Source: Methanosarcina sp. DH2 (GTDB lineage Archaea; Halobacteriota; Methanosarcinia; Methanosarcinales; Methanosarcinaceae). Taken from it: a stretch of 64,000 nucleotides of DNA. Below the pieces are notes generated by a model, which had not been told where the DNA came from, did not search any database, and saw only the letters and a list, made by a program, of their open reading frames with translations. How positions within the stretch are numbered: position 1 is the stretch's first letter; each line of letters opens with the position of its first letter. This document shows, in pieces, positions 1 to 64,000 of the stretch. The DNA is taken from NCBI RefSeq assembly GCF_020804225.1, contig NZ_WJBI01000001.1, forward strand, positions 542,681-606,680. Direction: 5' to 3'. The position numbers were made by a program, and so were the translations under genes.

Positions 1-63
1 TTATTTAAGTTAATGATATACTTATTTAAGTTAATGATATATTTATTTAAGTTAATGATATAT
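1..63. repeat. 21-bp tandem repeat, three copies
   Basis: Three nearly perfect copies of a 21-bp unit beginning TTATTTAAGTTAATGATATA, followed by a truncated fourth start. It is AT-only minisatellite DNA downstream of the prefoldin gene. From 64 to 148 I see no convincing gene on either strand. Confidence 0.85.
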
Positions 64-148
64 TTATTTATTCTTAAATACTCTTCGATTTTTTAATGCG
101 GTTTCTGAGTTCTCGAATCCGTTAACTTTTTCCTGAGCCAGGACTTTT

Positions 149-577
149 TCAGGCCTGGCCAGGTTGAAGTTTTGCAGCTTCTGCTTCAAGGGCCTGCATA
201 CCCTGTGCGAGTCTAGTCAGTGAAGCATTCATCTGTTCAAAGATTTTCGTAAGCTGCTCTTTGCGGCGGTTCAGAGTTTCGATAGCTTCCTCTGCAGTTT
301 CCTCTGCACTGAAGCCTGCACCGAGATTAACAATCACTCGGTCTGCGTTCTTGACTTCAGCATAAACATAAGAACCAAAACCTACCGGAACCATCGTTTC
401 CGCAGTTTTGCCTGCTTCCGAAGCTGCTTTCAACTCATTTATTGTTACAATGGTCTGATCGCAGCTGGAAATGGAAGCCTGTACCATGCTCATCTCCTGC
501 CTGAGCGCTTCAGCCTGCCTCTGGAACTCCTGATGCCTGGCTGCCAGATTCCTGATCTCTTCACTGACTTCTGCCAT
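149..577 (-). CDS. pfdA: Prefoldin subunit alpha
   Basis: Alpha subunit (GimA type) of the hexameric prefoldin holdase, which passes unfolded proteins to the thermosome in the cytoplasm. The 142-residue product has the family layout: an N-terminal helix rich in E, Q and R (about 1-45), a beta-hairpin core around VPVGFGSYVYAEV, then a second long helix (about 85-135), forming the two-arm coiled coil. I start at the ATG at 577 because GGAGTG sits six bases upstream. A GTG three codons earlier lies inside that Shine-Dalgarno sequence. It is the last gene of the rpl39e-rpl31e-eif6-rpl18a-pfdA block, and its ribosome site overlaps the rpl18a stop. Family assignment is secure. Confidence 0.93.
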   Translation of the reverse strand: MAEVSEEIRNLAARHQEFQRQAEALRQEMSMVQASISSCDQTIVTINELKAASEAGKTAETMVPVGFGSYVYAEVKNADRVIVNLGAGFSAEETAEEAIETLNRRKEQLTKIFEQMNASLTRLAQGMQALEAEAAKLQPGQA

Positions 578-582
578 ATCCT

Positions 583-762
583 TCACTCCTCAGCTATTAT
601 GCTTTCGATCTGGACCTGGCCTCTTTTAACGCGGTGCTTGCTTCCGAAGATCGAGTATGTCTTATCGGTTGCATTCTTTTCGTTCTGGCTTTCGATCTTC
701 TTTGTGAAGTTTTCCCAGGTATTTCCTGCTTTAAATTTGCCTTTAACAATAAAACTCTTCAT
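583..762 (-). CDS. rpl18a: 50S ribosomal protein L18Ae (LX)
   Basis: Small archaeal large-subunit protein, about 59 residues starting [10 protein letters not shown]. The conserved [13 protein letters not shown] segment and the end QIESIIAEE fit the LX/L18ae family, which binds 23S rRNA. The frame stays open back to the eif6 stop at 816-819, where ATGA would overlap, but family proteins begin at MKSF. A second ATG lies one codon upstream at 765, and GAGTGGT precedes the pair. It sits between eif6 and pfdA, the usual archaeal order. Confidence 0.9.
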
Positions 763-815
763 CATTACCACTCTCTTGCTGTAACTTTGTTCTGGAACAG
801 ATGGATGATATGAGC

Positions 816-1475
816 TCATTCCAGGAACCCAAGGGCGTCTTCGATTCTCCCGAGTTCCGGCCCTGTTGTTTCAGAGCCTGCTACAAAGCTCTTTGAGTTC
901 GCGAGCAGGCCTGAACCAAGCATCTGGGTTCCGAAGTTAGTAGTTCCTATGTTTACCGGAAGTCCGAAGATCTTTTCCAGAGTTTCTCTTTCCGAAGCTG
1001 TGACTTTAGGGTGCACCAGAAGTCCTTTATTTGTAACGACTCCTGCCATCCCTACATTCTTAATCCCGGCAATTGTTCCCCTGTAAACGTCCACCTTAAG
1101 GGTCTTGGCAATGGCTTCCAGAGCCATATCTGACAGTTCGGGGTGAACAAGGGCGGCGGAATCGTTTGCAAGCACAATGTTTCCTACTGCATTCAGTCTG
1201 TCCGGAAGAGTTCCCGCAGGAACGCCGGTGAGCTTCTGCATCTCTTCGGCATCGGATCCGTATGGAAGCAGAAAACCGTTTGAGTTGCCTCTGGAAAGGG
1301 CTCCCACTACAAGGCTTCCATTTATAAGAGTCTCGACGACCCTTACGCCCAGCGCTTCTTCGAGTATAGCGCAGACCTCCGGTTTTGTCAGAGGGGGAAC
1401 GAGGACAACATCCTCGGTGCAGGTTGCAAAAACCCCGATTATCGGGGTATCGTAGATATCCACTGTTCGAATCAT
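816..1475 (-). CDS. eif6: Translation initiation factor 6 (ribosome anti-association factor)
   Basis: aIF6 binds the 50S subunit and stops premature joining to 30S. It also takes part in subunit maturation. The 219-residue protein has the pentein-fold repeats typical of the family, with repeated motifs of the type NGLLV/NGFLLP (SNGFLLPYG near residue 67, TNKGLLVHP near 150) and [16 protein letters not shown] at the C-terminus. Length matches archaeal aIF6 (about 220). No strong Shine-Dalgarno is visible before the ATG, which lies 31 bases after the rpl31e stop, so it is probably cotranscribed with rpl31e. Confidence 0.95.
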
Positions 1476-1506
1476 ATTCTTTGACTTTTCGCTTTATCTG
1501 GTGTAT

Positions 1507-2228
<722 letters not shown>

Positions 2229-2831
2229 TCAGGGAAATTTCTTCCTTGAAAGCACATGGGACTGGAAATGAACAGGAAACAGTTCCCTGATTTTCTCCTC
2301 TCCCTGTCTTTGCCGGATTAACTCCCTTAGTTCTGTTTCATAATCCGCTTTCTGGGTACTCTCACTCGGACCCTGTTCAACATTCAGGTAACATCCGACA
2401 AGAGAATCCACAACTTTTTTGCCGTATCCTTTAAGGGGGCAGAAATACTGAACTCCCAGTCGGTCTTCAATGCTTCTTACCTGTGAGATCGAAAGCACCG
2501 GAACCCTGTCATCTCGCCTTGTTCCGTCGGCAATCAGTTTAACTGCCGGATCCAGAGCAAGAGATTCGACAGCTCTTTCGTGGATATAATTGATGGCGCT
2601 TTTCGGAAACCCTTCTTTCAGTACCATCTCGTATGCCTTCTCCAGGATTTCTTGCTCAAGAGAAAGGACCCTGTGTGGAAAATGTAACTCCTTAGCAGTT
2701 TTTGCTGCGATTTCTCCTGTAGGGAGCAATCCGAAGTTACAGGTTACGAGTTCGACCTCAAAAAACGGCTCCAGCAAAAGGGCAGAGAGTGAACTGTCCT
2801 TACCTCCACTAAAGAGGACCGAGACTTTCAT
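2229..2831 (-). CDS. PP-loop superfamily ATPase, archaeal tRNA-thiolation-like
   Basis: The 200-residue protein begins MKVSVLFSGGKDSSLSALLL, with the SGGKDSS pyrophosphate-binding loop of adenylating PP-loop enzymes such as tRNA thiolases and GMP/argininosuccinate synthases. A second conserved region, LIADGTRRDDRVP (about 100-112), is typical of this archaeal family. The exact substrate is not known to me; a tRNA modification role is inferred from the fold and from its constant place beside PDCD5 and S19e genes in archaea. It starts six bases after the PDCD5-like stop, so it is translated from the same message. Confidence 0.8.
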   Translation of the reverse strand: MKVSVLFSGGKDSSLSALLLEPFFEVELVTCNFGLLPTGEIAAKTAKELHFPHRVLSLEQEILEKAYEMVLKEGFPKSAINYIHERAVESLALDPAVKLIADGTRRDDRVPVLSISQVRSIEDRLGVQYFCPLKGYGKKVVDSLVGCYLNVEQGPSESTQKADYETELRELIRQRQGEEKIRELFPVHFQSHVLSRKKFP

Positions 2832-2836
2832 TGTGC

Positions 2837-3196
2837 TTAAACCCGGGTTATGGACGTCTTGCGTTTCTTTGGTTGCATCCGCATCAGGAGCGTTTTCAGC
2901 TGCTCGTCATCGATTTGAGACTGGAGCCTTCCACTCTGGGCAAGCGAGATCAGCTGCATCTCAAGCTGTTCCCCAAGGGCCGGCCTTGACATCTTCAGAG
3001 TTGTCAGGCGTTCCCTTGCTTCGGGAGTGAGAATTTGCCTCAGTATAGCCTGCTTCTGAGCTTCCATTTCAGCTCTTGCCTGCTCTTGCTGGTACGCCGC
3101 CTGCATATCAGACGGCTGTTGCTGTGCCTGCTGCCTCTGGACTTCTGCAAGTCGTCTTTTTCGGATTTCTTCGAGTTCATCATCCATATTAGCCAT
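2837..3196 (-). CDS. DNA-binding protein, PDCD5/TFAR19 family
   Basis: A 119-residue helical protein related to human PDCD5. The N-terminal half is a charged Q-rich helix ([20 protein letters not shown]) and the C-terminal half is the conserved three-helix core with [20 protein letters not shown]. Archaeal members bind double-stranded DNA in vitro; their cell role is unclear. I start at the ATG at 3196 because GGTGAT lies four bases before it, while the GTG three codons upstream is part of that site. It follows rps19e by 96 bases and precedes the PP-loop ATPase by five. Confidence 0.92.
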
Positions 3197-3292
3197 GGCA
3201 ATCACCGAAAAAACCGGTTTTCTGGAATATGATTAATAATATATGAAAGGGAATCCGAATTTCTCAGACACCTTTCTGAAGGATTTTCTCTT

Positions 3293-3766
<474 letters not shown>

Positions 3767-3912
3767 TTAGTTTTGCAGATTCGGGAGATAGCGCCGATTC
3801 TTCCCCCGAATCTGTCAGGAATGTAACTCTTGTTCTCGAAAAGAGGTAACTCTTCTGCTCTTCCGAGATGTCCATTGCTGGTCTTTAAGCTGGCTACGGA
3901 CTCTTAAAATTT

Positions 3913-3926
3913 GGGCCAGAAGGCCC
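3913..3926. promoter_or_regulatory. GC-only hairpin in the rps19e leader
   Basis: GGGCC-AGAA-GGCCC is a perfect five-pair stem with a four-base loop. It lies about 175 bases upstream of rps19e and about 65 bases downstream (minus strand) of a TATA-like sequence, so it would fall inside a long 5' leader. It could equally be part of a purA-rps19e boundary structure. Confidence 0.35.
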
Positions 3927-3989
3927 GATAATGCCGGTTAATATGAATTTAGTCTAAACTGGAAAATGGGGTTGATAAACGTATTGGTT

Positions 3990-3999
3990 GATATATACA
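3990..3999 (-). promoter_or_regulatory. Candidate TATA box for the rps19e group
   Basis: Minus-strand TGTATATATC sits in the 296-bp gap between purA and rps19e. If used, transcription would begin near 3965 and leave a leader of about 220 bases. It is called on sequence alone. Confidence 0.4.
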
Positions 4000-4038
4000 T
4001 TTTTCGGTAATTTGCCGGGGCAAGTTTACTGAATTATA

Positions 4039-5313
4039 TTATTCTTTTTTAAATGTTTGTGCTCTTCCCGGGCCTACAGATATATAATTGACAGGAACTT
4101 TCATAAGTTCTTCAAGCCTTCTGACATAGTTTCTGGCATTTTCGGGAAGCTCTCCATAAGCTTTCACTTCTGTCAGGTCGGATTTCCAGCCAGGAAGGTC
4201 TTCATATACAGGACTGCAGTCCCCGAGGTCTTCTGTAAGTTCCGGAGGATAGTCCAGGCTCTCTCCTTTATATTTGTATCCTACGCAGATCCTTATAGTG
4301 TCAAGGCCTGTAAGCACGTCCAGTTTGGTGAGGGAAATTTCCGTATATCCGTTAAGGGCAATAGCCTTTTTAAGGAGCGGAAGATCAAACCAGCCGCATC
4401 TCCTGCCTCTGCCTGTGGTTGTTCCGAACTCTCCTCCGGCTTTCTGTATCCTTTCTCCCAGCTCTCCGGTAAGTTCTGTTGGAAGCGGCCCTTCTCCAAC
4501 TCTCGTTATGTAGGCTTTTACTATGGCGATAACACTGTCGACCCTCGTAGGCCCTACTCCCAGGTTGGCACATGCAGAGCCTGCAATTGTAGAAGAAGAG
4601 GTTACGAATTTCTGGGTTCCATGGATAACGTCAAGATGGGTGCCCTGAGCGGCTTCGGCCATTACATTTTTCCCATCATCGAGAGCCTGATTGATTTCCC
4701 GTGAAACATCCGTAATATAGGCAGCAAATTTTTTTCCCAGTTCAAGGTATCTTTCTATGAGGACCGGGTCTCTGACGATCTTCGGGTCCCCGCCCATTGC
4801 CTCGATTTCTTTTTCTTTCTGAGGAGCAAGCTCTTCAAGCCTTTTCAGGAAACGTTCCCTGTCTGCAAGTTCAGCCATGCGGATCTCGTCTCTTGCTACC
4901 TTATCAATATAGGCATAGCCGATTCCGCGCCTGGTGGTTCCTATTTTTGTTTCCCTTGCAGCTTCTCTAAGCCCGTCCAGTTCGATATGGTAAGGCATTA
5001 TGATGCTGGTTTTTGCGTCTACTCCGAGTTTTTCTGAATCTACTTTTATCCCATGCTTCTCAAACATTTCTGCTTCTTCAGCTAAAACTTCAGGGTTAAG
5101 GACAACCCCAGGCCCGATCAGGACTCTGGCATCAAGCAGGATGCCTGAGGGGATCAGGTGCAGTTTGTAGACCTCATCTCCTACCCTTACTGTATGGCCT
5201 GCGTTGTTCCCACCCTGGAAACGGGCAACAATATCATAGTCTTTTGCAAGAAGGTCGACAATCTTGCCTTTTCCCTCGTCACCGAACTGCGCGCCTGTGA
5301 TTATCGTAAACAT
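4039..5313 (-). CDS. purA: Adenylosuccinate synthetase
   Basis: Catalyses IMP + aspartate + GTP to adenylosuccinate, the first committed step to AMP. The protein from MFTIITGAQFGDEGKGK is 424 residues, normal for the family. It carries the GDEGKGK P-loop, NAGHTV, GTTRRGIGYAY, the QGTHLDV loop and GTTTGRGRRCGW in order. The frame stays open for 29 more codons upstream, but the conserved N-terminus fixes the start at 5313; its ribosome site is weak (CAGGGCTT). It is a single gene with its own flanks. Confidence 0.96.
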   Translation of the reverse strand: MFTIITGAQFGDEGKGKIVDLLAKDYDIVARFQGGNNAGHTVRVGDEVYKLHLIPSGILLDARVLIGPGVVLNPEVLAEEAEMFEKHGIKVDSEKLGVDAKTSIIMPYHIELDGLREAARETKIGTTRRGIGYAYIDKVARDEIRMAELADRERFLKRLEELAPQKEKEIEAMGGDPKIVRDPVLIERYLELGKKFAAYITDVSREINQALDDGKNVMAEAAQGTHLDVIHGTQKFVTSSSTIAGSACANLGVGPTRVDSVIAIVKAYITRVGEGPLPTELTGELGERIQKAGGEFGTTTGRGRRCGWFDLPLLKKAIALNGYTEISLTKLDVLTGLDTIRICVGYKYKGESLDYPPELTEDLGDCSPVYEDLPGWKSDLTEVKAYGELPENARNYVRRLEELMKVPVNYISVGPGRAQTFKKE

Positions 5314-5833
5314 AAGCCCTGAATCGGGCTTAACCTTAATAAGGTTTTGTCCGGTATATTTGGCTTCGGTTCCGGGCATTTTCAACCCGAAATCCCTCAA
5401 TGTGTTATTTTCTAAGTCCGTATGCCATTTAAGTGCCCTGACTCCTTTTTCTGAAATTAACTGGCGGCAAACTCCCCAAATCCTGAAACTATCCCTTCAA
5501 CCGGGAAGTATCATAATTTTCTAAGTTGTCTAATCCTTATTGTGGGACCAGCCGCAGATCTAAAGTATAATAATTAGGCCGGACACATCGAAACAATTCA
5601 TGACGTGATTTTTCTCATATCGTGAGGCAACAGCTACACTACAAAGTGGCAGGATAAGGGTCAGGGAGTATTAGATATGAAGGAAGAAGGCACAGTAAGA
5701 AGTCCTCTTCCTCGGAGGGTGTCAGCTCGACAGTGGGAAGTTCGCACTCTGCACCTTTGATAACAGGTTAACTTTGAAAACAGGTTAGCTTTGAAACAGG
5801 ACAGATAAATATTTGAATTCAAATGCAGGCAAA
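5314..5833. other. Intergenic region upstream of purA
   Basis: 520 bases with no gene I can support. A 27-codon frame at 5677-5760 (plus strand) has a GGGAG upstream but no recognisable product. The purA promoter should lie here, but I cannot place it securely. Confidence 0.5.
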
Positions 5834-6211
5834 TTAGAGTATTATACCTCTGAAAATAAGCAGACTGAGAATCATCAGGATTATCGCAAGGATCGTTGCT
5901 GTCTTTGCACTTTCTCCATCGCTTCCGAAGATAATCGGAATCGGGCCGAGCATAATTACTCCTCCACCCCTTATCCTTGATCCGACTTTTCCTGTGCGAG
6001 AATCTTTATCATCGGTTCCTTCAAAACCGAAAGGATCTCCTGAATTAGCTTCTTTTCCGAACCTCCCTCTTGTTTTTGAATATCCTTCTCCAGGTTTAGA
6101 ATTCTCGCGCATGCCTATGGCTGTCCCGATTATAAGTATTAAAAACCCGAAGAGTATAATGAAAATTCCAGTTAAAACAAGTAAGTTCCCAGTCAACGTT
6201 TCGTCTTCCAC
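5834..6211 (-). CDS. TIGR00304/DUF131 family membrane protein
   Basis: A 125-residue protein with a hydrophobic helix at about 9-33, a charged Gly/Asp/Lys-rich loop (35-80), the conserved box GGVIMLGPIPIIFGS (about 83-97) and a final helix (105-123). That box defines a small archaeal membrane family of unknown function. Its start overlaps the end of its paralog at 6193-6438 by 19 bases, so the two are translationally coupled and probably work together in the membrane. The long charged loop is missing from the paralog. Confidence 0.75.
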   Translation of the reverse strand: MEDETLTGNLLVLTGIFIILFGFLILIIGTAIGMRENSKPGEGYSKTRGRFGKEANSGDPFGFEGTDDKDSRTGKVGSRIRGGGVIMLGPIPIIFGSDGESAKTATILAIILMILSLLIFRGIIL

Positions 6212-6438
6212 AGGAATAGATAAAGAATCGTTATTAATAACCCAAGCCCAAGCATATTTGTTGTAATTTCGGGGGCAGAGCCGAATACTATCGGGATAGG
6301 CCCGAGCATGATCAGTCCACCCATTTGAGTACTTGCGGGATGCTGTAACATTGTGAGAACAATACCTAACAATACTATAATAAAGCCAATAAATGTGACT
6401 GTTGCGCCTACTCTTAGAAAATCTTCTGATGCACGCAT
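6193..6438 (-). CDS. TIGR00304/DUF131 family membrane protein, short paralog
   Basis: About 81 residues from MRASEDFLRVGATVTF: one membrane helix (about 10-32), the box GGLIMLGPIPIVFGS, and a second helix ending FLWKTKR. It is clearly a paralog of the following gene. A longer reading from a GTG at 6540 adds an unconserved basic stretch. I prefer the ATG at 6438: it has no Shine-Dalgarno but an AT-rich TATA-like stretch about 25-35 bases upstream, so the mRNA may be leaderless. Function unknown. Confidence 0.65.
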   Translation of the reverse strand: MRASEDFLRVGATVTFIGFIIVLLGIVLTMLQHPASTQMGGLIMLGPIPIVFGSAPEITTNMLGLGLLITILYLFLWKTKR

Positions 6439-7375
6439 GTGGAATGATATTATGCTTTTATTATTAAATCTATCCTTTGAATTTTTTAGGTATGTAGACG
6501 AGTTTATACTTTTTATTCTCTCTATTGAGGAACTATGCACAAAATAGAGAGGGATACTCTCTAATACGTTGAAGTTCCGGATCTTATTTATCTATTTGTG
6601 CCAGGCTGCCACTTTTCAGCCCGGGATTCTGCATCTTTATATCGGAATGTTTTTATATCGTTCTTACCCCGGGGCAGAGTCGTATAAAAATATCATTATA
6701 TTTTGCCTCTGCTTCTTAAATTCTGGATCTTTCAGGGAGAAATGCCGTGACATTGAAAAATGACAGTTATGTATAATTAATCGGAAGAATTATAGAGTGT
6801 CTGAAACAAAAAAGCTGATGTATATTAAGTGAGTATTAAGAAGCAATTTAACAGGGGTCGGCAATGGGCTACAGGTATTGCAGGAACTTATATATATCCT
6901 TTTTATATTTATGTATGCATAATTATTTCCGGCATCTTATATATACTGTGAACACGATAAGAACCTCTTCGATTGCATTTTAACCTTTGATGTAAACTAT
7001 CCTGTAAAAAGCATATGTATAAATTGTCCTGTACCGGGTAACATGCAATTGCCCTTTGAAGGGCAATAGTCATGATAAGTATTGTTCCGTTCTGGCCAGT
7101 TTTCAGGCTTTTGCTTTTTTGTAAAAGCCCTGAAGGTAACGGAAGCATCTCCCGGAAGAATTGTATATCCGGACGAGATCTGCAGGGTAATTGCTAAGTT
7201 CTCAGGGTAGTTACTAAAACCCTGTTAGCCACAGAATATTACCTGCAAACCGATTTATTCGTAGACCTTTGGTCTTCAAATCAACCAAATCAACCAGATA
7301 ACACACATTTAGAACTCGATTAACCTGAAACCAGATATTCAAATCAATTTTATTCGATAAAACAGGTGTTTTCAA
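6439..7375. other. Long intergenic region upstream of pan
   Basis: About 940 bases without a supportable gene. A perfect nine-pair hairpin (ATTGCCCTT-TG-AAGGGCAAT) lies at 7048-7067, and several TATA-like stretches occur near 6890-6915. The part next to pan (7240-7375) holds direct AACCAGATA/AATCAACC repetitions and should contain the pan promoter. Confidence 0.4.
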
Positions 7376-8617
7376 ATGTCAGAAGACAGTGCCATAAGAT
7401 CATCCCTGGAAGATATCAAATCCAGGGTAGAGTTTGAGCTTGAGTGCGGGGAGATCAGTCCTGAGGATGTGAAGTCTCTCTTAACCGAGATAGAGATACT
7501 CAAGGTCCAGAACGAAAATATGAAGGCACGGCTCCTTGAAGCCAGTGTAGCCACAGGCAGGCACCTTCAGGAGATTAATAAATTAAAAGCCCATCTGGAA
7601 CAGCTCACTGAACCTCCGCTTTTCATTGCAACTATTCTCGAGGTAAATGGGGAAATTGCCCTTATCAGGCAGCACGGAAACAACCAGGAAGTCCTCACGC
7701 AGATCCCTGAAGAATGCCTTGGAAAAATAGAGCCCGGAATGAGGGTTGCTGTAAACGGGGCTTATTCAATCATCTCCATAGTGAGCAGGGCTGCCGATGT
7801 GAGAGCTCAGGTTATGGAGCTTATAAACTCTCCGGGTGTAGACTACAGCATGATTGGCGGGCTGGATGAGGTGCTTCAGGAAGTCCGTGAAAGTGTAGAA
7901 CTTCCTCTTACAGAGCCCGAGCTTTTCGAGGACCTGGGAATTGAACCTCCATCCGGTGTTCTGCTTCACGGCGCTCCAGGTACGGGAAAAACCCTTATTG
8001 CAAAAGCCATAGCCTCTCAGGCAAAAGCCACCTTCATCCGGATGTCAGGCTCTGACCTTGTCCAGAAGTTCGTCGGGGAAGGCTCAAGGCTCGTTAAGGA
8101 CATCTTCCAGCTTGCAAGGGACAAGTCCCCAAGCATTCTTTTCATAGACGAAATCGATGCAGTGGGCAGCATGAGGACCTACGATGGGACAAGCGGCTCT
8201 GCAGAAGTAAACAGGACAATGCTTCAGCTCCTTGCCGAAATGGATGGTTTTGATCCGAAAGGCAATGTAAAAGTGGTTGCGGCAACAAACAGGATTGACC
8301 TGCTTGACCCTGCCCTTCTCAGACCTGGCAGGTTTGACAGGTCAATTGAAGTTCCGCTTCCCGATGATAAGGGCAGAATCGAGATCCTGAAAATCCACAC
8401 TCGCAAGATGAAACTTGCCGATGACGTGGACTTTGAGAAGCTTGCAAAGGTCCTGTCAGGAAGAAGCGGGGCAGATATAAACGTAATTGTCAAAGAAGCC
8501 GGAATTTTTGTCCTGCGCAGGCGTGGGAAACAGATAGCTATGGCAGATTTCCTCAAAGCTTACGACAAGGTCGTAAACGTGAAGGAGCCGACAATTCCGC
8601 AGGCTATGTTCGTCTAA
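7376..8617 (+). CDS. pan: Proteasome-activating nucleotidase (AAA ATPase)
   Basis: Hexameric unfoldase that feeds proteins into the 20S proteasome. The 413 residues run: N-terminal coiled coil (about 40-80), OB domain (about 83-140), AAA module with Walker A GAPGTGKT (about 199-206), Walker B LFIDEIDAVG (about 254), sensor AATNR (about 302) and arginine-finger region RPGRFDR (about 315), then the C-terminal helical domain. The last residues are AMFV, so the usual proteasome-docking HbYX end is present as M-F-V with Phe in place of Tyr. It is a monocistronic gene with long flanks. Methanosarcina genomes often carry a second PAN; which one this is cannot be said. Confidence 0.93.
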   Translation: MSEDSAIRSSLEDIKSRVEFELECGEISPEDVKSLLTEIEILKVQNENMKARLLEASVATGRHLQEINKLKAHLEQLTEPPLFIATILEVNGEIALIRQHGNNQEVLTQIPEECLGKIEPGMRVAVNGAYSIISIVSRAADVRAQVMELINSPGVDYSMIGGLDEVLQEVRESVELPLTEPELFEDLGIEPPSGVLLHGAPGTGKTLIAKAIASQAKATFIRMSGSDLVQKFVGEGSRLVKDIFQLARDKSPSILFIDEIDAVGSMRTYDGTSGSAEVNRTMLQLLAEMDGFDPKGNVKVVAATNRIDLLDPALLRPGRFDRSIEVPLPDDKGRIEILKIHTRKMKLADDVDFEKLAKVLSGRSGADINVIVKEAGIFVLRRRGKQIAMADFLKAYDKVVNVKEPTIPQAMFV

Positions 8618-8853
8618 CCCTGCTAAAGCTCAAACGGAATCGAAACCGGATCTCAACCGGATCTCAACCGGATCGAAACCGAAACAAAGGGATTTTATTC
8701 CGGGCTGAGGGGCTATCTCCCTCCTGCCCTCGCCGGGTAAGGCACAGGTCTGCCTGGCAGTTTTAATATTTTTTTAAATATCAGTCGAAAGGTTTATATT
8801 TTATAAATCACTTGAAGGTATGCTGCCTTAGTGGCAGAGCATATTGACAGCGT

Positions 8854-8928
8854 GCTCCGATAGTGTAGCTCGGCCAATCATTCAGGACTCTCACTCCTGC
8901 GACTGGGGTTCAAATCCCCATCGGAGCA
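8854..8928 (+). tRNA. tRNA-Glu (CTC)
   Basis: Seventy-five bases fold as a full cloverleaf: acceptor GCTCCGA/TCGGAGC, anticodon stem CAGGA/TCCTG with loop CTCTCAC (anticodon CTC), T-arm with GGTTCAAATCC, discriminator A and no encoded CCA. A TATA-like GGTTTATATTTTATAAATC lies about 45-60 bases upstream. Confidence 0.96.
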
Positions 8929-9197
8929 CTTTTCCTTTTTACACCTTTTTTCATAATTCTTTTATGCTGTATGTTTAGAACTTTTACAGTAACTCAGGGA
9001 TTAATTGCGTTAAATTTTAAAAATCTAAACATCTGAACATCTAAATCTAAACAGACATCTTTTTATTTTATCTATATCAGGCGCATAGACATCAACATCT
9101 AAAAAGAGGAAAATATTTAATTCCGGTAAAAAACGACATCAAAAGAATGAATCAGTGATAGGTTATCAAATATAGGTGAAGTTCAGGTTACAAGTTG
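8929..9197. other. AT-rich intergenic region
   Basis: The tRNA-Glu is followed by CTTTTCCTTTTTAC, a likely poly-T stop for the tRNA transcript. The rest repeats AACATCTAAA-type motifs (9015-9110) and shows no gene. Confidence 0.4.
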
Positions 9198-9764
9198 CTA
9201 ATTTTTAAGTATTTTCATGAAAATGGTTTTTACTGAAACGACACTCTCTGCCTTGACTCCATAAGTTTTGAACATGTTTTCAATTGAAGTTGCAAGTAAT
9301 TTCGAAAATGCAAAACCAAGACCATGCGTGATTATAAGCTTATAATAGCCTCCGTTATCTGTATATTCTATAGTATCAACCCAGTTAGTTATGTTAAGAT
9401 TAATAACTAGACCGTCTATAACTTCATTTAGGCTGCATTCCTCAAGAGACTTTTGAAAGTAAAGCTCAATTGTATATTCTATCGTTTTGTTTTGGCTAAA
9501 AAGTTTATCTAGGAACTCGATATCAGTGGTTTCTATTAGATATTTAAATGCAGTCTTTTCAATGATAACCAGTGATTTTGCCCTTCTAAGGCGCATCCAA
9601 TATTTCTCTTCAAGGGTTAATTCCTGAATCTGTTTTGAGCTCTTTTCCAGACTTTCTAATGCAAACTCCAGGGCTTTTTGCTGTGTTTCGTATTTTTCGG
9701 CATGTTTTTTTAATAATTCCCAGTGTCTCTGCGAGATTGTAGTGGAAATGCGGTGGGTGTTCAA
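9198..9764 (-). CDS. Orphan protein with ribbon-helix-helix-like N-terminus
   Basis: 188 residues, TTG start with no clear Shine-Dalgarno, so the start is uncertain. The first 45 residues (STTISQRHWELLKKHAEKYE, then a helix) resemble a ribbon-helix-helix DNA-binding unit: a short strand, then two helices. The C-terminal part (about 115-188) alternates strands and a helix, ending in a long hydrophobic helix and strand, and looks like a compact alpha/beta sensor domain. Base composition is AT-rich, like the accessory patch downstream. I know of similar architectures in Methanosarcina but not of a function; a regulator is only an inference. Confidence 0.55.
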   Translation of the reverse strand: MNTHRISTTISQRHWELLKKHAEKYETQQKALEFALESLEKSSKQIQELTLEEKYWMRLRRAKSLVIIEKTAFKYLIETTDIEFLDKLFSQNKTIEYTIELYFQKSLEECSLNEVIDGLVINLNITNWVDTIEYTDNGGYYKLIITHGLGFAFSKLLATSIENMFKTYGVKAESVVSVKTIFMKILKN

Positions 9765-9860
9765 AAAAATACATCCAGTAGTTCCATTCTCTTTTTGAAT
9801 TCATTAATTTCTCATGCGCATATCAAACGTATTGTACGCATACTAAACGTATATTATCCG

Positions 9861-10056
9861 TATTACCTATTTTTACTTACGTATTTTATTCTAGCACAGC
9901 TAACAGTAAAGAATTACTGTGGGATTAATCTTTCACTTTTTCTATCTACGCGTCAAACAAATCATGCGCAGTGTGCACATACGTTATCTGGATAACCTAT
10001 TTTTACCTGCGTATTTTATTTAGCTTTGTTCACAGCAAAAAATTGCTGTGGGACTT
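9861..10056. repeat. Two direct copies of a 66-bp hairpin-bearing segment
   Basis: Segments 9861-9926 and 9991-10056 are imperfect copies spaced 130 bases apart. Both contain ACCTATTTTTAC, then CGTATTTTATT and a stem-loop. The first copy folds ACAGTAA/TTACTGT, the second CACAGCAA/TTGCTGTG, so one T-A pair is replaced by C-G with pairing kept. Function unknown; IS-end or RNA structure are options. Confidence 0.6.
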
Positions 10057-10263
10057 ACGCAGTTGAAGTGAAAATAATATACTCAGACTTGTGCACTTGG
10101 AATACTAAATCAAGCAAATTCATGTTACTATTGGTTCAGTATTTTATATTGTTTCAAGTTTAATGATATTGTTTTTTCAGCTCAACAGAGTAAATAGCAC
10201 ATGGATTTTTTCTCCCAATTTAGTATAGTATTGATAAAGTTGATTAAATAAGAAGGTGAAAAA

Positions 10264-10650
10264 TTGACAAATTTTGATCAAATTGTCATGGAAAGAACAG
10301 GAATAAACGAAGAGCAGATGAGAAAACTAGGAAATGTATTGCAAGATGAATTGATATCAAATGGCTCGATTCCAATCTTGATACATGTAATAAATGGTCA
10401 TGGATCAATAGATAAACCCGTACCTGTTCCTTTCCCTCTAAGCCGTGATGTTACTGGAACTATCACGGCTCCAGACGAAGGTAGCTGGCGGGTAGTCATA
10501 AAAAAAGTACACTTTGATGAATCCGGATTAAAAAAAGGTGATAAAAGGACAGTCAAATACTCTAAGGGTTGGGGTACAGATACTATACATGTTGATGTTT
10601 ACTGGAGTATAAAAAAGGATACAACTTTCGAAGCTTCTATAGATTATTGA
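10264..10650 (+). CDS. Orphan beta-rich protein
   Basis: 128 residues from a TTG start with AGGTGA five bases upstream. The N-terminal 30 residues look helical. The rest is predicted strands and glycine turns, with the segment DEGSWRVVIKKVHFDESGLK and the end DTIHVDVYWSIKKD. There is no signal peptide or membrane helix. I do not recognise the family. It lies in the inverted-repeat patch with the next orphan gene, in AT-rich DNA unlike the core genes, which suggests acquisition. Confidence 0.5.
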   Translation: MTNFDQIVMERTGINEEQMRKLGNVLQDELISNGSIPILIHVINGHGSIDKPVPVPFPLSRDVTGTITAPDEGSWRVVIKKVHFDESGLKKGDKRTVKYSKGWGTDTIHVDVYWSIKKDTTFEASIDY

Positions 10651-10830
10651 ATCGGAGTCTACTGTACAATTGTAGGACTTATCTTTAGAAGCAAATAGTC
10701 AACAGCTAGCTATATTTTGTTAAAAATCAATTTTTAACTATGATCTCTAACGTACTAATATGCATCTGAAGTTAAGTCATAATTGCTCTCCGTTTGTATT
10801 TAGTAGGACTTGCGTATTGAAGTACTAAAT

Positions 10831-10946
10831 AAGACTTACGCAGTTAAACTGAAAAATCGATAGCATTAGGCCCTCAACTTTCCAAATCCTTAATTCAGTT
10901 ACAACACCGATTGTGCCTAGTTTTGTACTTCAGGTGCGTAAGTCTT
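10831..10946. repeat. 116-bp element with perfect 12-bp inverted ends
   Basis: AAGACTTACGCA at 10831-10842 and TGCGTAAGTCTT at 10935-10946 are perfect inverted ends of a 116-bp non-coding stretch between the two orphan genes. I see no clean target duplication. The ends belong to the same family as those at 10053 and 11914. Confidence 0.6.
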
Positions 10947-10978
10947 AAACATAACAAAATGAGAGGTGTAAACTAATT

Positions 10979-11773
10979 ATGGTATCTGAGAACCCAATTA
11001 TTGATCTTTTAAACGAATTTATTGAAATTAACATCGTAGGCATCAATAGAATTATACCAGATTATATTAAACAATTAGGACTCGACCCGATGAAGGACGC
11101 GGGTTCTGGTAAAGACTCAGTGAAAATTTCTAATGAGTGCACGGCTACTGTGAACTATAACTTTTCATGTCTTAAAGGTCTTCATTCACTATCAATTTCA
11201 CGCTTCGAAATTATGAGCATAGAAAAAGCAAATATCACCAACTGCCCTAAAAAGCTTGAAGGCTCCTTTATAGTCGGAAATGTACAAATTGATGCGGAGC
11301 TAGGTTCTGAAATTCAATGCAACGTAAAAGGTAATGTGGAAAAAATAGAATGTAATGGGATTTCAATACCATTACCGAGTGAGTTAAAGTATTCAGCCAT
11401 TATACATGCAAAAAACGTTGAGTCAAATAATGCCTATATCTCATTATTTGCCCATATTAATGATAAGAAATTAGCTTTGGAGTGTATCAAAATAACCAAG
11501 TTCCAGATTTCTTATTCTGAATCTTTTGTAGATCACTTTACACTGGAATGGAAGAACAAAAATATACATACTGAGATACCGTACCAGCAAGAAATTTCAA
11601 AGGCCATTTTAGCTCTTCTTAAAGAAAAAATAGACCCTGTCATTACTCCCAAGATCCAGTCAACGGTAGAAGAACAGGTTAATGACAATCTACCTCTCTG
11701 TGTAGGTCTAGACGACCTAAGAAAAATCATTCCAAAAAACGCACATGATGTTCCTCAAATAACATGCCCATAA
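10979..11773 (+). CDS. Orphan protein, possibly TULIP-like lipid-binding fold
   Basis: 264 residues with GAGGTG ten bases before the ATG. The pattern is a short N-terminal helix (EFIEINIVGINRIIPDYIKQ), a long run of beta strands (about 50-190) in which SISRFEIMSIEKANITNC and GSFIVGNVQID alternate polar and apolar residues, and a final long helix (KAILALLKEKIDPVITPKIQ) ending near NDNLPL. This layout recalls TULIP/BPI/juvenile-hormone-binding proteins, where one long helix packs on a curved sheet holding lipid. No signal peptide. The fold is my inference and no family motif proves it. AT-rich accessory context. Confidence 0.5.
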   Translation: MVSENPIIDLLNEFIEINIVGINRIIPDYIKQLGLDPMKDAGSGKDSVKISNECTATVNYNFSCLKGLHSLSISRFEIMSIEKANITNCPKKLEGSFIVGNVQIDAELGSEIQCNVKGNVEKIECNGISIPLPSELKYSAIIHAKNVESNNAYISLFAHINDKKLALECIKITKFQISYSESFVDHFTLEWKNKNIHTEIPYQQEISKAILALLKEKIDPVITPKIQSTVEEQVNDNLPLCVGLDDLRKIIPKNAHDVPQITCP

Positions 11774-11931
11774 AATGAAAATACTTAAGAACACTTTCAG
11801 CCAAAGAACAAAATCGCACTTGATACATAAGAACAAGCATGAGCTCTTTACATGAATAATATGTTTTAGAAAATTTGGTACTTCATGCTGCTGTTATTGT
11901 TCAACTGCGTAAGTTCTACTATACAACATAT

Positions 11932-12058
11932 GAGCTTATCCAAAATCAGTTTTAATCCCAATTCTCAGAATTATTCAGGATTGCTTTCATAATCAGAATC
12001 TCTTGGCTGTTTAAAATATGAGACTATAGAAGCAAATTTTGAGTTTTGGGATAAGCTC
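11932..12058. mobile_element. MITE-like element, copy A (127 bp)
   Basis: Ends GAGCTTATCCAAAATCA and its near-complement ending GGGATAAGCTC bound a 127-bp AT-rich non-coding element. It is flanked on both sides by TAT, a 3-bp target duplication. The same end type and 3-bp duplications occur at 37755-37883 and 59477-59607. No transposase inside. Confidence 0.75.
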
Positions 12059-12120
12059 TATAAGTAAACCTAGTCATACATAATAGTTACATTTCTCTTT
12101 TGAATTTTGGAATTGAAATA

Positions 12121-13080
12121 ATGAGTACAAGAAATATGCAAGCTGCTCCTGATCTCAAAAGCAAACTCCGAGGCTACCTCTTCGGCACAGCCTGTGCTGA
12201 CGCCCTCGGCCGCCCCGTAGAGCTCCTGACCCTTGAGCAGATAAAAGAGAAATACGGAGAACAGGGAATTCTCGAATTAGCTCCTGATGCTTTCTGGACC
12301 GATGACACTCAGTTGATGCTTGTACTTGCCAGAGGGATCCTGCATGGAGTTGAACTTGAACTGCCCGAGCTTATGGATAGAATTGCAGAAGAACTTATCC
12401 TCTGGCTGGACGAGCCTGACCTGGGGGCAGGAGCAACTACAAAGGGTGCGGCTTTGAGTCTTAAAGATGGAATTCACTGGACTGAATCCGGACTAAATTC
12501 GAAAACCTGTGGAAGCCTCATGCGGGTTGGAATTCTTGGCTTCATTTTCCAAAATGATCCTGAAAAACTGATTAAAGCGGCTTCGATTTCCGGAAAAATA
12601 ACTCATACCCATCCTACTGCAGACGCTTCTTCGGTTGCAGGAGCATACTCCGTAAAATTGGCTCTTGATGGAGTAGCTCCGGAAGATATGTTTCTACCTC
12701 TTCTCAGGGTAACGGAAGGAATTTCTGATGAGTTTACGGAAGCTCTCAAAGGCTCTTATGACCTTGCTCATAGTAATTTGAGTGACGAAGAAGCTCTCCC
12801 GAAAATCGGACAGGGCTGGTATGCGGATGAGACTTTTGCTCTTGCTTATTTCTGCATCCTGCGTTATCCTGATAACTATAAAAAAGTAGTCCAGACTGCT
12901 GTAAATATAACTGGAGATTCGGATTCAGTAGGCAGTGTTGCAGGCGGAATTCTTGGGACAAGGCTTGGAATTAAAGCAGTGCCTTCCTTCTGGATTAAGT
13001 CATTGAATGGTAAAGAAATACTGGAGCAAATGGTGGATCCTCTGCTTGAGAAATATTTTCTGGTTTCCGGGATGAAATAA
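12121..13080 (+). CDS. ADP-ribosylglycohydrolase family protein
   Basis: About 319 residues with the dinuclear-Mg motifs of the DraG/ARH family: GTACADALGRPVE near the start, FWTDDTQLML (about 58-67) and TGDSDSVGSVAG near residue 275. Such enzymes remove ADP-ribose from proteins (for example nitrogenase reductase) or from nucleic acids; the substrate here is unknown. I start at the ATG at 12121; an upstream TTG at 12100 is possible, and neither has a Shine-Dalgarno. The DUF123 gene follows 26 bases later and is probably cotranscribed. Copy A of the MITE lies just upstream. Confidence 0.88.
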   Translation: MSTRNMQAAPDLKSKLRGYLFGTACADALGRPVELLTLEQIKEKYGEQGILELAPDAFWTDDTQLMLVLARGILHGVELELPELMDRIAEELILWLDEPDLGAGATTKGAALSLKDGIHWTESGLNSKTCGSLMRVGILGFIFQNDPEKLIKAASISGKITHTHPTADASSVAGAYSVKLALDGVAPEDMFLPLLRVTEGISDEFTEALKGSYDLAHSNLSDEEALPKIGQGWYADETFALAYFCILRYPDNYKKVVQTAVNITGDSDSVGSVAGGILGTRLGIKAVPSFWIKSLNGKEILEQMVDPLLEKYFLVSGMK

Positions 13081-13106
13081 AGTCCTGAGATTTTGAGGTC
13101 TTAAAA

Positions 13107-13544
13107 ATGGACTTTTCCGAAAAAGGTGTTTACTGTCTGGTGTTTGAAAACAGGGATTGTATAATTGAAGTAGGAAAAAAGGGCACTTTTTCGTTTTCTG
13201 AAGGTTTTCATATCTACACAGGCTCAGCGCTCGGATCAGGGGGCATGAAGAGAGTAAAAAGGCATATTGACCTTTCTTTGAAAAGAGATAAGGATCCCAG
13301 ATGGCACGTGGATTACCTCCACCTGAACTCTTCATTTAAACTGGCGTGGGCAGTTTGTGCCCGCACTTCTTCCCGGCTTGAGTGTGAACTGGCCCGCAGG
13401 CTTGGAGGAGATTCTGCTAAAGGATTCGGGTGCACGGATTGTTCTTGCAGATCTCATCTTTTTTACCGGGAAAAGAATCCTCTTTCTGAGGTTACGGGAG
13501 CTTTCGAAGCTCTTGGACTGTTTCCTGTCTTGCTTGAGTGCTGA
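13107..13544 (+). CDS. DUF123 (GIY-YIG-like) protein
   Basis: 145 residues. The start GVYCLVFENRDCIIEVGKKG and FHIYTGSALGSGGMKRVKRH match the DUF123 family, distant relatives of GIY-YIG nucleases, also found fused to endonuclease III or as stand-alone archaeal proteins. The C-terminal GCTDCSCRSHLFYR is the family's Cys-rich signature and may bind metal. Substrate unknown. A long pyrimidine-rich run follows (13545-13625), a likely poly-T transcription stop. Confidence 0.85.
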   Translation: MDFSEKGVYCLVFENRDCIIEVGKKGTFSFSEGFHIYTGSALGSGGMKRVKRHIDLSLKRDKDPRWHVDYLHLNSSFKLAWAVCARTSSRLECELARRLGGDSAKGFGCTDCSCRSHLFYREKNPLSEVTGAFEALGLFPVLLEC

Positions 13545-13640
13545 ATTTCCTATTTTGTTTTACTTTATTTTACTTATTTTACTGTATTTTACTTTCTTTT
13601 CTTTTTTTTCCTTTCCCTTTCACGAAAACAGGAAAGCTTT
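13545..13640 (+). terminator. Poly-T/pyrimidine transcription stop
   Basis: The stop of the DUF123 gene is followed by a T-rich tract with repeated TTTTACTTTATTTTAC and CTTTTCTTTTTTTTCC segments. Archaeal RNA polymerase stops at T-runs without a hairpin. Confidence 0.5.
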
Positions 13641-13701
13641 AAAGTAAGGCAGGATTTTATAAGTTTAAAAAAACGTTTTTTGTCTGCTCAGGGGATGTTT
13701 C

Positions 13702-15231
13702 ATGGAACAATTCTCTTTTATTGCCTGCATGCCTGATAAGCCCGGAGCACTGCACAGGGCAGCCGAGATTATAACGCGGTATGAAGGGAATATCAACCGA
13801 ATCCAGTATGACCGGAGAATCGACAGGAATATCGTCTTTTTTGAGGTGGCAACTGCTTCAAAGGCTTATGAAAAAATCCGTGAGGAACTGGAAAGAATAG
13901 GTTACCTCCAGACCTCTTTGCAGCCTGTAGCTTTTCTTAAGTTCAATGTCTATCTTCCTAACTGCCCTGGAGCCTTATTTGATTTCCTGAACCATATCAC
14001 CTCTTCAGAGGCAAATATAACTTTCCTTGATTTCGACGACCGGGGGCAACATTCTGAAAGACTTGTTGTGAGCCTGAATATTGAAAATGCCAGCCTTATT
14101 GATGCTCTCCTGAACCAGCTCAAATCAAAGTACAGGCTTGAGATTGTTGAGTATGACACAACAGGAGAGAAACTCGATAATACGGTTTTTTATCTCAGGC
14201 TTGCCCAGAAGCTGAGGAACTATGTCGGAAATGCAGAAGATGCCTTTTTAATGAAATTCCTGCACGACATGAATCATATCGCTCAGGAACTCTCTAACCT
14301 GCGGAAAGACCCTGTTGAAGTCTTTGAGAATATCCTTAAGGTTGGAGACACACTTAGCCGGACATCCGGAGAAGATTTTTATGCCGATGTGCAGAGGGTT
14401 AGGATAAAGGACGGCATTGAACTTTTTTGCTTCCAGCTTCCCTGCGGGGGAAATATCTATCTTTTCGACACTCCTGAAGAAAGAGTAATGATCGATACGG
14501 GCTATGGCATATACCAGCCGGATGTCGTAAATATGCTCCAGCAATACGGGCTTGGGGATCTTAGCCTGCTTAAAAGGATCTACATTACTCATGCAGATGC
14601 TGACCATTGTGGGGCTGCAGGCTATTTTTCCGTTCCCTCTTTCCTCAATGAGGAAACCCTTAAAATCACAAGGGAAACCAGCAGAGCTTATGGGTCCAGC
14701 AATCAGGGATGTATTCTGGAAGAGGTTTATACAAAAATGATTAACCTCTTTTCAAGGTTCACTCCTCCTTCAAATGTAATCCTTTTCCCGGATATCTCAG
14801 CTAAGGATGAAGATACTAAGAGAAGAAGCGCTTTTCCTATTATTGCTCGCTTCAGGATAGGAGACCTTGAATTTGAAGCTCTTGAGGGTCTTGGGGGACA
14901 TATGCATGGGGGAATCTTTTACCTGTGTCCTGAAGAAGGGCTTGTCTTCCCTCAGGATTCAGTGATCAACTTCAGGAGCCTGAGCCCGGAGAGGACTGAA
15001 TATAATATCCTGGCTGATTACCTCATGACATCGGTGAATGTGGACAGCAGCCTTGCAAGAGAGGAACGAAATGCTCTCATTTCCCTTATAGTGGAACTTG
15101 ATAACGAACTTGTAAAGAAGGGCAAAAGATGCCTTGTTTGCTGCGGTCACGGTTCGGTATCCCTGCTGGAAAACGGAAAACTTGTCGAGCATTCAAACCC
15201 GGAGAGGTATCTAGCAAGAAAGTATCTGTAA
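13702..15231 (+). CDS. ACT-ACT-metallo-beta-lactamase fusion protein
   Basis: 509 residues in three parts. Residues about 4-75 (FSFIACMPDKPGALHRAAEI) and 80-155 (KFNVYLPNCPGALFDFLNHI) are two ACT-type ligand-binding domains, each with the P-D/N-x-PGAL turn. A helical linker (about 165-220) follows, then a metallo-beta-lactamase domain with YITHADADHCGA (about 295) as the HxHxDH-like motif (first His kept, second replaced by Asp), GHMHGG (about 397), and CCGHGS (about 476). An amino-acid-controlled hydrolase is inferred; substrate unknown. GGGGATG precedes the ATG. It stands alone between DUF123 and PAP2 genes. Confidence 0.8.
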   Translation: MEQFSFIACMPDKPGALHRAAEIITRYEGNINRIQYDRRIDRNIVFFEVATASKAYEKIREELERIGYLQTSLQPVAFLKFNVYLPNCPGALFDFLNHITSSEANITFLDFDDRGQHSERLVVSLNIENASLIDALLNQLKSKYRLEIVEYDTTGEKLDNTVFYLRLAQKLRNYVGNAEDAFLMKFLHDMNHIAQELSNLRKDPVEVFENILKVGDTLSRTSGEDFYADVQRVRIKDGIELFCFQLPCGGNIYLFDTPEERVMIDTGYGIYQPDVVNMLQQYGLGDLSLLKRIYITHADADHCGAAGYFSVPSFLNEETLKITRETSRAYGSSNQGCILEEVYTKMINLFSRFTPPSNVILFPDISAKDEDTKRRSAFPIIARFRIGDLEFEALEGLGGHMHGGIFYLCPEEGLVFPQDSVINFRSLSPERTEYNILADYLMTSVNVDSSLAREERNALISLIVELDNELVKKGKRCLVCCGHGSVSLLENGKLVEHSNPERYLARKYL

Positions 15232-15373
15232 GAGAAAATCCGGATATGCAAAATATGGAAATTATATCAATAATAAATAGTTTGATATCCGAAAGTAATC
15301 TAATTGATTAAACCTAACTTGTAAGGTAATCGGTTTTAGCCCGGCACCCGGCAAAGATAAGAAGTGATCCTGC

Positions 15374-15943
15374 TTGTCAATGGTCTCTCAGTTTGATTAC
15401 TATGTTCTGACACTCCTGAATTCTTTCTCCTTTCTTGACCCTCTTATGTTATTTGTAAGCCTCCAATTCGATTATTTTCTTTTCCTTATCCTTGCCACTC
15501 TCTTTTATTACAGGGGCAGGCAGGAAACAATACTTTTCCTTGCCTTACTTGTCTCGTCATGGGCTTTAGCAATGGCTCTTAAGCCTGCTTTTGCAGTCCC
15601 AAGACCTGAAGCTATTCGTTTTGTTGCCTGTGCCACAGGATACTCGATGCCGAGCGGGCATTCTCTTATGTCCTTTGCTTTGGCTATGTTTTTGCATCCA
15701 AGAGCAGGAAAGTTTAAACTTTTAGTCTGGGCATTTGCTTTTACGGTAAGTTTGAGCCGGATATTTATCGGAGTTCATTTCCCTTCGGATGTGTTTGTAG
15801 GCTCAATTATAGGCTTCATACTCGGGTTTTTCTGGCTTTATATAGAAAAAATGCTGATAAAGTCCGGACTTTTAGGGGGCGCTCTGGAATCCCTTGAGGA
15901 GAGCGAAGACGAGATTTTTGATCAACCTCTTCAACAGCCCTGA
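15374..15943 (+). CDS. PAP2-family membrane phosphatase
   Basis: 189 residues with five to six hydrophobic segments and the three PAP2 signatures in order: KPAFAVPRP (about 75), GYSMPSGHS (about 96) and SRIFIGVHFPSDV (about 133-145). Members dephosphorylate lipid phosphates such as prenyl diphosphates or phosphatidate at the membrane. The acidic C-terminal tail (EESEDEIFDQ) is cytoplasmic-looking. AGTGATC lies five bases before a TTG at 15374 and eleven before an ATG at 15380; either could start the protein. Role in archaeal lipid-carrier recycling is an inference. Confidence 0.85.
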   Translation: MSMVSQFDYYVLTLLNSFSFLDPLMLFVSLQFDYFLFLILATLFYYRGRQETILFLALLVSSWALAMALKPAFAVPRPEAIRFVACATGYSMPSGHSLMSFALAMFLHPRAGKFKLLVWAFAFTVSLSRIFIGVHFPSDVFVGSIIGFILGFFWLYIEKMLIKSGLLGGALESLEESEDEIFDQPLQQP

Positions 15944-16378
15944 TCCGTTTATCCGGAAATATTCGGCCAGGGTCTCGAGTAAATGGAAACCAAATCCATA
16001 AAGGTTCACTGAAAAGAGCAGGATTAACTCGGAACTAACCGGAGTAAACATAAATTAAAAATCTAGAAATTAAAAACCCTTGCAGGATTCAAGTTAAAAC
16101 CCATAAAAACGAATTAAATATATAAAAGCGAAATTACAAAGCTGCTAGATTCTACAGGTTTTTGTTTTAAGTTGATCAGGGGTAAATCCGATCATTTTTC
16201 ATTCTTGAGTTTTAGTCGACATTAATTATAATACTGATATTTCTCATACTGAATATTCAGTATAATTGAGATTTAACTCTCTGAAATCTGATGCATTGAA
16301 ACATAATGAGCTGAAACTTAATCCTCTTGTCACTTGATATCTAACGGTTCCTGCGTACTCATACGCAGATAAAGGGAT
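15944..16378. other. Intergenic AT-rich region
   Basis: 435 bases between convergent genes with no supportable frame. A palindromic-looking TACTGAATATTCAGTA lies at 16247-16262 (perfect 16-base dyad) and could bind a regulator. Otherwise featureless. Confidence 0.45.
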
Positions 16379-17083
16379 TTATTTTCCTCCTCTTCCTCCG
16401 AAAGATTGGCTGCTTCCTCCAGTCGAAGGGCCTCCTCCTCCTGATCCACCAGTACCGGTTCCGCCAAAGCCCTGACTCTTTCCTCCTCCGCCTCCACCAG
16501 CCTGTTGGCTGGACTGCTTGCCGGATGCTTCCAATGCTTTCATAACAGATTCGGCTGACTCGTATTCCCTGTCCGGAAGCCTTTGCAGATCTTCAATTAC
16601 GTCGTTAGTGACATTCTGTCCTCTAACGTATTGTAAAATTTGCTCTTTTCTCACTGGAAACTTCATACCTTTCAATATATCTCCTGTCAGAACAGAACCG
16701 GATGACTCGGATACACCCTTCGTCACATCGCTAACTCCTTTCTGAAGGGAACCTGTTGATTCGGAGACCCCCTTAGTCACATCGCCAGTTCCTTTTTGAA
16801 GGGAGCCAACTGATTCGGATACTTCTTTCGTCACACCGCCAACTCCTCCCAGAATAGAACCGACTGATTCGGATACTCCCTTCGTTACACCGCCAATTCC
16901 TTTCTGAAGAGGGTCCATAACAGATTCCGCTGACTTATACGTCTGATCGGGAAGCTGTTGTAGATTTTCTATTATCTCGCTAGGAGCATTCTGTTTTCTA
17001 GCCTGCTCTATGATTTCCTCCTTTCTCGCTGGAAACTGTACATCTTTTAATACATCCTGTATATTACTGGCACTCGCCCTCAT
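16379..17083 (-). CDS. Twin DUF2795 protein with 18-residue repeats and Gly-rich tail
   Basis: 234 residues. Two DUF2795-type units, about 1-55 (QDVLKDVQFPARKEEIIEQA ... LPDQTYKSAESV) and about 133-188 (GDILKGMKFPVRKEQI ... LPDREYESAESV), flank four tandem 18-residue repeats of the form xGxVTKGVSES-GSLQK. The last 45 residues are almost only Gly, Ser, Gln and Thr. GGTGAAAGGGT precedes the ATG. DUF2795 units are small helical modules of unknown function in actinobacteria and archaea. The repeats form amphipathic, non-globular sequence, so a scaffold or stress-related role is possible but unproven. Confidence 0.75.
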   Translation of the reverse strand: MRASASNIQDVLKDVQFPARKEEIIEQARKQNAPSEIIENLQQLPDQTYKSAESVMDPLQKGIGGVTKGVSESVGSILGGVGGVTKEVSESVGSLQKGTGDVTKGVSESTGSLQKGVSDVTKGVSESSGSVLTGDILKGMKFPVRKEQILQYVRGQNVTNDVIEDLQRLPDREYESAESVMKALEASGKQSSQQAGGGGGGKSQGFGGTGTGGSGGGGPSTGGSSQSFGGRGGK

Positions 17084-17291
17084 ACCCTTTCACCTTCCAT
17101 ATGTTTTATGGATTTACCCCCAATTTAAACAATTATATTAATATTTATCATATAAATAAATGCTTAACTATATACTTTATAAATGCTTCTCTTGAGATTG
17201 AAAATCTTTATCAAACTGATTTTATTTCATTGAATAAGCATTTACAAAAATGCAGAACAGAAAGTTAAAATAAACATTATTTAAAAAGAAA

Positions 17292-17376
17292 TGCGAGGGG
17301 TGCGATTCGAACGCACGAATTCCTACGAAAATGGGTCCTAAGCCCATCGCCTTTGACCTGGCTGGGCAACCCTCGC
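17292..17376 (-). tRNA. tRNA-Leu (TAG)
   Basis: Eighty-five bases on the minus strand with acceptor GCGAGGG/CCCTCGC, anticodon loop CTTAGGA (TAG), a long class-II variable arm and T-loop GTTCGAATC. No encoded CCA. It lies 67 bases downstream of tRNA-Gly on the same strand, so the two may share a transcript. Confidence 0.96.
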
Positions 17377-17443
17377 AATATTGTTGTCTTTTTTAGTGGT
17401 AAAATAGAGAAAGGAGAATTAAAAATCTTTGAAAAAGGTTAAA

Positions 17444-17515
17444 TGCGCCGACCGGGATTCGAACCCGGGTTTTGGGCTTGGAAGGCCCAAGTCATAGCCA
17501 CTAGACCATCAACGC
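17444..17515 (-). tRNA. tRNA-Gly (TCC)
   Basis: Seventy-two bases on the minus strand: acceptor GCGTTGA pairing with TCGGCGC (two G-T wobbles), anticodon loop CTTCCAA (TCC), T-arm GGGTTCGAATCCC, discriminator A. Confidence 0.96.
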
Positions 17516-17542
17516 AAACTGCAACACATCTAGAGGTATTTG

Positions 17543-17553
17543 TTAAATATAAC
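17543..17553 (-). promoter_or_regulatory. TATA box for the tRNA-Gly/tRNA-Leu pair
   Basis: Minus-strand GTTATATTTAACA lies about 30-40 bases upstream of the tRNA-Gly 5' end, the right place for an archaeal TATA box. Confidence 0.55.
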
Positions 17554-17910
17554 GTTTTCGCTTGACATTTGATATTTTTTTATAATATCATGTGTTACTG
17601 TGATATATTTCCCTTTTTCCCTTACTATAATTTTCTCCGGTATTTATGAAATCTTCAAGGTTAGCTCTCATTATTCTCTTCTTGACTATCTGTAGTTCTG
17701 GTTAATTGGTTGATATGGTTGACTATTCCGAACATTAGAAAATAGCTCTCTGGATCTTTCTTCTGCATAATGCAGGGCTGTAACTTCCCTGTCGTCGACA
17801 AAAAAACTCCTGATTTATGTTTAAATCCGTAAGCCATCTTTCAATCCAAACATTCCTATGTCTTCCCTATCCTGTCTGGTAATTTCTTCAGATAAATTTA
17901 GATACAATAA
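17554..17910. other. Intergenic region
   Basis: No gene seen. Moderately AT-rich single-copy DNA leading into the minisatellite. Confidence 0.4.
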
Positions 17911-18070
17911 ACTGAGATCCAGATGAACTGAGATCCAGATAAACTGAGATCCAGATAAACTGAGATCCAGATAAACTGAGATCCAGATAAACTGAGATCC
18001 AGATAAACTGAGATCCAGATAAACTGAGATCCAGATAAACTGAGATCCAGATAAACTGAGATCCAGATGA
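17911..18070. repeat. 16-bp minisatellite, ten copies
   Basis: Ten uninterrupted copies of ACTGAGATCCAGATAA. The first and last copies end in TGA instead of TAA; the inner ones are identical. There are no spacers, so this is not CRISPR. Frames through it look like short repeated peptides only because 16 is not a multiple of three. Confidence 0.95.
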
Positions 18071-18977
18071 AATTGAATAGATAAATAAAGGTAGGCTATC
18101 GACCATTCTGTAGATAAAGGAGATTGCATCATTTTTGGGTCAATATAGCAATAAAAGCAGTGGATAAGTTATGACAACATATCATTATGTCTGAAAATAC
18201 ACCATTAAAAGGTAGCAATCAGGTATTTTCGGAAAAGAGGACAACTACAAATAAAGTCAAAAGTAGATATCTGGCCTTTTTAATATATCCAGCCTTTAAT
18301 CATACCAATTTTTTATTTTTCTGTCTATTCACTTCAACATTTTTACAGTTCTTCGTTCAAATAGAAGCTTTTGTCCATTAACTCAACCATATTTTGCTGA
18401 ATTACTTCGTTTAAGGTTTCAAACCCGCAAATCCAGGTTAATGATATTGAATCATGTAAAGTGCCTGCCGAATTATCATGATTATTATATATCTTAATTT
18501 TATACACGCAGTTTTATTTTATTGTCAACCCTGCCTGCTGTAAAATTGGATTTTTAATACTAATACTTCAGAGTAAATTCAACCAAATATATCTTTAACT
18601 ATATAATATTTTTATCCTTAATAGAAGCAGAGTTTCTGGTTAAATTCATCTCTTTTTGCTACATCTTGAACGAAAAACGCTTAATTTCGATGTATCTGCT
18701 TTGCAAAGATTCTGATTTATAAATTTGCAGATATCATGCTTTTACTGCAAAAATAATATTCTCCTCTTAAGAGTAAAATCAATATTATTATTTTTACTGT
18801 TAGAGTAAAACTTTGACTTTTTTCCTGTTTTTCTTTCAGGAATCTTATTTCTCTGATAAGGAATATATACTCTTATATAGGGCTAGACATAAGTTCTCAA
18901 AACTAGCTTTCTTCTCTTAAACTGCCCTGGCTTCAAAGGTGAGTTGAAGAAACTGATAGTGCAAAGACGTGATATAA
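18071..18977. other. Intergenic AT-rich region upstream of ccmD
   Basis: About 900 bases with no gene I can support. TATATACTCTTATATAGGG at 18864-18882 resembles a TATA region and could drive the ccmD-ccmE-prenyltransferase group about 100 bases later. Confidence 0.4.
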
Positions 18978-19082
18978 ATGGAACCCTTTATTCTGGCATT
19001 TGCAATCAGCTGGGTACTCATATTTGTGTACCTCCTTTCATTACTTAAGAATTATGCAGAGTTCAACAAAAGGTTAATGTAA
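18978..19082 (+). CDS. ccmD: CcmD-like single-span membrane protein
   Basis: A 34-residue protein: MEPFILAFAISWVLIFVYLL followed by a charged end (SLLKNYAEFNKRLM). One membrane helix then a basic/acidic tail is the CcmD layout; CcmD helps haem-loaded CcmE leave the CcmABC transporter. CGTGAT lies four bases before the ATG and supports translation. The ccmE gene follows 25 bases later, which supports the call. It is short enough that sequence alone would not prove it. Confidence 0.7.
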   Translation: MEPFILAFAISWVLIFVYLLSLLKNYAEFNKRLM

Positions 19083-19107
19083 TGATCGAGTTATACGGGG
19101 TTTTAGT

Positions 19108-19488
19108 ATGAATAAAAAAAAGAAATCATTGCTTGCAGTTGCTTTTATTGCTGGTGTGTTCCTTATAGGGTTATATGGAGTTGACTCTTCAGACGGATAC
19201 CTTGCGGTATCCGAGCTTCTCTCTGACCCTCAGGGTTATACCGGCCAGATTATAAATGCCATGGGAATTGTAGAGGATGGAAGCCTTGAAAAATCTCCTG
19301 GCATAACGTCATTTGAACTGAAAGACGAAAATGATGAAAACCTTAAGATACATGTGAATTATGTAGGAGATCTCCCTCCCAATCTTGCCGAAGGAAAACA
19401 GGTGACCATCACCGGAACAATGATTTCCGAATCTACGTTTGAGGCAAATAAGATAGTTACCGGATGCCCGTCAAAGTATACGGAGTAA
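19108..19488 (+). CDS. ccmE: Cytochrome c maturation haem chaperone CcmE (CXXXY type)
   Basis: 126 residues: a basic start, one membrane anchor (about 8-25), then an OB-fold domain with YLAVSELLSDPQGYTGQIIN and a final strand, outside the membrane. The haem-attachment site appears as CPSKY near residue 120, the C-x-x-x-Y form known from archaea and some sulfate reducers in place of the bacterial H-x-x-x-Y. CcmE carries haem to apocytochromes c. It lies between ccmD and a prenyl diphosphate synthase, whose GGAG ribosome site overlaps the end of ccmE. Confidence 0.85.
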   Translation: MNKKKKSLLAVAFIAGVFLIGLYGVDSSDGYLAVSELLSDPQGYTGQIINAMGIVEDGSLEKSPGITSFELKDENDENLKIHVNYVGDLPPNLAEGKQVTITGTMISESTFEANKIVTGCPSKYTE

Positions 19489-19493
19489 TATTG

Positions 19494-20351
19494 ATGAATA
19501 TTGAAGAATGGGAAGAATACAGATATGTAGAAGCCGGGATCGAGGACTCAATTGCCCGAATAGAGGACTCCGGCTTAAAAAAAATGGTTGGGCATGTCTG
19601 TCATTCCGGTGGAAAACGAATTCGACCAATTATCCTCCTTCTGGTCAGTGAGATCTGTTCAGGCTCATATTCCCGGAGTCTTAATGCAGCCCTTGCCGTT
19701 GAAATGATGCACTCGGCTTCCTTAATTCACGATGACTTGCTGGACCAGGGGCTTATCCGGAGAAATATGCCTTCTGCCCCTGAGAAATTCGGGCCTTCCA
19801 GAGCGTTGCTCTGTGGAGACTATCTTATTGCAAAATCAATTGCATTCATTTCTCCTTATGGGGAAAAGGTAGTTCGAGATTTCGGAAAGGCGGGAATGGA
19901 TATGGCTGAAGGGGAAGTCCTTGACCTGAGGCTTGATGATGATAACTTCGGAGAGAGCGATTATTTCAAATGCATCTATAAGAAAACGGCTTCTTTATTC
20001 GCAATCAGTGCATCCATCGGGGCTTATACGGGAGGAGCTGATGAGACGCTTGCAGAACGTTTTAGCTTTTTCGGTAATGCTCTCGGAACCGCATACCAGA
20101 TTGTTGACGATATCCTTGAGTTTCTTGAAGTGGTCGAGGGTAAAGAGTCTAAATTCACATCTGAAACCCTGCCGCACATCTACATGAGAAACATGTCAAA
20201 GGAAGAAGCCTTAAAGAAGTCTATGGATTCTGTAAAGCTGCACGTTAGTGCCGCAAAAGAAACCCTGGGGACATTCCGAGAATGTCCGGCAAGGAACAAA
20301 CTTTTTCAGATAACCGATTATATTACCGTTGACATGCTTGAGAATGTCTGA
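19494..20351 (+). CDS. Polyprenyl diphosphate synthase, trans type
   Basis: 285 residues from MNIEEWEEYR, with GGAG nine bases upstream. Family motifs: GGKRIRP (about 38), the first Asp-rich motif HDDLLDQ (about 79-85), and a second one altered to QIVDDILEFLE (about 204). The usual DDxxD ends in Glu here. It condenses isopentenyl diphosphate units into a linear chain; by family and genus it may make the C25 geranylfarnesyl chain for the side chain of methanophenazine, an inference. It is coupled to ccmE upstream (five-base gap) and a radical SAM gene downstream. Confidence 0.88.
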   Translation: MNIEEWEEYRYVEAGIEDSIARIEDSGLKKMVGHVCHSGGKRIRPIILLLVSEICSGSYSRSLNAALAVEMMHSASLIHDDLLDQGLIRRNMPSAPEKFGPSRALLCGDYLIAKSIAFISPYGEKVVRDFGKAGMDMAEGEVLDLRLDDDNFGESDYFKCIYKKTASLFAISASIGAYTGGADETLAERFSFFGNALGTAYQIVDDILEFLEVVEGKESKFTSETLPHIYMRNMSKEEALKKSMDSVKLHVSAAKETLGTFRECPARNKLFQITDYITVDMLENV

Positions 20352-20489
20352 CTAAATCTCACTTTTCCTGAAAAATGAATTGATTTTGCCGAACTTCTAT
20401 TTATATAATGCCAAAAATGATATAATTCAGTTTCTTAATTCAAACTTAAAAAGTTCCAGCTTTTGCCACTAACTTTATCAGGTGTATCC

Positions 20490-21671
20490 ATGCGAGTATA
20501 TGATAGTCCGGTGATTAAGGTAAATGCCAGCACAGAAAATGAAAAACTGGTTCTCGATGCAGAGGGCCCTCTTTCCCAGCTTGCAAAACCTTTTCTGAAA
20601 CGTATAAACAACATCTTTGCGGAAGAAAAACCCATTTCAATAAGTGAAGACGAGATTATTTTTTCTACCTGGATTCCTCCTATCCCGGGTCCTGTTTTCA
20701 GCCGGGCCATAAGCGCTGAAATTGCAGCCATAAGGAAGAAGCGGGTTCCTGACCAATTTTCAATAGGTATTACTGCCCGCTGCCCAAACCGGTGTATTCA
20801 CTGCGGAGCAGCCGATATCAAACCTGAAAAGGAACTGACCCTTGATGAGATCTGTAATGCTGTGGACCAGAGCCTTGACCTCGGAGCCTATCTGATTTCC
20901 TTTGACGGCGGAGAGACGATGCTCAGAAACGATCTCGTTGAGATGGTATCCAGGGTAGACAAGACAAAGGCAATTGCCACTTGTTTTACTTCTGGCTTCA
21001 AGCTATCCGAAGAGCGGGCAAGAGCACTTAAAGATGCAGGCCTGTACGCTGCCAGGATCAGCCTGGACAGTCCCTTTGAAGCTGAGCATGACCGTATCAG
21101 GGGCCGGAGCGGCGCATACCGGGATGCGGTTGACGGAATAAAAAATGCAGGCGCTGCAGGAATCCTTACTGACGCGTTTGTGGTTGTTTCTCCGCATAAT
21201 ATCGACGATCTTGAGGAGTTCTATTCCCTTGCAGCCGATCTGGAAATGTCGGAAATGTCTATCTATGAGATCATTGCAGTAGGGCGCTGGCTTGAACATG
21301 AGGATGAGGTAATAAGCGAGAAGGATGTATCCAGGCTTCAGACATTCCAGAAAGCTATGAACAGCAAACCCGAAGGCCCAAGGGTAACAGCTTTTCCTTA
21401 TTTTATGGGTCCTGAACTTTTCGGATGCTTTGCCGGCAGGCGCTGGATGCATGCCGCTTCGGATGGAGAGGTTATGCCCTGTGCATATACCCCACTCTCT
21501 TTTGGCAATATCTGCGAAGAGCCCCTTGAAACTATCTGGAAACGCATGGGGAAGCATAATGCCTACAAGAAGGATGACGCAGCTTACTGTATGATGCGAA
21601 ACCCTGACTTCCGGAAGGAGTATATACATACTATCCCCAAAGGAGCCAGGATCCCTTATAGGCTTAAGTAA
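20490..21671 (+). CDS. Radical SAM protein with SPASM-like C-terminus
   Basis: 393 residues. The cluster-binding motif C-x3-C-x2-C is seen as RCPNRCIHCGA (about 97-106), followed by FDGGETMLR, the glycine-rich SAM-binding strand. A C-terminal Cys-containing stretch (EVMPCAYTPLSFGNI, then YCMM) resembles a SPASM or twitch auxiliary-cluster region. The first 75 residues form an extra N-terminal domain. AGGTG lies five bases before the ATG at 20490. Substrate unknown; its neighbours suggest a membrane electron-carrier pathway such as methanophenazine. T-rich DNA follows the stop. Confidence 0.85.
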   Translation: MRVYDSPVIKVNASTENEKLVLDAEGPLSQLAKPFLKRINNIFAEEKPISISEDEIIFSTWIPPIPGPVFSRAISAEIAAIRKKRVPDQFSIGITARCPNRCIHCGAADIKPEKELTLDEICNAVDQSLDLGAYLISFDGGETMLRNDLVEMVSRVDKTKAIATCFTSGFKLSEERARALKDAGLYAARISLDSPFEAEHDRIRGRSGAYRDAVDGIKNAGAAGILTDAFVVVSPHNIDDLEEFYSLAADLEMSEMSIYEIIAVGRWLEHEDEVISEKDVSRLQTFQKAMNSKPEGPRVTAFPYFMGPELFGCFAGRRWMHAASDGEVMPCAYTPLSFGNICEEPLETIWKRMGKHNAYKKDDAAYCMMRNPDFRKEYIHTIPKGARIPYRLK

Positions 21672-22504
21672 TTTCCTTTCTCGCTTTAAAAGGAAATTTT
21701 ACTTACTTCGGCTTTCCTGCTTTTTCAGGATCTCTTTTTTTTGGATTTTTTTTACATTACTCCCTCTTTTTTCTCTTTTGTCTTCATATTTTTCTGCAGT
21801 ATTTTCTCTATGTTTTAAGGTTTGATGGGAATTTTTCAATTATTATTTATTCATTTTCTTTCTAAACTTTTGTCGAATAATAAAAGCTTTATTTCGAATC
21901 TTTCTCTGGAATTACTCTCTTTTATTCCCTGTCTCCGAGCAGTAATTTTTCATTCCCTGAGTTTTGTATACATATTCTGAATAAAATCTCTATTTAAATG
22001 AGATCCATACACCTCTAAAAATAACTTGTTTGCCTTTGTGAAAAATGGTTTACATTACTCGAAAATACATTTTCTATTTTAAAAAATTGTTCTATCTCTC
22101 ACCCTGAATAAATTCATTTTTTTCTTTTTTAAAATCGCTTTAAATCTCCTACTTCTAAAAGCAATGCTGTCTGTGTTTTAAGGCTAATACTGGCATGTAA
22201 TTTATTTTACAAAGTCTTAAATCAAAGCTGTAAATTCACATTTATTTTAAAATGACCTTCAAACCATCTATTAAAACATTAATGTGAAATAGTTATTTTT
22301 ATGGCTTTATTATCCTTTTATGCAGGTAAGAGTCAGTATTTTTTACCAATTAATTATATTCTACTGTTTCTATTTAATTATTTTTTACTGTTATATTTAA
22401 TCTTTTGGATTTAAACCATATATTTTGCTATTTATATTACTAAATTTCTTAAAAATTCCCTTCCAATTTGATATGTAACTAATAATCATTATAATTATTC
22501 CTCT
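21672..22504. other. Long T-rich intergenic region
   Basis: About 830 bases between the radical SAM gene and the ATP synthase promoter. Runs such as TCTTTTTTTTGGATTTTTTTTAC right after the stop look like transcription stops. The rest is AT-rich with no supportable gene on either strand. Confidence 0.5.
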
Positions 22505-22548
22505 CTTCTTCGACAAAACCGAAGCTGTTATATAGTTCTTTCGCGAAG
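22505..22548 (+). promoter_or_regulatory. ATP synthase operon promoter with CTTCG dyad
   Basis: CTTCG-ACAAAAC-CGAAG forms an inverted repeat (22509-22525 region) immediately upstream of GCTGTTATATAG, whose TTATATAG (22528-22535) is a good TATA box. Transcription would start near 22558, giving a leader of about 70 bases that contains CTCC-ATT-GGAG. The same 44-bp block occurs at 36605-36648 with few changes. The dyad may bind a regulator. Confidence 0.65.
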
Positions 22549-22627
22549 GATTTGTTAACTACCTCCATTGGAGTAGGGATTTTTAATTATTAATTTATAT
22601 ATTAAATTTTGAGAGACGGAGATTCAC

Positions 22628-22957
22628 ATGGCTAAAAATGAAATCTTATCCGAAATAAAAAAAGCGGAAGAGAGCGCTAAATCAATGGTTGACGATGCCA
22701 TTGATTCCAAAAACAAGCGCATCTCCGATGCTCGGGCTGAAGCCAGGGAAATCCTGAGGCAGGCCGAAACCGATGCACATAAAGCTGCACAAGACTCTTT
22801 TAAAGTAGGTGAAGAAAAGATCCTGGAGGAAAGAGATAAGATCGTCAACGATGGTGAAAAAAACGCATTAGCCATGTCCCAAAAAGCTCAAGCTAATATC
22901 GACAAATCCGTCAATTACCTAGTACAGGAGTTTGAGAGGGCGGTCCTTAATGAGTAG
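22628..22957 (+). CDS. ahaH: A1Ao ATP synthase subunit H
   Basis: 109-residue, almost wholly helical charged protein ([20 protein letters not shown]) that pairs with subunit E to form the peripheral stalk. GGAGATT precedes the ATG. It is the first gene of the aha operon, with its stop overlapping the ahaI start by eight bases. Confidence 0.9.
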
Positions 22958-24899
22958 ACCTAAAGAGATGACAAGGGCCGTCATTGTCGGGCATAAAAGC
23001 ATTCTAAAAGAAACCATCGATTCATTGCATGATACGAATCTCTTTCATATTGAAGATTTTGTCGAAGACGAGTCTGGTTTTAAGATCAGCAAGCCATTGA
23101 AAAACGCAGAAGAAGTCTCGAAAAAGCTTGTGAAGATCCGTTCTATCGCCAATTATTTGGGGATTGTAAAAAAAGAACCGGTAGTTCAGAAAACTGACTC
23201 TGTTCTGCGCGACCTTGATTCGAAGCTGAATGAGCTGGACAGGGCAATTGCAACCAAAACAGAATCAATTGCTCAGCTTGATAATGAGTTGAAAGACCTG
23301 GATTCCCAGAAGAGGGAGATCCTGCCTTATCTGTCCATCAATCTTGATTTCGATGATTACCGTGGCTACGAGAGCCTTAAGGTTTTCGCAGGTATGGTAA
23401 AAGGAAGCCTGGATGGAAGTCAGATTTCAAGCATCACCAAAGCTTATGAACTGTACTATGACCCTCAATCAAAAGCGGTCGTATTGTTTGTAGCCAAAAG
23501 CGATGCCGACAGAGTTTACGAAGTACTTCAGGATCTTGGATTCAGAGAACTCAGAGTTCCGGAAAGAGGTGGTGTCCCAAGCGAGCTGTTAAGATTTATC
23601 GAACAGAAAGAAGCCGAAGTCACCAGAAAGATCGAGTCCTTAAGGGTTGACATCGAATCCTTGAAAGCCAAGTATGCCGATTTCATCCTTGCCAGTGACG
23701 AGATCTTGAGCATCGAGAGTCAGAAGGCAGAATTGCCTCTAAGAATAGCTACATCTGCAAACGCATTCATAATCGAAGGCTGGACTCCAACCGAGGATTA
23801 TGACAAAGTTGTCAGTGCAGTCAACAGTGCCACTAATGGCAAGGCATACGTCACAAGCCTCGAAATTGATGAAGAGGAAGAGGAGCATGTCCCTGTTGAG
23901 TACAACAACTCAAAAATTGCAGCGCCGATGCAGCAGATCATGGACCTGTATTCCAGGCCCAAGTATACTGAACTCGATCCATCCTCAGTGATCTTAATTA
24001 CTTTCCCACTGATGTATGGGCTGATTCTCGGAGACATCGGATATGCACTGATATTGGGAGCAATTGCACTGGCTGTCAAAAAGGCAGTAAAGTCAGATGC
24101 AGTGAAGCCTCTCATGGACATTCTGATCTATTGTCAGATATCAACATTTATATTCGGAATTATTTATGGCGAGTTCTTAGGGTTCTCGTTAGCGAGTCTT
24201 CATACTGCGCACGGTGTAGTTCCGGGCCTGATTCCTGGCTGGGAAACTATTGTTCTGTTTGAAGGGCTCGGAGGCGAGGAATTTACGTTCCCTGTCCACA
24301 GGACTCACATGGTAATGACTATGATTGCAGCAACTGTCACAATAGGACTGCTTCAACTTAATCTCGGGTTCCTGCTCGGATTTGCAAACATCTCCAGGCA
24401 CCACGGAATGAAGCATGCGGTTCTTGAAAAAGGCAGTTGGCTTGTTATTCAGCTCGGTGCACTCGTTGCAGCTATCGGCTACCTTGGCGGCAATTCGGGA
24501 CTGGCTTACGTCGGTGCTGGAATTCTTGTTCTCGGAATTGTGATGCTCACCATGGGTGAAGGTATCAAAGGTCCGATTGAGTTGCCATCTCTTATGGGTA
24601 ATGCATTGTCGTATGCCCGTATTATCGCAGTCGGTCTGTCTTCGATTTACATCGCTTCAACGGTCAATGATATTGCTTTTGAAATGATCTGGTCTGATCA
24701 CTCCAAGATCGGTTTCTTAGCAGTAGCTGCAATACTTGTGTTTATACTCGGACATGCTCTTAACACTGTCTTGAGTATCATCGCTCCCGGGCTGCACGCA
24801 CTCAGGTTGCAGTACGTAGAGTTCTTCGGAAAATTCTACGAAGGCGGGGGCAGAAAGTACAACCCATTCGGATACATAAGAAAATACACGGAGGAATAA
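22950..24899 (+). CDS. ahaI: A1Ao ATP synthase subunit I (a subunit)
   Basis: 649 residues from [15 protein letters not shown]. The N-terminal half (1-340) is soluble with coiled coils and attaches the peripheral stalks. The C-terminal half has seven to eight membrane helices and forms the ion path along the K ring, with the conserved region [15 protein letters not shown] (about 555-570) carrying the essential Arg. The start at 22950 overlaps the end of ahaH. Family length and order are normal. Confidence 0.95.
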
Positions 24900-24903
24900 A
24901 AAC

Positions 24904-25152
24904 ATGGTAGGAGAAGAATTAGTTGGTGGACCTTTCCTGGACGCAGACGGAATGAAAGCACTCGGTGCAGCACTCGCAATCACAGTAACTGGGCTTGCAT
25001 CTGCATGGGCTGAAAAGGAAATCGGTACCGCAGCAATCGGCGCTATGGCAGAAAACGAAGGGTTATTCGGTAAGGGTCTTATCCTTACTGTCATTCCTGA
25101 AACCATCGTTATCTTCGGTCTTGTCGTTGCATTGCTTATCAATTCTGCTTAA
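24904..25152 (+). CDS. ahaK: A1Ao ATP synthase proteolipid subunit K (c subunit)
   Basis: 82 residues forming two membrane helices. The ion-binding carboxylate is the Glu in LTVIPETIVIFGLVV (about residue 65) in the second helix. Single-hairpin size means one carboxylate per protomer. Many copies per complex are needed, and the gene is followed by strong RNA structures before ahaE. It follows ahaI by four bases. Confidence 0.96.
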   Translation: MVGEELVGGPFLDADGMKALGAALAITVTGLASAWAEKEIGTAAIGAMAENEGLFGKGLILTVIPETIVIFGLVVALLINSA

Positions 25153-25352
25153 ATTTAAGAGCGCATCTCGCTCTTAAATTTCTTAGAGCATCACTCCGAG
25201 CTTCTCTGGGTGTTTTTTCCTTGCCAGGCGGAGTTGGAGTGGTTATGTGCTCTAAGTTTCCCCTTAGGTATCGTTGCACTCTAAGCAGCTTAGAGTTTCT
25301 GCTCTAAGCTTTAGAGCACTTTTTTGCTCTAAATTTATTTGGAGGTGTAAGC
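25151..25352 (+). promoter_or_regulatory. Structured ahaK-ahaE intergenic region
   Basis: Two hundred bases with nested stem-loops. A perfect 13-pair stem (25151-25163 with 25169-25181, loop CATCT) starts inside the ahaK stop codon. CTTAGAGCA (25182-25190) pairs with TGCTCTAAG (25248-25256) with CACTCC/GGAGTG inside. CTCTAAG-CAG-CTTAGAG and GCTCTAA-GC-TTTAGAGC follow, the last trailed by six T. Likely a partial stop, mRNA-end protection or processing region that raises K over the later subunits. Confidence 0.7.
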
Positions 25353-25904
25353 ATGGGACTAGAGATCGTTATAAAAGATATCCAGGAGGGTGCAAGAGCC
25401 GAGGTTTCACGTATAAAAACCGAAGCCGATGCGAAGGCCTCCGAGATCACAAATGAGGCTAAAGAAGTACAGAAGAAGATGCTCGGGGACAGCCTTGCCA
25501 AGGTGGAAGAGGACCTCCAAAAGCTGCACCAGCAGGTTATATCAAGTGCAAACCTGGAAGTAAAAAGAATTACGCTTAACAAGCGCAAGGAACTTCTAGA
25601 TAGCGTTTATAGCCAGACAGTTGAAAGCATCAAGTCAATGCCGGCGTCCAAAAAAGAAGAGCTGCTGAAGCATATTATTAACAAGTATGAGGCTAGCGGT
25701 GCTAGAATTTATTCTTCTAAGGCTTCAGAAGAGACCGTCAGGAAATTATCTTCATTAACTTATGCTGGTAACATAGACTCTATCGGCGGCGTTGTTATTG
25801 AAAACGAAGACAGGACAATCAGGTTAGACTTCACATATGATTCAATCCTGAAAAACGTGTATGAGCGTTCATTGAAGCAGATATCTGATATTTTATACGG
25901 GTGA
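25353..25904 (+). CDS. ahaE: A1Ao ATP synthase subunit E
   Basis: 183 residues: long N-terminal helix (about 1-90) forming a coiled coil with H, then an alpha/beta head that binds the A/B hexamer (ending in a YERSLKQISDILYG helix). GGAGGTG lies before the ATG, the strongest ribosome site in the operon, consistent with fresh initiation after the structured gap. Confidence 0.93.
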   Translation: MGLEIVIKDIQEGARAEVSRIKTEADAKASEITNEAKEVQKKMLGDSLAKVEEDLQKLHQQVISSANLEVKRITLNKRKELLDSVYSQTVESIKSMPASKKEELLKHIINKYEASGARIYSSKASEETVRKLSSLTYAGNIDSIGGVVIENEDRTIRLDFTYDSILKNVYERSLKQISDILYG

Positions 25905-25910
25905 TTTTCG

Positions 25911-26993
25911 ATGCGGCTTTTGGAGAGACTCTGGGGAAAAAACCCCTACCGAAAATCCGATAAGAAGAAAAAAGGCACTTCTAACTATGCTTATGCCGTA
26001 ACCCGTGTCCGTGCGATGAAGAGTAAGCTGCTTCCTAAAGAAACATATCCGCGGCTTCTCAATATGGGTATTGATGAAATCACCCGCTTTATCCAAGAGT
26101 CTGAATACAAAAACGACGTTGACGAACTGGCAATGAAATACAGCGGTGGCGATCTGGCAGAACATGCATTAAACAGAAATCTTGCGCTCACCTATGATAA
26201 GTTGCTCAGGATCACCTCAGGAGAATTGAATTACCTGATCACTGCATATCTTCGAAGATATGACATCTGGAATGTAAAAACACTTCTCCGCGGGAAAATT
26301 TACAATGCATCCGTTGAGGACATCCTCGAGTCTCTTATTTCTGCCGGGGAGTTTACTTATACCTTCCTGTCAGAACTTGCAGCCAAGGCCACATATCAGG
26401 AAGTCATTGATACCCTGAAAGAGACTGACTACTATCCCCTGCTGCAGGAGTTTGACGGAACTAACCTGGCGTATATAGAAAACGAGCTTGACAAGATGTA
26501 TTATTCAAGCCTGTTTGCCGCAATCGGAAAACCAAGATCCAAGGACCGTAAGCTCTTTGCCAGGTTCATCAAACTCGAAGTCGATGTCAAGAACCTGAGT
26601 AACCTCTTCAGGCTCAAAAAAGCAGGAGTCGAGAAGTCTGATGATATCATGCCCCTTATGATCGAAGGTGGCCTGGAGCTTAAGCCCGAGAAACTGGCAT
26701 CGCTTCCCTATGAACAGTTTATCGATGAACTTCGAAAAACTCAGTACTGGGATGCAATTTCAAGTGTCGCGGGTCTGGAGACGGCTTCTCTGACTATTGT
26801 TGAAAGCAGGCTCATAAGATACTATCTTGAATCTGCAACCACTTACTCGCATGTATCTCCGATCTCAATTGTACCTATTATGGACTATATTATCCATAAA
26901 AATAACGAGGTCAGCAACCTCCGGATCATTTTCAGAGGCAAGGAGGCTAGCCTCGATGATACGCTAATTAAAGACCAGTTGGTGGTTATCTAA
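25911..26993 (+). CDS. ahaC: A1Ao ATP synthase subunit C
   Basis: 360-residue helical protein of the V-type d/C family, forming the funnel that couples the K ring to the central stalk. Typical motifs [17 protein letters not shown] near the start and [13 protein letters not shown] near the end. The ATG follows GGTGATTTTCG. It overlaps ahaF by one base. Confidence 0.94.
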
Positions 26994-27298
26994 TGGAATT
27001 GGCAGTGATCGGAAAGAGCGAGTTTGTCACGGGCTTCAGGCTGGCTGGTATCAGAAAAGTTTATGAAACTACTGATAACCCAACCACCGAGTCCGCGGTA
27101 AAATCGGTGTTTGAAGATAAGAGTATCGGGATTCTTGTAATGCATAATGATGACATTGGTAATCTGCCGGAAAGTTTAAGGAAAAACTTGAATGAGTCTG
27201 TCCAGCCCACAGTAGTAGCCCTGGGAGGCAGCGGGACAGGCTCAATGAGTTTAAGAGAAAAAATAAAACAAGCGGTAGGTGTTGATTTGTGGAAGTAA
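26993..27298 (+). CDS. ahaF: A1Ao ATP synthase subunit F
   Basis: 101-residue Rossmann-like protein ([18 protein letters not shown]) of the central stalk. ATG overlaps the ahaC stop as TAATGG, so translation is coupled. Its end overlaps the GTG start of ahaA by ten bases. Confidence 0.94.
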
Positions 27299-29025
27299 AA
27301 GGTGAAATTTATCGTGTGGCTGGGCCTGTCGTCACCGCCATCGGCTTGCAGGCAAAAATGTATGACCTGGTCAAAGTCGGTAATGAAGGTTTAATGGGTG
27401 AAGTCATCCAGATAGTAGGGCCAAAAACCATCATCCAGGTATACGAAGAGACCGCAGGCGTCAAGCCAGGGGAGCCCTGTGCAACTACAGGAATGTCTCT
27501 GTCTGTGGAACTTGGTCCGGGTCTTCTTTCCAGTATTTATGATGGAGTTCAAAGGCCTCTGCACGTTCTGCTTGAGAAGATGGGCAGCTTCATCCAGAGA
27601 GGTGTCAGTGCAGACGGACTTGATCACAAAAGAATCTGGGAATTCAAACCCATCGTCAAGAAAGGCGACTTTGTAAAAGGTGGAGAAACAATCGGAGTTG
27701 TTCAGGAAACCGTGAATATTGAACACAAAATCATGGTGCCCCCGGATGTCTCAGGTACAATCTCCGAAATTAAGAGCGGAAACTTCACTGTTGTAGACAC
27801 TGTCTGTACTCTGACTAACGGGACCGAGCTGCAACTGATGCACAGGTGGCCTGTCAGAAGACCCAGACCTGTGGCGAAAAAGCTACTGCCCACAAAGCCT
27901 CTGGTTACAGGACAGAGAATCCTCGACGGACTTTTCCCTGTAGCAAAAGGCGGAACAGCTGCAATCCCCGGGCCTTTCGGATCCGGAAAGACTGTTACCC
28001 AGCAGCAGCTTGCAAAGTGGAGTGACACCGAAATTGTGGTCTACATAGGTTGTGGTGAACGAGGAAACGAGATGGCAGATGTTCTGCACGACTTCCCCGA
28101 ACTCGAAGACCCGCAGACCGGAAGGCCACTCATGGAGCGTACTGTTCTTATTGCTAACACTTCAAACATGCCTGTGGCTGCAAGAGAAGCATCTGTATAC
28201 ACAGGGATCACCATTGCGGAATACTACCGTGACATGGGATTAGACGTTTCCCTCATGGCAGACTCCACCTCAAGGTGGGCAGAAGCAATGAGAGAAATTT
28301 CCTCCCGTCTGGAAGAAATGCCTGGTGAAGAAGGTTATCCGGCATACCTGTCTGCAAGGCTCGCCGAATTCTACGAACGTTCCGGTGTTGCACAATCCCT
28401 TTGCGGTGAAACAGGTTCCATTACTGTTATTGGCGCAGTATCTCCTCCTGGCGGTGACTTCTCAGAGCCTGTCACGCAAAATACCCTGCGTATCGTGAAA
28501 GTGTTCTGGGCTCTCGATGCCAAGTTGTCTCAGAGGCGGCACTTCCCAGCTATCAACTGGCTGAACAGTTACAGTCTGTACAAGGAAGATCTCGACGGCT
28601 GGTTTACTGATAATGTGGCTCCTGACTACGTGTCTATGAGGGAAAGAGCAATGGAAATGCTCCAGAGAGAATCCGAACTGCAGGAGATTGTACAGCTTGT
28701 AGGTTCCGACGCTCTTCCAGACGATCAGCAGCTCTTGCTTGAAATTACCCGTATGATCAGGGAAATTTTCCTGCAGCAGAATGCATTCCATCCAATAGAT
28801 ACTTACAGCCCGTTCTCTGAACAGTACAAAATCATGAAGGCAATCATGAAGTTCGGAGACGATGCACAGGAAGCTTTGAAATCGGGTGTTCTGGTTTCGG
28901 AAATTGTCAAGATGTCATCTAAGGATGAGCTTCCTAAGGTTAAGTTTGAGGAGAACTTCGATGCTTCTATGAACGCAGTCCTAGCAAAGATGGATAAGGA
29001 GTTTGCATCCCTGAGAGGTAGGTAA
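27289..29025 (+). CDS. ahaA: A1Ao ATP synthase catalytic subunit A
   Basis: 578 residues starting at GTG ([14 protein letters not shown]) with AGGTG upstream inside ahaF. It holds the catalytic nucleotide site: Walker A GPFGSGKT (about 228-235), GCGERGNEM, and [18 protein letters not shown]. The archaeal-type non-homologous insert (about 110-190) is present. Subunits A and B form the catalytic head. No intein is present. Confidence 0.97.
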
Positions 29026-29026
29026 T

Positions 29027-30409
29027 ATGGTAAAAGAGTATAAGACAATCACTCAGATTGCAGGGCCTCTTGTCTTTATCCAGAAAACAGAGCCTGTAGG
29101 TTATAAAGAAATCGTTACTATCAACCTGCCTGACGGAACTACCCGCAGAGGCGAGGTGCTGGACTCTTCAACAGACCTAGTGGTTATCCAGATTTTTGAA
29201 GGTACTGGCGGTCTGGACAAGGATTGTGGTGTAGTCTTTACAGGGGAAACCCTGAAGCTTCCCGCATCCATTGACCTTCTCGGCAGGATCCTTTCAGGTG
29301 CCGGTGACCCTCTGGATGGTGGGCCAAGGATTGTGCCAGACCAAATGCTGGATATCAATGGGGCTGCAATGAACCCATACGCCAGGTTGCCTCCAAAGGA
29401 TTTCATCCAGACTGGCATCTCCACAATCGACGGAACAAACACCCTGGTCCGTGGACAGAAACTGCCTATCTTCTCAGCATCAGGTCTCCCACACAACGAA
29501 ATTGCCCTGCAGATTGCAAGGCAGGCTTCTGTGCCCGGATCCGAAGCAGAGTTCGCAGTGGTTTTTGCTGCAATGGGTATCACCAATGAAGAAGCCCAGT
29601 ATTTCATGAGCGACTTTGAAAAGACAGGCGCTCTGGAAAGGGCAGTTGTGTTCCTTAACCTGGCAGACGACCCTGCTGTTGAGCGTCTCACCACCCCACG
29701 TCTGGCCCTGACAGCAGCCGAGTATCTGGCATATGAGCACGGCATGCACGTTCTCGTCATCCTGACTGACATAACTAACTATGCAGAAGCTCTCCGTCAG
29801 ATGGGTGCCGCCCGTAATGAAGTGCCTGGCCGTCGTGGGTATCCGGGTTACATGTACACTGATCTTGCAACACTCTACGAGCGTGCTGGTATTGTCAAGG
29901 GAGCCAAGGGATCCGTTACCCAGATTCCGATTCTTTCGATGCCTGGTGACGATATTACCCACCCGATTCCTGACCTTTCCGGGTATATTACCGAAGGCCA
30001 GATCGTGGTTGCCAGAGAACTGCACAGGAAAGGTATCTACCCGCCAATCAATGTGCTGCCATCCCTGTCGAGGCTGATGAACTCCGGTATTGGAGCAGGC
30101 AAGACAAGAGAAGACCACAAAGCCGTTTCTGACCAGATGTACGCAGGTTATGCAGAAGGTCGTGACCTGAGAGGTCTCGTGGCTATCGTCGGTAAAGAAG
30201 CTCTGTCTGAGAGAGACGTCAAGTTCCTTGAATTTGCTGACCTCTTCGAACAGAAATTCGTTACACAGGGCAAAAACGAAAACAGGACAATTGCAGATAC
30301 CCTGGACATCGGATGGGGCATTCTTGCGCACCTGCCAATGAACCAGCTGGGTAGGATTGACAACAAGTACATCCAGAAATACCATCCTGCACATAAAAAG
30401 GCTCAGTGA
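29027..30409 (+). CDS. ahaB: A1Ao ATP synthase subunit B
   Basis: 460-residue non-catalytic nucleotide-binding subunit, homologous to A but without the full P-loop ([11 protein letters not shown] in its place). It carries [20 protein letters not shown] and [20 protein letters not shown]. It starts two bases after ahaA with GGTAGGT as ribosome site. Confidence 0.97.
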
Positions 30410-30414
30410 TTATC

Positions 30415-31038
30415 ATGGCTCAAGACGTAAAACCAACTCGGTCGGAGCTAATCGAGCTCAAGAAGAAAATCAAGCTCTCTGAAAGCGGGCACAAGCTCCT
30501 TAAGATGAAAAGAGACGGTCTTATTCTTGAGTTCTTTAAGATCCTTAATGAGGCAAGGAACGTCAGAACTGAGCTGGACGCTGCTTATGAAAACGGCAGG
30601 GGAAAAATCAATCTCGCCTGTGCTGTGAATGGAATGGTTGCAGTCAGATCAACTGCTTTTACAGCAAAGCGATCCCCCGAAATCCAGCTTTCAGGGCATA
30701 ACATCATGGGTGTTGTGGTGCCAAAGATCAGCTCTACCGGAGTCCGCAAATCCCTCTATGAGAGGGGATACGGTATCATCGGTACAAACTCATACATCGA
30801 TGAGACTGCAGAAGCCTATGAGGACCTGGTAGAAAAGATCATAACCGCCGCTGAGCTTGAAACAACAATGAAAAGGCTCCTTAATGAGATCGAGAAGACA
30901 AAGAGGCGTGTGAACGCTCTCGAATTCAAAGTAATTCCCGAGCTCATTGCAACCATGAAGTACATCCGCTTCGTCCTTGAGGAGATGGAAAGGGAGAATA
31001 CTTTCCGGCTGAAGAGAGTCAAGGCGAGAATGAAATAA
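30415..31038 (+). CDS. ahaD: A1Ao ATP synthase subunit D
   Basis: 207 residues from MAQDVKPTRSELIELKKKIK, the conserved start of subunit D, the long coiled-coil rotor shaft. GTGATTATC lies before the ATG. An upstream in-frame start at 30406 overlaps ahaB but is not conserved. It turns with F inside the A/B head. Confidence 0.95.
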   Translation: MAQDVKPTRSELIELKKKIKLSESGHKLLKMKRDGLILEFFKILNEARNVRTELDAAYENGRGKINLACAVNGMVAVRSTAFTAKRSPEIQLSGHNIMGVVVPKISSTGVRKSLYERGYGIIGTNSYIDETAEAYEDLVEKIITAAELETTMKRLLNEIEKTKRRVNALEFKVIPELIATMKYIRFVLEEMERENTFRLKRVKARMK

Positions 31039-31054
31039 TTAACTTGATTTGAAT

Positions 31055-31228
31055 ATGGCAGCGTGTAAGGATCGACCGAATCTGGTTGAAAGAGCAATAA
31101 CTAAATTAGGTGAACCCGAAAACCAGGCCCGCCTGCTGCAGGCAGCCTGGCGGATCTCCCTTTTAATGATGGTTTTAGGGTTCATCATTATGTTAAGAAC
31201 GATCTTTCCGAATTTTACCTTGACCTGA
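31055..31228 (+). CDS. ahaG: AhaG, small membrane protein of the ATP synthase operon
   Basis: 57 residues: soluble charged start (MAACKDRPNLVERAITKLGE), one membrane helix (ISLLMMVLGFIIMLRTIF) and a short tail. A gene of this size and place ends the aha operon in Methanosarcina. Its role is unknown; assembly help is sometimes suggested. It starts 16 bases after ahaD. Confidence 0.8.
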   Translation: MAACKDRPNLVERAITKLGEPENQARLLQAAWRISLLMMVLGFIIMLRTIFPNFTLT

Positions 31229-31354
31229 ACTTCAGGACAATTATTTTTTGAGTTCGGCACAGCATATTTTCTTTTCTGTTTATTTTTTATCTTCCTCTGG
31301 TCTGATTAACGTTAGAAAGCTATTTTAACGACGAATATCAATCCTAATTTCCTC

Positions 31355-33676
31355 ATGCAAAACGAAGCCAGACTTCTTCATGTGACCGGCACGGTGCAGG
31401 GTGTCGGCTTTCGCCCATTTGTATACCAGCTTGCAAAAGCCCACAGGCTTTCAGGGTACGTGAAAAATCTTGGAAATCACGTGGAGATCCTTATAGAGGG
31501 ATACGAGATAAATATTCAAAATTTCCTTTCCGACCTTCCTGAAAAAAAGCCTCCACTTGCCAGACTTAAAGAAATTAAAGTCAGCACTGTCTCTTTTTTC
31601 GGTTATTCAAAATTTATTATCATACACAGCGAACCCGGGGCTTTTGAAAACTCTATAATTCCTCCGGATACGGCTATCTGTGAGGAGTGCAGGCTGGAGA
31701 TCTTTGATCCCTCTTCCAGGTACTACCATTATCCTTTTACTGTCTGTACAAACTGCGGCCCTCGCTATACTACCGTCCGTACGCTTCCCTATGACCGCGA
31801 AAATACAAGCATGGCAGATTTTCCTCTCTGCAAGGAATGTGATATTGAATATACCGATCCTCTCAACAGGAGGCATCATGCCCAGCCTGTCTGTTGCCCG
31901 AAATGCGGACCCGAACTCTGGCTTTCGGACTCTCGTGGGAAAGTGCTCGCAAAGAGTTATGAAGCAATTTTAACAGCTTCTGACCTTCTCCAGCAGGGTT
32001 CAATTCTTTCGGTCAAGGGTTTCGGGGGCTTTCATATCGCCTGCGATGCCCGAAAAGAAAAGCCCGTACAGGAACTTCGAAGACGGTTGGGTCGTCCGGA
32101 GCAGCCTTTTGCGGTCATGGCAAAAGATACCGAGGTTGTAGAGTCTTTTGCAGAACCCGGAGATTCAGGCAGGAAATGCCTCATATCTCCCCGCCGCCCC
32201 ATAACCGTGCTTCCCGGATTAAAAGACTTCAAACTGGCAGGATCAGTTTCTCCCGGTCTGCACAACATAGGGGTCATGCTACCCTATACAGGCACACAGA
32301 ACCTGCTTTTTGACCTCATGCCGGATTCTGTATACGTTATGACCTCTGCAAATCTTCCGGGACGGCCCATGATTGTCGAAAATGAAGAAGCGCTTGAAAA
32401 ACTTAAAGGGATTGTGGATTTTCACCTGCTGCACAACAGGGTTATTGCAAACAGAAACGACGATACGGTTATCCGGGTTGTAAACGGACAGAAAGCCTTT
32501 ATTCGGCGTTCCAGAGGTTTTGTTCCCGAACCTGTAGAGCTGCCTTTTGAAGTCGAAGCTTCTGCAGGAGTGGGGGCTGAAATGAACTCGACGGTAACTC
32601 TGGCAAAAGGAAAGCTGGCTTACATCTCTCAGTACATAGGAAACACCAATCATGTGGAGACCTTCAGGTATCACTCTGAAGTTTTCGAGCACCTGATCCG
32701 ACTTACGGGTATAGAGCCTCTCAATTGGGGTTGTGACCTGCATCCCGCTTTTAATACAACCCGATTTGCACTGAGCAAAGGTGGAGAAAAAACACTTCGG
32801 ATCCAGCACCACTACGCCCATATCCTAGCCCTTATGGCTGATAATTCCCTGCCAGTTGACTCCCGGGTCCTGGGAATTGCCCTTGACGGAGCCGGGTACG
32901 GCAGAGACGGGACAGTCTGGGGAGGGGAACTTCTGGGTTCATCCTATTTCGGATACGAGCGCCTGGGACATCTGCTTCCCCAACCTATGCCAGGGGGAGA
33001 CCTTGCCGTAAAAACTCCTTCCCGCATGGTCCTGGGCATGCTGTCAGGGAGGCTTGGAGAAGAAGAACTGAAAAAACTGCCTCTCTACTTCCCCCTGGAA
33101 AAACAGGAGTTTTCTACAGTTATGCAGCAGCTTCAAAGAAAAATAAATGTTACCACGAGTAGCAGCGCAGGGAGAGTGCTGGATGCGGCTGCGGCGCTTC
33201 TAGGGATATGCAAAGTGAGGACTTATGAAGGAGAGCCTGCAATGAAGCTTGAATCTGCAGCAAAGAAAAGTATTCATCGACCAGACCTCCCTCTGGTTTT
33301 TAGAAATTGGGGACAGTCCAGAACCTCTGTGCTTGATACGACTGAGCTCCTTCTGGGGGTTTATGAGCTTTCCGGTGGAAAGTATTCCCCTGCTGACCTT
33401 GCGTTTGCAGTTGAAGAGAACCTTGCAAAAGGAATCTCAGAAATTGCCATCTCCCTTGCTGCGAAAAACGGTTTTGAGAAGATAGGCCTGAGTGGAGGGG
33501 TTGCTTATAATGATCATATTACTTCATGCATTGCAGGAACTGTGAAGGAAGCAGGTTTTGAATTTCTTACGCACCGCAGTGTTCCGTGTGGAGACGGCTG
33601 CATTTCCTTTGGGCAGGCTGTAGCAGCTGGGCTTGGAACATATTCAAAAGAGCTCGATGATGCTGGAAGCACTTAA
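31355..33676 (+). CDS. hypF: Carbamoyltransferase HypF
   Basis: 773 residues with the full HypF order: acylphosphatase-like domain (about 1-95; GTVQGVGFRPFVYQLA), two zinc fingers (C-x2-C pairs from CEECRLEI to CCPKCG, about 108-190), YrdC-like domain (about 200-385; SILSVKGFGGFHIACDA), and Kae1/TobZ-like domain (about 400-770; QHHYAHILA, DGAGYGRDGTVWGGE). It makes the thiocarbamate that becomes the CN ligands of [NiFe] hydrogenase, with HypE. Other hyp genes are not adjacent. It implies functional or ancestral hydrogenases. Own promoter region 31229-31354, 127 bases. Confidence 0.96.
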   Translation: MQNEARLLHVTGTVQGVGFRPFVYQLAKAHRLSGYVKNLGNHVEILIEGYEINIQNFLSDLPEKKPPLARLKEIKVSTVSFFGYSKFIIIHSEPGAFENSIIPPDTAICEECRLEIFDPSSRYYHYPFTVCTNCGPRYTTVRTLPYDRENTSMADFPLCKECDIEYTDPLNRRHHAQPVCCPKCGPELWLSDSRGKVLAKSYEAILTASDLLQQGSILSVKGFGGFHIACDARKEKPVQELRRRLGRPEQPFAVMAKDTEVVESFAEPGDSGRKCLISPRRPITVLPGLKDFKLAGSVSPGLHNIGVMLPYTGTQNLLFDLMPDSVYVMTSANLPGRPMIVENEEALEKLKGIVDFHLLHNRVIANRNDDTVIRVVNGQKAFIRRSRGFVPEPVELPFEVEASAGVGAEMNSTVTLAKGKLAYISQYIGNTNHVETFRYHSEVFEHLIRLTGIEPLNWGCDLHPAFNTTRFALSKGGEKTLRIQHHYAHILALMADNSLPVDSRVLGIALDGAGYGRDGTVWGGELLGSSYFGYERLGHLLPQPMPGGDLAVKTPSRMVLGMLSGRLGEEELKKLPLYFPLEKQEFSTVMQQLQRKINVTTSSSAGRVLDAAAALLGICKVRTYEGEPAMKLESAAKKSIHRPDLPLVFRNWGQSRTSVLDTTELLLGVYELSGGKYSPADLAFAVEENLAKGISEIAISLAAKNGFEKIGLSGGVAYNDHITSCIAGTVKEAGFEFLTHRSVPCGDGCISFGQAVAAGLGTYSKELDDAGST

Positions 33677-33819
33677 GTCCCGGGATCTAAAATTAACTTT
33701 CGCCACTTCTGATGTTCCTTATCTGGAGCATACTCATTCAACATACTGAAATTTGATCCGAAAAACAGAAATACAAAATTAAATAAATGATCCGTGCTTA
33801 CATAGGAGTGGGAGCATAA

Positions 33820-34275
33820 ATGGGGCTAGGTAGTATACGGATTAGAGTGGTAACCAGCAGGGATGAAATCCTTAGCCTGGAACACGAGGAAAAGGCAGTA
33901 CATCTTGCTTTTCGGCCCTCGGACAGGGATCTCTTCAGTCTGGTCAAGACCTGTCCCGGAATTGAAATACTTCAGCTTCCCGCATCTTCCTATGAGGGGC
34001 TCTCAAAATTTATTAAAATGTACCTTGCATCTTCAGGAATTCACCTGGTAAAGGGAGATGTGAGCGGGCACTGGCATGACCTTAACAACTATTTTGTAAT
34101 ACCGTCTTATGTGCTTGAAAAGATAAAGGAACTGGAAGTTCAGGGTCGGACTGAAGAAGAGATAATCGGTGAGATAACAAGCCTCAGGAAAATCAGCCCT
34201 GATATGGTTCTTCATCTGCTTCATAGTTCTTTTCTTACTACATTCCCGGAAAGGCCTGAACTGAACAAGGTTTAG
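33820..34275 (+). CDS. DUF1699 family protein, copy 1
   Basis: 151 residues with GGAGTGGGAGC before the ATG. The N-terminal domain (RIRVVTSRDEILSLEHEEKA, then HLAFRPSDRDLFSLV) has an alpha/beta pattern. The C-terminal 45 residues (PSYVLEKIKELEVQGRTEEE ...) look like a helix-turn-helix. It is the most divergent of three paralogs in this window. DUF1699 is restricted to methanogens as far as I know and has no assigned function; DNA binding is inferred from the C-terminal helices. Confidence 0.75.
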   Translation: MGLGSIRIRVVTSRDEILSLEHEEKAVHLAFRPSDRDLFSLVKTCPGIEILQLPASSYEGLSKFIKMYLASSGIHLVKGDVSGHWHDLNNYFVIPSYVLEKIKELEVQGRTEEEIIGEITSLRKISPDMVLHLLHSSFLTTFPERPELNKV

Positions 34276-34324
34276 AGAGATTTTCAATAAGTGTTTTGTA
34301 TAAGGAGACCATTTTATTTCCGGT

Positions 34325-36145
34325 TTACAGGCGTTTCCACCATTTCCTTGAGGCTTTCTGTTCTTCTATCTGTCTTAACCCTTCAGCTTCAAATTTCTGC
34401 TGCATCCTATACTTCCTATTTTCGTCATTAAGCCTGGAAACTTCTTCCTCTTTGCTTACAAGTGTTCCTTTGATCTGTCTTATTAGCTCGTTTTTTTCCC
34501 TGAGCTGCCCTGCAAGTTTCTCCTCCCCTACATATCCAGAGAGTTGCTTTTCAAGCTTTCTGACTTTTTCTTCGCTTGAGGCAAGCATGGCTTCTATTGT
34601 GTTTATCTTTCTCTCTTTTCCGGTGAGCTTTTCTTCAATTCTCTTTACTTCTCCACTCTTTGCAATAACCTCTCCGGCAAGAGTGTTAAGGTCCCTGTCC
34701 TTCACTGAAATGCTTTCTTCAAGTTTTTCCATAGCCCTTTCTTTTGCCAGGAACTTTTCTTGAAGTGCCCTTATTTCTTCAGCTTTTACTTCCAGTGCCC
34801 TATCAAGGCTATTTCTCTCGTTTTCTTCTTCACTCAGCTTTGACTGAAGTTTTTCTATTTCCGTATCCTTATCTGCAAGTTCTTCAAGAAATTCTTGAAG
34901 CTTTGTGTTCTTTTCCTGAAGCTCTGCTTCAAAAAAGCTTACAATCTCTTCTTTTTCGTTCAGTCTGGTTCCAAGTTCTTCAATAATGCTATTGTTTTTA
35001 GTAATCCGACCTTCAAGCCTTTTTATTGCTTCATCTTTTTGAACTAACTGATTCTCCAGGTCTTTTATAGTTTCATCTCTTTTAGAAAGGCAGTTCTCAA
35101 AGTTTCTTATATTTTCTTTCTTTTCAGATATTTCCTTCTCAAACTCTTCCAGTTCATCTCCCTTTTCGGAGATAAGCTTTTCAAATTCTTTGAGTTCAAC
35201 TGCTTTGCCTGCGAGGCTTTCTTCAAGATTTTTTATGATTTCTTCCGAATCCGATAGAGACTTTTTAAGGCCATCTATTTTTTCGGTTTTTATTTCAAGT
35301 TCTTCCTGTAACCTGCTGTTTTCTCTGTCCCTGCCTGCAAACTGTTCCTCAATTTCCTTTATTTTTTGCAGGCTTTCTGAAAGTTTTATTTCCAGGCTAT
35401 TTAACCCGGTATCACTGCCTGCGACCTGGGTATAAAGAGAACTTATCTCGTCTTTTTCTCTAATTTCTTCTACTGCCGGAGTAAAAGAAATCCTTTTTCC
35501 AGAGAAGTCTTTTTCAGAGAAGCCTTTATCAGGAGCATCTTCTTCAAGGATATCCTTTTCAGGAACATCTTCTTCAGGAATATCTTCTTCAGGGATATCT
35601 TCTTCAAAAAGGCCTGTCTCATTGAGATTTATTCCAGGAAGATTTTTTTCCGGAATATCTGCCTCAAGAATAGCCATTTCGGAATTATCGGTCTCAAAAT
35701 GAGTTTTTTTGGACTCTAAAGTTTGAAGTTCTTTTTTTTCCGAAATAAGGCAGACCTGTCCTCTTGAGTTTTCACAGATCTCAGCCCAGGCAAGGATGGA
35801 AGCTATCGGCGTAATCCTTTTCAGTACAGTATCTCCTTCCTTGCAGCCATAGACTTTACTGGCAATATACCCTTCCACGGTACTCAGGTCAAGGTTCGGA
35901 TCTCCCAGCCTGCAGCCTGTTGCGTTTCCTTTTTTTGCCTGACCTCCATTTTTCTGCAGAAAATTAATAGTTTCGGAAAATATCTCCCATTGTAGAAATG
36001 GCTGGTTTTTCAGGTTATCAACGTAGATTCCATCCTCTTCAACTCGGGCTTCGAAAAACTGCTTCCCGCTCATAAGTGGAATCTTTGCTGGATTTCCTTC
36101 TTTCATGAACTGGTTTTTTATTTTTGCAACAACAGGGTCTTCCAT
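34325..36145 (-). CDS. Coiled-coil protein with conserved N-terminal domain
   Basis: 606 residues. The first 140 residues form a compact domain (FFEARVEEDGIYVDNLKNQP ... SVEG-like TVEGYIASKVYGCKEGDTV ... RITPIASILAWAEICEN) that I have seen as a recurring unit but cannot name. An acidic linker with (E)EDIPE repeats (about 185-215) follows, then about 370 residues of heptad-rich coiled coil (KIKEIEEQFAGRDRENSRLQ onward) and a basic tail QKASRKWWKRL. No membrane helix. A cytoskeletal, chromosome-associated or scaffold role is possible but only inferred from shape. Confidence 0.65.
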   Translation of the reverse strand: MEDPVVAKIKNQFMKEGNPAKIPLMSGKQFFEARVEEDGIYVDNLKNQPFLQWEIFSETINFLQKNGGQAKKGNATGCRLGDPNLDLSTVEGYIASKVYGCKEGDTVLKRITPIASILAWAEICENSRGQVCLISEKKELQTLESKKTHFETDNSEMAILEADIPEKNLPGINLNETGLFEEDIPEEDIPEEDVPEKDILEEDAPDKGFSEKDFSGKRISFTPAVEEIREKDEISSLYTQVAGSDTGLNSLEIKLSESLQKIKEIEEQFAGRDRENSRLQEELEIKTEKIDGLKKSLSDSEEIIKNLEESLAGKAVELKEFEKLISEKGDELEEFEKEISEKKENIRNFENCLSKRDETIKDLENQLVQKDEAIKRLEGRITKNNSIIEELGTRLNEKEEIVSFFEAELQEKNTKLQEFLEELADKDTEIEKLQSKLSEEENERNSLDRALEVKAEEIRALQEKFLAKERAMEKLEESISVKDRDLNTLAGEVIAKSGEVKRIEEKLTGKERKINTIEAMLASSEEKVRKLEKQLSGYVGEEKLAGQLREKNELIRQIKGTLVSKEEEVSRLNDENRKYRMQQKFEAEGLRQIEEQKASRKWWKRL

Positions 36146-36604
36146 GCATGGGCCTCATAACAGTCTTAGTTTCTGGAGTATAATATGTATAACATTTAAT
36201 AAAAGTTATGTTATTCTCTCAGAAATTTATTAAGTGGTAAGTAGGAGTAAACGGCCGGCAGGGGATATAATGTACTTTCCGGCACGCCAGTTAATTAGTT
36301 TTAAGGGAATTATTAGTAAGGAGTTTTAGTTTGAAGCTTAGTTTGGAGTTTTAGTGTGAAGCTTAGTTTGGAGTTTTAGTTTGAAGCTTAGTTTGGTGTT
36401 TTAGTTCGGAGCCTCATATGCTCTGCTGAATATTTCAGCGTATTACAAAAGGTTCTCTAAGTGAAATAAGGATGAAAAGGAAGGATTAAAATGAGAGAAA
36501 TAAGTTCATAATTCTTATTCTTCTTTTTTACCTTTATAACTCTCAAATTTTGAAACCGTATCGATAGTATTTTTATAATGATTATTCATTAATTTACTTC
36601 TTAG
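36146..36604. other. Intergenic region with 25-bp repeats
   Basis: Holds the 25-bp minisatellite at 36321-36416; otherwise AT-rich with no gene. Confidence 0.5.
36321..36416. repeat. 25-bp tandem repeat, about four copies
   Basis: Units beginning GAGTTTTAGTTTGAAGCTTA repeat at 36321, 36346, 36371 and (degenerate) 36396. No spacers. Confidence 0.9.
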
Positions 36605-36648
36605 CTTCTTCGACATAATCGAAGCTGTTATATAGTTGCTTCACAAAG
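36605..36648 (+). promoter_or_regulatory. Near copy of the ATP synthase promoter
   Basis: CTTCTTCGACATAATCGAAG then CTGTTATATAGTT matches the block at 22505-22548 at nearly every position through the TATA box, and weaker similarity continues for about 60 bases (GGATTTTTTTAGTTAT-AATTTATATTA). The inverted CTTCG/CGAAG arms are kept while loop bases differ. It points at the two mini membrane proteins downstream. Confidence 0.6.
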
Positions 36649-37060
36649 AATAATTAATCTAGCTACATCCATCTATACAGGATTTTTTTAGTTATCAATT
36701 TATATTAATAAACTCCTGGGTAGGTAAAATTACAGAGCTGAAATTAAAGCCCTGCTTTGAAATCATTCAATAAAACCGAATAAACAAAATCAGCTTAATG
36801 CGTATCATCTGGTTTTGGGCTGAACAATGATATCAGTTTAAAGCTAAGTGTTCAGGAGAAATTATTTCAATTTATCAATACAAATGCTTATTTACCTGGA
36901 TGTAATTTCACTCAAGTCATGCTTTAAAGGCCTTTTACTACCTCTGTGCTATTGATAGTGCCGCCGATTGGCTGAAATACCTTTAAAATTCTATCAGCCT
37001 TTGCTTGCGAGAGGAAGTTCTAGACACTTACAGGATAATTCAATCGGAGGGAAAACATAT
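36649..37060 (+). other. Long putative leader of the mini-protein genes
   Basis: About 410 bases between the promoter-like block and the first mini-protein start. No credible gene. If the promoter is used, this is a long 5' leader. Confidence 0.35.
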
Positions 37061-37177
37061 TTGGTTAATATCAGGGTAAAAGCCTGGGTACTGGACCTGG
37101 TTTTTATGCATATTTTGTTTATTGCGATCCTGTATATAGTCTACGTTTTCATCGTGCCATTAATGGTCCCGGGTTGA
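37061..37177 (+). CDS. Single-span mini-protein 1
   Basis: I take a TTG start at 37061 because GGAGG lies ten bases upstream; this gives about 38 residues, VNIRVKAWVLDLVFMHILFI then a helix end IVPLMVPG. A longer frame from a TTG at 36968 (69 residues) has no ribosome site. It closely resembles the next protein in its membrane part (x-LD-hydrophobic ... F-V-P). Function unknown; the neighbourhood suggests a small membrane partner. Confidence 0.5.
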   Translation: MVNIRVKAWVLDLVFMHILFIAILYIVYVFIVPLMVPG

Positions 37178-37254
37178 TTGCAGAGGAAATGAATATCAGA
37201 GTAAGGTTATTAATACTAAAAAATGATTGTAAATCGGATTAAAGGTGGTCTCAA

Positions 37255-37446
37255 GTGACGGAAGGAATGAAATCTCAGATAGGCGACAATAACGCAAAAA
37301 AAAGAAAACAAGATCCGGCTAATGAGCAGGACAGGCCAAAAGGACTGAAGTCCAAAAGTTACTATCTTGACGTGATCTTCATTCAGCTTTTGCTTCTGTT
37401 ACTTCTGTATGGAGTCGCCAAATTTGTTGTGCCCATGCTGTCTTGA
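37255..37446 (+). CDS. Single-span mini-protein 2
   Basis: 63 residues from GTG, with AGGTGGTC four bases upstream. A hydrophilic basic N-terminal half (NNAKKRKQDPANEQDRPKG) precedes one membrane helix (YYLDVIFIQLLLLLLLYGVA) and ends FVVPMLS. The helix and the final V-P-M/L are shared with mini-protein 1, so the pair arose by duplication. Unknown function. Confidence 0.6.
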   Translation: MTEGMKSQIGDNNAKKRKQDPANEQDRPKGLKSKSYYLDVIFIQLLLLLLLYGVAKFVVPMLS

Positions 37447-37754
37447 AGTTTTTCAATTTGACTGAAAAAAGTTCTGGTTTTCTTCGGTGAAGCGTTTCAA
37501 TCCTTCCCGAAGCAGTACCACACTATTTTAAGTATATTTTTCTCACATTCAGGTTCGTTGATTAATTATTTCGGGCTCTGTTTTCTTCCAGATTCTGGAT
37601 TATTCCCTTAGTCCCAGGTATTCTCTCAGTTCCAGGTTATTCCCTCAGTTCCCAGGTTTTTTTCGGTTATCAAGATATTTTTCTTAGTTACGAGATTATT
37701 TTTTAATTATGAAGTCATCTTTTCAGTTACTACATGCTCAGGTATATTCTTTCT
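37447..37754. other. Intergenic region
   Basis: No gene. Repeated TTCCCTCAGTTCCCAGGTT-type motifs (37600-37660) form loose degenerate repeats. Confidence 0.4.
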
Positions 37755-37883
37755 GAGCTCATCCCAAAACCAGTTTTCTATCACATCAATAAGAGTTTCA
37801 GAACCATTTTCCTACTCAGGAGCTCGACTGATTATCTCTAAATTTGAGATTTCGTGATATGGTTTGAGTTTTGGGATCAGCTC
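37755..37883. mobile_element. MITE-like element, copy B (129 bp)
   Basis: Ends GAGCTCATCCCAAAACC and its near-complement GGTTTGAGTTTTGGGATCAGCTC bound a non-coding element. TCT on both sides is the 3-bp target duplication. Same family as 11932-12058 and 59477-59607. Confidence 0.75.
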
Positions 37884-38802
37884 TCTAAGTAATTCTCTTG
37901 CTCTGTATCTTTTTCTCGGTTCTACAGGTCTTCTTGTATCTCTTTCTGATAAGATAGCTCTTCTGTATTATTACACTAAATAGATAACTTTATTAAAGAT
38001 TGTTTTATTGATAATAAATCTGAATCCGATCCCCTGGAAAAATCGATAGGCTCTCAGGATTTTAACTCTCTCCAGATTCTTTCTTTTTTACTCGCAAAAA
38101 AGGAAACCCACACAAACACAGGAAAATTCGGTTCTGGGACATATCCTGAGTCACGAGAGTTCGCTACAGTTTCAGAGTTCGCTACAGTTTTAGAATTCGC
38201 TACAGTTTTAGAATTCGCTACAGTTTTAGAATTCGCTACAGTTTTAGAATTCGCTACAGTTTTAGAGTTTGCTAACGTTTAGAGTTCGTTAAAATCTTAG
38301 CTGAAAATTAATCATTAGGAATTAGATGTATAATTGGATAGTTGGGCACATATAATCCGGATGAGTTTATACTAAAGTTCACAGAGGTAAATATGTTCAA
38401 TCTTGAAGGTGAATCTGTATTGAGAACTTCATCAAAAGAGAGACCCAAAGAAAAATTTATTAAAACACCAGGTTTAACCTGGACTTTATCTAGCTACATA
38501 ACAAAATATTGGAAATGCCCTGACCTGCGACAAAACAAATATTGTTTTGATAATATCCTGATTTTTTGTTGATTTTATTTATCATACTTTTCAGACGGTC
38601 TGGTTGGGCTTTTTTTAATATGTTAAATAAAATGGCGCTCATCATACTGGTTTACGTTATGTTTCTATGATAAACACGAAAATAAAAGAAAGAATGTAAA
38701 TACTAGTTCTCTCTAAATAAATCATGTAATTATAGAAAAATATTTAATGAAGAATTTTTTACTATCAAATGAAAAAAAATCAATAGATCGGGAGGACAAA
38801 CT
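37884..38802. other. Intergenic AT-rich region
   Basis: About 920 bases. It contains an 18-bp minisatellite (38160-38285). A short frame at 38342-38572 has no ribosome site or recognisable product. The promoter of the DUF1699 gene should lie near 38700-38770, an AT-rich stretch. Confidence 0.4.
38160..38285. repeat. 18-bp minisatellite, about seven copies
   Basis: TTCGCTACAGTTTTAGAA is repeated in register from 38160, the first copy slightly different (TTTCAGAG) and the last degenerate (TTTGCTAACG). Confidence 0.9.
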
Positions 38803-39210
38803 TTGAAAATTAGGGTTGTGAGTTCTAGAGAAGAAATCTTTACATTAAATCCAAACGAAAGAATAGTTCACCTGGCCTTCAGGCCTTCGAACAAGGACAT
38901 TTTTTCCCTGGTTGAGAACTGCCCCAAGATTGAGGTAATCCAGTTACCCAAATCATACAGGCGCACGGTCTCAAAGTCCATAGAGATGTTCCTTGAAATG
39001 CAGCGCATCCAGCTCATCGAAGGAGATGTCTGGGGTCACAGGAAAGACATTAACGAATATTACCGTATTCCTTCCTCTATAATTGAGGAGATAAAGGAAC
39101 TGAAAATTGAAGGCAAATCCACTGAGGCTATCGAAGAAAAAGTCTCAAGGGAGAGCAAACTGAACCCTGAAATGGTTGCATACATCCTCAGAAAGGATGT
39201 TACTGCATGA
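38803..39210 (+). CDS. DUF1699 family protein, copy 2
   Basis: 135 residues from TTG; GGGAGG lies seven bases upstream and decides the start. Sequence begins KIRVVSSREEIFTLNPNER and includes HLAFRPSNKDIFSLV and GDVWGHRKDINEYY. The C-terminal helices (IIEEIKELKIEGKSTEAIEE) suggest a helix-turn-helix. By eye it is about 83% identical to copy 3 (49921-50328). Function unknown. A T-rich stop region follows. Confidence 0.78.
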   Translation: MKIRVVSSREEIFTLNPNERIVHLAFRPSNKDIFSLVENCPKIEVIQLPKSYRRTVSKSIEMFLEMQRIQLIEGDVWGHRKDINEYYRIPSSIIEEIKELKIEGKSTEAIEEKVSRESKLNPEMVAYILRKDVTA

Positions 39211-39976
39211 GCCTCTGAAAATTATTTTCAGGCTCTTCCCATTTTATTTTCTTTTAATTTTTATTGCTTCGTAATTTTTATTATTTTTTTATTTGTGTTA
39301 CTTTTTAAGTTTAGCTTCTTACAGCTTTATTACTTTTAAAGTTTTGTTACTTTTTTATTTTTATTACTTTTTATTTTTAATTACTTTTTTATTTTCGTTG
39401 TTTTGTAACTTTATATTATGACTCGTTTTTCAGTTTTTCTTTCTTGCTAAAACTACCTGTAAAACGCAATTCTGTGGCACTTTTATCTTGAGGTTCTCCG
39501 TTATGCGAAAGTGTACAAGTTTTTCGAAGCTGATGCTGTAAACTTTGTTTAACAGAATGTTCTGAAAAACTCTCTAAAACGCTGTAAACCTCTTAAAGTC
39601 CTGCAAACCTCTTTTTAGATACGTTAAGGTGTTGTTTACAATATTAATCCCTTTTTCTATTTTCCTATGTCTGTTTTCCGGTGTCTATTTTGAGTGAAAT
39701 TACTCTTTTACCGCTTCCAAACCCCTGGTCTGGAAAAAATATAAAAAAATTCTTAGATTTGCGATTTTCAGCAGTAACTCCCCCGCTGCCAAATATTCAA
39801 TCTCATCAAAATATTATTTCAGGCCGAAGAACCTGTGATCCTGTGCTTAATTTTTGCCTGAATAAAGCTTACAGGATTTTAAGTCTACAGGCTTTTTTAA
39901 GTCACAGGCTTTTTTAACCTACAGGCTTTTCTCCTTTTCAGGATATTTTAACTGATTTTTATTTCCAGACGGTTAT
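39211..39976. other. T-rich intergenic region
   Basis: 39235-39420 is dominated by TTATTACTTTTT-type pyrimidine runs, a probable transcription stop for the DUF1699 gene. Repeats of ACAGGCTTTT lie at 39885-39930. No gene. Confidence 0.5.
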
Positions 39977-42052
39977 TCACTTTTTTGAGCCTCCGAACAG
40001 GACTGTAAACTCTGTCCCCTGATCTCTTCTAATCCCTACGCATCCGTCAATCTGATCAACAAGAATATTTACCAGCTGGAGCCCGAGAGACCCTGCATTT
40101 TTGAAGTCTACACCTTCCGGAATTCCCTTCCCGTTATCAGCTACGCTCAATATGAATCGCAGATTCCTCTCATCTACGCATTCCTTATCCAGTCCTGAAC
40201 TCCGGATATTTAAGGCAAAACTATCCACTTTGTAAAGGCTTATACGGATCTCGCCTTCGGTCCCTTCGGGAAAAGCATGCTTCAGGGAGTTGGAAACAAG
40301 TTCGTTAACAATTATGCCCAGGGGTATTGCGGTGTCCATATCAAGATAAACTTTCTCAAGGTCCAGTTTGAGGTTAATATTATCTTTCTGTACGGAGTAT
40401 GAACCAAGCAGGTCTGCAGTCAGTTTTTGGAGATAAGCTGCAAAATCAAGGGTATCGATTTCGTTTCCTTTATACAGCTCTTCATGGATAAGAGCCATGG
40501 AGGTAACACGGTTCTGGCTTTCCCTGAAGGCTTCAAGCATTTTTTTGTCGCTGAACCTTTCAGCTTCAAGGCTGAGCAGGGAAGAGATCACCTGCAGATT
40601 ATTCTTAATCCTGTGATGAATTTCTTTTATGCGTGCCTCATCTATTTTTTTCAGTACCTCTTCCGCTCTTCTACGCTCTGTAATGTCGCGAATGAGACCC
40701 TGCATTTCTCCAGACAATCCGGAATTTGCCGGAAGCTTTTGCAGTATTACGCTTACCCATTTTACTTCTCCATCTTTTCTGCGTATCCTGTACTCAATTT
40801 CGGTAGAAAGGTCCGGGTTAGAGGTAAACCTTTTCATGCTTTCAAGAATAATGTGCAGATCTTCAGGCACTACTATTTCTTCCCATCTAACCTTGCCGGA
40901 AAGGAGATTTTCCTTACTATAGCCTGTAATTTCTTCGATTTCTCCTTCTATGAACAAGGGCACAAAGTTCCTGTCAAGCCTGAACCCTATAAACCCTTTT
41001 ATATTATACATGAGCGAGTTGTAGTTTTTTTGTTTTATCCGATCTCTTTCCAGCATCTGATTCTTTTCCAGCTCCTGTATGCCTTTGGAATCAGCTATCT
41101 TTACACCGAGCATATTGTAGATCCTGCCCTGGTCATCCTCGAGGAAAATTGTTCTCTGCTTGAATGCCTCCTCACTCTTTTTAAGCTCCCTGAACAGAAG
41201 GCTGTAAGGTGCCTCAAATCCTGTCTCAATTATAGCTGTGTAAATCAGGTAAAAAGAAAGAATTTTAAAGTAGTGCCCCAGAAGGTTGAAAAACCCATAT
41301 ACATCTACATACAGAGTAAAAGCGAGTTCTCCGAGGATTGTGACAATTATTGATGCTTCTACCAGCCTGAAAACATGGGTTTCGAACCGATCTCGTTTTG
41401 TGTATAAAAGAATAAGTGAACAGAAGAGAATTAGTGATATAACATATTCACTTACAATCTTAAAAGGAGTAAGTCCGGAACCTTCAATATAAGAATCGGG
41501 AAAGTTTCCGATAATAAAGATTGAGAGAATACAACCAGCCATAACTACTGTATATATGAGAAAAGTTTGCCAGAAGAACCTGTTTTTTTCTCTTGCTCCT
41601 GTATCTCCTGTTTTATTTTCTGCCTTGTAATCTTTTAACAGCAGTGGAGCTACGAGCAGGGAGATACTTTCCATGTACCTTGCGGCTATCCAGAGCTGGG
41701 TGGGAAGGTTTGAATCAAACTGAGGAAAAATCCCCATTCCTTTGTATGCAAATGTATGGAGCAGATCCAGGTTCGCAACAAAGAAATAAGCAACTCCTAT
41801 GAGTATAAGATACCTGTTTTCCAGGCGGGTTTTTGATTTCGATACTATGAGAAAGACGACGTACGCTACATATATACTGAATAATTCTGCCAGAGTATGG
41901 AAGAGAAGGTAGTTGCTCCGGCTGATTATATAGAGCAGACCGGCTAATGCTACCCAGAGTATTATTTCATAGGGCGATATTTTCATTTTTTTCCCTAATG
42001 TCATCTGGTATCCATCCATCTTCTTTAAGTTCCTGCCCCTTCTAAAGCTCAT
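39977..42052 (-). CDS. Sensor histidine kinase, MASE3-PAS-HisKA_2-HATPase
   Basis: 691 residues. Residues about 25-265 carry seven to eight membrane helices of MASE3 type (LDLLHTFAYKGMGIFP). A PAS domain with PAC motif lies at about 345-465, the phospho-acceptor box EIHHRIKNNLQVISSLL near 475, and the ATPase lobe with NELVSNSLKHAF (about 584) and DNGKGIPEGVDF (about 642). No receiver domain. It senses an unknown membrane or redox cue. Several possible starts (MSFRR, MDGYQ, MKISPYE) exist; the last, before the first helix, has AGGGA upstream, so the true start may be 63 bases in. Confidence 0.88.
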   Translation of the reverse strand: MSFRRGRNLKKMDGYQMTLGKKMKISPYEIILWVALAGLLYIISRSNYLLFHTLAELFSIYVAYVVFLIVSKSKTRLENRYLILIGVAYFFVANLDLLHTFAYKGMGIFPQFDSNLPTQLWIAARYMESISLLVAPLLLKDYKAENKTGDTGAREKNRFFWQTFLIYTVVMAGCILSIFIIGNFPDSYIEGSGLTPFKIVSEYVISLILFCSLILLYTKRDRFETHVFRLVEASIIVTILGELAFTLYVDVYGFFNLLGHYFKILSFYLIYTAIIETGFEAPYSLLFRELKKSEEAFKQRTIFLEDDQGRIYNMLGVKIADSKGIQELEKNQMLERDRIKQKNYNSLMYNIKGFIGFRLDRNFVPLFIEGEIEEITGYSKENLLSGKVRWEEIVVPEDLHIILESMKRFTSNPDLSTEIEYRIRRKDGEVKWVSVILQKLPANSGLSGEMQGLIRDITERRRAEEVLKKIDEARIKEIHHRIKNNLQVISSLLSLEAERFSDKKMLEAFRESQNRVTSMALIHEELYKGNEIDTLDFAAYLQKLTADLLGSYSVQKDNINLKLDLEKVYLDMDTAIPLGIIVNELVSNSLKHAFPEGTEGEIRISLYKVDSFALNIRSSGLDKECVDERNLRFILSVADNGKGIPEGVDFKNAGSLGLQLVNILVDQIDGCVGIRRDQGTEFTVLFGGSKK

Positions 42053-42338
42053 TTCTTTCTGTATTTAAATAAATATCTTGCTTAATATAAAGCTAGGTTA
42101 GATTGTTTTGGGGATATACCTTTTCTTAGAATATACATTTATTTGAGCGATTCCTTTTTTCGAGAATAGGTATGTAGTTTAAATACGACATAAACAGCTC
42201 GTCGTCTTCAGCTCTTCTCTCCCTGTTCTTATAAATAAACCTGATTTTTACTTGCAGGCATGTCACTTTCAGTACAGCAGGATGAAGGATAGCCAGATAT
42301 TTATGGTAAAGCAATTAAAATGAATATGGGGGATACAA

Positions 42339-42611
42339 TTGACTTCATCGAAACTTTCTGCTGAATTGACTTCAATAGTCAAAAATAAGCTTGAACTGGG
42401 ATCTGAAGAGCGTGTCAAAGTTAGAGTCCTTCTGGAACAAGATGCTATTCTTGAAAAAGTAACAGTTGCCCTGGAAGGGAACGGGCTTAAGATTAAAGAT
42501 ATTCAGGAAGGTCCGGATGTAGTAATTACCGGCACGCTTGCGGTACAGAACATTATTGCAATTACCAGTGTTCCTGAGGTGGATAAAATCGAGTATGATC
42601 GAAGATCATAA
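42339..42611 (+). CDS. Small protein resembling protease propeptide/I9 inhibitor
   Basis: About 90 residues from a TTG with GGGGGAT upstream. The alpha/beta pattern VKVRVLLEQDAILEKVTVAL ... GTLAVQNIIAITSVPEVDKI ... EYDRRS resembles subtilisin propeptide or I9 folds, whose last strand reads V-x-x-I-E-x-D. No protease gene is adjacent. The assignment is an inference from the pattern, not from a clear family match. Confidence 0.45.
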   Translation: MTSSKLSAELTSIVKNKLELGSEERVKVRVLLEQDAILEKVTVALEGNGLKIKDIQEGPDVVITGTLAVQNIIAITSVPEVDKIEYDRRS

Positions 42612-42940
42612 TCCTGAAAACACGATATATACAAATGATACGAATTCTAGTTTTTCATTTTTATTTTTTCTTATTAAAAACTTCAATTCTTAAAAAGTTC
42701 CAGTTCTTAAAGACTCTAGTATTGTGATTCCGAAGTATGTTCACAAAAGTTGAAGTTTGAATATATCAATAGTCACCAATTTTCCCATTAAATAAGGAAT
42801 TTATTTGGAATCGAAGCACTAGTTTTTAAAAGATTCTAATTCTTAAAAAAATAATCTCAAAGAAAAAGAACCGCAGGAAAAAATCCGGACGGAAAAAAAT
42901 CTAAAAGAAATAAAAATGTCAGGTTCCGGAAATCAAAAAT
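42612..42940. other. AT-rich intergenic region
   Basis: 329 bases between two convergent genes with repeated TCTTAAAAAGTTCC and TTCTTAAA motifs; no gene seen. Confidence 0.45.
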
Positions 42941-43171
42941 TCAGTCCTTCTCTACCCAGTTCCCTTTAGAGTCTTTCTCATACTTCTTTTTGACTGCGCT
43001 CCAGGCGACCTTGTGTGCAGTTTCTTCCCTTGAAGCATCCCCTTTCCTTTCGGAAGGGTCTTTGTATTCTTCCCAGGCGCTGTTGAATGCTTCTCTGTAG
43101 ATATCCTGACCGTGTTCAGGCAGGTTTTCCTTAACGGTCTCCGGCAGTTCAGAATTACTTTTATATGGCAT
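42941..43171 (-). CDS. ChaB family protein
   Basis: 76 residues with the ChaB layout: ELPETVKENLPEHGQDIYRE then FNSAWEEY and AHKVAWSAVKKKYEKD. ChaB was named as a cation-transport regulator in E. coli, but its true role is unsettled. Soluble and charged. It stands alone between the two kinase genes. Confidence 0.85.
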   Translation of the reverse strand: MPYKSNSELPETVKENLPEHGQDIYREAFNSAWEEYKDPSERKGDASREETAHKVAWSAVKKKYEKDSKGNWVEKD

Positions 43172-43253
43172 TTATTTCCCCCATTTTAGGTATAGGGGGT
43201 TATTTTTTAAAAACATTCTGTGTAGCCATTTATATCGCTTTACTTCTGGGCCC

Positions 43254-43331
43254 TTAATTTCTGGAGTTAATTTCTGGAGTTAATTTCTGGAGTTAATTTC
43301 TGGAGTTAATTTCTGGAGTTAATTTCTGGAG
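43254..43331. repeat. 13-bp tandem repeat, six copies
   Basis: Six copies of TTAATTTCTGGAG run exactly up to the stop codon of the adjacent kinase gene. Confidence 0.93.
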
Positions 43332-46241
43332 TCACGAATTACCTCTTACACTGATTCTGATTGTGAACTCCGTTCCGTTATCTCTTTTCAATTCAAGCTC
43401 TCCGTCCAGCTGTTCTACCAGTATACTTACCAGTTGCAATCCAAGGGTATCTGAGTTTTCAAAATCGACTGCTTCTGGAATGCCAACCCCGTTATCCAAA
43501 ACTATTAGGGTAAACTCAGTTCTCTTGATATCTCTTTCTCTGCGGCTGCCATAGCTACTTCTTTTACTCCTGGAAACTTCCTGCCTGTGAAGCTTTATCT
43601 GGATTTCTCCTTCTTTTCTGCCGGAAAAAGCATGTTTCAGGGAATTGGACACAAGTTCATTAACAATTATCCCTAACGGGACCGCAGTATCCATATCAAA
43701 GAACACATCCTCTTCCATATCTGTTTTCAATCTGATGTCGACGTTTTCAAACCTGTATATATGGAAAAGGTTCTCAACAAGTCTTTCAATATACGGTGAA
43801 AAGCTCAGGGTATCACTTTCTCCGCCCTCGTGCAATTCTTCATGGATAAGAGCGATGGATGCCACCCTATCCTGGCTTTCTCGAAAAGCTTCGAGAATTT
43901 CCGAGCGCTTTATATATTCTTTACTGCCTAATTTTTCAGCCTGGAGGGCGAGCAAGGAGGAAATTACCTGCAGGTTATTTTTGATCCGATGATGAATTTC
44001 TCTTTTACGGGCAAGCTCTCCCATTTTTTGTTTTAACACTTCTTCTGTTTTCTTAAGCTCAGTAATGTCCCGTGCAGCAGCAAAAACCCCTATGACCTTT
44101 CCACTTTCGTCTTTATAAACCGAAGCATTATACAAAACAGGAGTTATATGCCCGTCCCTGTGCTGGATTTCAAGAGGGTAGTCCCGGACCTCTCCCTCCA
44201 CGAACACCTGTTGATACCCTTTACTGGCTTCTTCAGGTTCTGTGAAATAGTCCGAAAAGTCCGTTCCGATCAGTTCGTCTCTTGAATATCCGGTGATCAA
44301 TTCCGTAGCTGCATTTACATCTGTGATCTTGCCATCAGGCCCTATGGTTACTAAAGGATCCAAGCTGGCTTCAATCAGGCTGCGGTTATAGATATTTGAT
44401 AGCCTGAGTGCCTCTTCTGCCTTCCTGCGCTCGGTAGTATTCCTGGCAATCGTTGAAACGGCAATAAGTTCTCCAGACACGTCAAAAACCGGAGAGAGAG
44501 TTATCGAAATATTTATTATTGTACCGTCTTTTTTTAACCTCAAAGTTTCTGAGTGGTGGATCTTTTCTCCCTGTTCAATCTTTTCAGCTAACTGTTTTGT
44601 TTCCCCTTTAAGATTCTCCGGCTCAATTATCGATACGTTTTTTCCCAGGACTTCTTCAGCAGAATAACCGTAAATTTGCTCCGCTCCCCTGTTCCAGCTT
44701 GTAATCATGCCATCAAGAGACTTGGTTATAATAGCATCGTCCGATGATTCCACAACATTCGCCAGCATCTGGATTTTCTCTTCTGCTTTCTTACGTTCAG
44801 TAATATCGTGTACAGATGCAAAAACCCCTCTAACCTTCCCATTTTCGTCTTTATATACTGAAGCATTAACCAGAACGGGCGTTATATACCCATCCCTGTG
44901 CTGGATTTCAAGAGGGTAATCCCGGATTTCTCCCTGCACGAGCACCTGTTTATACGCTTTAATGACTTTTTCAGGCTCAGTGAAATAATCCGAAGAACGA
45001 GTCCCGATCAGCTCGTCCCTTGAATATCCGGTGATCAATTCCGTAGCTACATTCGTATCCGCTATCTTGCCGTCAAGCCCGATGGTTACAAGGGGGTCAA
45101 GACTAGCTTCAACCAGACGGCGGTTATAAATGTTTGATAACCTCAGCGCCTCTTCTGTCTTCCTGCGCTCGGTAATATCCTGAACTATTCCCTTTGCTCT
45201 AACAGGGATGTTGTTTTCATCGAGAATAATTTCGGCCTGTGTATGGACAGTACGTTCCTCTCCATCAGGCAGGAGAATCCTATAATCAATGCTCTGCGGC
45301 TCTTCACTTAACCCTTTCTTAATGGCATCAATGACATAGTCCCTGTCTTCAGGGTGTACATACTTCAAAAAAGAATTGTAAGTTGATCCGAATTCCTGAG
45401 GTCCACGTCCGAAAATGCAATAAACTTCATCTGACCATTGTAGTTCACCTGTTGCGATATTCCAGGTCCAGCTCCCTATATGAGCCATTTTTTGGGCTTC
45501 CGCAAGTCCTTCTTCACTTTCTTTCAACGCTTTATAAGCTTTCTCAAGCTGCACCGTTCGCTCTTCAACCAGTTTTTCTAAGTTGTCATGTGCTTCTTTT
45601 AAATTAGCTTCTGCTTCTTTTGAAGCCTGAAAAACTGTCTCTTCCGCCTTTTTGAGCCTGGGACTCTCTATTTGCTCCCACTTTCCTTCCCTTTTGATTA
45701 AAGAGAACTGATGGTTGATGGCCGCATCGATGATCTCAGTTGCTTTGCACCTGTCGAGGGAATAGGTGCATAGAGCTATTATACGATGGTTGCCGATTAT
45801 ATTGTCTGCTTCTTTCTCATAGCCCGCGAAGCCGTGCCAGTTCTCTTTTTCCAGCCATAAAGTATTTCCGAACCTCAAACCCTCATAGCTATCTTCCATG
45901 GCACTGTTGAGTTTTTCGACCCAGCTGTTTAAGACTCTCTCCGGATCGAAAGTAACCTCTGTCAGGTACCAATCCGTATAAGGAATAATCTCGATTTGCC
46001 CTTTTTCCATGTAAGCATCGATTGCAGGAATAGCTCTTTTCAGGTCTTCTTTTGCCTCTTCTATATCCTGGACTTGTGATGTAACCCAAATACAGAATTC
46101 ATTATTTTCCAACCCTGCTTTGAAATAGGGAACAAGTATACCCACCAGATCTTCTCTTGTCTGGTAGAACTGGCAGAAGTGCGTTCCCCAGGGCACATCT
46201 CCAATAACGTCAATACCGGATTTTCTCAGGCTTTCTCCCAT
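43332..46241 (-). CDS. Large sensor histidine kinase, MEDS-4xPAS-HisKA_2-HATPase
   Basis: 969 soluble residues. The N-terminal MEDS domain (about 10-185; GDVPWGTHFCQFYQTREDLV) is known from methanogens and methylotrophs. A helix (about 195-245) leads to four PAS domains (about 245-365, 370-495, 495-610, 612-735). PAS 2 and PAS 4 are near duplicates (both begin EALRLSNIYNR and contain ELITGYSRDELIGT). The acceptor box REIHHRIKNNLQ (about 745) and the ATPase with NELVSNSLKHAF (about 867) and DNGVGIPEAVDF follow. No receiver domain. Cytoplasmic sensing of several ligands is likely; cues unknown. Confidence 0.9.
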   Translation of the reverse strand: MGESLRKSGIDVIGDVPWGTHFCQFYQTREDLVGILVPYFKAGLENNEFCIWVTSQVQDIEEAKEDLKRAIPAIDAYMEKGQIEIIPYTDWYLTEVTFDPERVLNSWVEKLNSAMEDSYEGLRFGNTLWLEKENWHGFAGYEKEADNIIGNHRIIALCTYSLDRCKATEIIDAAINHQFSLIKREGKWEQIESPRLKKAEETVFQASKEAEANLKEAHDNLEKLVEERTVQLEKAYKALKESEEGLAEAQKMAHIGSWTWNIATGELQWSDEVYCIFGRGPQEFGSTYNSFLKYVHPEDRDYVIDAIKKGLSEEPQSIDYRILLPDGEERTVHTQAEIILDENNIPVRAKGIVQDITERRKTEEALRLSNIYNRRLVEASLDPLVTIGLDGKIADTNVATELITGYSRDELIGTRSSDYFTEPEKVIKAYKQVLVQGEIRDYPLEIQHRDGYITPVLVNASVYKDENGKVRGVFASVHDITERKKAEEKIQMLANVVESSDDAIITKSLDGMITSWNRGAEQIYGYSAEEVLGKNVSIIEPENLKGETKQLAEKIEQGEKIHHSETLRLKKDGTIINISITLSPVFDVSGELIAVSTIARNTTERRKAEEALRLSNIYNRSLIEASLDPLVTIGPDGKITDVNAATELITGYSRDELIGTDFSDYFTEPEEASKGYQQVFVEGEVRDYPLEIQHRDGHITPVLYNASVYKDESGKVIGVFAAARDITELKKTEEVLKQKMGELARKREIHHRIKNNLQVISSLLALQAEKLGSKEYIKRSEILEAFRESQDRVASIALIHEELHEGGESDTLSFSPYIERLVENLFHIYRFENVDIRLKTDMEEDVFFDMDTAVPLGIIVNELVSNSLKHAFSGRKEGEIQIKLHRQEVSRSKRSSYGSRRERDIKRTEFTLIVLDNGVGIPEAVDFENSDTLGLQLVSILVEQLDGELELKRDNGTEFTIRISVRGNS

Positions 46242-46954
46242 TCTACACCTTCTTCGACCATTAAATACAGATTAAATCCAATTCAATATTCGGTGAGCAA
46301 TTTCTCATAAATCTTTTTGTGTCTGTTTTTTTGTATCTCTCTGGCTTCTCAGACCCGGTAATTAATCGGTAATTAATCGGAAAATAATCGGAAAATAATC
46401 GGAAAATTGATCGTAAAACCATTTCCTGTTCTCCACCTGAAACCTGGTTCCCTGTCTCGCTACCTGCCAATTTTTCTCCCCAATACAATTTTTAAGCTTT
46501 TTACTTCTTTATTATCGTCATCTGGCAGCACTTTTTTTTATAAATAAGTTATTATGAAATATTTTAATCGATTTTCAAGTCCGCAGGTGCTTATGAATTC
46601 TCTTTTATGAAGAAGGGTTTCCATACTCTTATACTGGCAAACAGAAAAACTTATCAGTATTATATGCTACTATCGATATTTATTAATTCCGATGCATAAA
46701 AACCTATACATTATATAACGTTGCGTAATAAAAAACAGGTTTATTTAAATACCTACTTAAACGTGAGTCTTGAGTCCAAGGTACTAATAAAAAAGAATCT
46801 TAGATAAAACTCGAAAAATTTAAATTACATTCATAGGATTGAAAAAGAGAATTGAAAAAGGACTAAAAAAGGACTAAAAAAGGACTGAAAAAGAGAATTG
46901 AAAACAGAATAGATTAAGAATAGTAAGAAGAAACCCAGAGGGACTGCATCCGTA
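46242..46954. other. Intergenic region
   Basis: No supportable gene. It holds short tandem AATAATCGGAAA repeats (46365-46405), a TATA-like ACATTATATAACG (46707-46719) and AAAAAAGGACT repeats (46855-46895). Confidence 0.4.
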
Positions 46955-47014
46955 CTGTATCCCCCAATACAGCCTCTTCGAATATTTTGCTCCCCCAAGC
47001 AAATTGATCCGAAG
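46955..47014. ncRNA. Candidate small RNA with twin CCCCCA loops
   Basis: Two stem-loops in series: CTGTAT-CCCCCA-ATACAG (46955-46972), then an outer stem CTTCG/CGAAG (46976-46980 with 47010-47014) enclosing TTTGCT-CCCCCA-AGCAAA (46986-47003). The two loops are identical though the stems differ, which suggests selection on the loop. On the plus strand the loops could pair with G-rich ribosome sites. The strand is uncertain: an AT-rich TATA-like stretch at 47095-47120 would suit minus-strand transcription. Confidence 0.4.
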
Positions 47015-47495
47015 AAAGGATCAGCGCCCTCCAGGTGATTCTTTATGTGGTAGATTATACCCCACCTTACTTCCCAACTCCAGCATATAATAATAACATA
47101 AATTATTTTAAATTAATTCTATCAAAAATTGTTCCATAAAAAATTATATCGCGATATTAAAAATTTCAAAGCAAACATAAAGTTCTACATTTATCTGCTT
47201 TCAGCAGGGTTGTTGTGTTTCATTTTGACAGCCTTTATCTTTCTATCTTGTTTCAAAACAGATTTTTCTTTTACTCAGAAAACGAAAGAATTCCTTTTTC
47301 GTCTGCAGTCTTTCTATTTCAGCTTTGATCTCGTTAACTGACAAAGCGATTATATAGTAAATTCCTTGTTGGTCATCTCTCCGAGTGCCAGCCATAAATA
47401 CTGTCAAATATAGAGATAAACGATCTTGCTTCTGGTTATGCCCCCTCAGTTTGCAGAAAAAATTCAAACTTCAGATGGACGGAGCGTGCTAGAAG
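47015..47495. other. Intergenic region
   Basis: AT-rich, with a GGTGATT motif and a GTGG/CCAC hairpin just after the candidate RNA. A frame at 47129-47341 with a TTG start lacks a ribosome site and I do not accept it. Confidence 0.35.
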
Positions 47496-48383
47496 TCAAT
47501 CTTCAAGCAAGTATTCCTTTACCCCTTTCCATAGATATCCTTTAGCTAGATTCTCTACAGGAGCTGGTTTAATGCCTTTCATTCTCTTTTCGATAGCTTT
47601 GAGATCGTATCCCTCTTTCAGGATGATGAATTTGAATGTTCCCGCCTTAAGGGCTTTATTGGGACATCCATAGATGCACTTCAAACAAAGGAAGCATTCC
47701 CTACCAAAAATCGGTCTGTTGTCCAATATGCTGATGTTATTTGCAGGACATTTCTTTTCACACCAGCCGCAGCCATTGCAGTTCTCATTTACCCTGATTT
47801 TCTGCCCAAAGAACTTTGTTCCCGTTTTTTCCATTTCCCCTACCCTGGAGAATATGCGGCCTATGAGCTTCGGCCTGGTTCTGTATACAACCCCTGCCAG
47901 AAGGTCGTCAGCGATACGCTTAGCCTTTGATGGCAGGATCTCAAGCAGTCTGATAGCTAACCTGTCATCTGTTTTAACAAACCAGTTTGAAGGCATTACT
48001 ACCATTTTTTCATAAACAACTTTGCAGTTCTTTCTTTCCAGTTTGCGTATAGAACTTACGCGGCAGGCTGTGTTTGGTGTCATTTCCCCGCCCCCGGAAA
48101 CAGATATCACGGCAGCGTGAACTGGCCTGTTATTGTTACTGCACAGGCTGTCAATCCACTTATATACAATCTTTGGGGCATTAAACGCATGAACAGCAAA
48201 TAGAAGTATCAACAGATCCTCTTTATCACCGGAAACAATATTTCCTGCCCTTATCTCAAGCTTTATAACAGATATACCGTGCGCGGTAAACTCCCTTTCA
48301 AGGGCATCAGCAACCCGGGCTGTACTTCCTGTCCCGGAAAAATAGGCTATTTTGATTTTATTGATTTTCCGTGATATTTCCAT
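47496..48383 (-). CDS. EFR1-type flavodoxin/ferredoxin fusion
   Basis: 295 residues. The N-terminal flavodoxin-like domain (about 8-165) has the FMN phosphate loop FSGTGSTARVADAL. The C-terminal part carries two [4Fe-4S] motifs, CNGCGWCEKKCPANN (about 206-220) and CFLCLKCIYGCPNKA (about 232-246). EFR1-family proteins move electrons in anaerobes; partner unknown. A cytosolic redox role is inferred. It stands alone with long AT-rich flanks. Confidence 0.85.
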   Translation of the reverse strand: MEISRKINKIKIAYFSGTGSTARVADALEREFTAHGISVIKLEIRAGNIVSGDKEDLLILLFAVHAFNAPKIVYKWIDSLCSNNNRPVHAAVISVSGGGEMTPNTACRVSSIRKLERKNCKVVYEKMVVMPSNWFVKTDDRLAIRLLEILPSKAKRIADDLLAGVVYRTRPKLIGRIFSRVGEMEKTGTKFFGQKIRVNENCNGCGWCEKKCPANNISILDNRPIFGRECFLCLKCIYGCPNKALKAGTFKFIILKEGYDLKAIEKRMKGIKPAPVENLAKGYLWKGVKEYLLED

Positions 48384-49007
<624 letters not shown>

Positions 49008-49586
49008 TTAATCTGGTTTTTCAAAAAGGGCAGGATACTTCTCTTTTAATGGCATGAGGAGTCTTTCGTCTAATTTTGCATCATAGAGTGTTTTCACTTT
49101 AGAAAGCTGGTCAAATGATAAACCGTAAGCATCTCCAAGGAAAGCCGCCTCAAGGTTTGCCCCTTCAAGGTTAGCTCCTTCAAGATTCACTCCTTTAAGG
49201 CTTGCTCCTTCGAGATTCGCTCCTTTAAGATTAGCCTTTATAAGGTTAGCCCCCTCAAGGTTTGCCTCTTTAAGATTAGCCTTTTCAAAATTCGCCCCTT
49301 CAAGTTTAGTCCCTTCAAGATGAGTCTTTTCAAGGTAAGCTGTTTTAAAGTTAGTCCATCTGAGGTCAGCCCATATAAGGTGAGCCTCTTCAAGGTGAGC
49401 TTCTTCAAGGTTGGCTTCAAAAAGGTCAGCCCCTTTAAGGTTAGCGCCCTTAAAGTTAGCTTCGCTGAGGTTAGCTTCTATAAGGTTAGCCTTTTCAAGA
49501 TTAGCTCCTTGAAAGTCAATTCCTCGAAGGTCAGCACCTTTAAGATCAGCTTCTCGTAAGTCTCTTCTACCCGCGATATCTGCCAT
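49008..49586 (-). CDS. Pentapeptide-repeat protein
   Basis: 192 residues with about 28 tandem A(D/N)LxX repeats (about 10-150; for example GANLEKANLIEANLSEANFK), which fold into a right-handed square beta helix. A 35-residue C-terminal tail (SFDQLSKVKTLYDAKL) caps it. Function unknown; DNA mimicry is known for some relatives, but nothing here shows that. DNA of the gene is itself repetitive. Confidence 0.88.
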   Translation of the reverse strand: MADIAGRRDLREADLKGADLRGIDFQGANLEKANLIEANLSEANFKGANLKGADLFEANLEEAHLEEAHLIWADLRWTNFKTAYLEKTHLEGTKLEGANFEKANLKEANLEGANLIKANLKGANLEGASLKGVNLEGANLEGANLEAAFLGDAYGLSFDQLSKVKTLYDAKLDERLLMPLKEKYPALFEKPD

Positions 49587-49920
49587 ATACGATTAATCGT
49601 CTTTAAATTACAATAAACATTACTATGCGAGGGAGATACTTTCTGTTTCTCCTTGATTTGGTTTTAAATTTGTATCGATTTACAGTTTGAGTCTGTCAGG
49701 TTCTAAGCAACTACAATGTATGTCAGTCGTCTAAAACTGTCTTCGAGGAGAAAAGTTTCAATAACTTATATTCCGGGATTCCGGAGAAAGATATATGGTC
49801 GGAAAAAGAGCGATCAAGATTTAAGCTGGAAATTGATGGAGATTAGACATGAAAGATCAACCCATTTCTATCCTATCTAATCTCCATTAAACACCTTCTA
49901 ATTTAATTTTCTCTGTTTGT
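49587..49920. other. Intergenic region
   Basis: Between a pentapeptide gene and a DUF1699 gene on the same strand. GATGGAGATTAGA (49834-49846) and TCTAATCTCCAT (49877-49888) are an inverted pair downstream of the DUF1699 stop and may form a transcript-end hairpin. No gene. Confidence 0.45.
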
Positions 49921-50328
49921 TCAGACAGGAGTTTCTTTTGTCAGGATATAAGCGACCATTCCAGGGTTCAGTTTGCTTTCCCTTGAAACCTTTTTCTCAA
50001 TCTCCTCAGTGGCTTTACCTTCGATTTTCATATCCTTTATTTTTTCAATCACTGAATATGGAATTGCGTAATATTCGTTAATGTCCTTTCTGTGTCCCCA
50101 GACATCCCCTTCAAGAAGCTGGACTCTCTGCATCTGGAGGAATATCTCTATGGACTTTGAGACCGTGCGCATGTAAGATTTAGGTAACTGGATTACCTCA
50201 ATCTTGGGGCATGTTTCAACCAGTCCAAAGATGTCCTTGTTCGAAGGCCTGAAAGCCAGGTGAACAAGACGCTCATTCGGATTAAGTGTAAAGATTTCTT
50301 CTCTGGAACTAACTACTCTTATTTTCAT
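49921..50328 (-). CDS. DUF1699 family protein, copy 3
   Basis: 135 residues starting MKIRVVSSREEIFTLNPNER; GTGGGG lies before the ATG at 50328. It differs from copy 2 at about 23 of 135 positions, mostly mild changes (I/L, E/D, S/A), and ends TKETPV. The C-terminal helices (SVIEKIKDMKIEGKATEEIE) look like a helix-turn-helix. Function unknown. Copies 2 and 3 probably arose by a recent duplication with 11 kb between them. Confidence 0.78.
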   Translation of the reverse strand: MKIRVVSSREEIFTLNPNERLVHLAFRPSNKDIFGLVETCPKIEVIQLPKSYMRTVSKSIEIFLQMQRVQLLEGDVWGHRKDINEYYAIPYSVIEKIKDMKIEGKATEEIEKKVSRESKLNPGMVAYILTKETPV

Positions 50329-50757
50329 GTTTTTTCCCCACTGTTGTGTTCTTTTTTGATTGTGCCTTAATATAAGGTACATATACTTGTTATAAATAGT
50401 TATCTCATTAGACTAATATTATTTAGATAGTATTCCGGAGATACTAGTTATATCACATTTACTAAATTGATCTCAAAAAGCCAAAAATAAGAAACAAAAA
50501 CGATTTTTTCAAATTATACGTCCTATTTTTTGCTCCAATTTTCTATTTTTGCTTCAAATTCCACTTTCTTTCATAATACAGTTTTTTTCAAAATATGGTT
50601 AAATTATTTTAATCCTTAATCTCTTTCAGCTTTTAACTCTAATGAGACTTTCCCGTTCATCGGGTAGAGGAAAATTGGTCGTAGAGCCAGCCACTGAAAC
50701 TAAAAATGATAAAGGTTTTTAAATCAGATATAACGAGTTTATTTCTCGTTTTTAGAT
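50329..50757. other. AT-rich intergenic region
   Basis: No gene. ATAAGGTACATATACTTG (50372-50389 region) may hold the TATA box of the DUF1699 gene on the minus strand. Confidence 0.4.
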
Positions 50758-51651
50758 CTAACAAAAAAGCAAACGTGGAAAATCCATATTCTTTTTCTGG
50801 AATCCAGCAGCATTCTTGTGCCCTCCACCGCCGTATTGCTGAGCAATTTCGGCACAATCAGGTGAGTCGGGATTCCCTGAATCAGACCTCAGGCTGAATA
50901 CTACCATATCCTCTACAGCCTGCCACATAATAGCAATATCATATTCGGGCTTCTTGTAAATGAATTCTCCAAGCTCGGAGATGTTCCCGGTAGTGTTCAC
51001 AAGCCTGGCTTTCCAGTTATGAAAAGTGCAATCTACCCCACGTTCGAAGGCTTTCTGAAGCTTGTAATTTTGAGCTTCTAGGAGTAATTCACCGATAGAT
51101 ACCATTCTATTTACAATATCTTCGTATTCGGAACTGGAACCAAGAAGCGCGTCCCATGCGCTATCATCAGGGTTTTTCACCATCAGACTGAAACCTGCAC
51201 TGAAAGCCCTGGTCTCAATGTATTCAAACTTCCATATATCTTTATCACCAATATAAGCAACAGCTGCAGGAGGCGGAACATATTCAGGATGCGTAAACTC
51301 CCATGTAAGTACACAGGCTGCTTTTTCAATGGATCTGATTCCCGGAATATTACTTGAATTCCACAGGTCCGGAAATTTCTCCATAGCGGTCTTATGATGG
51401 TCTATCCATATCAGTTTAGACCCGCAGGCTTTTACGAATTCATCCATTCTGTCACTTGCAAAATCAACAAGCCATACTTTTTCGGCTGCCCTTATTTCTT
51501 CCTCATTCCACGACTCTTTGCCGTAATTTATTGGAACAAACTTTATGGCAAATTCATCCCGGTCATAGTAATTCGCAGCGACAGCGGCTGAGCAGAGTCC
51601 GTCATTATCATCATGATAATAAATTAAAATCGTGTGTTTATCATCCGTCAT
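50758..51651 (-). CDS. DHH family phosphoesterase
   Basis: 297 residues with the DHH motif order: YYHDDNDGLCSAA (about 11-23), VDFASD (about 62), IDHHKTAME (about 83-91), AYIGDKD (about 131), and the C-terminal DHHA1 glycine motif QYGGGGHKNAAGF (about 273-285). Members are Mn-dependent nucleases or nanoRNA/cyclic dinucleotide phosphodiesterases; the substrate is unknown. It is monocistronic and lies just outside the putative integrated element. Confidence 0.88.
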   Translation of the reverse strand: MTDDKHTILIYYHDDNDGLCSAAVAANYYDRDEFAIKFVPINYGKESWNEEEIRAAEKVWLVDFASDRMDEFVKACGSKLIWIDHHKTAMEKFPDLWNSSNIPGIRSIEKAACVLTWEFTHPEYVPPPAAVAYIGDKDIWKFEYIETRAFSAGFSLMVKNPDDSAWDALLGSSSEYEDIVNRMVSIGELLLEAQNYKLQKAFERGVDCTFHNWKARLVNTTGNISELGEFIYKKPEYDIAIMWQAVEDMVVFSLRSDSGNPDSPDCAEIAQQYGGGGHKNAAGFQKKNMDFPRLLFC

Positions 51652-51778
51652 TTTTTATTCTCCTTTACTCCAAGGATCTCCTATGAATTCTATCATGTTT
51701 TCTACTGCACATTTCATAGATTCCAAACGTGCAGAAATATTTAATTTATGTGCCCATTCTGAAACTGAGAGTGAAAAG

Positions 51779-51850
51779 AGCCTCGGGCAGGATTTGAACC
51801 TAAGACCTCGTCCTTATCAGGGGCGCACTATACCTCTAAGCTACCAGGAA
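51779..51850 (-). pseudogene. Degenerate tRNA-Thr copy
   Basis: Runs parallel to the intact tRNA-Thr at 57110-57181 in the same orientation with about 14 mismatches in 72. The 3' part (T-arm GGTTCAAATCC, acceptor CCCGAGGC) is best kept. The anticodon stem has a C-A mismatch, the loop reads CTGATAA, and the 5' acceptor strand no longer pairs. It fits the far attachment site of an element integrated at tRNA-Thr. Confidence 0.75.
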
Positions 51851-52192
51851 GTAGTTTTCCAGTAAAACTACAGAAACTTAGTGTTTAATGTCTTCTTTTA
51901 TTTATTGTAATTTCTAGTAAATTTAATGTATTAGGGACCTTCAATATTCAAAACTCTCCTCATAAAGTTCCTTATATAATTCTCTGCAGGGCGAAAGGAA
52001 ATCTCTGGTGTGAGAATACTAAATCAAGTGACAACACGTTAAAATAACAATATTTTTAAATATCTAGCCCGATATAAATTATATAAGGGCCGAAAAGGGG
52101 AATAAAACTAAGTGAAAAACGGGAATAATAAAACCTCTTGCAGGCTTGGTACTGGATTTGTGAGAAATACTCTGAAGAATAGAGGCGACATA
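51851..52192. other. Intergenic region
   Basis: 342 bases, no gene. An alternative upstream extension of the zinc-ribbon gene from a GTG at 52112 has no ribosome site. Confidence 0.4.
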
Positions 52193-52558
52193 ATGAAGGG
52201 AAGCGACAAAATGAAGGAATTTTGCAATATCTGTGGTCGGGAACTGCTGGAAGATGTGCTGGTCGTCGATACCAGCCAGGATATGAAACCAATAAAATTC
52301 AAGGATGTTCACGGGGATAAGTCCGATCTGATATGCGTTGAGTGTGCAGCTGATTCGGTTGAGAATCCACCCTTCTTATGTTCGAGATGTGGGCAGCCCG
52401 TCGAATTCGGTGAGCATTTCTATATCTTAAAGGTAGGAACCACAAAACCTGGCGGTCCCAGGTTGGACTCTAAAGAAACATGCCCCGAAGATAAATATAT
52501 CTGTATCACATGTTATGATGAGTTTATGAACCTTGAAGAGGAGAAAGAAAGAGACTAA
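52193..52558 (+). CDS. Zinc-ribbon protein with three CxxC pairs
   Basis: 121 residues from MKGSDKMKEFCNICGRELLE; AGAGGCGAC precedes the ATG. Cys pairs CNIC (about 11), CVEC (about 55), CSRC (about 69) and CITC (about 105) would bind two zinc ions. The segment between them (DVLVVDTSQDMKPIKFKDVH) is beta-rich. No known family comes to mind. It is the first gene inside the tRNA-Thr-bounded region and reads toward its centre. Confidence 0.65.
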   Translation: MKGSDKMKEFCNICGRELLEDVLVVDTSQDMKPIKFKDVHGDKSDLICVECAADSVENPPFLCSRCGQPVEFGEHFYILKVGTTKPGGPRLDSKETCPEDKYICITCYDEFMNLEEEKERD

Positions 52559-53196
52559 ACGGAAATCCCTGTCTCTAAACTTTGTTCCTTATTTTGCCCT
52601 TAATTTTTTTTAATTCCTGGGCAAAAATCAGGGTCAAGTGCCTGAGACAATACTATATACATGGAAAAAACAGAACTGATTTTTCAAATCTGTTCATATT
52701 CTTCTCTTTTTTCTAGCTCTTTTCGTTATTTTTCTCAACAGATGGAACGCTTTTAATTAGGAGAGTCTATATAATTCAGAGGGAGGGGAGGAAGAAATAA
52801 TTTATTTCTTATTTTCTCTTTCTCTGTATTTACCCCCTCCCATTACAAGTGTTCTAAGTGTTCTTGATGAAAGAAAGTGTAAAAAGCAAAATATAGTTCA
52901 GTAAATGCCTTTAAGATCTTTTTATCATGCCTTAACTTTCACACATTCTAGTCCTTATACAGGTGGTGTTTCCCTTGGCAGTGATATAATGTGTTCATAA
53001 AGACCTATTCGCATGAGTTGTCTTGAGAATTACACTTGAAACACAGAACCTTTTATAAGACAATCCTAAAGGAGATGCCAAACCAGACTATACAGGCGAA
53101 TCATTGTTAAAAAATAATTTTCAAATCTGGCAAGCGGGCATATTTATCTTGGTTAGCTAGATTTGATCAGCGACTCCCAATTACGATTAGCCTGCT
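52559..53196. other. Intergenic region
   Basis: No gene. AAGAAATAATTTATTTCTT at 52793-52811 is a perfect dyad between convergent genes and may act as a transcript end. A GGGAGGGGAGG purine run precedes it. Confidence 0.45.
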
Positions 53197-55182
53197 TTAT
53201 CTTCTTCTATACAGGAATGATCCAAGCAGCCCTAATATCCCATAAACAATTTCAAAGCTAGGCATTCTTGTACTCTGTTCCTTTTCTGGTTCCTGCTCAA
53301 CGTTTATCGTTGAACTTCCATTGTTCTCAATATCTTTAGTATCAAATTCAGGCGGTATTTCAGTGTCAGCTTTTTCTACTATTGTCTTACCTGTTATTGC
53401 AAAAGGAGATAATCCAGGGGTTTGTGCTGTGAAATACAGATACTGGTTATCCTCATCTGAAAGACTGGTTGGTAGCTCATTCCACTTGTTATCGTTAAAC
53501 CTGTTCAGAGCGATAGAAGACTGGTCAATGTGTTTATCCTGTACCCAGGATTTCTCAACCTTGAAACAAACAACTGTGTTTTCTATATTCTTTTCAGTTG
53601 CATATCCGCTGTTGCCAACCCAGATATTGAGATAATTGTATACTCCACCTTCGGGGGAGTTCGGGGTAAGCGTGGATTTGTTTTTCAGCATCTCAACAAT
53701 GGTTGTTGTCCTGCCAACCGTCTTCTTTGAGTCAAAGCTCACATATATGACAGAGGTTGCGTTCCTTGTGAAATCAAACTTTATGGGCTTGTCATTTGTA
53801 ATGAAGACCTGGGAAAGTTCCTTTACTTCAACGTTCTTTTGAGGCTCAGGTGAACCACCAGCACCTCCACTGCTGCCGCTGCTGCTCTTTCTCAGTGCAC
53901 TTATTGTTATTACTTCAGAGGAACTGCCGCTTTCAGTGGTTACGGTGAGCCTCACTGGATAAGTTCCTTTGGAACTAAACTCATAAACAAAGCTCGCATC
54001 AGTGGATTCAATAGTTCCGTCGTTGCCAACATCCCAGATCCTTGAGATTATGTTCTGGGAAAGGTCAGTGAACTGGACGCAAAGAGGGATATAGCCGCTG
54101 GTAACATTCGAGTTAGGCACAGCTGCAGGGAGTATTTCTGTTACTGGGACATAGCTTATAAACTGCCCAAAAGAAATAGGCCTGCCTTCTACAGGTACTG
54201 TGGCGGTAACAGTGTTTGTAGCTGTGTCAATTACAGAAATAGTGTTGCTATCGGAATTCGCCACATATACTTTTTTTCCATCAGGAGTGACTGAAACACC
54301 TATAGGTCTGATACCTACATTTACAGTGGTTGTGACGTTGTTTGCAGCTGTGTCAAGCACAGAAATATTGTTGCTACCGAGATTAGTTACATATACTTTT
54401 TTTCCATCTGGGCTGACTGCAACTCCCAAGGGAATGATTCCTACGTCCACTGTAGCTGTAATCTTGTTTGTTGCTATGTCAATTACAGAGACAGTGTTGC
54501 TACTACCTTTAGTTACATATACCCTTGTTCCTTCTGGATTTACTGTAATTCCTGTAGGATAGGATCCTACATTCACTGTAGATATAACAGTGTTTGTAGC
54601 AGTATCAATCACAGAGACAGAATTGTTGAGAACTTCAGGGCTACTCGAATTCGTTACATATACCTTTGTTCCATCAGGGCTGACTGCAACTCCACAAGGC
54701 CAGTTTCCTACATTTATCGTAGCTGTAACAGTATTGTTTGCTGTGTCAATTACAGAAACGGTCTTGCCAGGAAATTTAAGGTTGCCATTGTTCGTCACGT
54801 ATACCTTTGTTCCATCCGGGCTGACTGCAATTCCGTAAGGACTGGACCCAACTTCCACTGTGGCTGTAACATTATTTGTAACTGTGTCTATTACAGAAAC
54901 ATTCCCATCAGCTTTTGCCACATATACCTTCGTCCCTTCTGGGTTTATTGCAACCCCCCAAGGATAGGCTCCTACATTCACTACAGTCGTAATAGTATTT
55001 GTTACAGTGTCAATCACAGAGACAGCATTGCTATCGTAGTTTGTAACGTATGCATGTTGAGCCATAGGGGAGGAATTTTGAGAACTAGTCGCCGATGCAA
55101 TAGGTAACAAAGAAATTAAGAAAATAAAAAAGAAGGCTATTGCAGTTAAAGCTATTGAATATGATTCTTCTTTATCTTTCAT
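53197..55182 (-). CDS. Surface protein: YVTN propeller, PKD, PGF-pre-PGF, C-terminal anchor
   Basis: 661 residues. Signal peptide at 1-31 (ALTAIAFFFIFLISLLPIAS). Seven to eight YVTN propeller repeats (about 40-335), each with VSVIDT-NTV-ATV and PDGTKVYVTN. One PKD domain (about 355-432; WDVGNDGTIESTDASFVYEF). A Ser/Gly linker, then a PGF-pre-PGF domain (about 452-605; IWVGNSGYATEKNIENTVVC). The end (RMPSFEIVYGILGLLGSFLY then RRR) is an archaeosortase-type sorting tail. It is exported and lipid-anchored by inference; the role may be adhesion or envelope structure. It lies inside the decayed tRNA-Thr element. Confidence 0.9.
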   Translation of the reverse strand: MKDKEESYSIALTAIAFFFIFLISLLPIASATSSQNSSPMAQHAYVTNYDSNAVSVIDTVTNTITTVVNVGAYPWGVAINPEGTKVYVAKADGNVSVIDTVTNNVTATVEVGSSPYGIAVSPDGTKVYVTNNGNLKFPGKTVSVIDTANNTVTATINVGNWPCGVAVSPDGTKVYVTNSSSPEVLNNSVSVIDTATNTVISTVNVGSYPTGITVNPEGTRVYVTKGSSNTVSVIDIATNKITATVDVGIIPLGVAVSPDGKKVYVTNLGSNNISVLDTAANNVTTTVNVGIRPIGVSVTPDGKKVYVANSDSNTISVIDTATNTVTATVPVEGRPISFGQFISYVPVTEILPAAVPNSNVTSGYIPLCVQFTDLSQNIISRIWDVGNDGTIESTDASFVYEFSSKGTYPVRLTVTTESGSSSEVITISALRKSSSGSSGGAGGSPEPQKNVEVKELSQVFITNDKPIKFDFTRNATSVIYVSFDSKKTVGRTTTIVEMLKNKSTLTPNSPEGGVYNYLNIWVGNSGYATEKNIENTVVCFKVEKSWVQDKHIDQSSIALNRFNDNKWNELPTSLSDEDNQYLYFTAQTPGLSPFAITGKTIVEKADTEIPPEFDTKDIENNGSSTINVEQEPEKEQSTRMPSFEIVYGILGLLGSFLYRRR

Positions 55183-56029
55183 TTATTTCCCCTTAATAAT
55201 CTTTCACTCTCTCTAAAAGTCATAAAAATATCAACAAAGATTATTCATTGATGGCCTTTAAATCTTTTCTTTAAAGCTTGGCTTTTATAGTCCTTTAATT
55301 TTAGAGTATTTGCCTAAAGAAATGGATAGGGTTGAAAGGAATATAAGTACAAACAAAAACGTGAGAATTTCAAATGATACTAACATAAGTGAGGGAATCA
55401 GATACAAAGAAACCATCATTGAAAATACGACTCAAAGTCAATATCTTCAATTAAAGTGATTTCACCAATTTCTTCCATTTAAATTCATCCTTTTTTCAGA
55501 AATTACACCTTATCCACACCTAAAACTTCAAAGTGTAAACTAAAGGGCAATTTCTACTCCTTATTTATATACAACTAGAACAACAATACCTTATTTATAT
55601 ATAATTAGATAAACAATGATAGTCTGAACTAAATATACAAGATTACATCTCCAGAACAGATATTTAACGCGAGTTAACCGGAGCCAAGAAGTAATCACTA
55701 CGCTTAACAAAGGCTGATTAACAGCTACAATATAATCTTTTATAAATCTAAATATAGATTTGCTATATCAAAAGCTACTTATTCAAAACATACGACAAAT
55801 TTACCAAACCCATGGGTATGCCCCGTAGCCTTCGAAATAATAAATGTACTGTCCCAATACAGAGATTAGAGTATTGCAAATCTGAAAATCAGAAAAGAGA
55901 ATAGATCACTTTAAATCGTTGATTTTGAAAAATAGAAGCTATATGTCCCTGAGATCAGAAATAGACCAAAAGTCTTTTGCGTATCATGACCAGAAAGAAT
56001 TCAATAAGTTTAAACCAGGAACACTATTT
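55183..56029. other. Intergenic AT-rich region
   Basis: No gene. Repeated CTTATTTATATA-AACTAGA motifs (55558-55615) are direct repeats. The 55930-56029 stretch may be the degraded 3' end of the integrase gene. Confidence 0.4.
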
Positions 56030-57027
56030 TCAATTATAGTGTGCCCAAAGATGCAATCGTTTAACTTTCTCTTTAGTTCGTCCCTTTTGCACGGAGTTTA
56101 TGGTTAATGTATCTTTTTCGCTGACTTCATTAGCTTTTAAAACGTCATCTACATCCCTGCCTGACAAATGAACGTATACTCCTAGCATATCTGAGCCCTG
56201 AGTCCAGCCAAAATATATGTTCATCTGAGCTTCTGTCAAGTAATTGTCCATGTAGGTGCAGCGAAAGTGTCGGAACAAGTAAGGATGGATCTTTTTGTTA
56301 ATCCCTGCTTTCTTGGCTATTCGTTGTAGCTTCATTTTATTGCCCCATATTGCATTGGTTTCAACGAATTTTCTTTACTTTTCAGTGTAACCCATAGAGG
56401 AGCATCTGGATAGTATCCTTCTGGATGTACTTCAATCCAGGCTTTCAAGTATCCTACACTCCAACTGCTCTGACTCGCTTATATCCCGTCTTTCCCTTGA
56501 CGCTTCTAATTGCTCCGTGTTTATCGAAAGAAACATGTTTGATATGTAGAGTGCCAATTTCTCCAATTTCTCCAATTCTTGCTCCGATGTCCCCTTACAA
56601 AGCAATTATTGCCCGATCTCTTTCATGCTCAGCACTTCTATCAACTTCAAAACATCTAATTCAGTCAACATCTTCTATGGAAGCTTCTAATCTTTCTTCT
56701 TTAGGTGGTCTTAATCCATCGTGTAAGCTCAGGATTTTCTTACTTGCGGTATCTTTTATAGAATTTTTTTAAAGCTACCTTATAGTCATGTTTTAGCCAT
56801 TGACTTTTATCTGACCTTTCCAATTCAGAGATATATATAAAAAGATCTCTTTTTTCAACTTTGTCAAGGTCAAGCTGAAGTTTCAAAGCAATGATTTTCA
56901 GGACTGAAATATATTTCAAAATACGATGTTGATCTAATCGCTCGGTAAAACAGTTATCAGCAAAATCTAAGATCAATTTCTTGTTCTTGTCAGAAATCGG
57001 TGCCTTACTTAGCGATTCTAGCCTCTT
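56030..57027 (-). pseudogene. Broken tyrosine recombinase (integrase)
   Basis: Minus-strand pieces in different frames make one integrase. 56740-56976 gives the N-terminal SAM-like core-binding domain (ELERSDKSQWLKHDYKVALK). The middle, with frameshifts and stops, gives DIGARIGEIG and IGTLHIKHVSFDKHGAI with GKTGYKRVRAVG. 56030-56335 gives the C-terminal catalytic part (HPYLFRHFRCT, GWTQGSDMLGVYVHLSGRD with the nucleophile Tyr). The His expected in HxxR reads Tyr. No intact start remains. It begins about 85 bases from the tRNA-Thr 3' end, on the same strand. Confidence 0.85.
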
Positions 57028-57109
57028 CTAAAAACTGTAATTATAAATATCCACATTTACTGTACCACTTCTTCCAGTGAATAAGTGGGCTTTAAACAAA
57101 AAAGAAAAA

Positions 57110-57181
57110 AGCCTCGGGCGGGATTTGAACCCGCGACCTCGTCCTTACCAAGGACGCGCTATACCCCTAAGCCACCAAGGC
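57110..57181 (-). tRNA. tRNA-Thr (GGT)
   Basis: Seventy-two bases: acceptor GCCTTGG/CCGAGGC (one T-G pair), anticodon stem CGTCC/GGACG with loop TTGGTAA (anticodon GGT), T-arm GCGGGTTCAAATCCCGC, discriminator T. Intact, and next to the integrase remnant. Confidence 0.95.
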
Positions 57182-57393
57182 ACTGTTGCTGTAAGAGCAT
57201 CTCCAAAATATCACACCAGAGATATAAAGGTTTCGACTGATCTGGCTGCATTCCGGGAAAAATCCGGTTACAGGCTAAAAATATGGGGTTTTATCCTAAA
57301 AAATTCGGAGAAATGGCAGAGAAAATTGCCGGTTTCTTGACATTTATTTTTTAGGACTTCATGTTTGGACTTCAGGTCAGGAACTCAGGTCTA

Positions 57394-57804
57394 TTAGAGC
57401 TTCCAGCGCTCATCGATGGGAAAGCGTTCATTGATCCACATCAGGACCTGGTTGTCATGCACAATTTTATAGGAGCGGGAAAGGACCGGGATTCCGTCAA
57501 AGGTGTTTTCTCCTTTAAGGACTTTGAGTTCTCCCATGTCGCGCCTTGTCTCGAGGTTGTGGCTGCGCAGGATCCTGCCTATGGGGATGTCTGCACGCAT
57601 TAGCTGTTCTTTCATGGTTGCAGGCATGCGTTCGAGGGGGGAGAGCGACCTTGCCTGGACAAATACTGTATTTCCTGCAGAGAGCCGGACTGTCCTGTTG
57701 TTTACGTCGCTGCCCTCTTCCACTCCGAGAAGGTCAGCCATTTCTTTATCGGCTTTGACTATGTATTGAGACTCGGTTTTTACGTTTACAGTTTTTCGGG
57801 TCAT
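57394..57804 (-). CDS. Chorismate lyase-like (DUF98) family protein
   Basis: 136 residues from the first ATG, but the family homology clearly begins upstream: frame-continuous codons from 57942 give PGGIVLEADFLEKLKSLEIP and CGTDGSVTFLLEI before that ATG, and no ATG, GTG or TTG is found until a TAA at 57943-57945. So the conserved N-terminal part lacks an ordinary start: an unusual start (CTG or ATC), a start-codon loss, or a short frameshift. Archaeal DUF98 proteins are chorismate pyruvate-lyase-like, making 4-hydroxybenzoate; this assignment is by family. It follows the DUF5611 gene by about 30 bases. Confidence 0.7.
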   Translation of the reverse strand: MTRKTVNVKTESQYIVKADKEMADLLGVEEGSDVNNRTVRLSAGNTVFVQARSLSPLERMPATMKEQLMRADIPIGRILRSHNLETRRDMGELKVLKGENTFDGIPVLSRSYKIVHDNQVLMWINERFPIDERWKL

Positions 57805-57973
57805 GATCTCAAGGAGAAAGGTTACAGAACCGTCGGTCCCACAGCAGACCCGGAGGCATGTGGGAATTTCAAGGCTTTTCAGTTTTTCAAGGAAATCTGC
57901 TTCCAGAACGATACCTCCAGGTAAGGGCTGCAGGATGTTGTTTTATGTAAAATAAGAATGAGCAGTCAGGAGA

Positions 57974-58288
57974 TTATTCCTCTCCGACTTCTTTTTTAGC
58001 CTGCTTCAACCGCTCTTTTGCCGTGTAGCCGGTGGCATTGAGGAGAAAATCCCGGTAAGCCTTATTGGTCTGCAGGATTATTGCGTCGTCCTTTACAGTT
58101 ACATCGGAAACCGTGTCCACATAGAGCATTTTGTTTTCTATCCAGACTGTTATCCTGGACATTGCCCCATATGATGTCTCAAAACGTCCTCCGTTCTGGG
58201 TGATTTCGCCAGGGAAGCTATCCTGCATTACCTGGAAGATTCTGTCAGGCTCGGGTTTAAAGCCGCGTTTTAACTTATATTTCTGCAT
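57974..58288 (-). CDS. DUF5611 family protein
   Basis: 104 residues from MQKYKLKRGFKPEPDRIFQV; AAGAGGAT lies before the ATG at 58288. A later segment reads FETSYGAMSRITVWIENKML and the end is Lys/Glu-rich. It resembles a small archaeal family of unknown function. Probably cotranscribed with the DUF98 gene downstream. Confidence 0.65.
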   Translation of the reverse strand: MQKYKLKRGFKPEPDRIFQVMQDSFPGEITQNGGRFETSYGAMSRITVWIENKMLYVDTVSDVTVKDDAIILQTNKAYRDFLLNATGYTAKERLKQAKKEVGEE

Positions 58289-59093
58289 TGCTATCCTCTT
58301 ATAAGATATTTTCATCTCAGATAAAGTTTGCTCAGAGCCGTTTTGCCCGGGAGCTGCATTGATAATCCGGAGCAGTCGGAATAAATGATCCGGGAAAATG
58401 AATTAATTTCCAGGGCCTCCTCTCTCCGCACTTTTGCTTCATATTTATTAATTTATTATTCCTTAAGAACACTTGTTTTCTGTCTTCTATAATTCGTTTA
58501 CTACAATTAGTTTGCTATAATCAGTTTGCTGTAAAATTAATTTGCTGTAATTAATGCTGCAGCTATATCTTAATCAGGTTTTAAGCCAAAAATATGATCC
58601 AGTTCAAAGCTCTGGTTCAAAGATCCGGTTCAAAAACAGTCTATTCCGAGGAAAAACAGATGTACCGGGTTTAAAACATTGATACTCAGTTTAATAGCTT
58701 AATTATAAATAGCTCTAATCTATAATTGTCGGATTTTTCTAAAAATACCTTGACTGGACGAAATAATACTTGAGAGCCGCTGTCAGTACGTACATGCTTT
58801 CTGCCCCTCACTTCTGCTTTGGTTTTTACAACTGCAGGTACAACTCACAAGAAGCAACCATAAATATGATTATACTTATCATAGGTTCATACAAAAAAGA
58901 GATATGACTGGACGTCAGTACTCTGGATCATACAAAAGGATTTTAAAAATTTTTGAATTATTCTGATACATTCGATCAATTGCTTCAATACATTTAGATA
59001 AAATTAATTCGATTTAATCTGATTAGAATCAGTTTACTGTCTGGTAAATAGTAGTCAGCAACTGTAATCAATAAAAGAAGAAGGTGACCCTTG
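58289..59093. other. Intergenic region
   Basis: About 800 AT-rich bases between divergent genes. It holds loose AATTTGCTGTAA and CAGTTTGCTATAA repeats (58500-58560) and AGATCCGGTTCAAA repeats (58610-58635). No gene. Confidence 0.45.
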
Positions 59094-59396
59094 ATGCACA
59101 AAACACTCAATCTTGAAGATTTAATTGCCAAAAAGCAGAATGAAGCTGCTGGGATAGGTACAAATCTGGAACATGAAGAGCTCTATGATCTGCTGATCCC
59201 CCCTGGTACGGTTGTGTCCATAATTTACGATCTTGTGGAAGAATTTGCTCTTGAGCCCGTAACGCGGAAGATGCCCGTTGGTATTGCAAACAGTGAGGAA
59301 AGAGAAATTCTCGCTCTTCGCGGTCCTCTTGAAAAGGTTCAGGCTGCTGAAGAATTTCTCTATAAGGAAATGAAGGCCTGGGTCGAAGGCAAGTAA
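59094..59396 (+). CDS. Small conserved-looking protein
   Basis: 100 residues from MHKTLNLEDLIAKKQ; GGTGACCC precedes ATG at 59094 (a TTG lies one codon earlier). Mostly helical with a central LLIPPGTVVSIIYDLVEEFA and a last helix (QAAEEFLYKEMKAWVEGK). I do not recognise it. It is codon-normal for the genome, so it is likely a real gene. MITE copy C lies 80 bases downstream. Confidence 0.6.
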   Translation: MHKTLNLEDLIAKKQNEAAGIGTNLEHEELYDLLIPPGTVVSIIYDLVEEFALEPVTRKMPVGIANSEEREILALRGPLEKVQAAEEFLYKEMKAWVEGK

Positions 59397-59476
59397 GCCT
59401 GCGCGGGCCAGGTCAGATGGGAATAAAAGCAATAGGAGCATGTGCTAAATAACATGTGCTAAATAACATGTGCTAA
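59397..59476. repeat. 14-bp direct repeat CTAAATAACATGTG at MITE insertion site
   Basis: CTAAATAACATGTG is repeated at 59443-59475 on the left of the MITE and once on its right (59606-59620), showing that the element landed inside a short tandem repeat. Confidence 0.7.
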
Positions 59477-59607
59477 GAGCCTATCCGAAAAGTGGTTACC
59501 TGCTATAACTTTTACAATATGCAATATGCAAAACCGGAACGGATACTCTGACATTATGGACCTATTGTGACTTTTCAACATGCATTACTGACTTTTCGGA
59601 TAGGCTC
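59477..59607. mobile_element. MITE-like element, copy C (131 bp)
   Basis: AGAGCCTATCCGAAAAGT at 59476-59493 and its exact complement at 59591-59608 are 18-bp inverted ends. TAA flanks both sides as a 3-bp target duplication. It is inserted in a CTAAATAACATGTG tandem repeat, which proves a recent insertion. Non-coding interior. Same end family as 11932-12058 and 37755-37883. Confidence 0.85.
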
Positions 59608-59701
59608 TAAATAACATGTGCTGAATAAGTGAAATAACCACTTTTCAGCAAAAAATATCTTTTTCTTTGAAATAAATCCTGAAGATGCGGTAAAGTCACG
59701 A

Positions 59702-60682
59702 TTATTCGGAACCGATGCCTGTAATACTATCTTTTGAAAAGTCAAAAACAGTTATCCTGCCTGTTTGATCGTGTATATCGAGTTTTGGTCCTTCTTCGAT
59801 TTTTCCTATAACTGCAGCTGTGAGCCCTGCCGCTTCAAAAACACTTACGCACTCTTCTGCTTTTTTCGGGTCTGCAGTGAATACGTAGCCTGTTCCCGGG
59901 TGCACTTTCAGCCACTGCTCAAAGTCCACATCCACCGGTCTGGGAACTTTCTCCAGATTCACTGAGGCTCCTACCCTGCTCGTCTCGCAAAGCATTCCGA
60001 GAGTTCCTATGAGCCCGGGATTGCTTATGTCCTTGCCCGCGGTTGCAAGCTTTCTCTTTGCTATTTCCTGGGTTACAAGGTAGCTTTCCCTTATCACTGA
60101 AGGTTCTTTAAAAGAAGTCGTGTCCCAGCTGTAAGGGGAATTCGGACCGATTTTACCATCCATATCATAGGCTGCAATTACCAGGTCTCCGGGGTTTGCG
60201 GTATCGCTTCTGATCACGCAGTCTTTTTTGACAATCCCTATGATAGCAACGGAAAGAGAATTATATTGCGTATCAGGATGGACATGTCCCCCAACTACAG
60301 GAACTCCGAATTTCCTTACTCCTTCAGCCAGCCCTTCCATCAGTTCCCTGCAGGCTTTAGGAGAATTTGCAGAGGCAATATCCACCATGGCAAGGGGTTT
60401 TCCACCCATGGCTGCAATGTCATTTATGTTTACAACCACAGCCCCGTAACCCGCCCACCAGGGGCTTGCATCCAGCAGCCGCCCCCAGATTCCGTCTGCT
60501 GCAAAGAGGATTACGTCATCTCCTCCTATATCAATAACTGCGGCGTCATCCCCAAAATCAACGATAGCGTTCCCATATTCAGGACGGACGGCTTCGAAGA
60601 TAGAAACTATATCCTCAATCTGTCTTTTTCGGGTAACCCCTTCGAAGTTCTTTATCCTTTCTGCTAGTTCTTCAAGGTTCAA
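59702..60682 (-). CDS. Methanogenesis marker 2 protein (PurM/ThiL-like)
   Basis: 326 residues of the AIR-synthase/ThiL-like ATP-binding fold: FGDDAAVIDIGGDDVILFAA (about 43-62), NINDIAAMGGKPLAM (about 84-98), GGHVHPDTQYNSLSVAI (about 131-147). It is one of the marker proteins found in nearly all methanogens, possibly for cofactor or MCR maturation; the reaction is not known. Monocistronic by its long flanks. Confidence 0.9.
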   Translation of the reverse strand: MNLEELAERIKNFEGVTRKRQIEDIVSIFEAVRPEYGNAIVDFGDDAAVIDIGGDDVILFAADGIWGRLLDASPWWAGYGAVVVNINDIAAMGGKPLAMVDIASANSPKACRELMEGLAEGVRKFGVPVVGGHVHPDTQYNSLSVAIIGIVKKDCVIRSDTANPGDLVIAAYDMDGKIGPNSPYSWDTTSFKEPSVIRESYLVTQEIAKRKLATAGKDISNPGLIGTLGMLCETSRVGASVNLEKVPRPVDVDFEQWLKVHPGTGYVFTADPKKAEECVSVFEAAGLTAAVIGKIEEGPKLDIHDQTGRITVFDFSKDSITGIGSE

Positions 60683-61294
60683 TCAAAGGCTTCCTGTTTG
60701 TTTTTAAATTGTATAACTGCTGGTTAAACAATAAATTAACGGTATGATCACAATAAGCAAACTAATAATAAGACAGCAATAAAATGATGATCTAACGTCA
60801 GAGTTGCGATAAGTTACAGAAACTAATGGCAAAGTACTGGTAGCTAATGATAAACTTATTGCAGGTCAATGGTAAGGTATAGATAAATTAATTGTGAGCT
60901 GACGGTAACAATTGCCGCATTTATAAACTGATCTACTCAATAATCCTTGAATATTCAATAAGTCTTACCTTTGCAACAAACTTAACCTATTCAATAAGCT
61001 TTACTTTTGCAACAAGCTTTGCCTATTCGATAAGCTTTACCTATTCGATAAGCTTTACCTATTCGATAAGCTTGACATATTCAATAAGCTTGACCTCTCC
61101 ATTTTTCTTAATAGCTGGTCAATGAGAGGTATTATGATCGGTATGTAATTCAGGTCATCCTTTATCTGTTTTTTTCTTTGTTCCGGGAAATGGAAGCGAC
61201 AGCTTTTTATTAAATTATTATCTCCTAATATGTCAACCTAATATAATTCCAAGTCTATAAAAGTCTCAATTTGATGAAATAAGGAGTGAAAAAC
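60683..61294. other. Intergenic region with minisatellite
   Basis: About 610 bases. It holds the 18-bp repeat array (60968-61093) and loose TAATGGTAAAG/GGTAAG repeats (60825-60910). TATTAAATTATTATCTCCTAA near 61210-61230 may be the ferredoxin TATA region. No gene. Confidence 0.45.
60968..61093. repeat. 18-bp minisatellite, seven copies
   Basis: Seven units in strict 18-bp register. The best copies read CCTATTCGATAAGCTTTA; outer ones vary (CTTTTGCAACAAGCTTTG). The array predates recent copies, as the outer ones are diverged. Confidence 0.9.
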
Positions 61295-61471
61295 ATGGTA
61301 GCAAAAATCGATGCAGATGCCTGCACAGGCTGTGGAAGCTGTATAGATGAATGCCCTGCAGCTGCAATTTCCCTCAGTGACGATGATATTGCAGTTGTAG
61401 ACGAAGATGAATGCCTTGACTGCGGTGCATGTGAAGATGCCTGCCCGAATGGAGCAATCACCCTCGAGTAA
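61295..61471 (+). CDS. 2[4Fe-4S] ferredoxin
   Basis: 58 residues with two clusters: [14 protein letters not shown] and [14 protein letters not shown]. Very acidic (many D and E). GGAGTG lies six bases before the ATG at 61295. Clostridial-type ferredoxin, a low-potential electron carrier in the cytoplasm, for example to reductases such as CODH or formylmethanofuran dehydrogenase; partner not shown here. A strong terminator follows. Confidence 0.95.
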
Positions 61472-61495
61472 CGCTTTTAAAAATAAGTCTGAGAA

Positions 61496-61521
61496 GCGGA
61501 GTTCTTTAACTCCGCCTTTTT
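61496..61521 (+). terminator. Hairpin-poly-T terminator after the ferredoxin gene
   Basis: GCGGAGTT-CTTT-AACTCCGC is a perfect eight-pair stem with a four-base loop followed by CTTTTTGG. It separates the ferredoxin from the convergent nifB. Confidence 0.8.
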
Positions 61522-61570
61522 GGCTCCGGATGTCAGAACTATTTTTAACCCGGAACTGAAAAAAATAAGT

Positions 61571-62548
61571 TTATTCACAGGACTCTTCTTTTCCGTTCTT
61601 TTCCAGAATCTCTCTTGCTTTTTCCATATCTTCTTTTGTCTGGATTTTTATAACCTTTCTGCGCTCTTCGCTCATCTGCGACATGTCCTGGGCAAGGAGC
61701 CCGTAAGCATCGGCTCTGCACTGTCTGCAGTGGCGCATCTGCATAACGTAAGGCTCACAGGCTTCCTGAACGGCTTTCCTCTCTTCGGCTGTCGGAGGTT
61801 CGATATCTGCAAAAGCTCCCTGGTTGATCAGGGGCATAACGTTCATAATGTAAACCCCAAGTTCATTGAGTTTTCTGGCAATCTCGACCACGTGTTTGTC
61901 ATTGATGCCCGGGGTAAGCACAGTGTTGACCTTGACGACAATTCCTGCATCAATGGCTGCCTTTATCCCATCAAGCTGGTTTTTAATCTGGATCTCTGCA
62001 GCTTCAACTCCCCTGTAAACCTTTCCGTGGTATACTATGTGGTTCACGATTTTCGCCTGAATTTCGGGATCTATTGCGTTTACCGTGACCGTTAATGTGG
62101 AGACTCCCACACGCAACATGTCCTGCAGTTTTTCGGGTAGCAGGAGCCCATTTGTGCTCATGCAAAGAGTTACTTCGGGAAACTCTTTTCTTATAAGTTC
62201 AAAGGTCTCAAAAGTTTCATCATTGGCCAGAGGATCGCCAGGTCCTGCGATTGCAACGACCTTGATAAAAGGATATTCTGCCAGGATCTGCTTTGTCTTT
62301 TCAAGTGCTTCCTCCGGAGTCAGAACCTTACTGGTAACTCCTGGCCGACTCTCGTTTACGCAGTCGAATTCCCGGACGCAAAAGTTGCACTGGATATTAC
62401 ATTTTGGGGCCACAGCCAGGTGGATTCTCCCGTATTTATGCTGGGCGTTCTTGTCGTAACAGGGGTGCTCGGAAATCTTTCTCAGGAGCTCCTCTCCAAG
62501 TATGGAACCGTTGTTGTTCTTGTTTATAGATTGGTTTTCTTCTGGCAA
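61571..62548 (-). CDS. nifB: Nitrogenase cofactor biosynthesis protein NifB
   Basis: 325 residues from a TTG at 62548, with GGAGGAG six bases upstream; the longer frame to 62677 has no such site. The family core HPCYDKNAQHKYGRIHLAVA and the radical SAM motif CNIQCNFCVREFDC (C-x3-C-x2-C) are clear. It makes the NifB cofactor (8Fe-9S-C core) from [4Fe-4S] units. It lacks the C-terminal NifX-like domain, as in other methanogen NifB. It has its own AT-rich promoter region with a TATA-like CAATATATATC (62645-62660). Nitrogen regulation is likely but no operator was identified. Confidence 0.92.
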   Translation of the reverse strand: MPEENQSINKNNNGSILGEELLRKISEHPCYDKNAQHKYGRIHLAVAPKCNIQCNFCVREFDCVNESRPGVTSKVLTPEEALEKTKQILAEYPFIKVVAIAGPGDPLANDETFETFELIRKEFPEVTLCMSTNGLLLPEKLQDMLRVGVSTLTVTVNAIDPEIQAKIVNHIVYHGKVYRGVEAAEIQIKNQLDGIKAAIDAGIVVKVNTVLTPGINDKHVVEIARKLNELGVYIMNVMPLINQGAFADIEPPTAEERKAVQEACEPYVMQMRHCRQCRADAYGLLAQDMSQMSEERRKVIKIQTKEDMEKAREILEKNGKEESCE

Positions 62549-62769
62549 ATTATTCTCCTCCGTTCGGAATTTAAAAGTGAAGTAAGATCTCAGTAAAGGG
62601 GATTTTAAGATGTCTAAATGTCTAAAGCACCTATGATACCGCCCCTTGATATATATTGTGGAATATTGTGGAATCAATGAGAACCATTTCGGGACATCTT
62701 TGAAACTTATTCTAATCCCTTAGAAACATTTTAGAATCGCTGTAGAATCCGAGGTGGTATTCCGCTTTT
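62549..62769. other. Intergenic region upstream of nifB
   Basis: Between queD and nifB on the same strand. Holds GTGGAATATTGTGGAATC direct repeat and the nifB TATA region. No gene. Confidence 0.5.
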
Positions 62770-63132
62770 TCAATCCGAAAAATTGTCCATCTCACACCAC
62801 TTGCCTTCCCCTTCCCAGACTCTTACCAGAAGAGGAAAGCCAAACCTCTCCAGAAGGCGGGAATGTATACTCTGGCAAAGATGCTCGGAACTTGGGAACT
62901 CTATGAGTTCGTTTAACAGGGTATGGTCATATTCTTGAAGGGTTTCCTTAATGCCTTTTTTAAGGTCATAAAAATCAATTACCATCCCGTTTTCCCTGAC
63001 TTCCCCTTCTACCACTACCTCAATTTTATATGTATGGCCATGTACTCTTCCGCATTTTCCGTGCCCTGGAAGATAATGGGCGCTGTCGATGTAATCAATA
63101 ATTCCCAATCTCATATTTTTCATTTTATTCAT
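62770..63132 (-). CDS. queD: 6-carboxy-tetrahydropterin synthase QueD
   Basis: 120 residues of the PTPS family with zinc ligands in SAHYLPGHGKCGRVHGHTYK (His at AH, and HGH), and EYDHTLLNEL. It converts dihydroneopterin triphosphate to 6-carboxy-tetrahydropterin in the preQ0 pathway; in archaea this gives archaeosine in tRNA. Possible starts are ATG at 63132, 63123 and 63114; the GGGATG overlap makes this uncertain. It follows queE by about 145 bases. Confidence 0.92.
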   Translation of the reverse strand: MNKMKNMRLGIIDYIDSAHYLPGHGKCGRVHGHTYKIEVVVEGEVRENGMVIDFYDLKKGIKETLQEYDHTLLNELIEFPSSEHLCQSIHSRLLERFGFPLLVRVWEGEGKWCEMDNFSD

Positions 63133-63277
63133 CCCTTTTTGATCTTACTGCTCCTGCCATTTAACTACGCTGTCTATCGATTCTTATTTCGTCTGTTGAC
63201 TGTTATTCCACTTTTGACTATTATTTTACGCTTAATCGGACCCTTCGTCGGACCTTTTCTAGAATCCTCTTTTACGG

Positions 63278-64000
63278 TTATAAGCAACCCCACATCCTGT
63301 GGGTCTGCGGAATAATGCGCGTGTCGGTCAGCTCAAGCAGTTTTTTCTGTAGCTTTAAAATAGTCTGTATGGATGCCTGCGTAAACCTTGGAGTCCTTAT
63401 GGCACTACCCAGAGGTGTTTCTGGCTGGAGGATTATACAGGATACATAGGAAGCTATTGCTTCGGCAGCCAGAACCACGGAGTCGGGCATTGTGTCCCTG
63501 CCCACTACCACCTTGCAAAAACAGTCTCTTGAGCTGTTTTTTCTCAGGAGTTTAAAGCATTCGATTGTATTTTCCACATGTACTTCCCGGGTCTCAGGGC
63601 AAATGTCTCGAATGGCTTCCGGGAGTTTAAAATCCCCGGAAACATATGCGATATTCTCACGCAATTTCCTTGCCTGCTCAGGCAGGGTCATATTTGATTC
63701 CAGGTACAGAGGTACGGGAAGGTCCAGTTTCTCTATGAAATCTGCATGCAGAAGAGGCTCTCCTCCTGTCAGGGAAATGGAATGGAGCTTATTAAAAGGC
63801 TGCAGCATAGATGCCAGCTTTTCGACACTTATGGGGTTCGGAACTTTTTCAAAAATGCCGCTTCCTTCTACTTTTTCATAATCGCAGGTCCCTGGGTTTG
63901 CAAAGTTCGTATCACAGTAGTTGCAATTGAGGTTGCAGCCTGAAAATCGGACAAAAGCCTGCCTTGTGCCAACGTACGGGCCTTCTCCCTGCACAGAGCA
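63278..64000 (-). CDS. queE: 7-carboxy-7-deazaguanine synthase QueE (partial)
   Basis: The frame is open to the window edge; the first visible Met is the internal residue of the SIQGEGPYVGTRQ-type motif, so the true N-terminus lies beyond 64000. The radical SAM motif is visible as CNLNCNYCDT (C-x3-C-x2-C), then TGGEPLLH. It converts 6-carboxy-tetrahydropterin to CDG, after QueD in the preQ0 pathway to archaeosine. Neighbouring queC may lie outside the window. Confidence 0.9.
   Translation of the reverse strand, partial: CSVQGEGPYVGTRQAFVRFSGCNLNCNYCDTNFANPGTCDYEKVEGSGIFEKVPNPISVEKLASMLQPFNKLHSISLTGGEPLLHADFIEKLDLPVPLYLESNMTLPEQARKLRENIAYVSGDFKLPEAIRDICPETREVHVENTIECFKLLRKNSSRDCFCKVVVGRDTMPDSVVLAAEAIASYVSCIILQPETPLGSAIRTPRFTQASIQTILKLQKKLLELTDTRIIPQTHRMWGCL

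Follow-up and report, generated by a model that had tools for sequence, protein, structure and literature searches.

Two copies of a threonine tRNA lie in direct orientation about 5.3 kb apart in a 64,000-nucleotide stretch of a Methanosarcina chromosome (hereafter the window; contig C25:542681-606680 of the 4.6-Mb genome G000), with a broken tyrosine integrase beside one of them. This raises the question of whether the copies bound a single integrated virus or plasmid. A sequence-only reading of the region had proposed that they do, with a surface-protein gene and a zinc-ribbon gene as possible retained cargo, and had pointed to empty sites, intact integrase relatives and base composition as checks. 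We called tRNAs with ARAGORN and compared the locus across a genus sample of 31 genomes, in 30 of which the tRNA-Thr and its upstream flank could be matched. With a probability of roughly two in three, we conclude that the locus holds two dead relics at a genus-wide integration site, and that its two tRNA copies stem from two events, the degenerate copy marking a separate, older insertion.

The integration target is clear. An intact tRNA-Thr(GGT), as the sequence-only reading had it, is called at 57110-57181 on the minus strand; the gene is kept in nearly all members of the genus and here forms the attL side, so that a restored tRNA stands at one end of the inserted DNA. Twelve nucleotides past its 3' end lies a P'-arm-like motif, GTTTAAAGCCCACTTAT (57081-57097, minus strand), with five mismatches to the consensus GTTCAAAGCCTATTTCC, a fit equalled by a fraction of 0.006 of shuffled sequences, and at the same offset from the tRNA as in other members with this type of integrase.

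The 3' flank of this tRNA is a genus-wide integration hotspot. Where both ends lie on one contig, the distance from tRNA-Thr to a downstream DHH-family phosphoesterase gene ranges from ~1.1 to 29 kb, the exception being G003, in which the two are ~257 kb apart and on opposite strands. Empty sites, consisting of tRNA-Thr, ~400 bp, the zinc-ribbon gene and DHH, do exist among the relatives (G019 and G029), and their spacers are 83% identical over the entire length. At the other extreme, G006 and G010, which are two species, carry a ~27-kb element at the same tRNA-Thr (L125/L126 and L123/L124 respectively). Besides a 385-aa integrase, the element codes for a BanI-type restriction enzyme with its methylase and for a rolling-circle Rep-like protein, and it is likely a provirus or plasmid. 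The two largest aligned parts of this element are 97-98% identical between the two genomes, as against 77-84% for the host flanks, which indicates that transfer into the tRNA-Thr site has been recent in parts of the genus. The ~27-kb element shares its target with the element whose remains lie in the window, and the integrases are related (about 47% amino acid identity). It differs in having its integrase at the distal end, in repeating only a 14-nt tRNA core (TCCCGCCCGAGGCT, present at both ends), and in being young and intact. We picture the tRNA-Thr 3' flank as a landing site for tyrosine-integrase elements that would bring their own tRNA 3' end.

The integrase beside the window's tRNA is indeed broken. 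This pseudogene (relic A; 55992-57099, minus strand) aligns piecewise with an intact 368-aa open reading frame of G025, with 899 of 1136 columns identical, six in-register stops and many, mostly frame-shifting indels; in a read-through match at the protein level, the stops number 15. The G025 gene is the intact relative that had been hoped for, lying uninterrupted directly 3' of the same tRNA-Thr. It matches PF00589 at 65.8 bits and DUF3435 and DIX weakly, and the window piece itself falls under the PF00589 cut-off (14.2 versus 27.1). Because the pseudogene and the G025 gene have diverged about as far as the host flanks (84% versus 82% DNA identity), relic A looks vertically inherited from one ancestral integration common to the window genome and G025. 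Mismatches by codon position (0.12, 0.11 and 0.29) show a third-position excess, indicating that the gene was under constraint for much of the time since the split from G025. In G007 and G001 only N-terminal integrase stubs are left at the same spot. Relic A would then be an integrase stub abutting the tRNA at attL, left by an element that integrated in an ancestor which the window genome shares with G025, G007 and G001. The integrase decayed in the window genome, and most of the element and its distal att site have been lost or become unrecognisable.

Where did that element end? A hidden attR between the integrase and the zinc-ribbon gene was considered and rejected: no 12-mer of the tRNA is matched anywhere from 52.7 to 57.1 kb, and the best 25-mer has 10 mismatches. 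With no recognisable att copy from the ancestral spacer to the tRNA, the distal end of relic A appears to be lost. The copy at 51778 is of att type, yet a conserved chromosomal gene separates it from relic A. That gene is the zinc-ribbon gene (52112-52558, plus strand; a weak double-zinc-ribbon match), the neighbour of DHH (50758-51651, minus strand), which belongs to the chromosomal flank. Since it adjoins DHH in at least 12 relatives, empty sites included, it is host DNA, and its proposed role as retained cargo falls away. Next to it, a remnant of the ancestral tRNA-Thr/zinc-ribbon spacer (52607-52712; 70-77% identity to the empty-site spacers of G029 and G019 and to G022) marks the end of the inserted DNA on the zinc-ribbon side. 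Composition gave no further help: G+C across the interval (0.31-0.43) shows no contrast with the surroundings, and we set it aside as an indicator of foreign DNA.

Between the integrase and the spacer remnant lies the surface-protein gene (53197-55182, minus strand), a member of a multicopy family, in which we recovered YVTN-type propeller and PKD matches together with a weak PGF-CTERM match. Its position means that it was inserted relative to the empty sites, and surface-type genes follow the same tRNA in several other genomes; it may be cargo. That it was beneficial cargo of the relic-A element in particular, a reading compatible with either one event or two, we consider decidedly doubtful. 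No relative has a counterpart at this site, and none occurs within the 4.7 kb reached by the contig of G025, where the integrase is intact. The best match is an 81% paralogous stretch from C26, in the window genome itself; other paralogs are many, and the genome contains 88 PKD_4 matches.

The second tRNA copy has a different setting. It is full-length but degenerate (51778-51850, minus strand), matches nucleotides 5-72 of tRNA-Thr at 85% (58/68) and scores 96 in local alignment, where 100 shuffles reach at most 24; both copies are on the minus strand, so that the direct orientation first noted holds. ARAGORN names it tRNA-Ile(GAT) because its anticodon has decayed to GAT. A functional tRNA-Ile(GAT) was ruled out, the stems being broken and the folding no better than that of shuffled sequences (z +1.6), and the automatic name at 51778-51850 should not become a gene annotation. 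After the copy, 34 nt (51749-51716, minus strand), or about 12 codons, match the start of a second type of integrase that occurs in G021, at the tRNA, and on G025 C143, with scores of 54 versus a shuffle maximum of 27 and 49 versus 29 respectively. Upstream of the copy by 32 nt, the offset seen in younger att sites, lies a decayed P-arm-like motif (51883-51899, minus strand), whose seven mismatches are not significant alone; the corresponding motif in G001 has five (p 0.018).

Comparison with relatives shows that these parts make up a ~280-bp insertion (relic B; 51716-51996) in the divergent promoter region that the zinc-ribbon gene and DHH share. This gap is ~190 bp long and free of tRNA-like sequence in G004, G005, G013, G015 and G030, all of the other main clade. 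G000, G001 and G022, which fall on the three branches of clade I in a flank-DNA tree (100/100), do have the copy in the gap, so the insertion dates from the ancestor of that clade; in a further clade member, G010, only part of the insert is kept in the alignment. G022 has the copy at the same place, without an integrase or surface gene at this tRNA. A separate tRNA-Thr-like copy in G010 (oriented 31749-31800; L124:11848-11899) lies directly after DHH, unlike the zinc-ribbon/DHH placement in its close relatives.

We read the window copy as an att footprint left by the relic-A integrase family, whose distal att sites carry a whole tRNA body, so that a full-length copy is what one would expect. 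The clearest case is a complete 7.6-kb element at tRNA-Thr(TGT) on G022 C2 (L221/L222, 1543-9240), with an intact 366-aa integrase: its distal site has a perfect repeat of tRNA nucleotides 1-54, then a ~35-nt insertion in the T-loop and lastly the tRNA 3' end. Insert-free full-length copies occur at the far ends of elements on G018 C80 (88%) and in G089, of another genus (L226, 1389-7998), where the copy is degenerate (76%), adjoins the integrase and is accompanied by inverted arm motifs as in the Methanosarcina layout. Around these att sites the arms form inverted repeats, with GTTCAAAGCCTATTTCC past the tRNA and GGAAATAGGCTTTGAAC lying 31-35 nt upstream of the distal copy. Because the consensus was read off the same sites, mismatch counts for the upstream arm are descriptive: one in G022 C2, two in G018 C80, three in G010 and four in G025 C143, and, at the same offset before older copies, five in G001, seven in G022 and seven in the window, of which only that of G001 is significant alone.

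Copies of tRNA-Thr with a homologous two-hairpin T-loop insert, in GGT and TGT versions, were seen in G007, G010, G012, G015, G022 and G025 (look-alikes at L205:11569-11725, L214, L215, L216, L201 and L116). On inspection of the sequences, the hairpin arms vary yet stay complementary, as GCAAC/GTTGC in G010 and GAAAT/ATTTC in G015. A shared RNA motif across the family was tried and rejected, since with a strict pattern tRNA-type copies came up in Methanosarcina alone, and the other matches were not tRNA-like; an Rfam search of the insert-bearing copies matched only tRNA, and that in one copy. On C143 of G025, the second-type integrase comes after a tRNA-like copy, although an assembly gap (N run) at this point makes the exact order uncertain. 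A related integrase on G015 C97 (L225, 2336-3535; 59% amino acid identity) follows tRNA-Ser(CGA) and is accompanied by this arm motif as well, which indicates that the family has changed its target tRNA. We put it at even odds that elements of this Methanosarcinaceae integrase family carry a near-complete tRNA-Thr body, with inverted arms, in their att site; that in several Methanosarcina copies (GGT and TGT) a conserved ~35-nt two-hairpin insertion replaces the T-loop, leaving a distal att site that resembles a tRNA but has ceased to be an intact one, or an intact target; and that the window copy is an old, insert-free member.

Such a design bears directly on whether one event or two took place. 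As full-length distal bodies are normal in the family (nucleotides 1-54 at 100% plus the T-loop insert in G022 C2, 88% in G018 C80, 76% in G089), the window could hold one element, with the integrase at attL, the degenerate copy as attR and the zinc-ribbon gene brought inside through capture or through duplication plus deletion. The direct orientation of the copies suits this account, and the start of a second-type integrase behind the copy would be expected had the element integrated ahead of an older one. We nonetheless regard it as unlikely. The zinc-ribbon and DHH promoter halves are near-contiguous across the ~280-bp insert, which favours a simple insertion separate from relic A, and capture or duplication would call for breakpoints that almost coincide; G022, moreover, has the copy without any such integrase at this tRNA. 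What stands of the integrated element first proposed is the integration at tRNA-Thr, the decay of its integrase, the empty sites, the intact integrase relative in G025 and an att-type copy. A single 5.3-kb element bounded by both copies is not supported, given a copy that lies beyond a conserved zinc-ribbon gene, occurs without the integrase in G022 and precedes a different integrase start. Should the zinc-ribbon gene have been rearranged at a later stage, the copy could still represent relic A's attR, and the order of copy and second-type integrase in G025 is also expected from nested integrations at the tRNA itself.

Ordinary duplication of a tRNA gene, with no mobile DNA involved, would likewise yield a full-length copy, and a copy alone is no proof of mobility. 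This one, however, lies between an arm-like motif, at the spacing usual in the family, and an integrase start, and comparable copies in relatives adjoin integrases or element ends, all of which make such a duplication very improbable. We therefore return to two relics from two events. Relic B would be a ~280-bp fragment that entered the zinc-ribbon/DHH gap in the ancestor of the clade to which the window genome belongs; with its arm motif, full-length tRNA-Thr copy and second integrase start, it would represent the att region of a different member of the integrase family. Both the order of events and the route of relic B into the promoter region are what we infer from these comparisons.

Read in this way, the locus follows a single methanogen tRNA site as it is occupied, eroded and re-occupied across one genus. 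It also carries a caution, in that two tRNA copies and an integrase alone do not delimit one element, and the conservation of the neighbouring genes should be checked. The att design of a whole tRNA body with a T-loop insertion can be tested in the complete young element of G022 C2. We found no earlier description of this tRNA-Thr site in the open-access literature (most subscription papers were not searchable).

In its restored tRNA end, an integrase beside the att site, repeated occupation and decay, the site resembles known tRNA-integrated islands and proviruses (Islander, PMC4383910; archaeal review, PMC8371274), but it has no displaced 3' fragment that clearly pairs with the restored tRNA, the copy being a whole body. 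As in SSV-type self-splitting ('suicidal') integrases (PMC8371274), an archaeal tyrosine integrase acts at a tRNA; the integrated G025 gene differs in being unsplit, a single uninterrupted reading frame that matches PF00589 and not Phage_integr_3. Partial tRNAs of integrated archaeal elements have been misread as tRNA genes (PMC9897764), much as the tRNA-Thr relic here is called tRNA-Ile(GAT), although the window copy is full-length, with an integrase start behind it, rather than only a 3' fragment.
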